A stretch of DNA of 64,000 nt from Streptococcus himalayensis (GTDB lineage: Bacteria; Bacillota; Bacilli; Lactobacillales; Streptococcaceae). Each line of letters starts with the position of its first letter. The stretch's first letter is position 1. The notes beneath the pieces are model-generated. The model saw nothing but the letters and a program-made list of their open reading frames with translations, had not been told where the DNA came from and made no database searches. Below, in pieces: positions 1 to 64,000 of the stretch. The stretch lies in contig NZ_CP016953.1 of NCBI RefSeq assembly GCF_001708305.1, positions 949,501 to 1,013,500 of the forward strand, read 5' to 3'. The position numbers and the translations under genes were made by a program.

Positions 1-53
1 GTTTTGCCACAAACCAGATAGACCTGCCCTAAATCACTGAGTTGAATGACCAT
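1..53 (-). CDS. IS66-family TnpB, N-terminal fragment (cut by window edge)
   Basis: The minus-strand ATG at 53 opens MVIQLSDLGQVYLVCGK and runs off the window. IS66 TnpB proteins begin with such a phrase and continue with TDMRKGIDSL. TnpB (about 115-120 aa) is an accessory protein required for IS66 transposition. It overlaps the end of the preceding small ORF by 20 bases. Confidence 0.75.
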   Translation of the reverse strand, partial: MVIQLSDLGQVYLVCGK

Positions 54-219
54 AGAGCAATACCTTATCTAAAATAGTTTCAAGTGTTTCTTGATGAAGA
101 GATTGGAACAAGCTTAGTTCAACTTTTCCAATACGCATTTTCATTACCAGATCATTTCTGGATTTATGAGGAAATCGACGAGATTGTGGTGTTTTCAAGG
201 GAACAATAGGTTGTGACAT
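34..219 (-). CDS. IS66-family accessory protein TnpA-like (first ORF)
   Basis: This is a small basic protein of 61 residues containing IGKVELSLFQSLHQETLETI, typical of the short first ORF of IS66 elements, which is needed for transposition but is not the catalytic protein. The start is placed at the ATG at 219 because a GGAGG lies 8 bases upstream; the frame stays open to a GTG at 285 that lacks a ribosome site. Its stop lies inside the following tnpB frame, giving a 20-base overlap that suggests translational coupling. The family call rests on recalled resemblance and on the neighbouring TnpB. Confidence 0.7.
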   Translation of the reverse strand: MSQPIVPLKTPQSRRFPHKSRNDLVMKMRIGKVELSLFQSLHQETLETILDKVLLYGHSTQ

Positions 220-565
220 CAAAATAGCCTCCAGTTCTGTTTTCTGATAACAGTATACTAGAGGCGTGGAAAATATCATAGACACCTGGTTATGGGGCGG
301 TTACAATAGAAGGAACAAAGTGAGCCAAAAACATCCGTTTTTTCGTAAAAGGAAGGGGTTCCTATTCCTGCACTATAAGAACGTATCAAAAACTGGGAAT
401 TTTTGAAAAAGATTTAGAATGTGGACAACTTCTCTTACTGACAAGATTAGAAGCAGAGGCATAAACTTTTAGAAAAATTGCTTGGATATTTTTTAAGAGT
501 TTTTCTAAAATTTAGGAGAATACCTTTGTAGTATCGTAAAAACTCACTGGAAATCTCAGAGGCTT

Positions 566-1408
566 TTAGTGAATTTTAGCAATTCTCACTTGCATGCGAA
601 TAAACATATCGCGTTGGGGATGAGAAAGATTGGGGTGCTCATGGATAACTTCGCAAATATAGGGGCCGTTTGTACGATAGCCAGCTTGTTGAATGGCTTG
701 GTAAAAATGCGGAAGTAGCCTTATTTCTTCTTCAAAAGAAGCAGCGTATTGAATAGCATAAGCACCTTCAGGTATCTGCTTGGTTGACAGACTTGGTAAA
801 TCCAGATATTGGTCGTGAAATAGCAAGAAGCAGTCGGAATACCAATTCTGAGACTGAAAGTTTTCTAAATCCATCAGTGAACCGATTTTACTAAAATTTT
901 CAAAGAAGGGGCTGTATTGATTGATTTCCTGCTTAAAATACCGGAGGTTCAACTCATATTCTTCAGGAGACATTTGATAAATATTTTGAGATAGTTTGAA
1001 GGTAGCGACTTTTCTTTGAGGAAATGCTTGGATTTCAAGCTCTTTTTGAAAGCGTCGTTCTTGATATAATTGAACGCCTGAGCGAAAACTCTCAATTTCT
1101 TTGATTCGTTCCTCTAAAATCTGCTTTTCCTTGATTAATTGATGATAGCGATCTTCGATGAGCTGATGAAGGTGAGGGTTGCTCTTGTCTGACAGAATTT
1201 CTTTAATATCTTCCAGTGAAAAATCAAGTTGCCGTAGGTATTGAATCGAGTCGACAATGGAAGATTGCTTGATATGATAGTAGCGGTAATTGGTTTCTGG
1301 ATCAATATGATAGGGGTGGAGTAGACCAATTTGGTCATAAAAACGCAAGGTGCGAATAGAAATAGCATTGATTTTGGAGAATTCTCCGATTCGTAAAATT
1401 TTTTTCAT
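566..1408 (-). CDS. MerR-family transcriptional regulator (BmrR/TipA-like)
   Basis: A 280-aa regulator. Residues 1-75 form a winged-helix MerR DNA-binding domain with the SIRTLRFYDQIGLL recognition region; residues about 75-115 are a charged coiled-coil dimerisation helix; the C-terminal 160 residues look like a GyrI/BmrR-type effector domain. MerR activators bind a dyad between over-spaced -35 and -10 boxes and untwist the promoter. Exactly such a site (19-bp spacer) lies in the 89-base divergent gap to the dehydrogenase gene at 1498, so that gene is the probable target. The effector is unknown; an organic cation or amino-acid-derived compound is possible. Confidence 0.88.
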   Translation of the reverse strand: MKKILRIGEFSKINAISIRTLRFYDQIGLLHPYHIDPETNYRYYHIKQSSIVDSIQYLRQLDFSLEDIKEILSDKSNPHLHQLIEDRYHQLIKEKQILEERIKEIESFRSGVQLYQERRFQKELEIQAFPQRKVATFKLSQNIYQMSPEEYELNLRYFKQEINQYSPFFENFSKIGSLMDLENFQSQNWYSDCFLLFHDQYLDLPSLSTKQIPEGAYAIQYAASFEEEIRLLPHFYQAIQQAGYRTNGPYICEVIHEHPNLSHPQRDMFIRMQVRIAKIH

Positions 1409-1426
1409 TTTTTCTTAAACTCTCTA

Positions 1427-1457
1427 TTGACTCTCTAGTTACTAGAGACATTATACT
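1427..1457 (+). promoter_or_regulatory. MerR-type operator-promoter
   Basis: -35 TTGACT (1427-1432) and -10 TATACT (1452-1457) are separated by 19 bp instead of 17. The spacer holds a perfect 8-bp inverted repeat with a single central base: TCTCTAGT at 1432-1439, T1440, ACTAGAGA at 1441-1448. Over-spaced promoters with a central dyad are the hallmark of MerR-family activation. It drives the gene starting at 1498 (RBS AAGGAG at 1484-1489) and sits between it and the divergent MerR gene. Confidence 0.85.
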
Positions 1458-1497
1458 ATAATTGTGAAAAAAATAACAATAAAAAGGAGCGTTCACA

Positions 1498-2529
1498 ATG
1501 AAACATTCAAAAATTAGAGCTGTCCAATATGGTTGCGGTAAAATGTCTAAGGTTTTATTTCAATATTTGAAAGACCATGATGTGGAAATTGTCGGGGCAA
1601 TTGACAATAATCCTGCAGTGGTCGGACAAGACGTGGGTGATTTTGCGGAATTAGGCTACAAGACAGGCGTGATTATCTCTGATGATGCAGAAGCTGTATT
1701 TTCAAGTTGCGATGCAGATATTGCTATTGTTACTATTTTCTCTTACATGCCTGAAATGTATGATTTTTATGAAACAGCTATCAAGCATGGGGTGAATGTG
1801 ATTTCAACTTGTGAAGAAGCCATCTATCCATGGACTACGTCACCATCAGAAACCAACCGTCTCGATAAATTGGCAAAAGAGCATGGGGTAACAATTACAG
1901 GCTCAGGAATGCAGGATATTTATTGGATCAATATGCCGTGTCTCATGATGGCTGGTGTAAATAAAATTACCAAAATTAAAGGTGCTGTCAGCTACAACGT
2001 GGAAGATTATGGTTTAGCACTTGCTGAAGCCCACGGTGCAGGTTACGATGTAGAGCGTTTTGAAAAAGAAATTGCGTCTGCCGAAAGCCTTCCATCATAC
2101 ATGTGGAATTCTGCGGAAGCGATCTGTTCTAAAATGAATTGGACGATTAAAGATATTTCTCAAAAGAGTGTTCCTTATATCTTAGAGGAAGACATCTATT
2201 CTGAAACCCTTGGTCGGACTATTCCAGCAGGAGAAGTGACAGGAATGTCAGCTGTGACAACAATCCATACTTACCAAGGAATAGAACTGGAAGTAGAATG
2301 TATCGGAAAAGTTTACCGCGAAAATGACGGAGACATGTGTGATTGGGAAATTATTGGAGAACCTGATTTGGTATTTTCTGTAAGCAAACCAGATACAGTG
2401 GCTCATACTTGTGCGACAGTTGTCAATCGTATCCCAAGTGTACTTGCTGCGCCAGCAGGATTTGTAACCTGTGAAAAATTACGCGAGGTTGAATACCCAA
2501 CCTACCCTCTTCATACTTATGTAGATTAA
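1498..2529 (+). CDS. NAD(P)-dependent dehydrogenase, diaminopentanoate dehydrogenase / DHDP-reductase-like
   Basis: A 343-aa oxidoreductase. It opens with a Rossmann beta-strand and glycine-rich YGCGKMSK loop (residues 11-18), followed by an acidic residue region for the cofactor. The pattern resembles dihydrodipicolinate reductases, but the length and middle region ([14 protein letters not shown]) fit the 2,4-diaminopentanoate dehydrogenase / amine dehydrogenase group. That enzyme deaminates a diamino acid in clostridial ornithine fermentation; the streptococcal substrate is unknown. It stands alone, is under a MerR-type promoter, and ends in a strong terminator at 2543, so it is a single-gene inducible unit. 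The family is fairly sure, the reaction is not. Confidence 0.7.
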
Positions 2530-2542
2530 AACTGAGAATTAC

Positions 2543-2580
2543 AAAGAAGTTGATGTTATGGCATGCAACTTCTTTTTTTG
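2543..2580 (+). terminator. Rho-independent terminator of the dehydrogenase gene
   Basis: A perfect 10-bp stem, AAAGAAGTTG (2543-2552) with CAACTTCTTT (2566-2575), is followed by a T run. Confidence 0.88.
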
Positions 2581-3037
2581 GTTCGTGATTATTGAAAAAT
2601 GAATAGGAATTTTCTGATACGTAATCAAAAAGGCGAAGATATGATAGCAATACTTGTTAAAAATCAGCTTCTTCCGTCGTTAGCCCCCTTGCTGAACTTT
2701 CGTTCTACCTAGGGTTTCGTTTGCTAATCAGGTGTTGGTTTTTATAGAGTGTAAGTGTCTAGTTTTTTTATCACACTTTCTAAGAAATAGGCTATCAGTA
2801 TGATGGCTAGATAGTCATGAGAGAGGAAAATATCCTGTTTTTGATATTGGTTGTCTACGCCTGAAAGGTTTTTGGGAAATATGGAAGAACGTTTTTGCTG
2901 ACAGGTGATAAGGTGAGTTTCAAATGATGAAATGACTGATTTTCCGAATATTTTTTGAAAAATATGAATGACTTTTAAAGCTGATTTCATTTTTATGGTA
3001 CAATGGAATTTATGAAATACAAAAAGCGAGGTAGAAG
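2581..3037. other. Intergenic region without a supported gene
   Basis: Reading both strands I find no coding region I can defend. An open frame on the minus strand (2742-3047) has no ribosome site and no recognisable family. Near the right side an extended -10 (TG-G-TACAAT, 2996-3004) is placed to transcribe the glutaredoxin-like gene at 3038; no good -35 is visible, which fits an extended -10 promoter. Confidence 0.5.
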
Positions 3038-3304
3038 ATGACTGCAACCCTATTTTTTGTGACAGAATGTCCAGATACAGCTCCGTTTGTGGCTGGTTTA
3101 AAAGAATTGTCCTTCGACTATGAAGCTGTTGAGATTACGGCTAATTTGGCTAATTTTAAGCGTTTTATCCGTTTGCGAGACCAGCATCCAGCTTTTCAGC
3201 AAGCAAAAGAAAATGGTTATGTGGGAATGCCAGCATTGCAAATTGAAGAAGAGGTCTTTTTAGATCTTTCTGAGGTCAAAGACTTTTTGGGTCATTCATC
3301 GTGA
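3038..3304 (+). CDS. Glutaredoxin-like protein
   Basis: An 88-aa protein with a short thioredoxin fold: beta strand, then CPDT at residues 11-14 in the active-site position, and a GMPAL motif near 68-72 giving the cis-proline. It has only one cysteine in the motif, as in monothiol glutaredoxin-like proteins. A role in thiol-disulfide or redox sensing is likely, but no substrate is evident. RBS GAGG lies just upstream. It is followed at 24 bases by the ACT-domain gene and may share its transcript. Confidence 0.72.
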   Translation: MTATLFFVTECPDTAPFVAGLKELSFDYEAVEITANLANFKRFIRLRDQHPAFQQAKENGYVGMPALQIEEEVFLDLSEVKDFLGHSS

Positions 3305-3327
3305 GATAAAAAAGAAAGAGGCATAAG

Positions 3328-3594
3328 ATGAAAGCGATTATTACAGTTGTTGGGAAAGATAGAACCGGTATTGTAGCGGGGGTTTCTGCTAAGATTGCGG
3401 AATTAGGGATGAACATTGATGATATTTCACAAACCGTTTTAGATGAATTTTTCACGATGATGGCAGTTGTTTCAAGCGATGAGAAAAAAGATTTTGCAAT
3501 CTTACGTCAGGAATTTGACACCTTTGGTGAGAGCTTGAATGTCAAAATTAACATTCAAAGTGCAGCTATTTTTGAAGCCATGTATAACATCTAA
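3328..3594 (+). CDS. ACT-domain protein (UPF0237)
   Basis: An 88-aa stand-alone ACT domain beginning [19 protein letters not shown], the usual opening of the UPF0237 family. ACT domains bind amino acids and act as regulatory modules; this single-domain form presumably dimerises. It is 11 bases ahead of the UPF0210 gene, with which it is paired in other streptococci, so the two probably act together in an uncharacterised amino-acid-responsive process. Confidence 0.88.
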
Positions 3595-3605
3595 GAGGTA
3601 GCGGA

Positions 3606-4943
3606 ATGGATATTAGACAAGTAACTGAAACCATTGCTATGATTGAGGAGCAGAATTTCGATATTCGGACCATCACGATGGGAATTTCGCTTCTGGATTG
3701 TATTGATACGGACATCGACCGTGCGGCTGAGAAGATTTACCAAAAAATCACTGATAAAGCCCGCAATTTAGTAGCCGTCGGTGATGAGATTGCAGCGGAA
3801 TTGGGAATTCCTATTGTCAATAAACGGGTGAGTGTGACACCCATTGCTCTGATTGGAGCAGCGACAGATGCGACGGATTATCTTCCCTTAGCCAAAGCGC
3901 TAGACCGAGCAGCCAAGGAAATCGGGGTTGATTTTATTGGTGGATTTTCTGCCTTAGTGCAAAAAGGCTATCAAAAAGGAGATGAAATCTTAATCAACTC
4001 AATTCCTCGTGCTTTAGCTGAAACAGACAAGGTCTGCTCGTCTGTCAATATCGGTTCAACCAAGACAGGAATCAATATGACAGCTGTCCGTGATATGGGA
4101 CGGATTATCAAGGAAACAGCGACTCTGTCTGAAATGGGAGCTGCAAAATTAGTTGTTTTTGCGAATGCAGTAGAAGATAATCCCTTCATGGCTGGAGCCT
4201 TTCATGGAGTTGGTGAAGCGGATGTGGTCATCAACGTTGGCGTATCAGGTCCTGGGGTAGTCAAGCGTGCTTTAGAAAAAGTTCGTGGAGAGAGCTTTGA
4301 CGTTGTGGCTGAGACAGTTAAAAAGACAGCCTTTAAGATTACCCGTATTGGTCAATTGGTCGGTCAAATGGCGAGTGAGCGTCTGGGTGTGAAGTTTGGG
4401 ATTGTGGATTTAAGTCTTGCTCCAACCCCTGCTGTCGGTGATTCTGTAGCCCGCGTTTTAGAAGAAATGGGTCTTGAAACGGTTGGAACGCATGGGACGA
4501 CAGCAGCGCTTGCTCTCCTCAATGACCAAGTGAAAAAGGGCGGTGTGATGGCTTGTAATCAGGTTGGTGGTCTGTCTGGTGCCTTTATTCCTGTCTCTGA
4601 AGATGAGGGGATGATTGCAGCTGTTCAATCTGGTTCGCTGAATTTGGAAAAATTAGAAGCGATGACAGCCATTTGTTCAGTTGGATTAGATATGATTGCC
4701 ATTCCAGAAGAAACACCTGCAGAGACCATTGCTGCCATGATTGCGGATGAAGCAGCAATTGGGGTCATCAATCAGAAAACAACTGCTGTACGGATTATTC
4801 CAAAAGGCAAAGAAGGGGACATGATTGAATTTGGTGGCCTATTAGGAACGGCTCCTGTTATGAAAGTCAATCAAGCTTCATCTGCTGATTTTATTGCGCG
4901 TGGTGGACAAATTCCAGCACCAATCCATAGCTTTAAAAATTAA
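3606..4943 (+). CDS. UPF0210 / DUF711 (PFL-like) family protein
   Basis: A 445-aa protein beginning [32 protein letters not shown], the conserved N-terminus of UPF0210. The length equals that of streptococcal homologues. The family has a pyruvate formate-lyase-like fold, but no enzymatic activity is established. It follows the ACT-domain gene with an 11-base gap and a GAGG ribosome site (GAGGTAGCGG) and ends just before a terminator-containing repeat. Function cannot be given beyond family membership. Confidence 0.88.
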
Positions 4944-4949
4944 TAAAAC

Positions 4950-5245
4950 GAGGGAGTGAGGCTCAATCGGTATTTCGCAAAAATCGATTTACCTCACTTC
5001 TTTATTTCTAGGTTCGGGTTAAACGAATTTACTGGATTAGTTTACTTCCACCCCCGCATGTTGAATAGCTTTCACAACTCTCAATTGTGAAAGGTTGGAA
5101 ATAGGGCTAGCGAAGAAATATTCGCTAGCCTTCTCTAATAGAATGTTGCTTTATCAACGTTTTACAAACCAGACAACTACCGTGTTAAACTGTTAAATCT
5201 ATAAAGGAATGGAGGTTGGACACTTTCGTCTCAGCCTCTTTCTTA
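4950..5245 (+). repeat. Dispersed hairpin repeat, family A copy 1
   Basis: About 290 bases here are clearly related to 55775-56035 and partly to 23160-23350. In order: a terminator-like hairpin (AGTGAGG 4955-4961 with CCTCACT 4992-4998, then a T-rich stretch) that would end UPF0210 transcription; a CTTTCACAA/TTGTGAAAG hairpin near 5069-5093; and a GGCTAGCGAA/TTCGCTAGCC hairpin near 5107-5132. Shared text between copies includes TCAGACAACTAC and GTTAAACTGTTAAA-type segments. No reading frame spans it. I do not recognise it as BOX or RUP. Confidence 0.7.
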
Positions 5246-5609
5246 TCAGAGTTAGTAAAAATAGCTGGACGTAGCGATTGACAGCTATTTTGATTTGCTT
5301 TTTAAGCTTCAAAGATGGTCAATCAACTGTGTGAAGGTAGATGTAAACTACTCAAGTAGATTGGCTTATCCTGAGTATAGAAACGAGAGCGAGGCTGCTT
5401 CAAGCATTTAAGTTTCTCCACTTCCTTTTTAGTCGAGTTGAGGATGCGTGAAAGCTCACCTTTGTCGGGTCCTACAATCTTTCCCTAAAAATGTGGGTAG
5501 AGCTTGTGATATTCGAACTCGTCAAAAGGAAGCTAGTGGACTTTTTATACTCATCCAAAATCAAAGTTAGCATTTTTACGACTTTCTTAGATGGTTCGAA
5601 CGCAAACTA
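5246..5609 (-). pseudogene. Decayed minus-strand coding remnant, family unknown
   Basis: On the minus strand a broken frame gives phrases such as DEFEYHKLYPHF, then an in-frame stop, then GKIVGPDKGELSRILNST and KKEVEKLK. Codon use looks coding-like but stops interrupt it and no intact frame exists. I cannot assign a family. It abuts repeat B and the next remnant, so this region is probably the remains of an inserted accessory segment. Confidence 0.35.
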
Positions 5610-5794
5610 GCTATTTTTGATGCCTGTACTTTTCATCTGCTAAAAAATTATCCTGTTTGACTTACTGAAACTGCTTCATTTTTAAACAAAAATAAACATG
5701 CACACATCTGATGTGACCTGCAAAAGTTAGAGCAAAATCTAACAATAGAGAGGTCGGTACAATCGAATGGCTATTTTTGAAATTACATGAGTAT
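5610..5794 (-). repeat. Dispersed repeat B, copy 1 (inverted relative to copy 2 at 15773)
   Basis: 185 bases match, in opposite orientation, the 185 bases at 15773-15957 with many substitutions but no obvious length change. It contains an IS-end-like palindrome: GTGACCT, AAAAGTTAGA, TCTAAC, AGAGAGGTCGGTAC (about 5715-5760). The same palindrome occurs alone at 23355-23403. Confidence 0.7.
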
Positions 5795-6060
5795 TAGTAC
5801 ATCCAGTGGCGTTGAGAAGGTTGTTTCTTTTAATTTCCTAAGAGAATAGAGACACAGCTCAGGATGCTCTATCTTGTGCTCGATAAAGGAATTTTCATAT
5901 ATGGAGACCAAAGGCTCAATAGCATAGGCTTTTCCTGTCTCTTCCCATATTTTATGGAGCAGGGCTTGTTCAGAACTTTTGTTCAGCTTGACGGCTCTCT
6001 GAGTGAGCAGAGCTAGGCATCGCTTGGATTTTCCATAAAGTTAATCGTATTCATTGCAGT
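5795..6060 (-). pseudogene. Decayed minus-strand coding remnant, family unknown
   Basis: The minus strand reads LALLTQRAVKLNKSSEQALL, then a continuous stretch through EPLVSIYENSFIEHK and HPELCLYSLRKLKETT to a stop at the edge of repeat B; an in-frame stop interrupts the upstream part and no start is found. It looks like the C-terminal part of a real protein but I do not recognise it. Probably a gene truncated when the repeat inserted. Confidence 0.4.
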
Positions 6061-6156
6061 AGCTCTTTATTTTTAGAGAGATGAGAGAAGTATTGCTTTT
6101 TTTGAAGTGCTTATTCAAGCTCAAAAACTGTCCCCAGACAATTACCGGTTTTTCTC

Positions 6157-6185
6157 TTGTTTGTCCTCTTCATTCTTGCTATAAT
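6157..6185 (+). promoter_or_regulatory. truA promoter predicting a leaderless mRNA
   Basis: -35 TTGTTT (6157-6162), 17-bp spacer, -10 TATAAT (6180-6185). Transcription would normally start six to seven bases after the -10, that is at A6192, the first base of the truA ATG. No good Shine-Dalgarno precedes the ATG. Confidence 0.6.
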
Positions 6186-6191
6186 AAGGTC

Positions 6192-6941
6192 ATGGTAAGA
6201 TATAAAGCAACGATTTCCTATGATGGTTATGCCTTTGCTGGCTTTCAGCGTCAGCCTCATGCGCGTAGCGTTCAGGAAGAATTTGAAAAAACGTTAACGC
6301 AGATAAATCGTGGTGCTCCGCTTGTCGTTCATGGAGCGGGGAGAACAGATAGTGGTGTTCATGCATTTGGGCAGGTTCTTCATTTTGATTTGCCCGAAAA
6401 GCGAGATGTAGAAAAGCTTCGTTTTGCACTGGATACACAAACACCTGAGGATATAGATGTGATTGCGGTCGAAGAAGTAGGAGATGATTTTCATGCTCGC
6501 TACAGCAAGCATAGCAAGACCTACGAGTTTTTGGTTGATATAGGGCGTCCTAAAAATCCGATGATGCGCCATTATGCGACTCATTACCCCTATCCCTTGG
6601 ATATTGGGTTGATTGAAAAAGCCCTCCCTCAGTTAGTTGGAAAGCATGATTTCACAGGCTTTACGGCTTCTGGGACCAGTGTTGAGGATAAGGTGAGAAC
6701 CATTACAGAGGCTAGTTTAAAAGTGGATGCTGCTAAGAATTTGCTCATTTTTACTTTTTCAGGAAACGGATTTTTATATAAGCAAATTCGGAATATGGTT
6801 GGAACCTTGCTAAAGATTGGAAATGGTCGAATGCCGGTAGAGCAGATTGAGAAAATTTTAGTGCAAAAAGATCGGAATTTAGCAGGCCCAACTGCGGCAC
6901 CAAATGGATTGTATTTAAAGGAGATTCGCTATGAAGAATGA
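6192..6941 (+). CDS. truA: tRNA pseudouridine(38-40) synthase TruA
   Basis: 249 aa, the normal TruA length. It converts uridines 38-40 in the anticodon arm of many tRNAs to pseudouridine. The catalytic aspartate lies in the [11 protein letters not shown] motif (about residues 48-58), and the family phrase [14 protein letters not shown] is present near the C-terminus. The start at 6192 gives [12 protein letters not shown], the usual N-terminus; an upstream ATG at 6081 would add 37 unconserved residues. The last 11 bases overlap the kinase gene, so truA heads a coupled four-gene operon. The promoter sits directly on the start codon. Confidence 0.95.
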
Positions 6942-7692
6942 GCTAGTATTGGCCATTTCAGGAAATGATATCTACAGTGGTGGTGGTTTATATGCTGACT
7001 TGATTACCTATGCAGCACATGGTCAGCATGGTTTTGTTGCCGTTACTTGTCTGACTGCCATGACGGAGCAAGGGTTTGAAGTTTTTGCAACGGATACTGA
7101 GGTTTTCCGCCATCAGCTCAACAGTCTAGTACATGTCCCATTTTCAGCCGTGAAGATTGGACTGTTGCCTAATGTGGAAATTGCTGGTCTAACGCTTGAC
7201 TTTATCCAGCAGCACGCCACTATTCCTGTTATTTTAGACCCCGTTTTGGTCTGCAAGGAAACGCATGATGTGGAGGTGACGGCTCTGAGAGAGGAGCTGT
7301 TCAAACTGTTCCCGTATGCGACGATTCTCACACCAAATTTGGCAGAAGCTCAGCTATTGACCCAAAAAGAAATCAAGACTCTGAAAGATATGGAAATAGC
7401 AGCGAAAGAACTACATCGTTTAGGGGCAAAAGCGGTGGTGATTAAAGGGGGGACTCGCTTTAGTGAGAGCGAAGCGATTGACCTTTTCTATGATGGACAG
7501 AATCTTGAGCTACTGCGTCAGCCACTTCTTGAGGGCAATAATACAGGTGCTGGTTGCACCTTTGCCTCGGCGATTGCAAGTCTCATCGTAAATGGGGAGA
7601 GTGTTTCAAAAGCTGTTGCGGGTGCTAAAGAGTTTGTGTATCGTTCTATTCAAAAATCAGATAAGTATGGGGTAATTCAATATGAGAAATAA
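6931..7692 (+). CDS. Pyridoxine / hydroxymethylpyrimidine kinase (ThiD/PdxK-type ribokinase fold)
   Basis: A 253-aa ribokinase-family enzyme. It starts [21 protein letters not shown] and carries the anion-hole motif NTGAGCTF (204-211), where Cys209 occupies the position that in ThiD/PdxK-type kinases takes part in catalysis. Such enzymes phosphorylate pyridoxine, pyridoxal or HMP with ATP. Its next neighbour is an ECF vitamin-uptake S component and there are no thiamine synthesis genes nearby, so vitamin B6 salvage is the better guess. It overlaps truA by 11 bases and the transporter gene by 11 bases, indicating translational coupling. Confidence 0.85.
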
Positions 7693-8155
7693 TCGAACCT
7701 ATCGACTGGTAATGGTAGCTATTCTAACAGCCCTCAGCGTGACTTTGGGCTACTTTCTCAAAATTCCGACTCCAACGGGGATTTTGACCTTGTTAGATGT
7801 GGGAATTTTTTTCACAGCCTTTTATGTTGGCCGTAAAGAAGGAGCCTTGGTTGGTGGTTTATCTGGCTTTTTGATTGATTTACTGGCTGGTTATCCTCAG
7901 TGGATGTTCTTTAGTTTGCTGTTTCACGGTTTGCAGGGATATTTTGCCGGCTTAAAGGGTAGCTTTCGTTGGCTGGGCTTGCTGTTAGCCAGTCTTTCTA
8001 TGGTGTTGGGCTATGCCCTAGCTTCTAGCTGGATGAATGGCTGGGGGGCAGCTCTGCCAGAAATTCTACCCAATTTGTCTCAAAATCTCGTCGGTATGGT
8101 AGTGGGGGCGATGCTTGCACAAACACTTAAAAAAGGTCTGGGAGATAAGAAATGA
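7682..8155 (+). CDS. ECF transporter S component (predicted pyridoxine/vitamin specific)
   Basis: A 157-aa membrane protein with about five to six hydrophobic segments and the short loops typical of ECF S components (opening [20 protein letters not shown]). S components capture a vitamin and share an energising module (EcfA, EcfA', EcfT) encoded elsewhere. Being coupled to a pyridoxine/HMP kinase, it most likely imports vitamin B6 or a thiamine precursor, to be trapped by phosphorylation. It overlaps its upstream neighbour by 11 bases and the next gene by 4 (ATGA). Confidence 0.82.
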
Positions 8156-8694
8156 ACAGAGAAAAATTAGGAGTAGATGTTCGCAGAATTGCTCTGGATG
8201 TTGTGGAAAAATCAGGCATTCGTCAAGGGCAGATTTTTGTGCTAGGCCTTTCATCCAGTGAGGTTATGGGGGCAAGTATTGGAGAGGCGTCTAGCCAAGA
8301 GGTTGGAGAAATAGTTGTTCAGACCTTGCTAGAGATTTTAGAAGAACGAGGCATATTTTTAGCCGTTCAAGGTTGTGAACATCTCAATCGTGCCTTGGTG
8401 GTGGAGCGTGAGGTAGCCGAGCAATATCATCTTGAAATCGTAAATGTCCTACCAAGTCTTCATGCAGGTGGAGCAGGGCAATTAGCAGCCATGAAGTTTA
8501 TGAAGGATCCTGTTGAAGTAGAGTTCATCACAGCCCATGCTGGATTGGACATTGGGGATACAGCAATCGGCATGCATATCAAGCATGTGCAAGTTCCTAT
8601 CCGTCCCATTTTAAAGGAATTGGGAGGTGCCCATGTGACAGCCTTGACCACTCGTCCCAAAAAAATCGGCGGTGAACGAGCGATTTATGCTTAG
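8152..8694 (+). CDS. UPF0340 / TIGR01440 family protein (YwlG-like)
   Basis: A 180-aa protein with the family phrases [14 protein letters not shown] and [13 protein letters not shown]. Structures in this family are thiolase-like or alpha/beta folds, but no activity is established. The start overlaps the ECF gene by ATGA. It ends the operon and is followed by a strong terminator. The conserved position after truA, kinase and transporter suggests, but does not show, a role in cofactor metabolism. Confidence 0.88.
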
Positions 8695-8720
8695 GAATCA
8701 AATTTTCATATAGATGCCCA

Positions 8721-8766
8721 AAAAACACTTCTGTTCTTAGTTTATGCTAGAAGCAGAAGTGTTTTT
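8721..8766 (+). terminator. Strong terminator after the truA operon
   Basis: A perfect 13-bp stem pairs AAAAACACTTCTG (8721-8733) with CAGAAGTGTTTTT (8754-8766). T and A runs on both sides make it usable from either strand. Confidence 0.88.
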
Positions 8767-8894
8767 AGTAGGATAGATTGCAGATTTATTTGACAATTAC
8801 TCCTGATTATTTTTTTACTCACATAGGTTAGTTGTAAATTTTTATTGAAAGCTAAAAATTGGTTATTTTTGACTATGTAGACATATCCTGTGAT

Positions 8895-9036
8895 ATTAGA
8901 ATCATCAAAGAATATACCTTGGCTAACAGCAGCTTTGGCGACATTCCTCGCAGTATTTACAACTGGTCTTACGATATTTCTAGCTGTGTTGACAATGGGT
9001 TTAGGGATATTTTTAATCGCTTGCCTATATGACTCT
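8895..9036 (-). pseudogene. Fragment of a paralogue of the cationic repeat protein at 9573-10304
   Basis: The minus strand reads AIKNIPKPIVNTARNIVRP then VVNTARNVAKAAVSQGIFF. This is the same heptad-like text as the C-terminal part of the neighbouring gene (NIANPVVNTVR, TVKNVAKAAANTLKN), but in a separate piece with a different tail. No start codon or full-length frame is present. It shows that the cationic gene was once duplicated here or recombined with a related copy. Confidence 0.6.
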
Positions 9037-9573
9037 CTATTTCGCTGCTCCTAAGTAGTAAAAGAGATTGAAACACCACTGTAGGTTGATAGGAGGTTTG
9101 GGTGATTCTTCTAAAATAGGAATAAGGACTCGTTTTAATAGTTTGTGAACTTCTTTTTCTAGTTGCTTCATTTCATAAGTTGAAATATTTTGTGTAAGTT
9201 GTTCTTCGTTACTCGGATAATATACAGTTAGTTTGCCATTTAACAACAAAAAATAGTTATTATCATATTTATCCCTAATATTTAATCCAAAACCCTGACC
9301 GTACTTGTCGTCTTCGGTAGAAATTGTAATCGAGGTAGATGTATCTTCTAATTTGTTAATGCTTGGTTTTCCATGGGTTACGAATCTATACGAAATATCT
9401 GGTTCTGGGACATCATAGAGGTGTTCTAGAACTATTTTAGCTACTACAGAGTAATTATCATCTGTAGCCGCTTTTGAGATATAATAAAGTGTATAAGTGT
9501 TGATATTGACAATCATATAGATGAAGGATAGGATAGAAAAGATAATTGAGAGAGTTAGTATTCTTTTTTTCAT
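9037..9573 (-). CDS. Unrecognised membrane-anchored protein (partner of cationic repeat protein)
   Basis: 178 aa with one N-terminal hydrophobic segment (about 5-25) preceded by KKR, then a soluble, mostly beta-looking domain rich in Asp, Tyr and Asn (VPEPDISYRF, STEDDKYGQGFGLNIRDKYDNNY) and a charged C-terminal helix. This predicts a protein anchored in the membrane with most of the chain outside. No family recognised. The ATG shares one base with the upstream stop (TAATG), with GGAAAACG ahead, so translation is coupled to the cationic protein. The last 20 residues (WCFNLFYYLG) are hydrophobic. Confidence 0.7.
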   Translation of the reverse strand: MKKRILTLSIIFSILSFIYMIVNINTYTLYYISKAATDDNYSVVAKIVLEHLYDVPEPDISYRFVTHGKPSINKLEDTSTSITISTEDDKYGQGFGLNIRDKYDNNYFLLLNGKLTVYYPSNEEQLTQNISTYEMKQLEKEVHKLLKRVLIPILEESPKPPINLQWCFNLFYYLGAAK

Positions 9574-10304
9574 TATCGTTTTCCTTTCTTTTTAGATTTA
9601 AATAGATTTTTAAGAGTGTTAGCAGCAGCTTTAGCGACATTCTTGACTGTATCATTCACAGTCTTTGTGATACATCTCACTGTATTTACAACTGGATTTG
9701 CTATGTTTCTAGATGGTTGAGCAATATTTCTAATTGCTTTTCTAGCGGGTTGTACGACTCTATTGTGTATAGTTTTAGCGATATTTCTAGTTGCTTGTTT
9801 AGCAGGTTGTATTACTCTATTTTGCACAGTTTTAGAAATATTTCTAATTATCTGCTTAGTAGATTGTCTAACTTTGTTATTGAGCCGTATGGAAATTTTT
9901 GGATTTGATTTTTTAACTGTCTGATTTGTTTTTGGTGCATTGGTTTGTGGAGCAACCTTTTTAGGGGTTTCTTTAACAGCACTAGTTTTAGGAAGGATTT
10001 TTTTGCCTTTTGGCCTACTTTCTTTTTTCCTGTTTTTAAGTCCTAAGAGTAAGCCGATTAGAATTCCTCCTAAAGTGGCTAGAGGGTATAGTAGCTGATG
10101 TTCAGGAGAAGCAGAGGGGTGAGCAGATAAGGCTTCTTCATACAACTTATTCCTATCTTTACTTAGAACATTTTCACTGTAGTATTTGATAATTCGTTGA
10201 TGAAGAGGAAGATTCTTGTATTTTGGATGTTGAAATAAGATAAGAGTATCTTGATCGGTTCGAAAATCTTTTTCATTTAGATTGGTTAATCCATCTCCAG
10301 CCAT
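9573..10304 (-). CDS. Unrecognised cationic repeat protein with one membrane segment
   Basis: 243 aa. Residues 1-65 are soluble and acidic/neutral; about 72-90 (LYPLATLGGILIGLLLGL) form a single membrane helix; the remaining 150 are strongly basic. The C-terminal half repeats a degenerate unit around NRVIQPAKQATRNIAKTI / NRVVQPARKAIRNIAQ. The topology puts the positively charged part in the cytoplasm or, if reversed, at the cell wall. No family recognised. A Shine-Dalgarno AGGAG (10334-10338) is 29 bases upstream of the ATG, but only 8 bases from an in-frame ATT at 10325 that would add seven residues, so the true start may be non-standard. A TATAAT lies at 10359-10364. Confidence 0.7.
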   Translation of the reverse strand: MAGDGLTNLNEKDFRTDQDTLILFQHPKYKNLPLHQRIIKYYSENVLSKDRNKLYEEALSAHPSASPEHQLLYPLATLGGILIGLLLGLKNRKKESRPKGKKILPKTSAVKETPKKVAPQTNAPKTNQTVKKSNPKISIRLNNKVRQSTKQIIRNISKTVQNRVIQPAKQATRNIAKTIHNRVVQPARKAIRNIAQPSRNIANPVVNTVRCITKTVNDTVKNVAKAAANTLKNLFKSKKKGKR

Positions 10305-10662
10305 AGAATTCAGTTGGAAGAAAATATCTTTATCTCCTAAATAGTGTTTTAGCCTTATATTATACTACAGAAAAATGACAATATCTAGTGCGGTGTCTAA
10401 TTGAAATTTGTTTGAAAAAATACGGATGGATGGTTGATGAGGAGATTTGTTTCCTACTGGTGAAATAAAAATCGATACTCGTCTGATAAGATAAAAAGGG
10501 ATGAGCGATTTACTGTTAAATCAGGCATAAATAATGAGATTGTTCGATGAATTTTTAGCATTTTATATTTAGGGCGATAGAATAATCCCTTTATTAAAAT
10601 AGCATATAAAATCCCTCTTTCCAGAGGAGCCCTTAATGAAGTTAAAAAAAATAATAGAAAAA
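10305..10662. other. Intergenic region between the cationic locus and tig
   Basis: It holds the minus-strand TATAAT (10359-10364) and AGGAG (10334-10338) of the cationic locus. I see no gene. A small CCTCT-TTCC-AGAGG hairpin (about 10613-10626) precedes the tig promoter, without a convincing T tract. Confidence 0.5.
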
Positions 10663-10692
10663 TTGCGAAAAACCAAGGATTTATGTTATAAT
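10663..10692 (+). promoter_or_regulatory. tig promoter
   Basis: -35 TTGCGA (10663-10668), 18-bp spacer, extended -10 TGT-TATAAT (TATAAT at 10687-10692). RBS AAGGAG (10715-10720) follows before the ATG at 10731. Confidence 0.75.
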
Positions 10693-10730
10693 AGAGCGTA
10701 TGCAATAAAATGTTAAGGAGAAATGACAGA

Positions 10731-12014
10731 ATGTCTGTATCATTTGAAACAAAAGAAACAAACCGTGGTGTCCTAACCTTCACCATCAGCCAAGAGCAAA
10801 TCAAACCAGCTCTTGACAAAGTATTTAACGATGTTAAGAAAAATCTTAATGTTCCAGGTTTCCGTAAAGGACGTATCCCACGCCCGATTTTTAACCAAAA
10901 ATTTGGTGAAGAGGCACTTTACCAAGATGCGTTGAACGATCTTTTACCAGCAGCTTATGAAGGAGCTGTTACAGAAGCAGGTATCGAAGTGGTTGCTCAA
11001 CCGCAATTTGATATTGCTTCAATGGAAAAAGGACAAGACTGGACCATCACGGCAGCTGTTGTCACAAAGCCAGAAGTGAAACTTGGTGCTTATAAAGATC
11101 TTGAAGTATCTGTAGAAGTTTCAAAAGAAGTAACAGATGCAGATGTGGATGCGAGAATCGAGCGTGAGCGCAATAACTTGGCAGAATTGGTCATCAAAGA
11201 AGAAGCAGCTGTTGAAGGTGATACTGTTGTGATCGACTTTGTTGGTTCTGTTGATGGCGTTGAGTTTGATGGTGGTAAGGGAGATAACTACGCACTTGAG
11301 CTTGGCAGCGGTCAATTCATTCCAGGTTTTGAAGAACAATTGGTAGGTCATACAGCAGGGGAAACAGTTGATGTAAATGTTACATTCCCAGAAGACTATC
11401 AAGCAGCAGACCTTGCAGGAAAAGCAGCGAAATTTGTCACTACTATCCACGAAGTAAAAACAAAAGAAGTGCCTGCTCTTGATGATGAATTAGCCAAAGA
11501 CATCGATGAAGAAGTAGAAACATTGGATGACTTGAAAGCAAAATACCGCAAAGAATTAGAAGAGCAAAAAGAAGTTGCTTACAACGATGCGGTTGAATCA
11601 GCAGCTCTTGACCTTGCAGTTGAAAATGCAGAAATCGTTGAACTTCCATCTGAAATGATTCATGAAGAAGTGCATCGTTCTATGAATGAATTCCTTGGAA
11701 ATATGCAACGTCAAGGAATCTCTCCAGAAATGTACTTCCAAATCACTGGTACAACAGAGGACGATCTTCATAAGCAATATGAAGGAGATGCTGAAAAACG
11801 TACGAAAACAAACCTTGTTATCGAAGCGATTGCAAAAGCAGAAGGATTTGAAGCAACAGATGAAGAAATCGAGGCAGAAATCACTTCTCTTGCTACAGAC
11901 TACAACATGGAAGTAGACCAAGTTCGCCGCTTGCTTTCTCCAGAAATGTTGAAACATGATATTGCAATCAAGAAAGCTGTTGAAGTAATCACCAGCACTG
12001 CAAAAGTAAAATAA
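10731..12014 (+). CDS. tig: Trigger factor, ribosome-bound peptidyl-prolyl isomerase chaperone
   Basis: 427 aa, the usual streptococcal length. It binds at the ribosome exit tunnel and shields nascent chains. Residues 1-110 form the ribosome-binding domain, with [12 protein letters not shown] (about 44-55) as the L23-contact signature; about 150-245 form the FKBP-type PPIase ([21 protein letters not shown]); the rest is the helical arm domain. The start at 10731 gives [13 protein letters not shown]; the open frame extends to 10710 without a ribosome site. It is monocistronic, with its own promoter and terminator. Confidence 0.97.
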
Positions 12015-12022
12015 TTGGGATG

Positions 12023-12050
12023 AGCTAATAGTCTTGACTATTGGCTTTTC
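12023..12050 (+). terminator. tig terminator
   Basis: Stem AGCTAATAGTC (12023-12033) with GACTATTGGCT (12036-12046), one G-U pair, followed by TTTTC. It acts just before the rpoE promoter. Confidence 0.75.
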
Positions 12051-12074
12051 CTATCATGTGTAGATAATATTCTT

Positions 12075-12103
12075 TTGACGAAAGAGAAAAATTATCGTAC
12101 AAT
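12075..12103 (+). promoter_or_regulatory. rpoE promoter
   Basis: -35 TTGACG (12075-12080), 17-bp spacer, -10 TACAAT (12098-12103). The promoter lies inside the upstream extension of the rpoE reading frame, which supports the shorter TTG start at 12135. Confidence 0.8.
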
Positions 12104-12134
12104 AGAAGGTAATGACAACATAAGGAGAATGACC

Positions 12135-12722
12135 TTGGAATTAGAAGTATTTGCTGGGCAAGAAAAAGATGAATTATCAATGGTTGAAGTGGCGCGTGCG
12201 ATTTTAGAAGTTCGTGGCCGCAATCATGAAATGTATTTTAACGACCTTGTCAATGAAATTCAAAATTATTTAGGGAAATCAAATAGTGATATTCGTGAAG
12301 CTCTCCCACTCTTTTATACAGAATTAAACGTAGATGGTAGCTTTATCCCGCTTGGAGATAATAAATGGGGTCTGCGTTCATGGTATGCCATTGATGAAGT
12401 CGATGAGGAAATCATTGCACTTGAAGAAGACGATGAAAATGAAACGCCTAAGAAACGTAAGAAAAAGCGCGTCAATGCCTTCATGGATGGGGATGATGAT
12501 GCTATTGATTACAATGCGGATGATCCAGAAGATGAAGATGGTTATGAGGCAGATCCAGCGCTTAGCTATGGTGATGATAATCCAGATGATGAAAAGAGCG
12601 AAGTGGAAGCCTATGACGCAGAAATCAATGAAATTGCTCCAGATGATTTAGGAGAAGAAGTGGAACTTCAGGAAGAAGACGATGAGTTTTCAGATGAAGA
12701 GGAAACAGAAATCGAAGAATAA
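12135..12722 (+). CDS. rpoE: DNA-directed RNA polymerase delta subunit
   Basis: 195 aa, equal to the pneumococcal protein as I recall it. Residues 1-90 form the HARE-HTH-like N-terminal domain that binds RNA polymerase ([14 protein letters not shown]); the rest is a disordered, extremely acidic tail (runs of Asp/Glu). Delta increases promoter selectivity and recycling of polymerase by displacing RNA. The start is TTG at 12135: the AAGGAG at 12122-12127 is 7 bases away, while the ATG at 12129 is only one base away and the longer frame runs through the promoter. It directly precedes the pyrG leader. Confidence 0.95.
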
Positions 12723-12727
12723 TCTAG

Positions 12728-12756
12728 TTGACAAACGAGCCAATCTGCGATATTAT
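12728..12756 (+). promoter_or_regulatory. pyrG promoter with GGGC transcription start
   Basis: -35 TTGACA (12728-12733) and -10 TATTAT (12751-12756) are 17 bp apart, with predicted start at the G run G12763-G12765 followed by C (GGGC). pyrG promoters of low-GC Gram-positives that start with GGGC allow repeated G addition when CTP is scarce. Confidence 0.75.
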
Positions 12757-12762
12757 AATATC

Positions 12763-14448
<1,686 letters not shown>

Positions 14449-14505
14449 TCTTTGTGCCTTAACAGTAAGAAAACATGAAAATGTGAAAAAAGTTGACAAA
14501 ATCTC

Positions 14506-14534
14506 TTGACAAGAGAGTCAATCCTTGATATACT
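14506..14534 (+). promoter_or_regulatory. tRNA-Leu promoter
   Basis: Perfect -35 TTGACA (14506-14511), 17-bp spacer, -10 TATACT (14529-14534). Transcription would start about ten bases before the tRNA. Confidence 0.85.
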
Positions 14535-14550
14535 GTTAAGGTACTCAATC

Positions 14551-14636
14551 GCGGGGATGGCGGAATTGGCAGACGCGCAGGACTAAGGATCCTGTGACCG
14601 CTTTAGGTCGTGAGGGTTCAAGTCCCTCTCTCCGCA
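14551..14636 (+). tRNA. tRNA-Leu (anticodon AAG)
   Basis: 86 bases with the long variable arm of class II tRNAs. The acceptor stem pairs GCGGGGA with TCTCCGC (one G-U), discriminator A14636; CCA is not encoded. The anticodon stem CAGGA/TCCTG encloses CTAAGGA, giving anticodon AAG, for CUU codons. The T arm is GAGGGTTCAAGTCCCTC. It has its own promoter and terminator, so it is a single-gene unit. Confidence 0.93.
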
Positions 14637-14642
14637 CTAATG

Positions 14643-14668
14643 AAGGCTGGTTTATCCAGTCTTTTTTC
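14643..14668 (+). terminator. tRNA-Leu terminator
   Basis: Stem AAGGCTGG (14643-14650) with CCAGTCTT (14656-14663), one G-U pair, running into TTTTTT. Confidence 0.85.
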
Positions 14669-14700
14669 TATTGTTGCTGAAAAAAGACAAAATCAAGCAT

Positions 14701-14714
14701 AGTAAACGTTTTCA
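14701..14714 (+). promoter_or_regulatory. Putative CcpA-binding cre site upstream of fba
   Basis: AGTAAACGTTTTCA matches the cre consensus TGWAANCGNTNWCA at 13 of 14 positions (first base differs). It lies about 90 bases upstream of the aldolase start, a position compatible with activation or with promoter occlusion. Glycolytic genes in lactic bacteria are often CcpA-controlled. Confidence 0.6.
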
Positions 14715-14804
14715 GCTTGTGATAAGACTAGCATTTTAGATGAAAAAGTGATAAAATAAACAATGTAAGTGGGAAACCCACAAAAATTAAGAGGAGGCTA
14801 GAAA

Positions 14805-15686
14805 ATGCCAGTCGTTTCAGCAGAAAAATTTGTCCAAGCAGCTCGTGACAATGGTTACGCAGTTGGTGGATTTAACACAAACAACCTTGAGTGGACTCAA
14901 GCAATTTTGCGTGCAGCAGAAGCCAAAAAAGCTCCTGTTTTGATCCAAACTTCAATGGGTGCAGCAAAATACATGGGTGGTTACAAAGTAGCTCGTAACT
15001 TGATTGCAAACCTTGTAGAATCAATGAACATCACTGTTCCAGTTGCAATTCACCTTGACCATGGTCACTATGAAGATGCTCTTGAGTGTATCGAAGCTGG
15101 TTATACTTCAATCATGTTTGATGGTTCACACCTTCCAGTTGAAGAAAACCTTGAAAAAGCACGCGAAGTTGTTAAATTGGCACATGCAAAAGGAATTTCA
15201 GTTGAAGCTGAAGTTGGAACAATCGGTGGAGAAGAAGATGGTATCGTAGGTACTGGTGAGCTTGCTCCAATCGAAGATGCAAAAGCAATGGTAGAAACTG
15301 GTATCGACTTCTTGGCAGCAGGTATCGGTAACATCCATGGTCCATACCCAGCAAACTGGGAAGGTCTTGACCTTGATCACTTGAAGAAATTGACAGAAGC
15401 TGTTCCAGGTTTCCCAATCGTACTTCACGGTGGTTCTGGTATTCCAGATGAGCAAATCCAAGCAGCTATCAAACTTGGTGTGGCAAAAGTTAACGTAAAT
15501 ACTGAATGCCAAATCGCATTCTCAAATGCAACTCGTGCATTTGCTCGTAACTACGATGCAAACGAAGCAGAATACGATAAGAAAAAACTCTTTGACCCAC
15601 GTAAATTCTTGGCTGATGGTGTGAAAGCTATCCAAGCCTCTGTTGAAGAGCGTATTGACGTTTTCGGTTCTGAAAACAAAGCTTAA
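14805..15686 (+). CDS. fba: Class II fructose-1,6-bisphosphate aldolase
   Basis: 293 aa. It splits fructose 1,6-bisphosphate into the two triose phosphates in glycolysis. Zinc ligands are visible: His83/His86 in HLDHGHYED, His178 in NIHGPYP and His208 in LHGGSG. Codon choice is highly biased, as expected of an abundant protein. RBS AGGAGG lies 9 bases before the ATG. Monocistronic, with a cre-like site upstream and a terminator downstream. Confidence 0.97.
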   Translation: MPVVSAEKFVQAARDNGYAVGGFNTNNLEWTQAILRAAEAKKAPVLIQTSMGAAKYMGGYKVARNLIANLVESMNITVPVAIHLDHGHYEDALECIEAGYTSIMFDGSHLPVEENLEKAREVVKLAHAKGISVEAEVGTIGGEEDGIVGTGELAPIEDAKAMVETGIDFLAAGIGNIHGPYPANWEGLDLDHLKKLTEAVPGFPIVLHGGSGIPDEQIQAAIKLGVAKVNVNTECQIAFSNATRAFARNYDANEAEYDKKKLFDPRKFLADGVKAIQASVEERIDVFGSENKA

Positions 15687-15703
15687 TGAGCGCTAGAAAA
15701 ATG

Positions 15704-15733
15704 ACAACTTCTCGTTTTGAGGAGTTGTTTTTT
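15704..15733 (+). terminator. fba terminator
   Basis: Stem ACAACTTCTC (15704-15713), loop GTTTT, GAGGAGTTGT (15719-15728) with one G-U pair, then TTTTT. Confidence 0.88.
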
Positions 15734-15772
15734 GTTATGTCAGTTGACGAGCCACATGATTTCTAACAATTC

Positions 15773-15957
15773 ATACTCATGTAATTTCAAAAATAGCCAT
15801 TTGATTGTACAGACCTCTCTATTATTAGATTTTGGTCTAACTTTTGTGGGTCACATCAGATGCATACATACTTATCTTTGTTTGGAAATGAAGCAGTTTC
15901 AGTAAGTCAAACAGGATGAGTTTTTAGTAGATGAAAAGTACAGGCATAAAAAATAGC
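15773..15957 (+). repeat. Dispersed repeat B, copy 2
   Basis: 185 bases, the inverted counterpart of 5610-5794. It includes the palindrome GTACAGACCTCTCTATTATT, AGATTTTGGTCTAACTTTTG, TGGGTCAC (about 15803-15853) and the shared text AGCAGTTTCAGTAAGTCAAA. No open reading frame crosses it. The palindrome resembles the ends of IS3-family (IS150-group) elements, so it may be a degraded insertion or a non-autonomous derivative. Confidence 0.7.
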
Positions 15958-16420
15958 GATTTTGCGACTTTTTTAGATATTTTCAGAACGTAGACAAACC
16001 CTATTAGAGATAGAAAGATTTTTATTTTTGGAGTTGACTACCATGTAACAGAAACTCTTAGAAATGCTGAGATGGCGGTATTGTTAAGAGTTTGTTATTT
16101 CTCAAGTAAAAGAAAAAGATTTAAGAAAATTGTCCAAAATGGACTTTTTCTTAAATCTAAGACGTAAATTACGCTTTTTATTACTATCCTTTTTATTTAC
16201 TGAAAAAACATTATATTTAATTGACTTAGCTTCCTCTATTTTATAAAGTATGAGGGAGTGTTTTATTTTACTAGAACGGATTTGAATATGGAAGAAGTAC
16301 ATCTTTTAACAGTAGTTTATGATGAGATTGCTTTCCCTAAGAGAATGCAAGTAAAAACGCTTTTTATTGGAACGTGAATATGCTATACTCTACATGAGTG
16401 TATAAAAGGTGAGGTGAATC
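15958..16420. other. Non-coding region with a strong hairpin
   Basis: The hairpin at 16117-16158 pairs AGATTTAAGAAAA and TCCA with TGGA and TTTTTCTTAAATCT. It could act as a terminator for traffic from either side. A 66-codon minus frame overlapping it (16102-16302) lacks a ribosome site and a recognisable family. TATACT at 16384-16389 is a likely -10 for the HAD gene at 16421; its -35 is weak. Confidence 0.45.
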
Positions 16421-17245
16421 ATGGACATACGAGTGATAGCAACGGATATGGATGGAACCTTGTTGGATTCAAGGGGAGAGTATCCTAGGGAACGATTTGA
16501 AAAGATAGTCACAGAGCTGGAAAAAAGGGAAATTCAGCTAGTGGTAGCGACAGGAAATAATATCTCGCGTATGCAGCTATTATTTGGAGATTTGTTTGAT
16601 CGTTTGTCTTTTGTTGCGAGAAATGGTTCGATGATTGTTGAACGTGGGAAATTGCTTTCTCAGCGTTTTTGGACCAGAGAAATGGTAGAAGACTGTTTGA
16701 CCTATTTCCAAGGCCAGTTTCAAGCCTATCGTCTTATCGTTGGCATGGAAGGTAAGAATGTGGCTTTAGAAGGAACGGATTTTTCTTATGTTTATCAATT
16801 GGTTGCTAAAGAATCTGCGGACGCTTTTCTGGCAACTATTTCGTACATCAAGGATTTTACCGATTTGCCAGAGGGGGCATATCTGCGTGTGAGCTTGATG
16901 ATTCCTGAAAGAGATGTTGACGAGGTGACGCGTGTCTTTAATCAGGCTTTTAAAGGGAAATTTAGGGCTGTTACGAGCGGCTATGGTTCTGTTGACATTA
17001 TAGAAGAAGGAATTCATAAAGCTTGGGGGTTGGAGCAACTCTTGAAGCGGTGGCAATTGTCCCCTTCTCAACTGATGGCTTTTGGAGATAGTGAAAATGA
17101 TGTCGAGCTATTACAGTTTGCAGGTCAATCTTATGCGATGGAAAATGGGGATCAAAGTGCTAAAATTGTAGCCAATCAGCTTGCTCCTAGTAATCATCAG
17201 GCGGGAGTTTTGCAGGTGATTGAAAATTATTTAAGAGAAAGGTAG
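16421..17245 (+). CDS. Cof-type HAD-IIB family phosphatase
   Basis: 274 aa. The nucleophile motif TDMDGTLLD has Asp9 and Asp11; motif IV is GDSEND (222-227). The middle holds a type IIB cap. Such enzymes dephosphorylate sugar phosphates, FMN or pyridoxal phosphate; specificity cannot be read from sequence. RBS GAGGTG precedes the ATG. It ends only 11 bases before the giant metalloprotease, so the two may be co-transcribed, although a functional link is not obvious. Confidence 0.88.
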   Translation: MDIRVIATDMDGTLLDSRGEYPRERFEKIVTELEKREIQLVVATGNNISRMQLLFGDLFDRLSFVARNGSMIVERGKLLSQRFWTREMVEDCLTYFQGQFQAYRLIVGMEGKNVALEGTDFSYVYQLVAKESADAFLATISYIKDFTDLPEGAYLRVSLMIPERDVDEVTRVFNQAFKGKFRAVTSGYGSVDIIEEGIHKAWGLEQLLKRWQLSPSQLMAFGDSENDVELLQFAGQSYAMENGDQSAKIVANQLAPSNHQAGVLQVIENYLRER

Positions 17246-17256
17246 AAAAGGAAAAC

Positions 17257-20200
17257 ATGAAAGAATTGTATCGGCAGGTTGGTCGTTTTTCGATACGAAA
17301 ATTCTCGATTGGAGCAGCTTCTGTTTTATTGGGAATGAGTCTTTTGGCGACTATGTCATCTAAAATTGTGCAGGCGGACGACAAAACGTGTACAAAAATC
17401 ACCTATCATTATGTTAGTGAAGAAGAATTAACGGACGCGGAAAAGAAGTTGATTACCAGCTCCTTGCCTTCTAATCAGGTATCAGAAGATACGACCTACT
17501 ACATGGTCTATCGTCCAGATGCCAAAGGAGTGTTACCAAAGACAGGGATGGACATTTCAGCTCTCGTAGCAGGAACAGGGGTAGTATTTTTAGTGTGCGC
17601 CCTTTCTTTCCATCAGAAAAAGAAAAAATGGCTAGTGACAGCTTTTCTTGTAACGAGTTTGGGACAAGCGGTTTTAATTCCAGAGGTATCGGCTCTGACT
17701 CACAATTTATTTGCCCATCTCACTCAGGAGTTTTGTTTGCCAAATGGTTCTGTTTTGCCAGAAAAAGTACGTGACATTGAGGGTTATCACTTCGTTGGCT
17801 ATATTGTCGAACATGCGCCTAAAATGGCTACAGGAAAGGGAACACAGTCACCGGTATCCTCTGTCCAAAATATGGGAACAGAGACGCCAAAGGAATTGGT
17901 AGAGCAAGCTATGTCACAAGAGGCTCTTTCCTCATCAGAATTGCCAAACAAAGAGGTGACAGCTGAGCCAAGTTCTCCAGTAGAGGAATTGCCATCTACC
18001 CCAGCACCAGTCGTTCCAACTAATCCGGTCTCACCAGCTGTTCCGACCGAGCCTGTTATTCCAACACCAGAAAAGAACCATGAAGTCCCGCGTGAAGATA
18101 TTCCGACGGTTGAGAAACCAGTTTTACCAGTAGAAGAAGTTCCTCGTTATGAAGTTCCAAGCGAGAATGTTCCGACAGTTGATAAACCAGTTTTACCAGT
18201 GGAAGAAGTTCCGCACTATGAAGTCCCGAGCGAGAATGTTCCAACAGTTGAGAAACCTGATTTACGATTAGAGGAAGTCCCAGCTAAAACCAGTCCAGAA
18301 GAGCAACCGATTCCTGATGCTGGCTCTTCGTCAGAACTTCCGGTTGCTCCGGTAGAACCAGTCGTTCCAGTTGTTCCTGCGGAATCAGAGGCTGAATCTC
18401 CGTCCACATCCGAACCAGTAGTTCCAGTTGTTCCTGCGGAACCAGAGGCTGAAGCTCCATCCACATCCGAACCAGTCGTTCCAGTTACTCCTGCGGAACC
18501 AGAGGTTGAAGCTCCGTCCACATCCGAACCAGTAGTTCCAGTTATTCCTGCGGAATCAGAGGCTGAAGCTCCATCCACATCCGAACCAGTCGTTCCAGTT
18601 ACTCCTGCGGAACCAGAGGTTGAAGCTCCGTCCACATCCGAACCAGTCGTTCCAGTTGTTCCTGCGGAACCAGAGGTTGAAGCTCCGTCCACATCTGAAC
18701 CAGTCGTTCCAGTTACTCCGGTAGAACCAGAGGTTGAAGCTCCGTCCACATCCGAACCAGTAGTTCCAGTTACTCCGGTAGAACCAGAGGAACCAACCGA
18801 TACGGTTACTCCAGAGCCAGAAAAACATGTTGATGTCTTGGGAGAAGCGGTGTTGACTGTAACAAAACCGCTTGCCCCACTTGAGCTGATGGTAGCGGCT
18901 GATAAATTAGATCAAGGTTCCCAAAAGGAAGTTGATACGACCAACAAAACACCAGAAAGTGTGGCAGCCTATCAAGCAGCAAAAGAAAAAGCTCTTGCAA
19001 TTCTAGCAGAGGCGAATGCTGTCATTGTAAACCAAGCAGCCAGTCCAGAAGCTATTACTGAAGCTAAGCAGAAGGCAGAAGAGGCTCTGAAAAATTTAGA
19101 AGCAGCAGAAGCTGCTCTGCAAAATAAAGCTCTCACCAAGCCGACCTTGGATTTGCAAAAACTAGAAAAGCAAGACAAGGACAAATCAGTCCGAGTAACC
19201 TATCAATTGACGGATCCTGACAATGCCTTTATTTCTGCTACTGCTCAGATTTATTCAGGAGATACCTTGGTTAAAGAAGTCATCTTGACCAAGGAAGAAT
19301 TGGCTGGAACAGTAATTCCAGGATTGGATTATGATGTAGACTACCAGCTCAAAACGATTTTTGAGTATCATACAGGAGCTGAGCAAGCACGTGAAATGCT
19401 AGAACGTGTGGAACCGTTTGTCTTGGAGCGCAAGCAGATTGAACTGAAAAATCTACGTGATCTTGCACTTTACACTTACAAAAATGGTGTGAAAACAAAA
19501 GTTATCAGTTTAGCAGAAGTTGGTGCTGTCAGAGATTATTTTGCAAGTTTTATTTCTGAAACGGGCAAGGAAGTTCAACTGCCTATCAAGGAAATCGTGG
19601 CTGACGGCAATGGCTTTAAAGTAGTTGCTACTCATCCTGAACTTGTTCAGCGAAACACAGCGGGCGACTATGATGATGACTACAGCTTTAGGATTGGTCG
19701 GATTGCTCCGTCACAAAATGGTGTCTATACTTCTTTCAAAGATTTGATCAATTCGATTAATGCAAATCCAAGTGGAACATTCACTTTGGGAGCTGACTTG
19801 AGTGCAGGAGAGATGGACAAGCCAGAGGCGAGCTATGTAACCGTTCCATTTACAGGCACCCTAAATGGTCTGCATGATGGAAAGAATTACACAATCTATG
19901 GTTTGCAAGCTCCGCTCTTTGAAAGTACAAATGGAGCAACTTTGTCCAATCTCAATCTAGCTGATGTGGCTATTAAGAGTGGTAAGCCTGATGTAGCGAC
20001 ACTAGTCAATACTGCGCAAAATACGACCATTCGAAATGTTGCTCTATCTGGTGAGATTGAAGCGCCGAATAATGTTGCTGGTTTAGTCTATGATGCCTTG
20101 AATACGACCATTCAAGATATAGAGGCGGACCTTGCTATCCGTACGACAGCTACTACTGGAAAGATGTTATCTGGTGGCTTGGTGGGTCGCTTGAGAGATA

Positions 20201-23151
20201 GTAGTATTGAAAAAGCTCATATTAATGCTACAATTGATACAACGGTCAACCCAGAACAATATTTTGGAGGCATTGTTGGAACGGCTGAAGGGACTAAAAC
20301 CAAGATTGAAGATGTCTATGTAGAAGGTCTTTTGGACAATAAAAAAGGTGGTCGTGTCGGTGCGCTTGCTGGTTTCTCCGGTAGAGCTGTTTTGAGCCGG
20401 ATTGTATCAGGCATGACTGTCAAAGGCGGAGCAGATTATGTCGGTTCAGGTAATCAAGAAAAGGCCTCGGATATCTACCGTATTGCAAATCGTTCAACAG
20501 CTAATGTGAAGTCCAATAAGATTTCCGAAGTGACAGCTGAAGTTGCTGCTGAAACAATCAAAGCCATGGGGCTAACCGCTACCTTAGCAGACAAAGAATC
20601 GTCTGTTGGTCAAACATCGAAAATGATTGATTACAGTAGCTTGCCAAACTATGAAGCAGCGCGTGAGATGGCTTATCGCAATACGGAAAAACTCTTGCCG
20701 TTCTACAATCGTGAATACATTGTCAAGCAAGGAAATAAGATTGCTCCGTCAAGTAAGCTATACACGACTAAGCTCGTCACAGTTGTTCCGATGAAAGACA
20801 AGCAAGTTGTGGCCGATTTCTACAAGGACAAGTCTGCTATCAATCGTCTGCTCTTAAACTATGAGGACGGTACGGTAGAATACCTAGCTGTCGCTCCAGG
20901 ATCAACCTTCGCTGCTGATACTATTCAAGAATACAAACTGACGGGAACAGACCTGCTCTACACGCCGGAACAATTTATGTCAGATCCGGCAGAAGTCATT
21001 GCAACAGCGATGAAGCGAGTAGAAGGATTGGAATATTTTTCAGAAGATGTCTGGAAGGTCACCCAAGGTCATCCTGAGAAGGAAACAGATACTCCGAATC
21101 TCTCACCAATTGAAACTTACCAGAAAGAAATTTTAGAAGTTCTTTATCTCAAAGATTCCTTTAAAGAAGTTCATAGCCGTGCCAAGGAAGTCTTTGAAGC
21201 AGCGCTTGCCCAAAGTGTCGCAGGAGACTTTACAACAACACCGCTCAAAGAGCAGATGAAGGATTATATGAAGAAGAATGCCGTTGCGATACTTGTGGGA
21301 GCAAGCTATCTTGACCGTCTATACAAGGTTCAGTTTGGTGATATGAATGTTGGTGAACTCGCCACCTTCTATCAAAACTTCTTTGGTAAGCAAGTCAATA
21401 GCCTTGAATGGCTAGCAAATCTTGGTCGTATGGGCAATGATGCTTTGGATATCAAGAACAATCCTGCGACCTATGAGAAATGGATTGCCCCAGTCTCTGG
21501 CTATGCGAATTTACGTGAATATCTAAGTGCTTACCGTACGCGCTTTACCGCTCTTAGTGAGAATGATTGGTTTAAGTCAGCTACTAAAGCTCATATTGCA
21601 GAAGTACAGTCCAAAGAATTACCAAATCAAACCTACCAAGTCTATGATCAGCTCAATCGTATTGATCACCCTCGCCTGATCTTACCACTTTTGAACTTGA
21701 CTTCTGAGGGAATCTACATCATGAGCAATATGACGACCCTGTCCTTTGGGATGTATGATCGGTATATGGACATGTCGCTTAAGGAAACCAACCCTGAGAA
21801 ATATGCGAGTGAATTAGAACGTGTCAATAATCTAGTAGACTACTTCGCCAAAACACAGGGGGACCACTTTGATTTCTGGTATCGAATTGCGAAACCAGAA
21901 GTTAGGGACCGCCTCTACAATCGAGGTGACATGCCAATTCCGTCATGGGATGGCTACCTCATTCCGCAATTTGGGAATAAGGCTTCGCACTGGATGCCGA
22001 AATTTGGAGAAGGGGCATCTAGTCGGATGACAGACTTCTTTGGCCCTATTGGAAAATACTATACTTCAAATGGTCTAGGAGCTTATGCGACGGGATACTT
22101 GGTTCATTTTGTTTTGGATGGGATGCTCAACCTATATGGTCAGTCTGTATTTACCCATGAAATGGTTCATAATTTGGATGGAACGATTTATCTAGGTGGT
22201 TACGGTCGTAGAGAAGCATTTGGGGCAGAAATCTATGCCCAAGGTCTTTTGCAATCAACCAGCTCAGCTACCAACCAAATTTTTGCCCTCAATACCCATG
22301 CAGACTTTTCGACAGTTGATGGTGGAAAATTTGCAAACAACCGTGTTCACAATCTATCACCAGATCGCTTCCGAAGCCAAGCAGACTTAAAAGATTACCT
22401 TCAAGGACGTATGGATGTCATTTATACCCTAGAAGCCTTGGAAGGAAATGCCTTGGTAAAACTGGACAAAGCAGATCAAGCCTTGTTCTATAAGAAGATT
22501 GAACCTATAAATGAGATAGGTGAGTCGAAAATTCGTCAAATGACCACAGAAGACTTGACCCCACTGACCTTTACGAGCGTGAATGATTTGGTGGATAATG
22601 ATATTCTTCTTGGCACTCACAGCTTCCATGGGAATAAAGATAAGATTAGTAAAAATGGCTATGAGACTGAGGTTCTATTTGCAGCGAATTATAGCGGTTT
22701 GACCAACCTACATGGTTCTGTGGATAGCTTGAGCATTAAGCGCTTGAGTAATGAACTACTAGCCGAAACAGGTTACGATGGCTTTATTGCCTACCTATCA
22801 AACCAATATCGGGCAGCAGCGCTGGCTGAAGGCAAGACCTTTAACGATGAATACATTCTCAAGAAAATTACCAATGGTCAGTATGCCGACTTCCATGCTT
22901 TCAAGAAAGCCATGTACAAACGCCGCTTAGATAAGGTTGCACAGTTGAAACCTGTCACCTTCACCTACAATAAGCAGACCTATACAGTGACTTCAGAAAC
23001 GCTGAACCGTCTGATAAACGAGGCTGTTCAGGCTGATCTTGCAGCCTTCAAGGCTAAGAAAGCGACAAATAGCCTCTTTGCATTAAAAGAAGCGATTTAC
23101 CGTGCTTATTTACTCGATACAGATGACTTTAGAAGTTCGATTTATCAATAA
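17257..23151 (+). CDS. Cell-surface zinc metalloprotease, M26 family (IgA1 protease/ZmpB/ZmpC-like)
   Basis: 1964 aa. The N-terminus has a YSIRK-type signal (FSIRKFSIGAASVLLG, 11-26). An LPKTG sorting motif lies at 93-97, followed by two hydrophobic segments (about 99-117 and 125-143); this N-terminal placement is characteristic of streptococcal IgA1 proteases and Zmp proteins. A long Pro/Glu/Val-rich region follows, with 23-residue then seven 19-residue repeats, a helical FIVAR-like segment (about 545-625), and an M26 N-terminal region with GLUG-like phrases (TLSNLNLADVAI). The catalytic site is HEMVH (1634-1638) with Glu1658 exactly 20 residues after the second His. No G5 domain noticed. 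The substrate (IgA1 or another host glycoprotein) cannot be inferred. Confidence 0.9.
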   Translation: MKELYRQVGRFSIRKFSIGAASVLLGMSLLATMSSKIVQADDKTCTKITYHYVSEEELTDAEKKLITSSLPSNQVSEDTTYYMVYRPDAKGVLPKTGMDISALVAGTGVVFLVCALSFHQKKKKWLVTAFLVTSLGQAVLIPEVSALTHNLFAHLTQEFCLPNGSVLPEKVRDIEGYHFVGYIVEHAPKMATGKGTQSPVSSVQNMGTETPKELVEQAMSQEALSSSELPNKEVTAEPSSPVEELPSTPAPVVPTNPVSPAVPTEPVIPTPEKNHEVPREDIPTVEKPVLPVEEVPRYEVPSENVPTVDKPVLPVEEVPHYEVPSENVPTVEKPDLRLEEVPAKTSPEEQPIPDAGSSSELPVAPVEPVVPVVPAESEAESPSTSEPVVPVVPAEPEAEAPSTSEPVVPVTPAEPEVEAPSTSEPVVPVIPAESEAEAPSTSEPVVPVTPAEPEVEAPSTSEPVVPVVPAEPEVEAPSTSEPVVPVTPVEPEVEAPSTSEPVVPVTPVEPEEPTDTVTPEPEKHVDVLGEAVLTVTKPLAPLELMVAADKLDQGSQKEVDTTNKTPESVAAYQAAKEKALAILAEANAVIVNQAASPEAITEAKQKAEEALKNLEAAEAALQNKALTKPTLDLQKLEKQDKDKSVRVTYQLTDPDNAFISATAQIYSGDTLVKEVILTKEELAGTVIPGLDYDVDYQLKTIFEYHTGAEQAREMLERVEPFVLERKQIELKNLRDLALYTYKNGVKTKVISLAEVGAVRDYFASFISETGKEVQLPIKEIVADGNGFKVVATHPELVQRNTAGDYDDDYSFRIGRIAPSQNGVYTSFKDLINSINANPSGTFTLGADLSAGEMDKPEASYVTVPFTGTLNGLHDGKNYTIYGLQAPLFESTNGATLSNLNLADVAIKSGKPDVATLVNTAQNTTIRNVALSGEIEAPNNVAGLVYDALNTTIQDIEADLAIRTTATTGKMLSGGLVGRLRDSSIEKAHINATIDTTVNPEQYFGGIVGTAEGTKTKIEDVYVEGLLDNKKGGRVGALAGFSGRAVLSRIVSGMTVKGGADYVGSGNQEKASDIYRIANRSTANVKSNKISEVTAEVAAETIKAMGLTATLADKESSVGQTSKMIDYSSLPNYEAAREMAYRNTEKLLPFYNREYIVKQGNKIAPSSKLYTTKLVTVVPMKDKQVVADFYKDKSAINRLLLNYEDGTVEYLAVAPGSTFAADTIQEYKLTGTDLLYTPEQFMSDPAEVIATAMKRVEGLEYFSEDVWKVTQGHPEKETDTPNLSPIETYQKEILEVLYLKDSFKEVHSRAKEVFEAALAQSVAGDFTTTPLKEQMKDYMKKNAVAILVGASYLDRLYKVQFGDMNVGELATFYQNFFGKQVNSLEWLANLGRMGNDALDIKNNPATYEKWIAPVSGYANLREYLSAYRTRFTALSENDWFKSATKAHIAEVQSKELPNQTYQVYDQLNRIDHPRLILPLLNLTSEGIYIMSNMTTLSFGMYDRYMDMSLKETNPEKYASELERVNNLVDYFAKTQGDHFDFWYRIAKPEVRDRLYNRGDMPIPSWDGYLIPQFGNKASHWMPKFGEGASSRMTDFFGPIGKYYTSNGLGAYATGYLVHFVLDGMLNLYGQSVFTHEMVHNLDGTIYLGGYGRREAFGAEIYAQGLLQSTSSATNQIFALNTHADFSTVDGGKFANNRVHNLSPDRFRSQADLKDYLQGRMDVIYTLEALEGNALVKLDKADQALFYKKIEPINEIGESKIRQMTTEDLTPLTFTSVNDLVDNDILLGTHSFHGNKDKISKNGYETEVLFAANYSGLTNLHGSVDSLSIKRLSNELLAETGYDGFIAYLSNQYRAAALAEGKTFNDEYILKKITNGQYADFHAFKKAMYKRRLDKVAQLKPVTFTYNKQTYTVTSETLNRLINEAVQADLAAFKAKKATNSLFALKEAIYRAYLLDTDDFRSSIYQ
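18087..18281 (+). repeat. Coding tandem repeat, 69-bp (23-aa) units in the metalloprotease
   Basis: About three units of the pattern YEVPSENVPTVDKPVLPVEE plus VPx, with the last unit diverging (DLRLEEVP). They lie in the proline-rich wall-spanning stalk. Confidence 0.75.
18398..18790 (+). repeat. Coding tandem repeat, 57-bp (19-aa) units in the metalloprotease
   Basis: Seven near-identical units of the form APSTSEPVVPVTPAEPEVE. High identity at the DNA level (for example GAACCAGTCGTTCCAGTTAC) predicts copy-number variation between strains. It also creates a spurious long antisense frame. Confidence 0.85.
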
Positions 23152-23159
23152 TCATGAGA

Positions 23160-23354
23160 AAAGAGGGAGTGGGACAAACCAGGATGGGCGCGTTGTGCTT
23201 GCTCAAAAAAATGCAATCTAGAAGATTAGGTATAAAAAATCGTGATGTCAAAGAAATGGATTAACCTCGCTCCTTCCTCTTTCCTACGCATGTTGACTAG
23301 CTTTCACAACTGAGAATTGTGAAAAGTTGGAAATAGAGCTAGCAAAGAAATGTG
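23160..23354 (+). repeat. Dispersed hairpin repeat, family A copy 2 (partial)
   Basis: It shares with copies at 4950 and 55775 the GAGGGAGTG start and, with the 4950 copy in particular, CGCATGTTGACTAGCTTTCA, an AATTGTGAAAAGTTGGAAAT segment and the GAGCTAGCAAAGAAAT end; the middle differs. It is truncated at 23354 by an IS-end-like palindrome, as if that had inserted into it. Confidence 0.6.
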
Positions 23355-23408
23355 TACCGACCTCCAAAAGTTAGACCAAACTCTAACGATAGGGAGGTCG
23401 GTATTTTT
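23355..23408 (+). terminator. Palindromic IS-end-like element acting as terminator
   Basis: TACCGACCTCC (23355-23365) pairs with GGAGGTCGGTA (23393-23403), enclosing a GTTAGA/TCTAAC second stem, followed by TTTTT. The sequence resembles the ends of IS150-group elements (TGTACCGACCTCCAAAAGTT) joined back to back. It probably terminates metalloprotease transcription. The same palindrome is embedded in both repeat B copies. Confidence 0.65.
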
Positions 23409-23448
23409 ATAGTAAAACATAGAATAGTATCAGTTTTTCTTAGGATAA

Positions 23449-24948
<1,500 letters not shown>

Positions 24949-24963
24949 TTTACGCTATTCTAA

Positions 24964-25000
24964 AAAACGAGTGGGACAATTTAGTCTCACTCGTTTTGCT
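24964..25000 (+). terminator. Bidirectional terminator between convergent genes
   Basis: A 14-bp stem pairs AAAACGAGTGGGAC (24964-24977) with GTCTCACTCGTTTT (24984-24997), one G-U pair. A and T runs flank both sides, so it can serve the glucosidase gene and the opposing HAD gene. Confidence 0.88.
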
Positions 25001-25049
25001 TAGTCGTAAAAGAATTAATTGGTTGTGTCGGTGCTTAAATGCCTGAGAA

Positions 25050-25862
25050 TTATAAAAATAATCGCATCAATTCGTGGGCAACGCCGTCTTCTTCATTGGT
25101 CAAGCTTAATTGCTCATCGGCATAAGGCAAGAGGGTTGGGTTAGCATTTTTCATGGCGTAGCCAGTACCTGCAAAGGCCAGCATTTGGGTGTCATTTTGC
25201 TCATCTCCAAAGGCAATCAAGTCATTACGGTCTTTGTTTAAAACCTTGAGAAGATACTCAAGAGCAAAGGCTTTGTGAACGCCTTTTGCCGAACATTCCA
25301 AGATATTGAGAGGACCACCCCAGGTATTGATTGACAGCTGATTCTTGTAAAAGTGATTGAGCTCATCGGCTAGGGCGTACTTATCCTCTACCCTTGTCTG
25401 CATTAAAATAGCGTTTGGATTGCTTGTGACCAATGCTGACTGGAGCTGATGGTGCTCTTTGAAGCTATCAATGCCAAACAGAGCTGGATTAACCACGTCC
25501 TCGTCTGTATTGGTAATATAAAACTTTCTGCGGTACTCGCTAGCGATAAAATCTGCCTCGATTTCTTCTTCGCGTTTGACCAAGTCCAGCAAGAAAGATT
25601 TGTCGAGCGGAACCGATTGTTCGAATTCCCATTTTTGTTCAGGAATATGGGTCAATGAACCATTGAAATTAATCATGGGAGTTTGAAGTTCCAATTCCTT
25701 ATAAAAATCAAGAGCCATTCGGTAGGGACGTCCTGTCGTGATAATCACATGATGCCCTTTTTTACTAATTTTTTGGATGGTTTCTTTGGTAAAGGGAGAT
25801 AACTGACTGTTGTTATTGAGTAGGGTGCCATCAAGGTCGATGGCGATTACTTTTGTGCTCAT
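25050..25862 (-). CDS. Cof-type HAD-IIB family phosphatase
   Basis: 270 aa. Motif I is AIDLDGTLLNN near the N-terminus, motif IV is GDEQND, and the cap is of type IIB. A YidA/Cof-like sugar-phosphate or cofactor phosphatase activity is expected but not defined. The ATG at 25862 is chosen because AAGGAG is 10 bases upstream; a GTG at 25871 lies only one base from that site. Transcribed alone on the minus strand and convergent with the glucosidase. Confidence 0.9.
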   Translation of the reverse strand: MSTKVIAIDLDGTLLNNNSQLSPFTKETIQKISKKGHHVIITTGRPYRMALDFYKELELQTPMINFNGSLTHIPEQKWEFEQSVPLDKSFLLDLVKREEEIEADFIASEYRRKFYITNTDEDVVNPALFGIDSFKEHHQLQSALVTSNPNAILMQTRVEDKYALADELNHFYKNQLSINTWGGPLNILECSAKGVHKAFALEYLLKVLNKDRNDLIAFGDEQNDTQMLAFAGTGYAMKNANPTLLPYADEQLSLTNEEDGVAHELMRLFL

Positions 25863-26052
25863 AGGCTTCACTCTCCTTTCAAGTGATAACTCCTATTATA
25901 TCAAATTTAAGTAGAAAAGACAGGATTGAATGGATAGGCTTTAGCTCTGACCTCTTTTTGGTAGCATCGTTTGGAATAAAACTAGTCTCTTTTCAGCGAG
26001 AACATTCGTATTTTGTTCTAGATTTCACGCTATTGCAAGAAACACGACTGTT

Positions 26053-26065
26053 ATTTATGAACGAT
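26053..26065 (+). promoter_or_regulatory. PurBox-like sequence (distal)
   Basis: ATTTATGAACGAT resembles the PurR box AWWWCCGAACWWT at 10 of 13 positions and equals the reverse complement of the proximal box at 12 of 13. The two lie in opposite orientation 70 bp apart upstream of the purine permease. Confidence 0.4.
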
Positions 26066-26100
26066 AACGAAAAAAATAGATAAAAAATCAGTCTATATCC

Positions 26101-26148
26101 TTGAAAAATGAATTTAATTAGGTTATAATCTATTTATCGTTCGTAAAT
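26101..26148 (+). promoter_or_regulatory. Purine permease promoter with overlapping PurBox-like operator
   Basis: -35 TTGAAA (26101-26106), 17-bp spacer, -10 TATAAT (26124-26129). The predicted start at about 26136 falls in ATCGTTCGTAAAT (26136-26148), whose complement ATTTACGAACGAT matches the PurR box at 11 of 13 positions. An operator over the start site would suit repression. Confidence 0.55.
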
Positions 26149-26167
26149 AAAGGAGATTTTTTGAAAA

Positions 26168-27628
26168 ATGGACAACTATTTTGGTCTAAAAGAAAATGGA
26201 ACGACAGTTTCAACAGAAATCATGGCAGGGATGACGACCTTCTTTGCCATGTCCTATATCTTGTTTGTCAATCCAAGTGTACTTAGTGTAGCAGGAATGC
26301 CTTCTCAAGCAGTATTCTTGGCAACCATTATTGCCAGTGCGGTATCTACCTTAATTATGGGCTTATTTGCTAATGTTCCATATGCGCTAGCACCAGGAAT
26401 GGGCTTGAATGCCTTTTTTACTTATACCGTTGTTATCGGTCTTGGCTTTACGTGGCAGGAGGCTCTTGCCATGGTGTTCCTCTGTGGCTTGTTTAACATC
26501 TTTATCACGGTTACGAAGGTACGTAAGAGTATTATTAAGGCGATTCCAGTCAGCCTACAACATGCGATTGGAGGAGGTATTGGGGTTTTCGTTGCCTATC
26601 TTGGTTTCAAAAATGCTAACCTGATCACATTTTTAACATCAGGTTCTGATATTATCACAGTCAATGGTGTGGCTCCTGCTGATGCAACAGCAGATACCTT
26701 CTCAAATGGTGTCTTTTCTGTCTTGGCAGGTGGTGGAGTTGTTCCTGCGATTTCAACCTTTACAGATCCAAGTGTTCTCTTAACCGTTTTTGGCTTGATT
26801 TTAACAGCTATCCTAGTCATTAAAAATGTTCGCGGGGGCATTCTCATTGGGATTATTGCAACCACTCTTGCGGGAATTCCAATCGGTGTAGTGGATATTT
26901 CTTCTGTTAACTTTGCAGAAAATCATATCGGTAGTGCCTTTGCAGAATTGGGAACCACCTTTCTTGCAGCTTTTGGGGGCATGGCTTCTCTCTTTAGCAA
27001 TACAGAACGCTTGCCATTGGTCCTTATGACAATTTTCGCATTCAGTTTGTCTGATACCTTTGATACGCTTGGAACCTTTATCGGAACTGGTCGTAAGACA
27101 GGTATTTTCTCAGCAGAAGATGAAGCCGCTCTTGAAAATGGAAAAGGCTTCAACTCAAAAATGGATAAGGCTCTCTTTGCCGATGCCATTGGTACATCAA
27201 TCGGTGCGATTTTCGGAACATCGAATACAACAACCTATGTGGAGTCTGCGGCAGGTATTTCAGCAGGTGGCCGGACTGGTTTGACGGCAGTGACAACAGC
27301 TGTCATGTTCTTACTTTCTATTTTAATCTTGCCATTTGTAGGGATTGTCCCAGCAGCGGCAACAGCTCCAGCCTTGATTATCGTTGGGGTGATGATGGTG
27401 TCTTCTTTCCTTGATGTGGATTGGAGCAACTTTGAAGATGCCCTACCTGCTTTCTTTGCAGCCTTCTTCATGGCACTTTGCTTCTCTATTTCATACGGCA
27501 TTGCAGCAGCCTTTATCTTCTATTGCTTGGTCAAAGTATCAACTGGCAAGACAAAAGAAATTCATCCAATTCTTTGGGGAGCAACAGCTCTGTTCATTTT
27601 GAACTTCATTATCTTAGCCATTTTGTAA
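26168..27628 (+). CDS. NCS2-family hypoxanthine/guanine permease (AzgA/PbuG-like)
   Basis: 486 aa, highly hydrophobic with about 12-14 membrane segments. The opening TEIMAGMTTFFAMSYILFVNP and the motif TSIGAIFGTSNTTTYVESAAG are typical of the AzgA-like branch of NCS2 transporters, which import guanine, hypoxanthine or adenine by proton symport. RBS AGGAG lies before the ATG. PurBox-like sites upstream agree with control by purine supply. It supplies bases for salvage; no salvage enzyme is adjacent. Confidence 0.88.
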   Translation: MDNYFGLKENGTTVSTEIMAGMTTFFAMSYILFVNPSVLSVAGMPSQAVFLATIIASAVSTLIMGLFANVPYALAPGMGLNAFFTYTVVIGLGFTWQEALAMVFLCGLFNIFITVTKVRKSIIKAIPVSLQHAIGGGIGVFVAYLGFKNANLITFLTSGSDIITVNGVAPADATADTFSNGVFSVLAGGGVVPAISTFTDPSVLLTVFGLILTAILVIKNVRGGILIGIIATTLAGIPIGVVDISSVNFAENHIGSAFAELGTTFLAAFGGMASLFSNTERLPLVLMTIFAFSLSDTFDTLGTFIGTGRKTGIFSAEDEAALENGKGFNSKMDKALFADAIGTSIGAIFGTSNTTTYVESAAGISAGGRTGLTAVTTAVMFLLSILILPFVGIVPAAATAPALIIVGVMMVSSFLDVDWSNFEDALPAFFAAFFMALCFSISYGIAAAFIFYCLVKVSTGKTKEIHPILWGATALFILNFIILAIL

Positions 27629-27733
27629 ATAATCATTCCAGTGCAGACAAGTTGGGTTCAGCGAACCCAGTAAAAAAATCAGAGTGATGGAAAATGTACT
27701 GAATAATCTAATAAAAAATTAGGATAAACATCT

Positions 27734-27790
27734 AAAAACCGAATGATGGATACTTAGTCTCTTTTGAGAAAGTACCACCATTCGGTTTTT
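27734..27790 (+). terminator. Bidirectional terminator after the purine permease
   Basis: A perfect 12-bp stem AAAAACCGAATG (27734-27745) / CATTCGGTTTTT (27779-27790) with a partly paired ATGG/CCAC extension. Confidence 0.85.
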
Positions 27791-27806
27791 ATCGTATTAT
27801 TTTTCA

Positions 27807-29221
27807 GGCTCTTTGTCAACTGTAGTGGGTAGATGAAAAGCTAACACCTAGAGAGGACCAAATTGGTCTTCTCTCGTTTTATGTTTAAAGCAATGAAAAT
27901 CCGCTTTTTAAAGTTTTCAAAGTTTCGAAAGCCAAAGGCATTGCGTTTGATGACTTTGATGAGATTATTCGTCGCCTCAAGTTTGGCATTTGAGTAAGGC
28001 AATTCCATGGCGTTGAGAATCTTATCCTTGTCCTTCAAAAAGGTATTAAATACGGTCTGGAAAATCGGGTCGACAGTCTGCCGAGTGTCTTGGATAAGTC
28101 CAAAAAACTGGTCAGCTTGCTTCTCCTGGAAGTGAAAAAGCAGTAGTTGATAGAGCTCGTAGTGTTCTCTCAGTTCTTGAGAATAGCCGAGCAGTTTAGC
28201 GACAATCTCCTTATTGGTCAAATGCATCCGAAAGGTCGGGCGGTAAAACCGCTTGTCACTGAGTTTTCGACTGTCCTGTTGTATCAATTTCCAGTAGCGT
28301 TTGAGCGTCTTGTATTCATGCGATTTGCGGTCAAAAGCATTCATGATTTGGGTACGGACACGGTTCATAGCACGGCTGAGATGTTGCACAACGTGGAAAC
28401 GATCAAGCACGATTTTAGCATGAGGAAAAAGTTGTTTGGCTAGTTGATAGTAAGGGCTAAACATGTCCATAGTGATGAATTTAACGCGGTTTCTGACCTG
28501 TCTAGGGTATCTCAGAAAGTGATTTCGGATGGTTGCTTGCGTTCTTCCATCAAGGATAGCGATGACATTTAGGGAGTTGAAATCTTGAGCGATAAAGCTC
28601 ATTTTCCCTTTCTTGAAGGCATACTCATCCCAAGACATGACTTCTGGAAGCTTAGACCACTCCGTTTCAAACTTAAACTCGTTGAGTTTTCGAATAACTG
28701 TAGATGTAGAAATGGAAAGTCTGTGTGCGATATGTGTCATTGCTTGCTTTTCGATGAGTAATTGTGCGATTTTCTGGTTGACAGCGACAGAGATTTGATG
28801 GTTTTTCTTAACAATAGGAGTTTCAGCGACCGCTATTTTCCCACATTCCTTGCATTTGAAACGACGCTTTCGAAGGCGGATAAGTAGCGGGTAGCCAGCA
28901 GTTTCTAAGTAGGGGATTTTAGAGGCTTTCTGGAAGTCGTACTTAGCCATTTGTCCCTTGCAGGAAGGGCATTTAGGGGCTGTGTAATCCAAGTGACCGT
29001 GGAGTTCTAAGTGTGTTCCCATGTCGCATTCATTAGTGATCGTGATATTTTTGTCTTTCATTTTGAGAAAATTTGTGATAAGATTTAGTTGTTCCATATG
29101 AGTCTTTCTAAATGATATTTTTGTCGCTTTTCATTATAGGTCATATGGGACTTTTTTTCTACACTGAAAAAGGCTCCATAATCTCCACAGTGGATTTACC
29201 CACTACAGATATTATAGAGCC
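27807..29221 (-). mobile_element. ISL3-family insertion sequence, intact, 1415 bp
   Basis: Terminal inverted repeats are GGCTCT, then CTGTAGTGGGTAGAT (left, from 27807) and, read inward from 29221, GGCTCT, then CTGTAGTGGGTAAAT. Both ends are flanked by a perfect 8-bp direct repeat ATTTTTCA (27799-27806 and 29222-29229), the duplication size of ISL3 elements. The single transposase gene is intact. This indicates a fairly recent insertion between the purine permease and tsaE. The right end also has a second inverted copy of the terminal repeat (29171-29221 palindrome). Confidence 0.95.
27841..29097 (-). CDS. ISL3-family transposase (IS1167/IS1193-like)
   Basis: 418 aa. An N-terminal zinc finger (CPSCKGQ, CKECGK) is followed by a helix-turn-helix (MTHIAHRLSISTSTVIRKL) and a DDE catalytic domain with MSWDEYAFKKG, ITMDMFSPY and, near the C-terminus, LEATNNLIKVIKRNAFGFRN. 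The length is normal and no stop interrupts it, so it should be active. It lies inside well-conserved inverted repeats on the strand opposite to the neighbouring housekeeping genes. Confidence 0.95.
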   Translation of the reverse strand: MEQLNLITNFLKMKDKNITITNECDMGTHLELHGHLDYTAPKCPSCKGQMAKYDFQKASKIPYLETAGYPLLIRLRKRRFKCKECGKIAVAETPIVKKNHQISVAVNQKIAQLLIEKQAMTHIAHRLSISTSTVIRKLNEFKFETEWSKLPEVMSWDEYAFKKGKMSFIAQDFNSLNVIAILDGRTQATIRNHFLRYPRQVRNRVKFITMDMFSPYYQLAKQLFPHAKIVLDRFHVVQHLSRAMNRVRTQIMNAFDRKSHEYKTLKRYWKLIQQDSRKLSDKRFYRPTFRMHLTNKEIVAKLLGYSQELREHYELYQLLLFHFQEKQADQFFGLIQDTRQTVDPIFQTVFNTFLKDKDKILNAMELPYSNAKLEATNNLIKVIKRNAFGFRNFENFKKRIFIALNIKREKTNLVLSRC

Positions 29222-29285
29222 ATTTTTCATCAAAATACTTTTTCAGTGAGCTCGGTTCAGCTTGTCTGTTTTTTTCGGTGGAAGA

Positions 29286-29314
29286 CTGACAAATATCGCC
29301 TTCTGTGGTATAAT
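29286..29314 (+). promoter_or_regulatory. tsaE promoter predicting a leaderless mRNA
   Basis: -35 CTGACA (29286-29291), 17-bp spacer, extended -10 TGG-TATAAT (29306-29314). The start is expected at about A29322, which is the A of the tsaE ATG. No Shine-Dalgarno precedes that ATG. The ISL3 insertion ends 64 bp upstream of the -35, so it did not remove the promoter. Confidence 0.65.
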
Positions 29315-29321
29315 AATCATC

Positions 29322-29768
29322 ATGTATAGTCAGAATGAAGAAGAATTGATGGAGCTTGGAAATCGGATTGGCCAGCTCTTGCAAGCAGGTGATGTGCTCG
29401 TCTTAACAGGCGACTTAGGAGCAGGGAAAACGACCTTTACAAAGGGAATTGCCCAAGGACTTGAGATAAGTCAAATGATTAAAAGTCCCACCTATACCAT
29501 TGTCCGTGAATATGAGGGACGCCTTCCTCTTTATCATTTGGATGTTTATCGGATTGGAGATGATCCAGATTCGATTGATTTGGATGACTTTCTTTTTGGA
29601 GAAGGCGTGACGGTGATTGAGTGGGGAGAGTTGTTGGGAGATAGTTTACCTGATGAATACTTGCAGATTCAGTTGCTGAAAGAAGGAGAAGGGCGTCGTA
29701 TTTTGGCACAAATCAAGGGGAAACGCCCTCGAAAATTATATGAGGACTGGATAAATGGCGACAGTTGA
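29322..29768 (+). CDS. tsaE: tRNA threonylcarbamoyladenosine biosynthesis ATPase TsaE
   Basis: 148 aa, normal length. With TsaB, TsaC and TsaD it makes the t6A37 modification of ANN-decoding tRNAs. The Walker A GDLGAGKTT (30-38) and the KSPTYTIVREYEG and YHLDVYRI motifs are present. The start at 29322 is used because it matches the family N-terminus MYSxNEEEL; an upstream start at 29262 would add 20 residues and overlap the promoter. The end overlaps the acetyltransferase gene by 14 bases, so it heads a three-gene unit with the LCP gene. Confidence 0.95.
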   Translation: MYSQNEEELMELGNRIGQLLQAGDVLVLTGDLGAGKTTFTKGIAQGLEISQMIKSPTYTIVREYEGRLPLYHLDVYRIGDDPDSIDLDDFLFGEGVTVIEWGELLGDSLPDEYLQIQLLKEGEGRRILAQIKGKRPRKLYEDWINGDS

Positions 29769-30276
29769 CTTGTTGATTCGAGAGGCTGAAGCACTAGATG
29801 CGGCACTTCTTGTTGACTTTTTAAACCAAGTGGGAATGGAGTCTGATTTTATGACGCTGGATGCGACTGGGATTTTGATGACACCAGAGCAGATGGAAGA
29901 GTTTATCCTTCATAAAAGCTCGTCTGACAATCAGCTTTATCTCCTAGCTTTCGTTGATGAGCAGCTTGCAGGAGTGTTGAGTATTACCGCTGATTTTCAC
30001 GACCGCATTCGTCATATTGGGCAGATTTTTATCGTGGTCAGAAAGTCCTATTGGGGACAGGGACTAGGACGGATTTTGCTAGAAGAAGGGATTGCCTGGG
30101 CAGAAGCGTCTGGGGTTATCCGTCGGTTAGAATTAACCGTTCAAGCCCGCAATCATGGAGCGGTTCACTTGTATAAAAGTGTTGGTTTTGAAATTGAAGG
30201 CACTCAAGCGCGTGGTGCTTGCTCATCTGAAGGTGAATTTTTGGATGTGCATGTGATGGGAAAATTGATAGACTGA
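29755..30276 (+). CDS. GNAT-family N-acetyltransferase
   Basis: 173 aa with the acetyl-CoA loop GQGLGRILLEEGIAWA and the downstream VQARNHGAVHLYKSVGFE typical of RimJ/RimL/ribosomal or small-molecule acetyltransferases. The substrate is not known. It lies between tsaE and the LCP gene, overlapping tsaE by 14 bases and preceding the LCP gene by 6, as in other streptococci, so it is part of that operon. Confidence 0.9.
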   Translation: MATVDLLIREAEALDAALLVDFLNQVGMESDFMTLDATGILMTPEQMEEFILHKSSSDNQLYLLAFVDEQLAGVLSITADFHDRIRHIGQIFIVVRKSYWGQGLGRILLEEGIAWAEASGVIRRLELTVQARNHGAVHLYKSVGFEIEGTQARGACSSEGEFLDVHVMGKLID

Positions 30277-30282
30277 GGAACT

Positions 30283-31461
30283 ATGGTTAAAAAAATTCTT
30301 GGAATGCTAGTTAGTGTAGTCTTTGTAACGATTGCAGGGATTGGAGCGTATGGCTATACCATTTACAATCAATCAACGGATACACTGTCAAAAACCTATA
30401 AAAGCTTTGGAGATGAAACAGATGTTATCGCAGCAACAGAACCCTTGACCTTGCTCTTGATGGGGGTAGATACGGGGACAGGTTCGCGCGTGGATCAATG
30501 GGAGGGAAATAGTGACTCGATGCTCCTTGTGACAGTCAATCCCAAGACCAATAAAACGGTGATGATGAGCTTGGAGCGGGATATTCTGACCAAAATTGGT
30601 GGAGATGGGGAAGCCATGGAGGCTAAGTTGAATGCGGCCTATGCTAGTGGTGGGGCTAAATTAGCCATTTCAACCATTCAAGATTTGATGAATATCCATG
30701 TGGATCGCTACATCATGATTAATATGCAGGGTTTGGTTCAGCTAGTTGATGCTGTCGGAGGGATTGATGTGACCAATACCTTTGATTTTCCGATTTCGAT
30801 TGAAGAGCAGGAGCCAGAATACACAGCCACGGTAAATCCAGGAAAGCAACACATCAATGGTGACCAGGCCTTGGTCTATGCTCGGATGCGTTATCAAGAC
30901 CCAGAAGGAGATTACGGTCGGCAAAGACGTCAGCGAGAGGTGATTCAAAAAGTTGTCCGCAAGGTTTTGAGTTTGAACAGTGTGAGTCACTATCAAGCTA
31001 TTTTAAAGGCTGTCAGTGATAACATGCAGACCAACGTTCAATTATCTTCTCGAGCTATTCCCCAATTGCTAGGTTATCAAGATGCGTTCAAGCACATTGA
31101 AACCCATCAATTGAAGGGAGAAGATGCCACTCTTCCAGACGGGGGCTCTTATCAAGTGGTGACTGGAGAGCATCTTTTAGAAATGCAAAATATACTGCGA
31201 GAATCGTTGGGACTAAAAGCTTTGACCTCTCTACAAACAAATGCAGTTCTGTATGAAAGCTTATATGGAGAAGCTGCCAATAGTAGCTCAAGCACGCGAG
31301 AGAGCAGTGAAGGAACTGTGAGCCTTCCTAGCGATTTAGAGCCTAGCCATATAGAAACTGGTGTGTCTGCTACGCTAAATTCTCCAGCTAATCCGCCAGC
31401 GAGCAACACTAACCAAGAAGTTCCAGTGTCTGCCGCTCCTCAATCTCAACCGGCTCCGTAA
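30283..31461 (+). CDS. LytR-CpsA-Psr (LCP) family protein
   Basis: 392 aa. One N-terminal membrane helix (about 5-25), then an extracellular LCP domain with LLLMGVDTGTG, DSMLLVTVNPKTNKTVMMSL, ERDI and the arginine-rich pocket YARMRYQDPEGDYGRQRRQR. LCP enzymes transfer glycopolymers (teichoic acid or capsule/rhamnan) from undecaprenyl phosphate to peptidoglycan. The last 60 residues are a Ser/Pro/Ala-rich tail. In pneumococcus the gene in this tsaE-GNAT context is called lytR. A strong terminator follows. Confidence 0.92.
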   Translation: MVKKILGMLVSVVFVTIAGIGAYGYTIYNQSTDTLSKTYKSFGDETDVIAATEPLTLLLMGVDTGTGSRVDQWEGNSDSMLLVTVNPKTNKTVMMSLERDILTKIGGDGEAMEAKLNAAYASGGAKLAISTIQDLMNIHVDRYIMINMQGLVQLVDAVGGIDVTNTFDFPISIEEQEPEYTATVNPGKQHINGDQALVYARMRYQDPEGDYGRQRRQREVIQKVVRKVLSLNSVSHYQAILKAVSDNMQTNVQLSSRAIPQLLGYQDAFKHIETHQLKGEDATLPDGGSYQVVTGEHLLEMQNILRESLGLKALTSLQTNAVLYESLYGEAANSSSSTRESSEGTVSLPSDLEPSHIETGVSATLNSPANPPASNTNQEVPVSAAPQSQPAP

Positions 31462-31499
31462 GAAGAGATTGGGTAAAAAGATACAGATCGTTCACATCC

Positions 31500-31548
31500 A
31501 AAAACGCATGCAAACAGGGTTTTGAAGAACTTGTTTGCATGCGTTTTT
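31500..31548 (+). terminator. Terminator after the LCP gene
   Basis: A perfect 16-bp stem AAAAACGCATGCAAAC (31500-31515) / GTTTGCATGCGTTTTT (31533-31548), ending in a T run; it could also terminate the opposing minus-strand transcript. Confidence 0.92.
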
Positions 31549-31578
31549 CTTATTTGAAGAATGTTTATTTGACCTCTG

Positions 31579-31881
31579 TTACAGGTTTTCATCAGTTGGT
31601 TTGTTTTTCTGCCAAATGGCTGTTATTTCCTGAGTTCTTGCCTTTAATTCCTGATCAAATTTTTGGAATTGATATTTCAAATCAGAAGAAAGGTCTAACA
31701 GATGGTCTTTTTCAGCTTGGATAATAGCGAGATTATCTTGGATGCGCTGGCTGCTTTCTTTTACGTTTTTGACTTGGCTTTTGGTTTCCGTAACATGGGT
31801 GCGGAGTTGATCTTTATTTTTAAATGCAGCATAACTAGCGGCAGCTGCTCCGAAAAATAAAAAGATGTGACTAGCTTTCAT
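31579..31881 (-). CDS. Small membrane-anchored coiled-coil protein (unknown function)
   Basis: 100 aa: a short N-terminal hydrophobic segment (IFLFFGAAAASYAAF) followed by a charged helical region with heptad-like spacing (residues 25-90), predicting a coiled coil. It resembles small YtxH-type or DUF proteins found beside the HIT gene in streptococci, but I do not know a function. RBS AAGGAGAA precedes the ATG. Ten bases separate it from the HIT gene, so it is the second gene of that minus-strand unit. Confidence 0.75.
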   Translation of the reverse strand: MKASHIFLFFGAAAASYAAFKNKDQLRTHVTETKSQVKNVKESSQRIQDNLAIIQAEKDHLLDLSSDLKYQFQKFDQELKARTQEITAIWQKNKPTDENL

Positions 31882-31890
31882 AGGTTCTCC

Positions 31891-32301
31891 TTAGGCTTGA
31901 CGAATCTGGCTGGCAAGTTCATTTAGAGCAGTGAAGTCTGGTTCGTGGGTAGTGAAATCAATTTTCAAGCCATCCTCGTTTCCGTAGCGGGGTGCAAGAT
32001 GGACATGGGTATGAAAAACGGTCTGTCCAGCGACTTCTTCACTATTTGCAATGATATTCATGCCAATGGCACCGGTTGCTTTCATGATTTTACGAGCAAG
32101 ATCTGGAACTCGGGCAAATAATCGGCTACTGTCTTCACCTGTCATATCAAGAAGATTGCGGGCATGCTGTTTAGGGACAATCAAGGTATGGCCCGCTGTG
32201 ACTTGCGAAATATCAAGGAAAGCGAGGACCTCACTGTCTTCGTAGACTTTGCAAGATGGGATTTCTCCAGCAATAATCTTACAAAAGATACAATCTGTCA
32301 T
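31891..32301 (-). CDS. HIT-family nucleotide-binding hydrolase
   Basis: 136 aa with a zinc-binding CIFCKI start and the histidine triad HTHVHLAP near 96-103. Such proteins hydrolyse AMP-amidates (Hint) or dinucleoside polyphosphates. The ATG at 32301 follows AGAGGTG by 5 bases; the GTG at 32310 is part of that ribosome site. It is divergent from the ecsAB transporter, as in Bacillus, where the equivalent gene is hit. Confidence 0.93.
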   Translation of the reverse strand: MTDCIFCKIIAGEIPSCKVYEDSEVLAFLDISQVTAGHTLIVPKQHARNLLDMTGEDSSRLFARVPDLARKIMKATGAIGMNIIANSEEVAGQTVFHTHVHLAPRYGNEDGLKIDFTTHEPDFTALNELASQIRQA

Positions 32302-32324
32302 AAAAATCACCTCTATTTTTCTAG

Positions 32325-32360
32325 AATTTTGGTATAATGTTCTTATATTATACCAGAATT
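32325..32360. promoter_or_regulatory. Face-to-face promoters in a palindrome between hit and ecsA
   Basis: AATTTTGGTATAAT (32325-32338) and ATTATACCAGAATT (32347-32360) form an inverted repeat (13 of 14). Each half is an extended -10 (TGG-TATAAT) for one direction. The predicted starts, about 32345 (+) and 32340 (-), cross, so polymerase on one would block the other. Confidence 0.6.
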
Positions 32361-32370
32361 TGGAGAAAAT

Positions 32371-33103
32371 ATGTTAGAAATAAACAATCTTACGGGAGGC
32401 TATATCCATATCCCGGTGCTGAAAAATGTCAGTTTTCAGGTTGAAAATGGTCAGTTGGTAGGATTGATTGGCCTAAATGGTGCTGGGAAATCCACAACCA
32501 TCAATGAAATTATCGGTCTTTTGCAGCCCTACCAAGGCGAGATTGCCATTGATGGCTTGACCTTGCAGAGCGATGCTACGGCTTACCGAAGAAAAATTGG
32601 GTTCATTCCCGAAACTCCTAGTCTGTATGAGGAATTGACGCTGCGTGAGCACATTGAAACCGTGGCAATGGCCTATGATATTGACCAAGTAGTAGCTTTT
32701 AAACGGGTAGGGAAGCTACTCGATCTCTTTCGCTTGACAGACAAGCTTGATTGGTTTCCGGTGCATTTTTCAAAAGGGATGAAGCAGAAGGTGATGATTA
32801 TTTGTGCCTTTGTGGTTGATCCAAGTCTCTTTATCGTCGATGAGCCTTTTTTTGGGACTGGATCCTTTAGCGATTTCGGACTTGATTCATCTGTTAGAGG
32901 AGGAAAAAAAGAAAGGCAAGTCCATTTTAATGAGCACGCATGTCTTGGATTCAGCTGAGAAGATGTGCGATTCTTTTGTGATTTTGCATAAGGGTGAGGT
33001 TCGGGCAAAGGGAAATTTAGCAGAATTGCAAGAAACGTTTGCGATGCCCCATGCTAGTCTCAATGACATCTACCTAGCTCTGACAAAAGAGGAGGACAGA
33101 TGA
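32371..33103 (+). pseudogene. ecsA: ABC transporter ATP-binding protein EcsA, frameshifted
   Basis: The N-terminal part (to about residue 160) has Walker A GLNGAGKST (34-42), signature FSKGMKQ and Walker B LFIVDEP. Right after DEP a run of seven T (32847-32853) shifts the frame; the expected continuation FLGLDPLAISDLIHLL, with STHVLDSAEKM, is in the +1 frame and runs to 33103. Removing one T restores a full-length protein of about 243 aa. As given, translation ends at 32958 without the D-loop and switch His. This may be a real mutation, phase variation, slippage, or a sequencing error in the homopolymer. EcsA energises EcsB, which influences secretion and membrane proteolysis. Confidence 0.85.
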
Positions 33104-34149
33104 TAGAAGTGTTGCAAAAGCGTCGCAGGGATTTTTGGGAACAGTGTCTCAAATACCTACGATATGTACTCAATGATCATTTTGTTTTGTTTTTGCTGGT
33201 ATTTCTTGGTTTTTTAGCCTTGCAATATCGGGCTTTGTTGCAGGAAGTCGAGAAGCATGTAGGCTTGGTTTTACTGGGCGTGGGACTTTTTTCAATCCTT
33301 CTTTTGCCGATGGGCTCCATAGCGACCTATATCGAGAGGGCAGATAAGCACTTTCTTCTAGCCAAAGAAGAGGAGCTAAAGAGCTGGGTTAAAGCGACCA
33401 GCCGTCGTTCGTATCTAGTGTGGGCAACCTTTCAAAGTATTGGTTCACTCTTGCTTTTTCCCATCTTTTTAGCCTTGAAATGGCCTGTACTAGGATTTAT
33501 CGGTTATCTTTTCTTGATCTTGCTTGGGAAATACTTGCTTTTTCAAAAGAAGGAAGCTCGATTGCTGACGGAGACGGGACTTGCTTGGGAACTTGCTATT
33601 GCCCATGAAGAGGCACGAAAACAGAGAATTCTTCGCTTTTTTGCCCTCTTTACGAACGTCAAGGGGCTATCGACCAGCGTTAAACGTCGCAAGTACTTGG
33701 ACCTCTTTTTGACTTGGCTACCTAAAAAGAAAAGTCATACTTGGGAAAATCTCTATCTGCGTTCTTATTTGCGGAATGGAGAATTGTTTGGCTTGACAAT
33801 TCGCCTGCTCTTGTTATCTGTGGTGGTTTTGGGGAGTGTCTCCCAGGGATTTATTGCAGCGATTATGGCCTTGCTGTTCCAGTATTTACTGTTGTTTCAA
33901 CTAACAGCTCTGTACCAAGCCTATGATTATCAGTATTTGACACGGCTATTTCCTTTGGAGCAAACAGATAAGGTAAGAGGAGCAAGGAATTTAATTCAGA
34001 CGATTGGTGCTGCAAGTCTTTTCATCGAGCTAATCGTTGGCATGATTTTTTTGGAGCAAAAAGAAAGTCTCTTACTCTTATTAGGCGGGACACTTGTCTT
34101 GCAGCTTTTTCACCTACCTTATCGCCTAAAGCGATTGGTTGACGAATAG
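33100..34149 (+). CDS. ecsB: ABC transporter permease EcsB
   Basis: 349 aa with about 8 hydrophobic segments arranged in N- and C-terminal groups, as in EcsB. The start overlaps the ecsA stop (ATGA), so translation depends on ribosomes that finish ecsA; the frameshift upstream could therefore lower its expression. Ecs in Bacillus is linked to RasP intramembrane protease function, secretion and competence; the transported substrate is unresolved. Confidence 0.85.
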   Translation: MIEVLQKRRRDFWEQCLKYLRYVLNDHFVLFLLVFLGFLALQYRALLQEVEKHVGLVLLGVGLFSILLLPMGSIATYIERADKHFLLAKEEELKSWVKATSRRSYLVWATFQSIGSLLLFPIFLALKWPVLGFIGYLFLILLGKYLLFQKKEARLLTETGLAWELAIAHEEARKQRILRFFALFTNVKGLSTSVKRRKYLDLFLTWLPKKKSHTWENLYLRSYLRNGELFGLTIRLLLLSVVVLGSVSQGFIAAIMALLFQYLLLFQLTALYQAYDYQYLTRLFPLEQTDKVRGARNLIQTIGAASLFIELIVGMIFLEQKESLLLLLGGTLVLQLFHLPYRLKRLVDE

Positions 34150-34196
34150 GCCTAAAATTAGTAAAATAGATAGGAAACATTGTAACGGAGGGAAAG

Positions 34197-34991
34197 ATGG
34201 ACTTGATTGATAATGAGCTATCCCTAACGCCGATTGCTGGGAAAAGTGGAAAAGCCTTTATGGGAAATTATCCAGACGGGAAGCGCATTTTCGTCAAGAT
34301 GAATACCACCCCCATCCTAGCAGGTCTGGCAAGAGAACAAATCGCTCCGCAGCTATTGTGGAGCCGTCGCTTATCAGATGGCAATATGATGAGTGGTCAA
34401 GAATGGCTGTCTGGGAAAATCCTGACACCAAATGATATGAATAAAAAGCAAATCGTAACGATTTTGACCCGCCTTCACCGCTCCCGTCCCTTGATGACGC
34501 AGTTGAGTCGCTTGGGCTATCGGGTGGAATCTCCAGCTGAGCTGGTTGAAGCTTGGTTAAATCGTGTGCCAGTTGCCTTAAAGCGCAATGAATACCTCTA
34601 TTCGATTATCAAGGAATTGCGGGTAACGCTGCCTAGTTTTCGGGAGGATTATGCGACAATTGTCCATGGAGATGTCCGTCATAGCAATTGGATTGAAACA
34701 GATAGTGGAATGATGTATCTGGTAGACTGGGATTCTGTACGCTTGACCGATCGGATGTTTGATGTTGCCCATATCTTGAGCCATTATATTCCAGATACAC
34801 GCTGGAAGGAATGGTTGACTTTTTATGGCTACAAGTACAATCCAACGGTCTTAAAGAAATTATATTGGTTTGCCCAGTACAATTATCTATGCCAGATTGC
34901 GAATTATTTTGCCAATAATGATTTAGAAAATGTGAATCGGGAGATTTATGCCTTGCGCAACTTCCGTGCCAAATATGGAAAGGTATTATGA
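34197..34991 (+). CDS. ccrZ: Cell cycle regulator CcrZ, choline-kinase-like phosphotransferase
   Basis: 264 aa. Aminoglycoside/choline-kinase fold with catalytic HGDVRHSNW and the metal-binding LVDWDSV motif. In pneumococcus the protein encoded immediately upstream of trmB is CcrZ, which links Z-ring formation to DnaA-driven replication; the same order is found here. It may phosphorylate a sugar or ribose substrate. The stop overlaps trmB by 4 bases (ATGA). RBS GGAGGG. Confidence 0.92.
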
Positions 34992-35623
34992 GAGTCAGAA
35001 ATCGAAAAGGGGCGACCGAATTACTAGAAAACAACCCCCAGTATGTAGTCTTAAATCCGGCGGATGCCAAGGGAAAATGGCAGGATATTTTTGGAAATGA
35101 TCACCCCATCCACGTCGAAGTAGGAAGCGGAAAAGGGGCCTTTATCACAGGTATGGCTCGGCAAAATCCTGAGATTAACTACATCGGAATTGACATTCAG
35201 AAATCGGTATTAAGCTATGCCTTGGATAAGGTCTTGGCAACGGACGCTCCAAATATTAAACTGCTCTGGGTGGACGGCTCTGACCTGACCAATTATTTTG
35301 AAAAAGCTGAGATTGACCGTCTATATCTGAACTTTTCGGACCCATGGCCTAAAAAACGCCATGAGAAACGCCGCTTGACCTATAAGAGTTTTCTAGATAC
35401 CTATAAGGAAATCCTTCCAGAAAAAGGGGAAATTCATTTTAAGACAGACAACCGTGGGCTCTTTGAGTATAGTCTAGTCAGTTTTTCCCAGTACGGCATG
35501 AGGTTAAAGGGTGTTTGGCTAGATTTACATGCGAGCGACATGGAAGGCAATGTCATGACCGAGTATGAAAAGAAATTCTCCAACAAAGGCCAAGTCATCT
35601 ACCGCGTAGAAGCAGAATTTTAA
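34988..35623 (+). CDS. trmB: tRNA (guanine-N7-)-methyltransferase
   Basis: 211 aa. It methylates G46 in tRNA variable loops using SAM. The SAM-binding motif [10 protein letters not shown] and the family motifs [16 protein letters not shown] and FKTDN are present. Translation is coupled to ccrZ by an ATGA overlap. Normal length. Confidence 0.96.
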
Positions 35624-35701
35624 ACAACAAAGAATTTGATACAAGAATATCTAAATGTTTAAGAAAAGTTTTGAGTGCTGGTAGTAAAAAACACCTATTC
35701 C

Positions 35702-35730
35702 TTGCATGTTGTGAAAAAAAGTGCTATACT
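35702..35730 (+). promoter_or_regulatory. Promoter of the rimP-nusA-infB operon
   Basis: -35 TTGCAT (35702-35707), 17-bp spacer, -10 TATACT (35725-35730). Confidence 0.75.
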
Positions 35731-35752
35731 GTTTTCAGTGAATAAAGAAAGT

Positions 35753-35776
35753 GGGGCGAAGAAGAATCTTCGCCTC
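35753..35776 (+). promoter_or_regulatory. Leader hairpin ahead of rimP
   Basis: GGGGCGAAGA (35753-35762) pairs with TCTTCGCCTC (35767-35776), 10 bp around an AGAA loop. No T tract follows, so it is more likely an RNA-stabilising or regulatory hairpin than a terminator. NusA or ribosome-linked control of the operon is an inference only. Confidence 0.6.
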
Positions 35777-35802
35777 TTATATCTGTAAGGAGGTGTAGTC
35801 TT

Positions 35803-36273
35803 ATCGCAACGATTGTAGAATTAGTGAGAGAAGTCATTGAGCCTACGATTCAAACTCCCTTTGAATTAGTGGATATTGAATACGGTAAGCTTGGTGGAGA
35901 TATGGTCTTGAGTATTTTTGTGGATAAGCCAGGAGGAATTAGTCTGAATGATACGGCAGATCTGACAGAAGTTATCAGCCCATTGCTAGACACGATTCAG
36001 CCTGATCCATTCCCAGAGCAATACTTTTTGGAAGTGACGAGTCCTGGGCTGGAGAGACCCTTAAAAACCAAGGAACAGATGCTCGGAGCTATTGGAAAGT
36101 ATATTCATGTTGGTCTGTATCAAGCGATTGATAAGCAAAAAGTTTTTGAAGGAACCTTGCTAGCTTTTGAGGATGACGTCCTTCAGGTAGAGTACATGGA
36201 TAAAACTCGGAAAAAAGAAGTTGCCATTCCTTATAATCTTGTTTCAAAGGCAAGATTAGCCGTAAAAATTTAA
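35803..36273 (+). CDS. rimP: Ribosome maturation factor RimP
   Basis: About 156 aa from a probable ATC start at 35803. RimP helps 30S subunit assembly. Family phrases [32 protein letters not shown] and MDKTRKK are all present. The strong ribosome site AAGGAGGTG (35787-35795) lies 7 bases before ATC35803, which yields (M)[13 protein letters not shown], including the conserved N-terminal helix. The only standard in-frame start is GTG35824, which has no ribosome site and would drop seven conserved residues. First gene of the nusA-infB operon. Confidence 0.9.
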
Positions 36274-36313
36274 GACAGAAAGGATTGCTTTTGGAGACAA
36301 AAGCGAGAAAATT

Positions 36314-37456
36314 ATGAGCAAAGAAATGCTAGATGCTTTTCGCATCTTAGAAGAAGACAAGGGAATCAAAAAAGAAGATATCATTGACGCCGTCATTGAA
36401 TCTCTTCGTTCTGCCTATCGACGTCGCTATGGTCAAGCAGACAGCGCGGCTATTGAATTCAACGAAAAGACAGGCGATTTTCGGGTCTTTACCGTTCGAG
36501 AAGTTGTTGACGAAGTATTTGATAGTCGTTTAGAGATTAGTCTAAAAGATGCCCTTGCGATCAACACTGCCTATGAATTGGGGGATAAGATTAAATTCGA
36601 AGAAGCGCCAGCTGAATTTGGTCGTGTTGCTGCCCAGTCGGCAAAGCAAACCATTATGGAAAAGATGAGAAAGCAAACGCGGGCCATTACCTACAATACT
36701 TATAAGGAACACGAAAGTGAAATTATGAGTGGAACGGTTGAACGTTTCGATAACAAATTTATCTATGTCAATCTTGGAAGCATTGAAGCCCAGCTATCTA
36801 AGCAGGATCAAATTCCTGGAGAAATCTTCCAATCCCATGACCGTATCGAAGTTTATGTCTATAAAGTAGAGGATAATCCGCGTGGGGTTAGCGTCTTTGT
36901 CAGCCGTAGTCATCCAGAGATGATCAAGCGTCTGATGGAGCAGGAAATTCCTGAAGTTTATGACGGTACCGTGGAGATCATGAGCGTGGCTCGTGAAGCA
37001 GGGGATCGGACAAAGGTAGCGGTTCGCAGCCACAACCCTAATGTTGATGCCATCGGGACTATTGTTGGTCGTGGTGGAGCGAATATTAAGAAAATTACAA
37101 GTAAATTCCATCCGACACGGTATGATGCCAAGCTAGACCGCATGGTTCCAGTTGAGGAAAATATCGATGTCATTGAATGGATGCCAGATGAAGCAGAATT
37201 CATCTACAACGCAATTGCGCCAGCTGAGGTTGATCAGGTTATCTTTGATGAACAAGATAGCAAACGAGCTCTTGTGGTGGTTCCAGACAATAAATTGTCT
37301 CTTGCGATTGGTCGTCGTGGTCAAAACGTTCGCCTAGCAGCCCACTTGACAGGCTTCCGTATCGACATCAAGTCAGCGAGTGAGTTTGAAGCAATGGAAC
37401 AAGCAGCCGAAAATCAAGAAGTAGAAGAGTTGGCAGAAAGCGACAGCGCAGAATAA
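36314..37456 (+). CDS. nusA: Transcription termination/antitermination factor NusA
   Basis: 380 aa, the short Gram-positive form without the acidic repeats. An N-terminal polymerase-binding domain (1-125), an S1 domain (about 135-200, GTVERFDNKFIYVNLG) and KH domains (GTIVGRGGANIKKI, SLAIGRRGQNVRLAA) are recognisable. It regulates pausing, termination and rRNA antitermination. It lies 40 bases after rimP and 17 before rnpM. Confidence 0.97.
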   Translation: MSKEMLDAFRILEEDKGIKKEDIIDAVIESLRSAYRRRYGQADSAAIEFNEKTGDFRVFTVREVVDEVFDSRLEISLKDALAINTAYELGDKIKFEEAPAEFGRVAAQSAKQTIMEKMRKQTRAITYNTYKEHESEIMSGTVERFDNKFIYVNLGSIEAQLSKQDQIPGEIFQSHDRIEVYVYKVEDNPRGVSVFVSRSHPEMIKRLMEQEIPEVYDGTVEIMSVAREAGDRTKVAVRSHNPNVDAIGTIVGRGGANIKKITSKFHPTRYDAKLDRMVPVEENIDVIEWMPDEAEFIYNAIAPAEVDQVIFDEQDSKRALVVVPDNKLSLAIGRRGQNVRLAAHLTGFRIDIKSASEFEAMEQAAENQEVEELAESDSAE

Positions 37457-37473
37457 GCCAAAAGAGGGAACAA

Positions 37474-37770
37474 ATGGTTAAAACAAGAAAAATCCCTTTA
37501 CGAAAATCAGTTGTCTCAAACGAAGTCATTGATAAGCGCGATTTACTGCGGATTGTGAAAAATAAAGAAGGTCAAATCTTTATTGACCCCACAGGGAAGG
37601 CAAATGGCAGAGGAGCTTACATCAAGCTAGATAATGAAGAAGCCCTTTTAGCCAAGAAGAAAAAGGTGTTTAACCGTAGTTTTAGCATGGAAATCGATGA
37701 GAGTTTCTATGATGAATTGATTGCCTATGTGGATCATAAGGTGAAAAGAAGAGAGTTAGGTCTTGAATAA
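37474..37770 (+). CDS. rnpM: RNase P modulator RnpM (YlxR, DUF448)
   Basis: 98 aa starting KTRKIPLRKSVVSNEVIDKR, then GRGAYIKLDNEEALLAKKKK, the YlxR signature. The protein binds RNA, and in Bacillus it has been reported to bind RNase P RNA. Conserved third position in the nusA operon; overlaps the next gene by 8 bases. Confidence 0.92.
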   Translation: MVKTRKIPLRKSVVSNEVIDKRDLLRIVKNKEGQIFIDPTGKANGRGAYIKLDNEEALLAKKKKVFNRSFSMEIDESFYDELIAYVDHKVKRRELGLE

Positions 37771-38062
37771 ACAACGAGTAGCCAATCTCTTGGGTCTAGC
37801 CCAGCGAGCAGGTCGTATCATTTCAGGGGAAGAATTGGTCGTAAAGGCCATTCAAGAAGGCAAGGCCAAACTTGTCTTTTTAGCCCAGGATGCTGCTCCA
37901 AATTTGACCAAGAAGATAACTGATAAAAGTCGAACCTACGAAGTAGAAGTATTTACCGTGTTTTCAACACTGGATTTAAGCTCTGCGATTGGAAAGCCTA
38001 GAAAGGTGTTGGCCGTCACAGATGCTGGATTTTCAAAGAAAATGAGGTCTCTTATGGAATAG
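37763..38062 (+). CDS. L7Ae-family RNA-binding protein YlxQ
   Basis: 99 aa with the L7Ae/L30e pattern [20 protein letters not shown] and [15 protein letters not shown]. It is expected to bind kink-turn RNA; the cellular target is not settled. The start is a TTG at 37763 overlapping the rnpM stop region (8 bases), with AGAGAGTTAGG upstream, so it depends on coupling. Confidence 0.92.
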
Positions 38063-38078
38063 AAGAGGAGGACAAGAT

Positions 38079-40862
38079 TTGTCTAAAAAAAGATTGTACG
38101 AAATCGCGAAAGAACTGGGAAAAGAGAGCAAGGAAATTGTTGCTCGTGCAAAGGAATTGGGTTTTGCGGTTAAAAGTCATGCGAGCAGCGTAGAGCAAGA
38201 GGCGGCTGATAAGATTGCGGCCACTTTCAAGCAAGCAGCTCCTGTGAAAACGGAAAAACTGAAAGAGAAGGCTACAAAGCCTGTTGCTGAGAAAAAAGCA
38301 GAGCCGGCTGTACAAGTGAAGGCAGAAGAAAAAGTAGCTCCTGTTAAAGAGGAAGTCAAAAAAGTCAATCGCCCTCAAAGTCGGAATTTTAAGGCTGAAC
38401 GAGAAGCGAGAGCTAAAGAGCAAGCTGAGCGTCGTAAGAAGCAGCAAGAAAATCGCAAGCAAGCACCAAAAGGAAACCAACGTCCTAAACAAGATAAGCC
38501 TTCACAGGGGCAGAAATTCCAAGGGCAAGAGGGTCGTGACCGCAAAGACAACCGTGGTCGTAAGGACAATCGGGATAACCGTGATAACCGCCGTGATTTT
38601 CAAAATGGAAAGCCAAAAGCTTACAATCAGGATGAACGTAAATCTGCACCGGCTCCAAAACCACGGATTGATTTTAAAGCCCGTGCGGCAGCCCTAAAAG
38701 CAGAACAATTGCAAGAGTATGCTCGAACCAGTGAAGAGCGCTTTAAGCAGGCACAGGAAGCAAAAGCAGCTCAGGAAGCTAGGAAAAAAGAGAAGTTGGA
38801 AGATATTTTTGTAGAATTACCAACAACTGAGGATCCTATTACTCCTGTTGCACCAGTAGTACCAAGCCCTGCCCCTGCAGAAAATCGTCGGAAAAAACAA
38901 GCTCGACCAGAAAAACGACGTGATGATTTTGATCACGAAGAAGAAGGTCCACGAAAACAACAGAAGAATCGAAACAGTCAGAATCAAGTGAGAAATCAAA
39001 AGAATAGTAACTGGAATACTAATAAGAAAAACAAAAAAGGTAAAAATAACCGCACGAGCAATCAAGCACCAAAACCAGTCACAGAACGCAAGTTCCATGA
39101 ATTGCCAAGCGAGTTTGAATATACGGCAGGCATGACCGTGGCAGAGATTGCGAAACGGATCAAACGTGAACCAGCAGAAATTGTGAAGAAACTCTTTATG
39201 ATGGGTGTCATGGCTACGCAAAACCAATCCTTGGACGGAGAGACTATTGAGCTCTTGATGGTGGATTATGGAATTGATGCCAAAGAAAAAGTCCAAGTGG
39301 ATGTGGCCGATATTGAACGCTTCTTTGTGGATGAAGATTATATCAATCCAGAAGCGATGACAGAGCGTCCACCAGTTGTGACGATTATGGGGCACGTTGA
39401 CCACGGAAAAACAACTCTCTTAGACACGCTTCGCAATTCACGTGTGGCAACAGGTGAAGCTGGAGGGATTACTCAGCACATCGGTGCCTACCAAATCGAA
39501 GAAAATGGCAAGAAAATCACTTTCCTAGATACCCCAGGACACGCAGCCTTTACAAGCATGCGTGCGCGTGGAGCGTCTGTAACAGATATTACGATCTTGG
39601 TCGTTGCTGCAGATGACGGTGTCATGCCACAGACGATTGAGGCGATTAACCACTCAAAAGCAGCTAACGTTCCTATTATCGTAGCGATTAACAAGATTGA
39701 TAAGCCAGGGGCAAATCCTGAGCGTGTCATTGGTGAGCTGGCTGAGCATGGCGTTATGTCCACGGCTTGGGGTGGAGATTCCGAATTTGTCGAAATCTCA
39801 GCTAAATTTAACCAAAATATTGATGAACTTCTTGAAACCGTTCTGTTGGTAGCCGAAATCCAAGAATTAAAAGCAGACCCAACGGTTCGTGCCATCGGAA
39901 CTGTTATCGAGGCACGTTTGGATAAAGGAAAAGGAGCCGTTGCGACCCTCCTTGTTCAACAAGGAAGCTTGAATGTTCAGGACCCAATCGTTGTCGGAAA
40001 TACCTTTGGGCGCGTCCGTGCCATGACCAACGACCTTGGTCGCCGTGTGAAAGTTGCTGGACCATCAACCCCTGTTTCCATTACTGGTTTGAATGAAACA
40101 CCGATGGCAGGAGATCATTTTGCCGTCTATGAAGATGAAAAAGCAGCGCGTGCCGCAGGGGAAGAGCGTGCAAAACGAGCCTTGATGAAACAACGTCAAG
40201 CGACTCATCGTGTCAGTCTTGAAAATCTCTTTGATACTCTGAAAGCTGGAGAAGTCAAATCTGTCAATGTCATTATCAAGGCGGATGTGCAAGGTTCAGT
40301 CGAAGCCCTAGCTGCCTCTCTTCAAAAGATTGAAGTGGAAGGGGTGAAGGTTACTATCGTTCACTCGGCAGTTGGTGCGATTAACGAGTCAGACGTGACG
40401 CTTGCAGAAGCTTCAAATGCCGTTATCATCGGATTTAACGTGCGTCCTACACCGCAAGCTCGTCAGCAAGCGGACACAGATGAAGTCGAAATTCGCCTTC
40501 ACAGCATCATCTACAAAGTCATCGAAGAAGTAGAAGATGCCATGAAGGGGATGCTGGATCCTGAGTACCAAGAAAAAATTATCGGTGAAGCACTCGTTCG
40601 TGAGACTTTCAAAGTTTCAAAAGTGGGCACAATCGGTGGATTTATGGTCATCAACGGAAAGGTTACCCGCGACTCCAGCGTACGTGTCATTCGTGATGGT
40701 GTCGTTGTCTTTGATGGTAAACTTGCGAGCTTGAAACACTTCAAAGATGATGTCAAAGAAATTACCAATGGTCGTGAAGGTGGACTGATGGTTGAAAACT
40801 ATAACGACCTCAAAGTGGACGATGTCATTGAAGCCTATATCATGGAAGAGATTAAAAAATAA
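38079..40862 (+). CDS. infB: Translation initiation factor IF-2
   Basis: 927 aa. It delivers initiator tRNA to the 30S subunit and promotes subunit joining. The N-terminal region (1-345) is a charged, lineage-variable linker ([18 protein letters not shown]); the GTPase begins with GHVDHGKT (438-445), followed by DTPGHAAF and NKIDK; domains C1 and C2 follow. The start is TTG at 38079 with GAGGAG 8 bases upstream. It is the last gene of the operon before the hairpin array. Confidence 0.96.
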
Positions 40863-40975
40863 GATACAAAGTCCGTAAAGTGCCAAGCAAAATTAGGAGT
40901 TCTATCGCCGGAGCGTCTGCTCCTAGGTTGAACTCTCTATTTTGCATAGCACTTAGGGCGTGTTCAGTTAGTTAA
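40863..40975 (+). repeat. Long hairpin unit 1 (infB-rbfA array)
   Basis: 113 bases folding into a nested stem-loop: GTCC with GGGC; AAGTGC (40878-40883) with GCACTT (40949-40954); GCAAAAT (40887-40893) with ATTTTGC (40939-40945); GAGTTC (40897-40902) with GAACTC (40930-40935); apical GGAGC/GCTCC. It begins GATACAAAG, directly after the infB stop, and ends GGGCGTGTTCAGTTAGTTAA. Confidence 0.8.
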
Positions 40976-41088
40976 GATACAAAGCCCGTAAAACACCAAG
41001 TGAAAATAGCAAATCTGACGTAGAGCCTGTAGGCTCTAGGAAGATTTGTCTTTTTCTCACAGTGTTTAGGGCGTGTTCAGTTAACTAA
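40976..41088 (+). repeat. Long hairpin unit 2 (infB-rbfA array)
   Basis: 113 bases, same frame sequence as unit 1 at both ends (GATACAAAG...GTAAA and GGGCGTGTTCAGTTAACTAA) but different arms: GCCC with GGGC; AAACAC (40991-40996) with GTGTTT (41062-41067); GTGAAAA with TTTTCTCAC (bulged); AAATCT with AGATTT; apical TAGAGCC/GGCTCTA around TGTA. Pairing is kept while sequence differs from unit 1. Confidence 0.82.
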
Positions 41089-41286
41089 GTAATGAGAGCG
41101 TTCGAAAAGTCCTAATGAAAATAGGAGATTTGTGAAGTGTTCGATGAACGCAAACAAATCTATCCCTAAAGGGAGCCAAAGCTGTAGTCTGCTAAAGCAG
41201 TCACAGTATTGTCTCTTTTTCATAGTGACTTTTAGCTCGAAAACAATTCTGCTTCACACAGCAATTAAGACATATCCAGTTAGGAA
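41089..41286 (+). repeat. Long hairpin unit 3 (infB-rbfA array, enlarged)
   Basis: A larger, more diverged unit: GAGC with GCTC; AAAAGTC (41105-41111) with GACTTTT (41227-41233); ATGAAAA (41115-41121) with TTTTCAT (41217-41223); AGATTTGT (41126-41133) with ACAAATCT (41154-41161); plus smaller internal hairpins such as CCCTAAAGGG and the CTGCTAAAGCAG stem. It ends with CATATCCAGTTAGG, a weakened form of the units 1-2 tail. Confidence 0.75.
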
Positions 41287-41324
41287 GTGTCCTACATTTG
41301 CTGAATAATATTCAAAAAGAAAGA

Positions 41325-41348
41325 AGCCAGCTTTGCTGGCTGATTTTC
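41325..41348 (+). terminator. Terminator-like hairpin before rbfA
   Basis: AGCCAGC (41325-41331), loop TTT, GCTGGCT (41335-41341), then GATTTTCT. The T tract is short. It would reduce read-through from the infB operon into rbfA. Confidence 0.55.
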
Positions 41349-41392
41349 TATTGAAAACTGGATAACGATAGAAAAAATAGAAGGAGGAAGCG

Positions 41393-41740
41393 ATGGCAAA
41401 TCATTTTCGTACAGACCGTGTTGGCATGGAAATCAAGCGTGAAGTCAATGAGATTTTGCAAAAGAAGGTCCGTGATCCAAGAGTGCAAGGCGTGACAATT
41501 ACCGATGTTCAAATGTTGGGCGATTTGTCTATGGCGAAGGTTTACTATACCATTATGAGTGACCTAGCTTCAGACAATCAAAAAGCTCAGACAGGACTTG
41601 AAAAAGCGACAGGCACCATCAAACGTGAGCTCGGTCGCAATCTCAAAATGTACAAAATCCCAGATTTAACCTTTGAAAAAGACCAATCGATTGAATATGG
41701 GAATAAAATCGATCAGATGTTGCGAAATTTGGAAAAATAA
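41393..41740 (+). CDS. rbfA: 30S ribosome-binding factor RbfA
   Basis: 115 aa. A KH-like cold-shock ribosome assembly factor that acts late in 30S maturation. The N-terminus [19 protein letters not shown] and the [20 protein letters not shown] segment match the family. RBS AAGGAGGAAG. It is separated from infB by 530 bases of hairpin array instead of the usual short gap, and a TTGAAA box at 41351 may give it a separate promoter. Confidence 0.94.
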
Positions 41741-41849
41741 TTCAGAAAACAGCAGGAAAACCCCTGTTGTTTTTGTATCTTGCTTCTAGCTTTTGAAATC
41801 CTTTGGAAATTTTAGTATAATAGAGAAACTAGAAGAATGAGGTATGGAT

Positions 41850-42596
41850 ATGAAGATGAAGCAAATTAGCGATACGACGGTGAAGATCACCATTCGCTTA
41901 GAAGATTTGGAAGAACGCGGCATGGAAATGGCAGACTTTTTAGTTCCGCAGGAAAAAACAGAAGAGTTTTTCTATACGATTTTAGATGAGCTCGAAATGC
42001 CAGAAAGTTTTTTAGAAAGTGGCATGCTTAGTTTTCGCGTGACTCCCAAGCCAGATCGATTGGATATTTTTGTGACAAAATCCGCCCTGGATAAAAATCT
42101 GGATTTTAATAACCTAACGGATTTGCCTGATATGGAGGAGATGGCTCAAATGACGCCAGATGAATTCATCAAGACCTTGGAAAAAACAATTTTAGAAAAA
42201 AGTAAGGAAGATGAAGAGGCCGTTACAAGTCTTGAGCAGGCAGAAGTTGCAGATGAGGAGGCCGAGCAAGCGGTATTTGCTGAAGAAGAGGAATCACAGG
42301 AAAAATATATCTATTATATTTTGGAATTCCCAACTTTGCAAGAGACCATTCAATTCACAAAAACGATTGATTATCCAGTAGATACATCAGAACTTTATAA
42401 AATGGAAAATCGCTATTACTTGACTGTTTTAGTGGATGTGGAAGGTCAATCTCAGCTGTATCCAGCTTGGTTGTTGGCTAAAATGCGAGAGCATGGGGAA
42501 GATACAGTGACCACACGGGCTGTTTTGCAAGAGCATGGTCATCTTTTGTTGGTGACGGATGCAGTCCCTCAATTGCAGAAGGTTAGCTACACATGA
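41850..42596 (+). CDS. mecA: Adaptor protein MecA for ClpC-type proteases
   Basis: 248 aa. The N-terminal domain MKMKQISDTTVKITIRLEDLEERGMEMADFL binds targets such as ComX/ComK-type regulators; the C-terminal domain (YIYYILEFPTLQETIQF) binds ClpC/ClpA-type chaperones. The middle is acidic and variable. The ATG at 41850 is preferred because GAGG is 7 bases upstream; the ATG at 41844 is one base from it. It overlaps the next gene by ATGA. Confidence 0.93.
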   Translation: MKMKQISDTTVKITIRLEDLEERGMEMADFLVPQEKTEEFFYTILDELEMPESFLESGMLSFRVTPKPDRLDIFVTKSALDKNLDFNNLTDLPDMEEMAQMTPDEFIKTLEKTILEKSKEDEEAVTSLEQAEVADEEAEQAVFAEEEESQEKYIYYILEFPTLQETIQFTKTIDYPVDTSELYKMENRYYLTVLVDVEGQSQLYPAWLLAKMREHGEDTVTTRAVLQEHGHLLLVTDAVPQLQKVSYT

Positions 42597-43750
42597 TTCC
42601 ATTTGCATTACAGTATATTTTGCTCTTGATTGCAACTTTTTTTATCGGAGTGTTCTTGACTCCCTTGGTGAGACTTTTCTCCTTTAAAATTGGTGCGATT
42701 GACTATCCAAATGCAAGACGAATCAATAAAAAACCGATGCCGAGTGCTGGTGGCTTGGCCATTGTCATCGCTTTTACGATAGCGAGTATGGTACTGCTTC
42801 CAATGATTGTCCCTATCACGTCTAATCATTTGGAATATCGGGAATACATCCTTCCCTTGGTGATTGGAGGATGGGTGATTGCCTTGACTGGTTTGATGGA
42901 TGATGTAAAAGAATTAAAGCCGTTGCCAAAACTGCTAGGAATTATCCTTGCCGCCAGTCTTGTCTGGTATTTTACGGGCTTTCGATTGGATGCTTTTAAA
43001 CTCCCCTTTGGCGGACCCTTGTTATTTTTTAAGCCTTGGCTATCTTACCTGTTAACCGTTCTTTGGATTGCAAGCATTACCAATGCGGTTAATCTAATTG
43101 ACGGTCTGGATGGCTTGGTGAGTGGGGTTTCCATTATTTCTTTGATTACCATGGGGATTGTTTCCTATTTTTTCCTTCCAGTACCCAATCTTTTTCTGAC
43201 GCTGACTATTTTCGTCTTGGTTTTAGCGATTGCGGGATTTTTCCCCTATAACTATCATCCGGCGATTATCTATCTGGGAGACACTGGAGCGCTCTTCATT
43301 GGTTTTATGATTGCGGTTTTGTCGCTCCAAGGCTTGAAAAATGCAACGGCGGTCGCTGTGGTAACGCCGATTATTATTCTAGGCGTTCCTCTTTCAGATA
43401 CATTTTTAGCCATTATTCGAAGGACACTGGCAGGTCAGAAGATTTATAAACCTGATAAACATCATTTGCACCACCGCCTCTTGTCCTTAGGCTTGACGCA
43501 TAGGGGAACGGTATTAGTGATTTATGGAATTTCCATGATTTTTGCCATGATTTCGTTATTGCTCAATATTTCTAGTCGCATCGGAGGCGTTCTCTTAGTG
43601 ATGGGACTGGTCTTTGGGACAGAATTATTAGCGGAATTAATCGGAGTTTTGGGTCCTAATCGAACACCCTTACTGACGATTTTACGCTTTTTAGGAAATT
43701 CGTCCTACCGAGAAGAAGTGCGTGCTAAGCGACGTAAAAAAGGTAAATAA
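42593..43750 (+). CDS. rgpG: Undecaprenyl-phosphate GlcNAc-1-phosphate transferase (RgpG/TagO/WecA type)
   Basis: 385 aa with about 10-11 membrane helices. It links GlcNAc-1-P to undecaprenyl phosphate, the first step of wall rhamnan or teichoic-acid synthesis. Catalytic motifs: LMDDVKE, NLIDGLDGL and the HLHHRL loop (histidine motif of the MraY/WecA superfamily). Position directly after mecA with an ATGA overlap is the same as for rgpG in Streptococcus mutans. A terminator follows. Confidence 0.9.
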   Translation: MIPFALQYILLLIATFFIGVFLTPLVRLFSFKIGAIDYPNARRINKKPMPSAGGLAIVIAFTIASMVLLPMIVPITSNHLEYREYILPLVIGGWVIALTGLMDDVKELKPLPKLLGIILAASLVWYFTGFRLDAFKLPFGGPLLFFKPWLSYLLTVLWIASITNAVNLIDGLDGLVSGVSIISLITMGIVSYFFLPVPNLFLTLTIFVLVLAIAGFFPYNYHPAIIYLGDTGALFIGFMIAVLSLQGLKNATAVAVVTPIIILGVPLSDTFLAIIRRTLAGQKIYKPDKHHLHHRLLSLGLTHRGTVLVIYGISMIFAMISLLLNISSRIGGVLLVMGLVFGTELLAELIGVLGPNRTPLLTILRFLGNSSYREEVRAKRRKKGK

Positions 43751-43777
43751 TAATCTTTCTAAATAACAAACAAAAAG

Positions 43778-43799
43778 AAAGCCATTTTTGGCTTTTTTT
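43778..43799 (+). terminator. rgpG terminator
   Basis: AAAGCCA (43778-43784), loop TTTT, TGGCTTT (43789-43795) and a T run to 43799. Confidence 0.8.
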
Positions 43800-43839
43800 G
43801 ATATACTAAAGAGGTAATAACTTTCAGAAAGGAACTGAT

Positions 43840-44610
43840 ATGTCAGTATTAGAAATCAAAGATTTGCATGTAGCGATCGAGGGAAAAGAAATTTTAAAAG
43901 GGGTTAACTTGACCTTGAAAACAGGGGAAGTTGCAGCCATTATGGGACCAAATGGAACAGGGAAATCCACCCTTTCAGCAGCCATCATGGGAAATCCAAA
44001 CTACGAAGTCACTCAAGGAGAGGTCCTACTTGATGGCGTGAATGTATTGGAATTAGAAGTTGATGAGCGTGCTCGTATGGGGCTCTTTCTTGCTATGCAA
44101 TACCCAAGTGAAATCCCAGGCATTACCAATGCAGAATTTCTACGTGCAGCCATGAATGCTGGAAAAGAAGAGGATGAGAAAATTTCTGTCCGTGATTTCA
44201 TTACCAAACTCGATGAGAAAATGGAATTGCTCAACATGAAAGAAGAAATGGCAGAGCGCTACCTCAATGAAGGCTTCTCTGGTGGTGAGAAAAAACGCAA
44301 TGAAATTCTACAACTCTTGATGTTGGAGCCAACCTTTGCTCTTCTTGATGAAATCGACTCAGGTCTTGACATCGATGCCCTTAAAGTGGTTTCAAAAGGG
44401 GTCAATGCCATGCGTGGAGAAGGCTTTGGTGCCATGATTATTACCCACTACCAACGTTTGTTAAACTACATTACACCAGATGTGGTTCACATTATGATGG
44501 AAGGACGCGTGGTTCTATCAGGCGGTCCAGAACTTGCGATCCGTCTTGAAAAAGAAGGCTATGCAAAAATTGCAGAAGAACTAGGCTTGACTTACGAAGA
44601 GGAAGTTTAA
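43840..44610 (+). CDS. sufC: Fe-S cluster assembly ATPase SufC
   Basis: 256 aa, ABC-type ATPase without membrane partner. Walker A GPNGTGKST (about 33-41), signature GFSGGEKKR, Walker B TFALLDEIDSGLD. It forms the SufBCD scaffold complex. First gene of the five-gene suf operon. A TATACT at 43802-43807, just after the rgpG terminator, is a possible -10. Confidence 0.96.
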   Translation: MSVLEIKDLHVAIEGKEILKGVNLTLKTGEVAAIMGPNGTGKSTLSAAIMGNPNYEVTQGEVLLDGVNVLELEVDERARMGLFLAMQYPSEIPGITNAEFLRAAMNAGKEEDEKISVRDFITKLDEKMELLNMKEEMAERYLNEGFSGGEKKRNEILQLLMLEPTFALLDEIDSGLDIDALKVVSKGVNAMRGEGFGAMIITHYQRLLNYITPDVVHIMMEGRVVLSGGPELAIRLEKEGYAKIAEELGLTYEEEV

Positions 44611-44639
44611 GGCGAAACTTGTTCAGAAAGGAGAAAATA

Positions 44640-47558
<2,919 letters not shown>

Positions 47559-47588
47559 AAAAATCTCAAAGAAATAGAGGAGGAAAGA

Positions 47589-49001
47589 ATGACAGAGGAA
47601 AGAGTAGAACCAAAACCGATTGACCTCGGTGAATACAAATTCGGTTTTCATGATGATGTAGAGCCTATTATGTCAACCGGAAAAGGATTGAACGAAGACG
47701 TAATTCGAGCTTTATCTGCGGCGAAAAACGAGCCAGAATGGATGTTAGAATTTCGGTTGAAATCGTATGAGGCTTTCAAAAAAATGCCCCTTGAAACCTG
47801 GGGAGCAGACTTGTCTGAGATTGATTTTGATGACTTGATTTACTACCAAAAGGCATCTGACAAACCAGCTCGTTCATGGGATGAGGTGCCTGAGAAAATC
47901 AAGGAAACTTTTGAACGCATCGGAATTCCAGAAGCAGAACGTGCTTATCTTGCAGGTGCTGCTGCTCAGTACGAATCAGAAGTGGTTTACCACAATATGA
48001 AAGAAGAATTTGAGAAGTTGGGCATTATCTTTACGGATACCGATTCAGCTTTGAAAGAATACCCTGATTTGTTCAAGCAGTATTTTGCCAAATTAGTGCC
48101 GCCAACCGATAATAAATTGGCTGCTCTCAATAGTGCAGTATGGTCTGGAGGCACCTTTATCTATGTGCCAAAAGGTGTCAAATGTGATATTCCTTTGCAG
48201 ACTTATTTCCGAATCAATAACGAAAGTACAGGACAGTTTGAGCGGACCCTCATCATTGTAGATGAGGGGGCAAGTGTGCATTACGTTGAAGGATGTACGG
48301 CACCGACCTATTCAAGTGATAGTTTGCATGCAGCGATTGTTGAAATCTTTGCCCTTGATGGAGCCTACATGCGCTATACAACAATTCAGAACTGGTCTGA
48401 CAATGTCTATAACCTTGTTACCAAACGTGCTCGTGCGATGAAAGATGCGACAGTAGAGTGGATTGATGGAAACCTTGGGGCTAAAACTACCATGAAATAT
48501 CCATCTGTTTACTTGGATGGTGAAGGGGCGCGTGGAACCATGCTGTCTATCGCTTTTGCCAATACGGGACAACACCAAGATACAGGTGCTAAGATGATTC
48601 ACAATGCACCGCACACCAGCTCCTCGATTGTATCAAAATCCATTGCTAAAGGTGGTGGAGAGGTAAATTATCGTGGGCAAGTCACTTTTGCACGGAATTC
48701 TAAAAAATCAGTCAGCCATATCGAGTGTGATACCATTATCATGGATGATATTTCAAAATCAGATACCATTCCCTTCAATGAAATCCACAATTCGCAAGTG
48801 GCCTTGGAGCACGAAGCTAAAGTATCTAAGATTTCTGAAGAACAGCTCTACTACCTCATGAGCCGTGGTCTGTCAGAAGGTGAAGCCACAGAGATGATTG
48901 TCATGGGATTTGTTGAGCCATTTACTAAAGAACTTCCAATGGAATACGCAGTTGAGCTCAACCGCTTGATTGCTTACGAAATGGAAGGGTCAGTCGGCTA
49001 A
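47589..49001 (+). CDS. sufB: Fe-S cluster assembly protein SufB
   Basis: 470 aa, the scaffold subunit on which clusters form with SufC and SufD. Recognisable parts: [63 protein letters not shown] with [19 protein letters not shown]. Last gene of the operon; a long hairpin and then a terminator follow. Confidence 0.97.
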
Positions 49002-49010
49002 GAGAGAATA

Positions 49011-49171
49011 AGAACCTGTATTCACAGCTCAGCAACTCTATTCAGGACTTATTTTTCGCTACTCATCGTTGCTTTTTTTCGAAATACAGTCAGTATTCCT
49101 TCAAAAAAGCTCCTTGATTATCGTAAAATAAGCTCCCGATTAGAATGACTTCGCTTATGAATACAGGTTCT
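49011..49171. repeat. Long imperfect hairpin element after sufB
   Basis: The ends are a perfect 14-bp inverted repeat, AGAACCTGTATTCA (49011-49024) and TGAATACAGGTTCT (49158-49171). Inside are further nested pairings: CTTATTTT with AAAATAAG, GCTTTTTT with AAAAAAGC, and apical AAATAC/GTATTC. The whole 161 bases can fold as one long stem. No coding frame. The architecture resembles the infB-rbfA units, with different sequence. Confidence 0.78.
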
Positions 49172-49174
49172 AAT

Positions 49175-49203
49175 AAAAATCGCAGGAAATACTGCGATTT
49201 TTT
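49175..49203. terminator. Bidirectional terminator between sufB and the carboxypeptidase gene
   Basis: AAAAATCGCAG (49175-49185), loop GAAATA, CTGCGATTTTT (49192-49202). The genes are convergent. Confidence 0.88.
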
Positions 49204-49204
49204 G

Positions 49205-50446
49205 CTATAATTTTTCATTGACAAAAGCGACGAAATCATGCCACCAAGCAATCAGAAAGAAGGGGCGGTCAATACTTTTTTCAGCGACCATGGTGACAGA
49301 GGGTTCTTGCTGCCCAAGGTAGCCTTGGCCAATGAGTTCGGAGTCGGAGTAGGTCAGCGTTCCTAGTTTTTGTCCTTTTTTTATAGGAGCTTTTATGCTT
49401 TTAGCATCCGGCTTAAAGTGGATTTCAGGACTGTGTTGACTGCCATTTTGCTTGATGATTGTTAAATCCTCCTGAGCGACAGCGGGGATATGGGCTTTTT
49501 TTCCATTCATAACCGCTATACTACTATCTTCATAGGTATCATGCTTATATACAAGAGTGACGGCACTAAAATTTCTAAAAATATAGGACATGAGCTGAGA
49601 AGTAGTCGTAAAGCGTACATAGGGATTTTCCTCGGTTTCAGTAGCTTTTAAAACAACGGTAATGATCCGCATTCCATTTTGGACGGTGGTCGCTACAAAG
49701 CTTTCTCCAGCTTTCTCAGAACTTCCTGTCTTTAATCCATCTACCCCGGAGCGGAAACTAATCATGTTTTCTAACATATAGTTTGAATTTTGAATAGGAA
49801 TTCCTCCAAAAGTAGAGGTTGGTTTCTGTGTAATTTTTAGAATTTCTGGATAGTCTGTAATCAGATTTCGAGCGATGATAGCAACATCGTAGGCGCTGAG
49901 CTTATTTTCGTCATCTTTATCACTTTTTGGATAGATATGGTCGTCAAGATGTTCATTATTCAACCCGCTTGCATTCACTAATTTGGCATCTGTAATACCC
50001 CAGGATTCTACTTTTTGACGCATTACATCAACGAATTGAGTTTCGCTTCCTGCAAGTTTTTCAGCAAGAGCGATGGCGGCGCTATTACTGCTAGAAATAA
50101 GCATGGCTTCCAATAGCTCACCTACCGTATAACGTCTAGCTTCCATAGGGATATTTGAAATATCAGGATTTAAGGTTAATTCATAAGGATAATCTGAAAT
50201 ATCCACAGGTGTTTTTAACGTTATTTTTCCATCTTCAATGGCTTCGTAGACCAGATAGGCTGTGATGAGTTTGCTAATACTTGCGACCTCGACAGATGTC
50301 GTAGCATTTTTTTCATAGAGAATTTTTCCGCTTTTGGCATCCACAGCAATGGCATGTTGGGCAGCAGCGTCAAAGTCTTCTGCATGGACAGGCTGACTAA
50401 GAAAGCCAAGAAAGAGGCAGAAGATTAGTAATAGGATTTTTTTCAT
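49205..50446 (-). CDS. D-alanyl-D-alanine carboxypeptidase (PBP3/DacA type)
   Basis: 413 aa. A signal peptide (LLLIFCLFLGFLSQPVHA) precedes a class A peptidase S11 domain: SISK (56-59), SSSN and LKTGSS are the three active-site motifs. A C-terminal beta domain and an amphipathic tail (FFLIAWWHDFVAFVNEKL) would hold it to the membrane. It trims the terminal D-Ala from stem peptides and so controls cross-linking. Its stop is 2 bases from the shared terminator. Confidence 0.94.
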   Translation of the reverse strand: MKKILLLIFCLFLGFLSQPVHAEDFDAAAQHAIAVDAKSGKILYEKNATTSVEVASISKLITAYLVYEAIEDGKITLKTPVDISDYPYELTLNPDISNIPMEARRYTVGELLEAMLISSSNSAAIALAEKLAGSETQFVDVMRQKVESWGITDAKLVNASGLNNEHLDDHIYPKSDKDDENKLSAYDVAIIARNLITDYPEILKITQKPTSTFGGIPIQNSNYMLENMISFRSGVDGLKTGSSEKAGESFVATTVQNGMRIITVVLKATETEENPYVRFTTTSQLMSYIFRNFSAVTLVYKHDTYEDSSIAVMNGKKAHIPAVAQEDLTIIKQNGSQHSPEIHFKPDAKSIKAPIKKGQKLGTLTYSDSELIGQGYLGQQEPSVTMVAEKSIDRPFFLIAWWHDFVAFVNEKL

Positions 50447-50589
50447 AATAGTCCTCTCATTATCATTACTGTTATTGTATCATAAAATCCGTTTTCTTTT
50501 TTAAAAATAAGCACAAACCGTAGCAAGATTGGTCTTTTTAAGGATTTTTTTGATATAATGGATGAGATAGATAGAAAAAAGAGGACACC

Positions 50590-51933
50590 ATGAAATTTAC
50601 AGAATTTACGTTTAAGCCTTACATTCAAGAGGCGCTAGCAGACTTGAACTTTATCGAGGCGACTGAAGTACAAGAACGACTTATTCCAATCGTGTTAGAG
50701 GGACGAGATTTGGTCGGAGAGTCAAAGACAGGTTCTGGGAAGACCCATACCTTTTTGCTTCCCATTTTCCAAGAGTTGGATGAAACAGCAACGTCTCCGC
50801 AGGTCGTGATTACAGCTCCCAGTCGTGAGTTGGCTACGCAGATTTATCAAGCTGCGCGGCAGATTGCACAGTTTGCACCGAGCGACATACGAGTGGCAAA
50901 CTATGTCGGAGGGACAGATAAGGCACGTCAAGTAGAGAAATTAGCGAGCCAGCAACCGCACATCATCATCGGAACGCCAGGGCGTATCTATGACTTGGTA
51001 GAATCGGGGCATTTAAGCATTCACACTGCTAAGACCTTTGTGGTGGATGAAGCTGATATGACTCTTGATATGGGGTTCTTGGCAACGGTAGATAAAATCG
51101 CAGCACGGTTGCCGAAAGATTTACAATTTTTAGTTTTTTCTGCAACAATTCCACAAAAATTGCAGCCATTTTTGAAAAAATATTTAGCCAATCCTGTCAT
51201 GGAGCAGATCAAGACCAAGACGGTTATTTCAGATACGATTGATAACTGGTTGGTTTCGACCAAGGGGCGAGATAAGAATGCTCAGATTTATGAGATTAGT
51301 CAAGCTTTACAGCCTTATTTGGCCATGATTTTTGTCAATACCAAGACGCGGGCGGATGAGCTTCATAGCTACTTGACAGCTCAAGGCCTAAAAGTGGCCA
51401 AGATTCATGGAGACATTGCTCCGCGTGAACGCAAGCGTATCATGAATCAAGTCAAGAATTTGGATTATGAGTATATTGTAGCTACGGATTTGGCAGCGCG
51501 TGGGATTGATATTGAAGGGGTGAGCCATGTCATCAATGACGCTATTCCGCAAGATTTGTCTTTCTTTGTGCACCGCGTTGGTCGAACAGGGCGTAATGGG
51601 CTAGCAGGAACAGCTATTACCTTGTACCAGCCGAGCGATGATTCAGACATCCGTGAATTGGAAAAGATAGGAATTGCCTTTGTACCTAAAGTCCTCAAGG
51701 ATGGAGAATTTCAAGAAACCTACGACCGTGACCGTCGTGCCAATCGTGAGAAAACACGAGAAAAACTGGATACAGAGATGCTAGGTCTGGTCAAAAAGAA
51801 AAAGAAAAAAATCAAACCTGGCTATAAAAAGAAAATTCAATGGGCGGTGGAAGAAAAACGTCGGAAAACGAGACGAGCTGAAAATCGTGCCCGTGGTAGA
51901 GCCGAACGTAAGGCGAAGAAACAGACCTTTTAG
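50590..51933 (+). CDS. DEAD-box RNA helicase (CshB-like)
   Basis: 447 aa. Q motif before residue 30, Walker A SKTGSGKTH, PSRELATQ, GTPGR, DEAD in VVDEADMTLD, SAT, and the C-terminal HRVGRTGR are all present. The C-terminal tail is strongly basic (KKKKKKIKPGYKKK), suited to RNA binding. Size and tail resemble CshB rather than CshA. Role in rRNA or mRNA remodelling at low temperature is inferred from family knowledge. Monocistronic, divergent from the carboxypeptidase. Confidence 0.93.
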   Translation: MKFTEFTFKPYIQEALADLNFIEATEVQERLIPIVLEGRDLVGESKTGSGKTHTFLLPIFQELDETATSPQVVITAPSRELATQIYQAARQIAQFAPSDIRVANYVGGTDKARQVEKLASQQPHIIIGTPGRIYDLVESGHLSIHTAKTFVVDEADMTLDMGFLATVDKIAARLPKDLQFLVFSATIPQKLQPFLKKYLANPVMEQIKTKTVISDTIDNWLVSTKGRDKNAQIYEISQALQPYLAMIFVNTKTRADELHSYLTAQGLKVAKIHGDIAPRERKRIMNQVKNLDYEYIVATDLAARGIDIEGVSHVINDAIPQDLSFFVHRVGRTGRNGLAGTAITLYQPSDDSDIRELEKIGIAFVPKVLKDGEFQETYDRDRRANREKTREKLDTEMLGLVKKKKKKIKPGYKKKIQWAVEEKRRKTRRAENRARGRAERKAKKQTF

Positions 51934-52029
51934 GATTGATAGATATTTTTTATCACAGGGATAGAAAATATATATTAGGCAGAAGGGAAGATGCATGATA
52001 GACTAGAGTGAAAACTGGAGGTCTATAAC

Positions 52030-52857
52030 ATGAAAAAAAGCATTTCTTTCATTCTATTGGCATTATTTATCAGTCTTGGTTTGATTGCTTGCAGTTCACC
52101 TGCAAAAGAAACTACTAAAAAAGAGACGATTATTGTTGCGACAGATTCAGATACAGCACCTTTCACCTACAAGGAGGGTGATGTCTTTAAGGGATACGAC
52201 ATCGAAGTTTTACAAGCTATTTTTGAGAATTCAAAGGATTATGAGCTCGAATTTCAAACGGTTGACTTTCCCTCTATTTTGCTAGGGATTGATGCTGGCC
52301 GTTTCCACATTGCAGCGAATGATTTTAACTACAACGAGGAGCGGGCAGGGAAGTATCTCTTTTCAGATCCTGTTTCCCTGTCGAATTATAGCATTGTTAG
52401 TCAAGAAGGCAAAGATTTCAAGAGTCTGGATGATCTATCTGGCAAGAAAACGGAGGTCATTGCGGGATCGAATTATGCTCAGCTATTGGAAAATTGGAAT
52501 AAGGAACACCCGAACCAGTCCCCGATTGACATTCAATACGTCGCGAATTCCTCAGGTCTATCTCAACGCTTGCAGCATATTGAAAACGGACAGATTGATT
52601 TTATCCTTTATGATGCGATTTCTTCAACCTATGTGAGCAAGGATCAGGGCTTGAAATTAAGGATTCAGCCCTTAGAACTTCAAGAAACAGCTGGTAAAGA
52701 TGGATTGGAGTATTTCCTTTTTGCAAAGGATAAAAAAGGAGAAGAATTGCAAGCCTTTGTCAATCAACGGTTGGCAGAGCTGGAAAGTTCAGGTCGATTG
52801 AAGGAAATCAGTCAAACTTATTTTGGAGGAGATTTTACGGTTTCTTCTCAAAAATAG
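52030..52857 (+). CDS. Amino-acid ABC transporter substrate-binding lipoprotein
   Basis: 275 aa. Lipobox LIAC with Cys21, then a periplasmic-binding-protein type 2 domain (TDSDTAPFTYKEGDVFKGYDIEVLQAIFE; FDFxx-type RLQHIENGQIDFILYD). The family handles polar amino acids or cystine. It is followed by a permease and an ATPase, giving a complete importer. RBS GGAGG. Substrate unassigned; cystine (Tcy-like) is one possibility. Confidence 0.92.
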   Translation: MKKSISFILLALFISLGLIACSSPAKETTKKETIIVATDSDTAPFTYKEGDVFKGYDIEVLQAIFENSKDYELEFQTVDFPSILLGIDAGRFHIAANDFNYNEERAGKYLFSDPVSLSNYSIVSQEGKDFKSLDDLSGKKTEVIAGSNYAQLLENWNKEHPNQSPIDIQYVANSSGLSQRLQHIENGQIDFILYDAISSTYVSKDQGLKLRIQPLELQETAGKDGLEYFLFAKDKKGEELQAFVNQRLAELESSGRLKEISQTYFGGDFTVSSQK

Positions 52858-52869
52858 AAATACAAATAT

Positions 52870-52898
52870 TTGGTATTTTATCGAAACTGTGGTAGAAT
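52870..52898 (+). promoter_or_regulatory. Internal promoter before the amino-acid permease
   Basis: -35 TTGGTA (52870-52875), 17-bp spacer, extended -10 TGG-TAGAAT (52890-52898). It could give the permease-ATPase pair expression separate from the binding protein. Confidence 0.55.
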
Positions 52899-52929
52899 AA
52901 TCCATTATCGAGAAAGGGAAGTAACTATT

Positions 52930-53721
52930 ATGATTACAACAGCGAAACTCGCGTCAGATTGGTACCAGAATCTGATGCAATTAATTCCAGATGGGCAACT
53001 GTTTAGTTGGCGCTCTGTATTTGATGGTCTTCCGCGGATTATTGAAAAACTTCCAACGACCCTCTTTTTAACCCTTGCAGGTGCCCTTTTTGGTCTAGTC
53101 TTGGCCTTGATTTTTGCTATCGTGAAAATCAATCGTGTGAAAATTTTGTATCCTTTGCAAGCCTTGTTTGTCAGTTTCTTGCGAGGAACGCCGGTCTTGG
53201 TTCAGTTGATGTTGACGTACTATGGAATTCCACTGATGTTGAAAGCTATCAATTTACGCTTTGGGACAGCTTTTAATATAAACGCAATCCCTGCTGTCGT
53301 CTTTGCCATTGTCGCCTTTGCCTTCAATGAAGCAGCCTATGCCAGCGAGACGATTCGTGCGGCGATTCTTTCGGTTGACAAGGGAGAGATTGAAGCGGCT
53401 AGGAGTTTGGGGATGACCGATCAGCAGGTGTATCGCAGGGTTATTATCCCAAATGCAGCAGTCGTTGCTACCCCGACCTTGATTAACTCCTTGATTGGCT
53501 TGACCAAGGGAACCTCTCTAGCCTTTAGTGCGGGAGTAGTAGAAGTCTTTGCCCAAGCCCAAATTTTGGGAGGAGCCGATTACCGTTACTTTGAACGCTT
53601 TATTTCCGTAGCCATTGTTTATTGGATTGTCAACATTGTGATTGAACAGCTGGGACGATTCCTTGAGAAGAAGATGGCGATTGCCGCACCTGAAAATGTA
53701 AAAGGAGAAGTTGGTCAATGA
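52930..53721 (+). CDS. Amino-acid ABC transporter permease
   Basis: 263 aa with five or so membrane helices and the EAA loop SKGEIEAARSLGMTDQQVYRRVIIP-type motif (here DKGEIEAARSLGMTDQQVY). HisM/GlnP family. ATG at 52930 with AAAGGGAAG upstream gives MITTAKLASDWYQN; the frame is open to 52870 but runs through a promoter-like sequence. It overlaps the ATPase gene by ATGA. Confidence 0.92.
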   Translation: MITTAKLASDWYQNLMQLIPDGQLFSWRSVFDGLPRIIEKLPTTLFLTLAGALFGLVLALIFAIVKINRVKILYPLQALFVSFLRGTPVLVQLMLTYYGIPLMLKAINLRFGTAFNINAIPAVVFAIVAFAFNEAAYASETIRAAILSVDKGEIEAARSLGMTDQQVYRRVIIPNAAVVATPTLINSLIGLTKGTSLAFSAGVVEVFAQAQILGGADYRYFERFISVAIVYWIVNIVIEQLGRFLEKKMAIAAPENVKGEVGQ

Positions 53722-54461
53722 TTCATATTTCACAATTAAGTAAAACATTTTCTGGACAAAAAGTGCTGGATAATCTGAGTTTGGATATTCAAAAGGGGGA
53801 AGTGATTGCCCTGATTGGCTCTTCGGGTGCTGGAAAATCAACTTTTTTACGCAGTTTGAATTACTTAGAAGAGCCAGATAGTGGTTTTATCGAGATTGAT
53901 GAGTTTAAGGTGGATTTCTCAACCATTACGACCGAAGAAATATTAACGCTCCGTCGCAAATTATCCATGGTATTCCAACAGTTCAATTTGTTTGAACGAA
54001 GAACAGCTCTTGAAAATGTCAAAGAAGGCTTGTTGGTCGTTAAGAAGTTATCGGATGAGGAGGCGACAAAAATCGCCAAGGAAGAATTGGCAAAAGTAGG
54101 CTTGTCAGACCGAGAAAATCACTATCCAAGACATTTATCTGGTGGTCAAAAGCAACGGGTGGCTCTGGCCCGTGCCTTGGCGATGAAGCCCGACGTCTTG
54201 CTGCTAGATGAGCCAACTTCTGCCCTTGACCCAGAATTGGTGGGAGAAGTGGAAAAGTCTATCGCAGATGCAGCTAAGTCGGGTCAGACTATGGTATTGG
54301 TGAGTCATGATATGTCTTTTGTTGCTCAAGTGGCGGATAAGGTTCTCTTTTTGGACAAGGGACACATTATCGAAGCAGGGACTCCTGATGAGATTATTCA
54401 CCATCCCAAAGAAGAGAGGACAAAAGAGTTCTTTGCCAGTTACAAACGGACCTATATTTGA
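53718..54461 (+). CDS. Amino-acid ABC transporter ATP-binding protein
   Basis: 247 aa. Walker A GSSGAGKST, signature LSGGQKQR, Walker B VLLLDEPTSALD. GlnQ-like. Coupled to the permease by ATGA. The last gene of the importer. Confidence 0.94.
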   Translation: MIHISQLSKTFSGQKVLDNLSLDIQKGEVIALIGSSGAGKSTFLRSLNYLEEPDSGFIEIDEFKVDFSTITTEEILTLRRKLSMVFQQFNLFERRTALENVKEGLLVVKKLSDEEATKIAKEELAKVGLSDRENHYPRHLSGGQKQRVALARALAMKPDVLLLDEPTSALDPELVGEVEKSIADAAKSGQTMVLVSHDMSFVAQVADKVLFLDKGHIIEAGTPDEIIHHPKEERTKEFFASYKRTYI

Positions 54462-54479
54462 TATAATAGACGAAGGACA

Positions 54480-54596
54480 GAAAGTGGGAAAAAGACTGTA
54501 CGAAGCTGGTCTTTTCCTGCTTTCTCATTTTCAAGAATTGCCTTTAAACGATGGTCCAAAGAACTGATTGGATGCTTGTTATCCGTCAGTCGGTCC
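54480..54596 (+). promoter_or_regulatory. Structured leader upstream of DUF4059-trxB
   Basis: Two successive hairpins: GAAAG...GGAAAAAGAC with GTCTTTTCC...CTTTC (about 54480-54526), and ACTGATTGGAT with ATCCGTCAGT (about 54566-54594). A TATAAT at 54459-54464, overlapping the end of the ATPase gene, could start this leader. No T tract follows either hairpin. Function unknown. Confidence 0.45.
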
Positions 54597-54622
54597 ATGA
54601 GGGGCAGAAAAGTGGAGGTTTC

Positions 54623-54850
54623 ATGTTTGCTCAAATTTTATCCCTCTATCTCCAAAGTTTATTGTTTACAACAATAGTGATTGGAGTGGTGCTGGGAGTT
54701 TGGATAGGCTTGCGAGCTATTCGGAATAAAGACAAAACAGCAAAGGCAAGGCAAGCACATTTATACGATATGCTGTTGATTGGCGTGATGACAATTCCTG
54801 TCCTCTCATTTGCCATGATGAGCATTTTACTAGTATTAAAGGCAAGATAA
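54623..54850 (+). CDS. DUF4059 family small membrane protein
   Basis: 75 aa with two membrane segments (about 4-27 and 49-71) and a basic loop between (RAIRNKDKTAKARQ). The start ATG 54623 has GGAGG 6 bases upstream. It precedes trxB by 10 bases, a pairing I know from other streptococci. Function unknown; a link to thioredoxin reductase is inferred from position only. Confidence 0.85.
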   Translation: MFAQILSLYLQSLLFTTIVIGVVLGVWIGLRAIRNKDKTAKARQAHLYDMLLIGVMTIPVLSFAMMSILLVLKAR

Positions 54851-54860
54851 GGAGATAGAA

Positions 54861-55772
54861 ATGTACGACACACTGATTATTGGATCTGGTCCTGCAGGGA
54901 TGACAGCTGCTCTTTATGCAGCAAGAAGCAATCTAAAGGTGGGGCTGTTGGAGCGAGGGATTTATGGGGGACAAATGAATAATACCTCAGAAATCGAAAA
55001 TTACCCAGGTTATGCCCATATCAGCGGTCCAGAATTGGCCGAGAAAATGTTTGAACCCTTAGAAAAATTGGGAGTAGAACATGTATTTGGCTTGGTGAAG
55101 GATATTCAAGTAGAGGGGAGGCTAAAAAAAGTCATCACGGAAGATGCCGTTTTCGAAGCAAAAACCGTGATCATCGCAACAGGAGCATCTCATAGAAAAT
55201 TGGGGGTGCCTGGGGAAGAAGCATTAAACAGCCGTGGGGTTTCGTATTGTGCTGTCTGCGATGGTGCTTTTTTCAGAGGTGAAGATCTCTTGGTTGTTGG
55301 CGGTGGGGATTCTGCGGTTGAAGAAGCTGCTTTCTTAACCCAGTTTGCAAATAGTGTGACGATTGTGCACCGCAGAGATGAATTGAGAGCCCAGAAACTC
55401 CTTCAAGACCGTGCCTTTTCAAATGAAAAAATTTCCTTTATTTGGGATTCTGTAGTCAAGGAAATCAAGGGAGAAAATCGTGTCGAGAGCGTGGTGTTTG
55501 AACATGTCAAGACAGGTCAAGTGACTGAGCAGGCTTTTGGCGGTACTTTTATCTATGTTGGTTTAGATCCTGTCAGTGATTTTGCAAGTGGCCTAGGGAT
55601 TACAGATGAAAGTGGCTGGATTATTACGGATGACCATATGAAAACCGCTGTTGATGGTATTTATACGATTGGAGATGTCCGTCAAAAAGATTTGCGACAA
55701 ATCACAACAGCCGTTGGAGATGGTGCGATTGCAGGTCAAGAAGCCTATAAATACATTGTTGAACATGGGTAA
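54861..55772 (+). CDS. trxB: Thioredoxin reductase
   Basis: 303 aa flavoprotein. FAD-binding GSGPAGMTAALYAAR, redox-active CAVC (130-133), NADPH-binding GGGDSAVEEA and the C-terminal TIGDVRQKDLRQITTAVGDG are complete. It reduces thioredoxin with NADPH. It is followed by a repeat-borne terminator. Confidence 0.96.
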   Translation: MYDTLIIGSGPAGMTAALYAARSNLKVGLLERGIYGGQMNNTSEIENYPGYAHISGPELAEKMFEPLEKLGVEHVFGLVKDIQVEGRLKKVITEDAVFEAKTVIIATGASHRKLGVPGEEALNSRGVSYCAVCDGAFFRGEDLLVVGGGDSAVEEAAFLTQFANSVTIVHRRDELRAQKLLQDRAFSNEKISFIWDSVVKEIKGENRVESVVFEHVKTGQVTEQAFGGTFIYVGLDPVSDFASGLGITDESGWIITDDHMKTAVDGIYTIGDVRQKDLRQITTAVGDGAIAGQEAYKYIVEHG

Positions 55773-55774
55773 AA

Positions 55775-56035
55775 AGAGAGTGAGGCTCAATCGTGATTTC
55801 GGAGAAATCGATTTGCCTCACTTCTTTATTTCTGAGTTCGGGCTAAACTAATCCACTAGATTCGTTTACTCCCACCCCAGCGAGGTTGGAAATAGGCCTA
55901 GCGAAGAAATGCTCGCTAGCCTCTTCTACTAGCATGTTGATTTATCAATGTTTTGCAAATCAGACAACTACTGCGTCAAACTGTTAAAGCTATAAAAGAA
56001 ACGAGGTTGAACACTTTTGTCCCACCCCTTTTTGC
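55775..56035 (+). repeat. Dispersed hairpin repeat, family A copy 3
   Basis: The copy resembles 4950-5245 over its length: GAGTGAGGCTCAATCG, GATTTGCCTCACTTCTTTAT, AATAGGCCTAGCGAAGAAAT, CAGACAACTACTGC and GAACACTTTTGTC segments. The first hairpin (GTGAGG...CCTCAC) followed by TTCTTTATTT would terminate trxB. The CTTTCACAA hairpin of the 4950 copy is missing here, so this is a deletion variant. Confidence 0.7.
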
Positions 56036-56059
56036 TGAAAATGTATAAGATATTTTCAA

Positions 56060-56089
56060 TTGGAACAATAAAAAGAATTGTGGTAGAAT
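56060..56089 (+). promoter_or_regulatory. Promoter for a short ORF
   Basis: -35 TTGGAA (56060-56065), 18-bp spacer, extended -10 TGG-TAGAAT (56081-56089). Confidence 0.5.
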
Positions 56090-56115
56090 AGAAAAGTTCG
56101 AAACAAGAGTTTTTT

Positions 56116-56205
56116 ATGCCACAAAAATATGAGTACAAAGAGGACGAAATCCCTCAAATTGAATGGGGCTTCAAATCGCTCGCCTTATCTAACAGGACAT
56201 TTTGA
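56116..56205 (+). CDS. Possible 29-residue peptide gene or gene fragment
   Basis: ATG at 56116 opens MPQKYEYKEDEIPQIEWGFK and ends SLALSNRTF, 29 residues. It follows a good promoter at 56060-56089 and precedes a terminator at 56222, so it forms a tidy transcription unit of its own. The ribosome site (AAGAG) is weak. I do not recognise it; it may be the N-terminal stump of a lost gene. Confidence 0.35.
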   Translation: MPQKYEYKEDEIPQIEWGFKSLALSNRTF

Positions 56206-56221
56206 ATGTAAGAATAATCTC

Positions 56222-56256
56222 AAATAAGGAGCGAGGTTTCGTACTCCTTATTTTTT
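56222..56256 (+). terminator. Terminator before pncB
   Basis: AAATAAGGAG (56222-56231) pairs with CTCCTTATTT (56244-56253), with a small CGA/TCG extension, then TTT. An extended -10 (TGA-TATAAT, 56258-56266) for pncB follows at once. Confidence 0.8.
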
Positions 56257-56293
56257 ATGATATAATAGACATAACGATGGAAAAGGAGTCGCT

Positions 56294-57754
56294 ATGTTTG
56301 TAGATGATAGTTTGACCCTGCATACGGATTTGTACCAAATCAATATGATGCAGGTGTATTTCAAGGAAAAAATTCACCAGAAAAAAGCTGTTTTTGAATT
56401 ATATTTTAGAAATAATCCTTTCAAGAGTGGCTATGCTGTGTTTGCAGGTTTGGAGCGGATCGTTGATTATCTCAAGGAGTTGCATTTTTCAGAGAGTGAT
56501 ATAGCTTACCTGCGCTCGTTAGGCTACGACGAAGATTTTTTGAGCTATTTAGCAGATTTCAAATTAGAGTTAACCGTTCGGTCTGCCAAAGAAGGGGATT
56601 TGGTCTTTGCCAATGAACCCTTGGTGCAAGTCGAAGGTCCCTTAGCCCAATGCCAATTGGTGGAAACAGCTTTGCTCAATATTGTCAACTTTCAAACCTT
56701 GATTGCCAGCAAGGCTGCGCGCATTCGCTCGGTTATTGGCGATGATGAGCCCTTGATGGAGTTTGGCACGAGACGTGCCCAAGAGATGGATGCCGCTATT
56801 TGGGGGACACGTGCGGCAGTGATTGGTGGGGCCAATGGCACCAGCAATGTTCGGGCTGGGAAACGCTTTGGAATTCCTGTGTTAGGAACGCATGCCCATG
56901 CCTTGGTGCAAGTTTATGGCAATGATTATGAGGCCTTTAAGGCCTATGCCAAGACTCATAAGAATTGTGTTTTTCTAGTGGATACTTATGACACTTTTAA
57001 ACTAGGTGTCCCAGCTGCCATTCGGGTTGCTCGCGAAATGGGGGATAAGATTAACTTCCTTGGTGTTCGGATTGATTCGGGAGATATTGCCTATATTTCT
57101 AAGAAAGTCCGTCAACAGTTGGATGATGCAGGTTTCCCTGATGCAAAAATCTATGCTTCCAATGATTTGGATGAGCATACCATTCTCAATTTGAAAATGC
57201 AAAAGGCAAAAATTGATGTCTGGGGCGTTGGGACCAAATTAATCACAGCCTTTGACCAACCAGCTCTAGGAGCTGTTTATAAGATTGTGGCGATTGAAGA
57301 TGAGAACGGTGGAATGCGTAACACCATCAAGCTGTCCAACAATGCTGAAAAAGTTTCGACACCAGGTAAAAAGCAAGTGTGGCGGATTACCAGTTGTGAA
57401 AAAGGTAAATCTGAAGGAGACTATATTACTTATGCCGGTGTAGATGTCTCTCAAATGAAGGAATTGGAAATGTTCCATCCAACCTATACCTATATAAAAA
57501 AGACCGTCCGTAATTTTGAGGCGGTGCCACTCTTGGTAGATATTTTTGACCAAGGAAGGCTGGTGTATGAGCTGCCTGATTTGATGGATATTCATGCGTA
57601 TGCACGTAAGGAATTTGAGAAATTATGGGATGAGTACAAGCGTGTGTTAAATCCGCAGCACTATCCAGTGGACTTGGCACGAGACGTCTGGCAAGATAAG
57701 ATGGATTTGATTGACCAAATGCGGCAAAAAGCCTATCAAGGAGACCAAGCATGA
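56294..57754 (+). CDS. pncB: Nicotinate phosphoribosyltransferase
   Basis: 486 aa. It converts nicotinic acid and PRPP to nicotinate mononucleotide in NAD salvage. Typical phrases: [39 protein letters not shown] (with the phosphorylatable His replaced in context by TRAA), [45 protein letters not shown]. It overlaps nadE by ATGA. Confidence 0.95.
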
Positions 57755-58575
57755 GCCTACAAGAAACAATTATCAAGCAATTAGGCGTCAAACCCACCAT
57801 CAATCCTCAGGAAGAAATCCGTAAATCAATTGATTTTTTAAAGGATTACCTCAAAAAACACCCTTTTTTAAAGAGCTATGTTTTGGGGATTTCTGGTGGT
57901 CAAGATTCCACGCTCGCTGGCCGATTGGCTCAGCTTGCAATGGAGGAAATGCGAGCAGAAACGGGAGATGAGCGTTATCAATTCATCGCTGTTCGTCTTC
58001 CGTACGGCATTCAAGCAGATGAGAACGATGCCCAAGCAGCGCTCTCCTTTATCCAGCCTGATGTGAGCCTTGTTGTGAATATCAAAGAAAGTGTCGATGC
58101 CATGACAAAAGCCGTTCAAGCGACAGAGAGCACCGTATCTGACTTTCATAAAGGAAATATCAAGGCCCGTAGTCGCATGATTGCCCAATATGCCCTGGCA
58201 GGAAGTTACCAAGGTGCTGTGATTGGAACAGACCATGCCGCTGAAAATATTACTGGTTTCTTCACCAAATTTGGTGATGGCGGTGCCGACATTCTCCCAC
58301 TTTTTCGTCTCAATAAACGCCAAGGAAGAGCACTCTTGGCAGAACTTGGAGCAGACCGCTCCCTCTACGAAAAAATTCCCATAGCGGATTTGGAAGAAGA
58401 AAGACCTGGGTTAACAGATGAGGTAGCACTTGGAGTGACCTACGATAAGATTGACGACTACCTAGAAGGTAAAGCAATTGAGCCAGAAGCCCAAGCCGTC
58501 ATTGAGAATTGGTGGAAAAAAACAGAGCACAAACGCCATCTTCCCATTACTATTTTCGATGATTTTTGGAAATAA
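57751..58575 (+). CDS. nadE: NH3-dependent NAD+ synthetase
   Basis: 274 aa. It amidates nicotinate adenine dinucleotide to NAD with ATP. The PP-loop GISGGQDST (46-54) and the C-terminal [17 protein letters not shown] are intact. No glutaminase domain, so ammonia-dependent. Coupled to pncB, giving a two-gene NAD salvage unit; nadD would be elsewhere. Confidence 0.96.
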
Positions 58576-58607
58576 AACGAGATGCCAAAACAGCTATAAG
58601 CAACTAG

Positions 58608-58657
58608 AAAGAGAGAACAATCGATTTCAGAGAAATCAGGAGTATTCTCTCTTTTTT
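58608..58657 (+). terminator. nadE terminator
   Basis: AAAGAGAGAA (58608-58617) with TTCTCTCTTT (58645-58654), enclosing an ATTTC/GAAAT hairpin, and a T run. Confidence 0.82.
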
Positions 58658-58677
58658 CTTACTCTTTTAGTCCGTAC

Positions 58678-58705
58678 TTGAAGATTTTCGAAAAAGGTCT
58701 ATAAT
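58678..58705 (+). promoter_or_regulatory. pepC promoter
   Basis: -35 TTGAAG (58678-58683), 16-bp spacer, -10 TATAAT (58700-58705). RBS AAAGGAG follows before the ATG at 58732. Confidence 0.65.
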
Positions 58706-58731
58706 AGGTCTTAATAGAAAAGGAGAATCTT

Positions 58732-60069
58732 ATGAATTCATTACACCAATCATTAACCGATCGATTTTTTGCTGATTACGAAGCCAATCAGCACTTTGCA
58801 GCCACGGAAAATGCAGTAACCCACAATGGTATCTATGCTTCTCTCGAAAAACGCAGCAGCAGTGTCGAAAATACCCCTGTTTTTTCCATTGATTTAACCA
58901 AAGACAAGGTCAGCAACCAAAAGGCTTCTGGTCGCTGCTGGATGTTTGCCGCCCTCAATACCTTCCGCCACAAAATGATCGCTGGTTTCCAATTGGAAGA
59001 CTTTGAACTCTCTCAAGCCCATACCTTCTTTTGGGATAAATATGAGAAATCCAACTGGTTTTTAGAACAAATTTTAGCGACAGCTGATCAAGCATTAACC
59101 AGCCGCAAGGTCAAATTTCTATTAGATGTTCCTCAACAAGACGGTGGTCAATGGGACATGGTCGTATCCCTCTTTGAAAAATACGGTGTTGTGCCAAAAT
59201 CAGTCTATCCAGAATCCATCTCTTCCAGCAACAGCCGTGAACTCAATGCTGTCCTCAATAAATTGCTACGCCAGGATGCCCAAATTTTACGTGATTTGGT
59301 GACAGCAGGCCAAACTCAAGAAGATATTCAGACAAAAAAAGAAGAACTCTTGCAAGAAATCTTTAACTTCCTTGCCATGTCGCTTGGCTTACCACCTCGT
59401 ACCTTTGATTTTGCCTACCGAGATAAAGACGATCACTACCATAGCGAAACAGGCTTAACTCCGCAAGAATTTTACAAAAAATATGTGGATATTCAACTGG
59501 ATGACTACGTCTCCATCATCAACGCACCGACTGCTGGCAAACCGTATGGCAAGTCTTACACCGTTGAAATGCTCGGAAACGTAGTGGGCAGCCGACCTGT
59601 ACGCTACCTTAACGTGGAAATGGATCGCTTGAAATCCCTTGCTATTGCTCAAATGCAGGCTGGTGAAACGGTCTGGTTTGGGTCTGATGTCGGTCAATCC
59701 AGCAATCGTAAGACAGGTGTCATGGCAAATGGCATGTATGATTTTGCTTCTAGTATGAAAATTGACCTCCACCAAGACAAGGCCAGCCGTCTTGACTACG
59801 GTGAAAGTCTGATGACTCACGCAATGGTCTTAACGGGTGTCGATCTTGATGAAAATGGACAATCCATTAAATGGAAGATTGAAAATTCTTGGGGAGACAA
59901 GGTTGGCGATAAGGGGTATTTTGTTGCAAGCGATAGCTGGATGGATGAATATACCTATCAAATCGTTGTCCGCAAAGAATTCTTAACAGAGGCAGAGCTT
60001 GCAGCCTACAATGCAGAGCCAATTGTTCTTGCGCCATGGGATCCAATGGGAGCATTGGCTAGCAAATAA
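58732..60069 (+). CDS. pepC: Aminopeptidase C (peptidase C1B, bleomycin hydrolase type)
   Basis: 445 aa. A cytoplasmic thiol aminopeptidase that finishes peptide breakdown. Active-site Cys69 in GRCWMFAALN, His in SLMTHAMVLTGV and Asn in KIENSWGD are present. Proteins of this family form hexamers whose C-terminal tail enters the active site. Monocistronic with its own promoter and terminator. Confidence 0.96.
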   Translation: MNSLHQSLTDRFFADYEANQHFAATENAVTHNGIYASLEKRSSSVENTPVFSIDLTKDKVSNQKASGRCWMFAALNTFRHKMIAGFQLEDFELSQAHTFFWDKYEKSNWFLEQILATADQALTSRKVKFLLDVPQQDGGQWDMVVSLFEKYGVVPKSVYPESISSSNSRELNAVLNKLLRQDAQILRDLVTAGQTQEDIQTKKEELLQEIFNFLAMSLGLPPRTFDFAYRDKDDHYHSETGLTPQEFYKKYVDIQLDDYVSIINAPTAGKPYGKSYTVEMLGNVVGSRPVRYLNVEMDRLKSLAIAQMQAGETVWFGSDVGQSSNRKTGVMANGMYDFASSMKIDLHQDKASRLDYGESLMTHAMVLTGVDLDENGQSIKWKIENSWGDKVGDKGYFVASDSWMDEYTYQIVVRKEFLTEAELAAYNAEPIVLAPWDPMGALASK

Positions 60070-60124
60070 GCAAACGTAAATCACTGCAAAACGCAGAGAA
60101 CGTGAATAAAACTCTTCAAATATT

Positions 60125-60174
60125 AAAAACGCATAGAATCAATGACTATTCTCATTGACTTTATGCGTTTTTTT
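60125..60174. terminator. Bidirectional terminator between pepC and murQ
   Basis: AAAAACGCATA (60125-60135) with TATGCGTTTTT (60162-60172), plus inner TCAATGA/TCATTGA. The genes are convergent. Confidence 0.88.
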
Positions 60175-60179
60175 ATGAT

Positions 60180-61097
60180 CTATTTCGAGCTACTTTTATC
60201 TCCTAATGCTCGAATGGCAAGAACAATATGATCTTGATAGGCTTCTAGTAAGCTCTCTGCTTCAGCTAGATTTAGTTGCCCCAACTGCATGAGAATAGCT
60301 TTTTTCACTTGCTGTTTTGACTGAGAAAATACTTGTTCTGCTTCTTCCTCACTACAAGCTGTGGTTTGTTGGATAATGCGCTTCGCTCGTTCAATCAATT
60401 TGGCATTGCTTGGCTGCACATCGACCATATAGCCCTTATAGACTTTACCTAGCTGAATCATAGTAGCTGTTGAAATCATATTTAAAATTAGTTTTTGAGC
60501 AGTCCCAGCCTTCATACGACTGGATCCTGCAACCACTTCTGGACCGACCAGCACTTCTATTGCAATATCTGCGAAATCTGATAAGGCTGCTCCTTCTACA
60601 CAGGAAATCGAAGCTGTCTTAGCACCGATTTTCTTCGCATAAGCAAGTCCTGAAAGCACATAAGGTGTCCGTCCTGAAGCTGCTAGTCCAATGACGATAT
60701 CCTTAGCACTTAGCTGATGTGCCTGTAAATCTTCCTCCGCAGCAAGCTGATTATCTTCTGCTCCCTCTTGTGCAGCTAGAATGGCTGACGAGCCTCCTGC
60801 AATGATCCCTTGTACGAGTTCCGGAGAAACGCCATAGGTCGGTGGGCATTCAGAAGCATCTAAAATTCCTAGTCGTCCAGATGTTCCTGCCCCTATATAA
60901 AATATTCTTCCCTGATTGCGCACACATTGAACAGCCTGTTCTATCACAAGATTGACCTGTGGCAATACCTGAGCAACAGCTTGGGCAACAGTTTGATCCT
61001 CTCTATTGATATAGGCTGTTAATGCTGCAATACTCATCTCTTCAATAGCTGCAGAAGCTGGATTGCGCTGTTCCGTGTGTAATGCATGAATCTCCAT
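60180..61097 (-). CDS. murQ: N-acetylmuramic acid 6-phosphate etherase
   Basis: 305 aa, SIS-domain lyase that cleaves MurNAc-6-P to GlcNAc-6-P and lactate in cell-wall recycling. Signature phrases YIGAGTSGRLGILDASECPPTYG and GLAASGRTPYVLSGL, and AGTAQKLILNMISTATM, are intact. The ATG at 61097 has AGGAG 7 bases upstream; a TTG at 61100 is adjacent. No MurNAc PTS (murP) is next to it. Confidence 0.95.
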   Translation of the reverse strand: MEIHALHTEQRNPASAAIEEMSIAALTAYINREDQTVAQAVAQVLPQVNLVIEQAVQCVRNQGRIFYIGAGTSGRLGILDASECPPTYGVSPELVQGIIAGGSSAILAAQEGAEDNQLAAEEDLQAHQLSAKDIVIGLAASGRTPYVLSGLAYAKKIGAKTASISCVEGAALSDFADIAIEVLVGPEVVAGSSRMKAGTAQKLILNMISTATMIQLGKVYKGYMVDVQPSNAKLIERAKRIIQQTTACSEEEAEQVFSQSKQQVKKAILMQLGQLNLAEAESLLEAYQDHIVLAIRALGDKSSSK

Positions 61098-61100
61098 CAA

Positions 61101-61477
61101 TCGTCTCCTTTGGTTACTTGTTCTTTGTTTTATTATACACCTTTCTCCAGAAGATGGGGGATATAAAGGGAGTTCTACAAAATGATGTCCATTTTTGCCT
61201 GTTTTGGATTTCTTGCTATGCCATAAAATCTAACAAAAAATATTGATAAATAGAAGTTGTTTTTAATCTAAAATTTATGAACGTTGCTTCTCCATTAAGC
61301 AATCGTAATAACTTTTTTTGCGTATTATACAAAAAAACACAATAGATTATATAATATACACCAAATAGCACTAAAAAAGTTTTTTTATTAAAAAATGAAG
61401 AATATATCTTTACAATAATCAGAATTTTTGCTATAATCGGAATATGTTATAAAAAGTGACATGAAAGGGGCGAAGTG
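61101..61477. other. AT-rich divergent intergenic region with oligopeptide-binding gene promoter
   Basis: No gene seen. The promoter -35 TTTACA (61409-61414), 17-bp spacer, -10 TATAAT (61432-61437) serves the binding-protein gene at 61478. Between them AATAATCAGAATTTT (61414-61428) matches the CodY box AATTTTCWGAAAATT at 11 of 15. No clear promoter for murQ was found. Confidence 0.55.
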
Positions 61478-63442
61478 ATGAAAAAAAGAACAGGACTATT
61501 AGCGGCTGGTATCTTACTGAGTACTGGGCTGATGCTGGCAGCTTGTAGCGGAAATAGCACAGGAAGTTCATCAGACAACACCTACTATTATGTGTATAGT
61601 ACAGATCCGGATACGCTTGATTATGTATTTGCCAATCGAGCAACAACTTCAGATGTGACCAGTAACCTGGTTGATGGGTTGCTTGAAAGTGACCGCTATG
61701 GGAATTTAATCCCGTCTCTAGCTGAGGATTGGTTCGTTTCAAAAGATGGACTGACCTATACTTATAAACTTCGCAAAGATGCCAAATGGTTTACCTCTGA
61801 GGGTGAAGAGTATGCTGGTGTGACTGCCCAAGACTTTGTGACAGGTTTGAAGCATGCGGCCGATAGCAAGTCAGAATCCCTGTATATTGTCGAAGATTCC
61901 GTCAAGGGCTTAAAAGACTATGTTGATGGGAAAATCAAGGATTTCAGCGAAGTTGGTGTAAAGGCAATTGATGATTATACGGTCGAATATACTCTCACGG
62001 CTCCCGAAACCTATTGGAATTCAAAAACAACCATGGGAACGCTATTTCCTGTCAATGAGGAATTTTTGAAGTCCAAAGGAAAAGACTACGGCAGTCCCAA
62101 GCCAGATAGTATCCTTTATAATGGTCCCTATCTCTTGAAATCATGGGTTTCTAAGTCCTCTATCGAATATGTGAAAAATCCACAGTACTATGATAAGGAT
62201 AATGTGCATATCGAGCATATCAAGTTATCTTATTTTGACGGTTCAGACCAAGAGTCCTTGATTCGAAACTTTAAGGACGGGGCCTATACAACGGCTACCT
62301 TGTTCCCTAACAGTTCTAGCTATCCAGCGGTTGAAAAAGAGTTTGCAGAGAATATCATTGTTGGCTCACAAGATGCGACATCTTATTACATGAATTTTAA
62401 TTTCGATCGTCAATCTTACAAACATACTTCTAAAACAAATGATGCACAAAAGAATGCGACGAAAGAAGCAGTGCTCAATAAAAACTTCCGTCTAGCCATT
62501 AATTTTGCTTTTGACCGAACGAAATACAGTGCCCAGCTAAATGGTGAAAAGTTAGCCAGCAAGACGTTACGAAATACCTTGGTACCACCAAGTTTTGTGC
62601 AAATTGGGGACAAGACCTACGGAGAAGTTCTTGGTGAGAAATTGGTCAACTACGGTAGTCAATGGAGCAATATCAATCTTGCAGATGCTCAGGATGCCTA
62701 CTATAATCCAGAAAAAGCCAAAGAAAACTTTGCCCAAGCCAAGTCTGAATTGGAAGCTAAAGGAGTTCAATTCCCGATTCATTTGGATGTCATCGTTTCA
62801 CAAACAAGCAAAACCTTTGTGGATCAGATGAGTTCCTTGAAGCAATCTATTGAAGCGACGTTAGGAACCGAAAATGTTGTCATTGACCTTCAAAAATTAT
62901 CAGAGGACGACTATAATAATGCAGGGTATTTTGCAACCACGGCTGCTCAAAAAGATTACGATCTTGGCGGAGGCGGTTGGTCTCCAGACTTCCAAGATCC
63001 ATCGACTTATCTTGATACCATTCGAGTGGATAATGGAGGCTCTATTGCCAATTTTGGTTTTGATCCTGATCAAGCCAATGATAAGATTCAAACAGTTGCT
63101 CTAGATACCTATACGAACATGGTCAAGGAAGCCAATAAAGAGCAAGATGTTAAAATGCGTTATGAGAAATATGCAGAAGCTGAAGCTTGGTTGCTAGATA
63201 ACGGCGTGATTATGCCTTATGCCTCTCTGGGTGGTCGCCCATCTGTCTCACGGATTGTTCCATTTTCTTCTGCAAATGCAGATGTCGGAACCAAAGGTGT
63301 CGGGACTTACTACAAGTATCGAAAGGTTCAAAAAGATATTGTAGTCGCCAAAGATTGGGAGACTGCTCGTGAAAAATGGCGAAAAGAAAAGGCCGAATCC
63401 AATAAAAAGGCACAAGAGGATTTAGTGAAACATATTCGCTAA
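61478..63442 (+). CDS. Oligopeptide ABC transporter substrate-binding lipoprotein (AmiA/AliA/AliB-like), copy 1
   Basis: 654 aa. Lipobox LAAC with Cys23, then a peptide-binding SBP_bac_5 domain (STDPDTLDYVFANRATTSDVTSNLVDGLLE; FNFDRQSYKHTS; GGGWSPDFQDPSTYLDT). In streptococci several such lipoproteins share one Ami/Opp permease and bring in peptides, including signalling peptides. ATG at 61478 is 7 bases after GGGG. The following gene is a close paralogue with a 36-base gap, so this is a tandem duplication. The permease genes are not in view. Confidence 0.94.
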   Translation: MKKRTGLLAAGILLSTGLMLAACSGNSTGSSSDNTYYYVYSTDPDTLDYVFANRATTSDVTSNLVDGLLESDRYGNLIPSLAEDWFVSKDGLTYTYKLRKDAKWFTSEGEEYAGVTAQDFVTGLKHAADSKSESLYIVEDSVKGLKDYVDGKIKDFSEVGVKAIDDYTVEYTLTAPETYWNSKTTMGTLFPVNEEFLKSKGKDYGSPKPDSILYNGPYLLKSWVSKSSIEYVKNPQYYDKDNVHIEHIKLSYFDGSDQESLIRNFKDGAYTTATLFPNSSSYPAVEKEFAENIIVGSQDATSYYMNFNFDRQSYKHTSKTNDAQKNATKEAVLNKNFRLAINFAFDRTKYSAQLNGEKLASKTLRNTLVPPSFVQIGDKTYGEVLGEKLVNYGSQWSNINLADAQDAYYNPEKAKENFAQAKSELEAKGVQFPIHLDVIVSQTSKTFVDQMSSLKQSIEATLGTENVVIDLQKLSEDDYNNAGYFATTAAQKDYDLGGGGWSPDFQDPSTYLDTIRVDNGGSIANFGFDPDQANDKIQTVALDTYTNMVKEANKEQDVKMRYEKYAEAEAWLLDNGVIMPYASLGGRPSVSRIVPFSSANADVGTKGVGTYYKYRKVQKDIVVAKDWETAREKWRKEKAESNKKAQEDLVKHIR

Positions 63443-63478
63443 TGATAAAAGCAATTCTATCAAAAAGGAGAAAAAACT

Positions 63479-64000
63479 ATGAAAACAAAAAAATGGCTCG
63501 TAACAGCTGGTGTTCTCGTGAGTGCAGGAGTACTCTTAACTGCTTGTAGTGGCGGAAGCTCAACGGGTGATTCAGGCAATACCTATTCCTACGTTTACAC
63601 TTTGGATCCAGATACGCTAGATTATACCTTTGCTAACCGTGCCTCAACTTCTGAGGTGACCAGTAACTTGGTGGATGGCCTTCTTGAAAATGACCAATAT
63701 GGAAATTTGGTTCCGTCTTTAGCAGAAGATTGGACAGTTTCAAAAGATGGGTTGACCTATACTTACAAACTCCGTAAAGATGCCAAATGGTACACATCTG
63801 AAGGTGAAGAATACGCAGATGTCAAAGCTCAAGACTTTGTTACAGGTTTGAAACACGCAGTTGATTCTAAATCAGAAGCCCTCTACATCGTTGAAGACTC
63901 TATCAAAGGTTTGAAAGAGTACGCTAAAGGGGAAAATAAGGATTTCAGCAGTGTCGGCATTAAAGCTGTTGATGACTATACGGTCGAATATACGTTGAAT
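63479..64000 (+). CDS. Oligopeptide ABC transporter substrate-binding lipoprotein, copy 2 (cut by window end)
   Basis: The first 174 codons of a second binding protein. Lipobox LTAC with Cys23, then YVYTLDPDTLDYTFANRAST, closely matching copy 1 through EGEEYADVKAQDFVTGLKHA and DSIKGLKEYAKGENKDFSSV. RBS AAAAGGAG (about 63463-63470) precedes the ATG. The frame is open to the window end. Codon use is more biased to optimal codons than copy 1, suggesting higher expression. Confidence 0.93.
   Translation, partial: MKTKKWLVTAGVLVSAGVLLTACSGGSSTGDSGNTYSYVYTLDPDTLDYTFANRASTSEVTSNLVDGLLENDQYGNLVPSLAEDWTVSKDGLTYTYKLRKDAKWYTSEGEEYADVKAQDFVTGLKHAVDSKSEALYIVEDSIKGLKEYAKGENKDFSSVGIKAVDDYTVEYTLN

Follow-up and report, generated by a model that had tools for sequence, protein, structure and literature searches.

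The window analysed here, a stretch of 64,000 nt from Streptococcus himalayensis, contains an array of three consecutive hairpin units in the spacer between infB and rbfA. In the list of features below, R1 denotes the covariance model described further on, and the coordinates of the linkers follow from its matches.

38079..40862, + strand: infB (translation initiation factor IF-2); open reading frame, NCBIfam TIGR00487, E 3.9e-246
40861..40969, + strand: unit 1, dispersed-repeat hairpin, A1C1-like; R1 102.3 bits, E 3.3e-20; fold z -5.50
40970..40973, + strand: linker of 4 nt between units 1 and 2
40974..41082, + strand: unit 2, dispersed-repeat hairpin, A1C1-like; R1 112.0 bits, E 2e-22; fold z -6.20
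41083..41086, + strand: linker of 4 nt between units 2 and 3
41087..41248, + strand: unit 3, repeat with inserted module, A1B1C1-like; R1 50.4 bits, E 3e-8
41162..41215, + strand: inserted module of unit 3 (CCCTAAAGGGAGCC ... GTCTCT), read by eye, extent approximate
41325..41341, + strand: terminator-like stem-loop from a terminator search, outside the repeat, between the array and rbfA
41393..41740, + strand: rbfA; open reading frame, NCBIfam TIGR00082, E 6.8e-31
58579..58683, + strand: further copy, weak and probably decayed, behind a stop codon and close ahead of a gene start; R1 27.2 bits, E 0.0063

The TAA stop codon of infB (40860-40862) overlaps the 5' edge of unit 1, and the three hairpin units that the earlier note had placed behind it are present at 40861-41248. 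Units 1 and 2 are 109 nt long and unit 3, with its module, 162 nt. A direct-repeat search gives units 1 and 2 a pitch of 113 bases, the first starting at the stop codon, in agreement with the shared text previously described. The arms differ between the units and yet pair, since AAGTGC/GCACTT, AAACAC/GTGTTT and AAAAGTC/GACTTTT are all found. The second helix, which had likewise been said to covary, requires a qualification for unit 2, where it is imperfect, with a mismatch beside an isolated pair. Similarly, the interval 40863..41286 previously assigned to the array does include the matched units, while its last ~37 bases lie outside the R1 match. The inserted module of unit 3 recurs at 113.8k, 148.6k, 758.6k and 2193.3k of the same genome (blastn).

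None of 200 dinucleotide shuffles folds as well as unit 1 (z -5.50) or unit 2 (z -6.20), unit 3 (41089-41285) likewise exceeds its shuffles (z -3.92), and the whole infB-rbfA spacer folds better than 100 of 100 (z -8.49). The spacing of the units recurs elsewhere: in the loci examined, neighbouring units are separated by exactly 4 nt in 22 of 51 cases and by 0-17 nt in the others. Downstream of the array, terminator-like sites number 4 against a mean of 0.6 in shuffles, and a stem-loop occupies the equivalent place before rbfA in other species as well. The Shine-Dalgarno (SD) sequence of rbfA is intact just upstream of the gene; consequently, the array leaves this ribosome-binding site unsplit. 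A decayed coding element was also considered, and no + strand open reading frame of at least 60 aa occurs in the infB-rbfA spacer. Elsewhere in the window, a tRNA-Leu (aag) lies at 14551-14637 (+) and a match to Rfam Srn266 (Streptococcus RNA 266) at 29111-29221 (+); the latter, also seen at 9301-9411 (-) of another locus in the window's genome (L022), could likewise represent a repeat.

Searching the window's genome by BLAST with the array returned diverged copies at other loci. The covariance model R1 was built from an alignment of 13 units, 11 from the window's genome and 2 from relatives; units 1 and 2 are among them and unit 3 stands outside the model. In this alignment 90.4% of cells pair, compared with 72.2% in shuffles and 29.5-54.1% in slid controls, and both sides have changed in 21 of 28 pairs. 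The covariation described in the earlier note exceeds chance: all five measures of pairing and covariation on the 13 units surpass 500 of 500 shuffles, none of which reaches any single one, and 6 of 6 slid controls. The proposed search for further copies in this genome and in other streptococci with such a model was equally productive. The absence of other copies and of covariation had been named as grounds for abandoning the structural reading; copies were found, and covariation lies above every control.

The distribution of the repeat is wide. R1 has 27 matches at E<=1 in the window's genome. With 19 candidates scored in each Streptococcus genome, it reaches E<=0.001 in 192 of 197. All 14 genomes reached via named loci carry it, with 8-34 matches each at E<=0.01; they include S. 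pneumoniae, four S. suis, two S. sanguinis, S. parasanguinis, S. gordonii, S. mitis and S. timonensis, and the S. suis genomes (G206-G209) have 25, 31, 34 and 22 matches, respectively. In the wider order, R1 is found in 11 of 11 Streptococcus and, weakly (best E 1.2e-9), in 12 of 69 other genomes; ten loci in four non-Streptococcus genomes contain units of like design, some of them in tandem. In one set of loci from other Lactobacillales (L414-L429), similar hairpin arrays bear the stem motif AATAGGA / TTATCT, and several of them, as read by eye, directly precede an SD and start codon in antisense orientation. The same motif is conserved inside the aligned R1 copies. No Rfam family matches the window's units, or the copies in 16 further loci, at its gathering score, the best score in the infB-rbfA spacer being at chance level (E 0.062), and blastn of a plasmid collection with the array gave no match. 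The array thus consists of three tandem copies of a dispersed, BOX-like streptococcal hairpin repeat of ~110 nt, longer where it carries the module, which is not specific to this operon. The largest array in the window's genome (G000:C1:2258091-2258962) comprises at least seven consecutive R1 matches and lies antisense to and upstream of a gene whose own SD stands between the array and the ATG.

The copies are polar with respect to gene edges. The 234 arrays of the fetched loci were collapsed by upstream flank into 97 sites, a non-random set composed of best-scoring matches and chosen places in which 3 rows are opposite-strand echoes; gene edges were taken from open frames, not from annotations, and both ends of the element were counted by like rules. 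A gene boundary lies within 25 nt of the 5' end (AAGATAC) at 60 of the 97 sites and within the same distance of the 3' end (TTCAATT) at 6 (p 3e-12). The boundaries are of two main types: antisense starts are found at the AAGATAC end in 35 cases, against 1 sense start at the other end, and sense stops in 29, against 5 antisense stops. The repeat therefore sits in sense orientation just after a stop codon or antisense just before a start codon.

An unusual placement emerges from the 35 sites that have an antisense ATG no more than 25 nt away. In 10 the SD is directly adjacent to the element's far end and in 14 it is 3-60 nt beyond it, so that the element separates SD from AUG in 24 of 35; in 10 the SD stands between element and AUG, and in 1 it was not found. 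In the window's genome the split cases are dnaK, dnaJ, rsmA/ksgA and, as we presume from its N-terminus, carB. Read along the gene strand, the close form is GAAAGG-[AATTGAAC ... GGTATCTT]-N0-6-ATG. The strict SD-element-ATG pattern occurs in 124 of 284 genomes, whereas the reversed-pattern control gives 0. The sense-orientation pattern, for which no ATG was required, has 3 matches in 2 of the 284 genomes, each of which starts inside a frame that is open for 383-500 codons upstream; within the sequences searched, the element between SD and start codon is accordingly always antisense.

In the fetched loci, the close split form comprises 107 distinct sequences in 20 gene families, including dnaJ (43 sequences), dnaK, parC and proS. 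Ten of the split genes are confirmed by NCBIfam, namely DnaJ (in the S. pneumoniae genome), DnaK, ParC, ProS, PrfA, RsmA, PurE, PurD, Alr and GlyS, and residue 1 of DnaK, ProS and PurD aligns to position 1 of the respective profile; the remaining names are presumptive, taken from the N-termini. The gap from TATCTT to ATG is 2 nt in 48 of the 107 sequences, 4 nt in 30 and 5 nt in 19. The linear SD-AUG distance amounts to 101-126 nt (median 111), and no other purine SD-like word was found within 15 nt of the AUG in any of the 107.

When SD and AUG are held unpaired, all 107 sequences fold as one stem, leaving a median of 8 outer unpaired nucleotides. Values of 6-12 are obtained for 80% of the real sequences and for 37% of single mononucleotide shuffles (shuffle median 12), a control of moderate strength, because shuffled leaders often end with a short outer loop too. 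At the 14 sites with a more distant SD, the fold distances of real and shuffled sequences overlap. In these far-SD sites (L022 3438-3718, L218, L222, L136, L215 and others) an extra small hairpin is located in between, complementary to the element end, and the folds suggest a three-way junction that again closes near SD and AUG. Of 30 split sites folded without constraint, 23 have the SD partly paired to the element end (AAGG to UCUU), an arrangement that would hide the SD instead of presenting it.

The gene dnaJ offers a comparison among orthologs. Ordinary-SD dnaJ starts are found in 30 of 284 genomes, with 7-9 nt from the last GG to the ATG in 24 of the 30, and 2-4 of these starts resemble remnants of the element. 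Among 38 distinct dnaJ leaders carrying it, 94.2% of cells pair, compared with 91.1% in shuffles; both sides have changed in 7 of 36 pairs, a value that 0 of 500 shuffles reach, and the count of further pair types is reached by 1 of 500.

Taken together, these results favour, with a probability of roughly 0.7 judged from sequence, a BOX-like mobile hairpin whose polarity at gene edges reflects the joining of its flanks upon folding. The repeat would spread as a non-autonomous mobile element. Once transcribed, it would fold into a single hairpin whose two ends meet, bringing the flanking sequences together in space, and copies may survive at gene edges because the two ends of the folded element lie side by side. 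Between SD and AUG, the hairpin would preserve a usable spacing by reducing ~111 nt to ~8 and would thus bridge a ribosome-binding site that is split. Copies that follow a stop codon, such as those at infB, would simply be tolerated, perhaps protecting the 3' end of the upstream message. Since rbfA retains its own SD, any effect on mRNA stability in the infB-rbfA spacer is expected to be no more than mild, and the window's three copies are probably tolerated there and not a dedicated operon device. The more specific proposition that the hairpin has invaded, in antisense orientation, the SD-AUG gap of many Streptococcus housekeeping genes, and that their translation depends on its folding, is given even odds.

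A different view, held to be possible but somewhat improbable, is that the repeat is purely selfish DNA, whose covariation would serve the needs of spreading, either through recognition of the hairpin or cruciform by a transposase or through arm-to-arm correction of a palindrome, with a role as RNA nowhere, infB included. The strand symmetry of the pairing speaks for it. Across 238 unit-length sequences and four inner helices, 4982 cells divide into 4725 Watson-Crick, 55 G-U, 56 A-C and 146 other combinations, and a first sample over all pairs gave 66 G-U against 61 A-C. Selection on one RNA strand should favour G-U, and this equality indicates that most copies are not maintained for pairing in the RNA of one strand. 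As a control, the 13 tRNAs with 25 G-U and 0 A-C are weak, since ARAGORN annotates just those pairs that it accepts. By site class, G-U/A-C counts are 14/8 after stop codons, 3/6 at antisense starts and 13/17 elsewhere, none of them significant. Hence, while the pairing and the covariation described in the earlier note are real, its step from paired changes to selection on RNA is insecure for the family as a whole; covariation within a repeat family is by itself no evidence of RNA selection. The two strands are not equivalent in the loops, from which the + strand fold gains higher stability than the - strand fold in 200 of 238 units, an asymmetry that counts against an exclusively selfish origin. 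From the even G-U and A-C counts together with this strand difference, we read the family as one whose hairpin is required in the spreading lineage, with RNA constraint at only some of its sites.

At gene starts the balance shifts. A count of gene-strand G-U against A-C derived from RNAalifold (129 vs 22) was discarded as biased, since columns in which G-U is permitted are preferred by that folding. In its place, gene families with at least three sequences were folded on each strand with G-U disallowed. This yields 68 double Watson-Crick states; the single-step states are 41 G-U against 23 A-C (p=0.033), and with the structure taken from the other strand 39 G-U against 23 A-C (p=0.056). Counted as cells, the figures are 44/28 (p=0.076) and 41/28 (p=0.148), depending on the strand used. 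The G-U excess at split sites thus points modestly to selection on the mRNA strand. Selfish DNA leaves three observations unexplained: the position of SD and AUG at the two feet of the hairpin in many different genes, the lack of sense-oriented copies in that position, and the compensatory changes among orthologous dnaJ leaders.

Evidence on mobility bears on selfish DNA and on the favoured reading of a mobile hairpin that joins its flanks. Copies are arranged in tandem, and the infB-rbfA spacer and dnaJ each exist with and without the element at orthologous sites, which speaks for selfish DNA. No convincing target-site duplication was detected for lengths of 2-9 nt at 78 distinct single sites; the best excess is 2 nt and falls inside the element, and a 2-nt TA duplication may nevertheless exist. 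An IS200/IS605-type mobiliser found no support in the window's genome, as R1 has no match in either of its two Y1 transposase loci, to which this search was confined. These negative results count against the mobility that the favoured reading proposes.

A third reading assigns a regulatory role to the hairpin, which would act beside the SD as a switch, through UCUU pairing, RNase III cleavage or temperature, to tune the translation of housekeeping genes, whereas copies after stop codons would tune mRNA decay. The partial pairing of the SD in the unconstrained folds speaks for such a switch, as do the conserved motif AATAGGA / TTATCT and the modest mRNA-strand G-U excess at gene starts. We consider it unlikely nonetheless: the same gene has the element in some species and lacks it in others, the split genes share no evident pathway, and the sequence suggests no condition or ligand.

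The infB-rbfA spacer itself was compared across species. A related unit lies directly behind infB, on the same strand, in 14 of 80 named loci, in the S. sanguinis and S. cristatus group. With scores of 28-53 bits, these copies have decayed further than the units of the window; R1 has no match in the majority of the 80 spacers. In S. parasanguinis, S. australis and relatives the spacer measures 75-78 bases, with no room for the element. Since spacers with and without it exist, the site has gained or lost the element. The inner pairs of the sanguinis-type copies are 83% Watson-Crick, with 27 G-U, 10 A-C and 11 other of 287 cells, counts drawn from related sequences in an alignment fitted to R1; the G-U excess is a hint that the infB mRNA strand is under some constraint. 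The earlier note's suggestion of a processing or attenuation module dedicated to infB-rbfA could draw on these 14 like-oriented units and their G-U excess, and it is nevertheless very improbable, given that the same element is dispersed over dozens of unrelated loci per member of the genus, that most spacers lack a match and that those of S. parasanguinis and its relatives work without one.

Other repeats occupy the same spot. In one infB-rbfA spacer of another species (L115, genome G006), a different long hairpin repeat, which R1 does not match and which we take to resemble the pneumococcal BOX, lies right behind infB. In five further spacers from the S. cristatus group and S. sinensis (L027, L031, L033, L060 and L108), another repeat (GAGAGTGGGACAGAAATCG ...) is inserted behind the R1-like unit. 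The position behind infB may consequently attract or tolerate repeats.

Should the preferred reading of a bridging mobile hairpin be correct, a structured insert of ~110 nt between SD and AUG would be tolerated in essential genes since it folds away, and the repeat would spread by virtue of that tolerance, which would extend the rules by which bacterial start sites are recognised. Current annotation of streptococcal starts and leaders would then miss the split sites. On the more specific proposition that translation depends on the folding, the expression of chaperone, tRNA synthetase, topoisomerase and purine genes at the level of translation could be linked to hairpin stability or cleavage. 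The dnaJ genes with and without the element would provide natural pairs of species for measuring the effect of structure between SD and AUG on translation.

A precedent for such bridging exists in phage T4, where structure between SD and AUG shortens the distance from 22 to 5 nt in gene 38 and from 27 to 11 nt in gene 25, and where its destabilisation reduces initiation, according to a review (PMC3014915). In both systems RNA structure would bring SD and AUG to a functional distance. The T4 cases are short single hairpins in two phage genes, in contrast to a dispersed repeat of ~110 nt in at least 20 chromosomal gene families; bridging is demonstrated for the former and proposed for the latter. 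A search of the open-access literature returned no report of a dispersed repeat bridging SD and AUG.

Dispersed palindromic repeats at gene edges are also familiar from REP/BIME, ERIC and Correia elements. These can affect mRNA decay or processing, as quoted in PMC3049150. They differ from the R1 repeat in sequence and in host, and for R1 no link to a Y1 transposase emerged from the two loci of the window's genome. The EFAR repeats of Enterococcus faecalis were also sought as a relative, and no mention of them was found in the open-access literature.

Closer relatives are the short, folded, intergenic and dispersed repeats of the pneumococcus, BOX, RUP and SPRITE, of which BOX is modular and RUP ~107 bp long (passages of PMC3049150). 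The S. pneumoniae D39V annotation gives 127 BOX and 106 RUP (PMC6212727). R1 has 15 matches in the S. pneumoniae genome searched (150 candidates scored), and it is thus not simply either of them. For RUP, identity is rejected on copy number (15 vs 106).

The closest counterpart is the BOX-type repeat of S. suis, with strong secondary structure and dispersed occurrence, in which boxA and boxC of ~50 nt each may enclose an optional boxB; its A1C1 form (~100 nt) is equated with the older RepSU1 (Croucher et al. 2011, PMC3049150, passages available). In the open-access literature, RepSU1 was found in this paper alone. The window's units show the same composition of two ~50-nt modules (~100 nt) with an optional inner module, units 1 and 2 fitting A1C1 and unit 3 A1B1C1 in a comparison by the description given in those passages, and R1 is dispersed in four S. 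suis genomes, as RepSU1 should be. The passages contain no mention of a site between SD and start codon, and they name S. suis as the sole species with BOX-type repeats other than S. pneumoniae and S. mitis (PMC3049150). The presence of R1 in 192 of 197 Streptococcus genomes exceeds that range and would correct the view of BOX-type repeats as limited to these three species. The hairpin behind infB therefore belongs to a known kind, the BOX-like repeats; their range proves wider than previously described, and a placement between SD and start codon is new for them.
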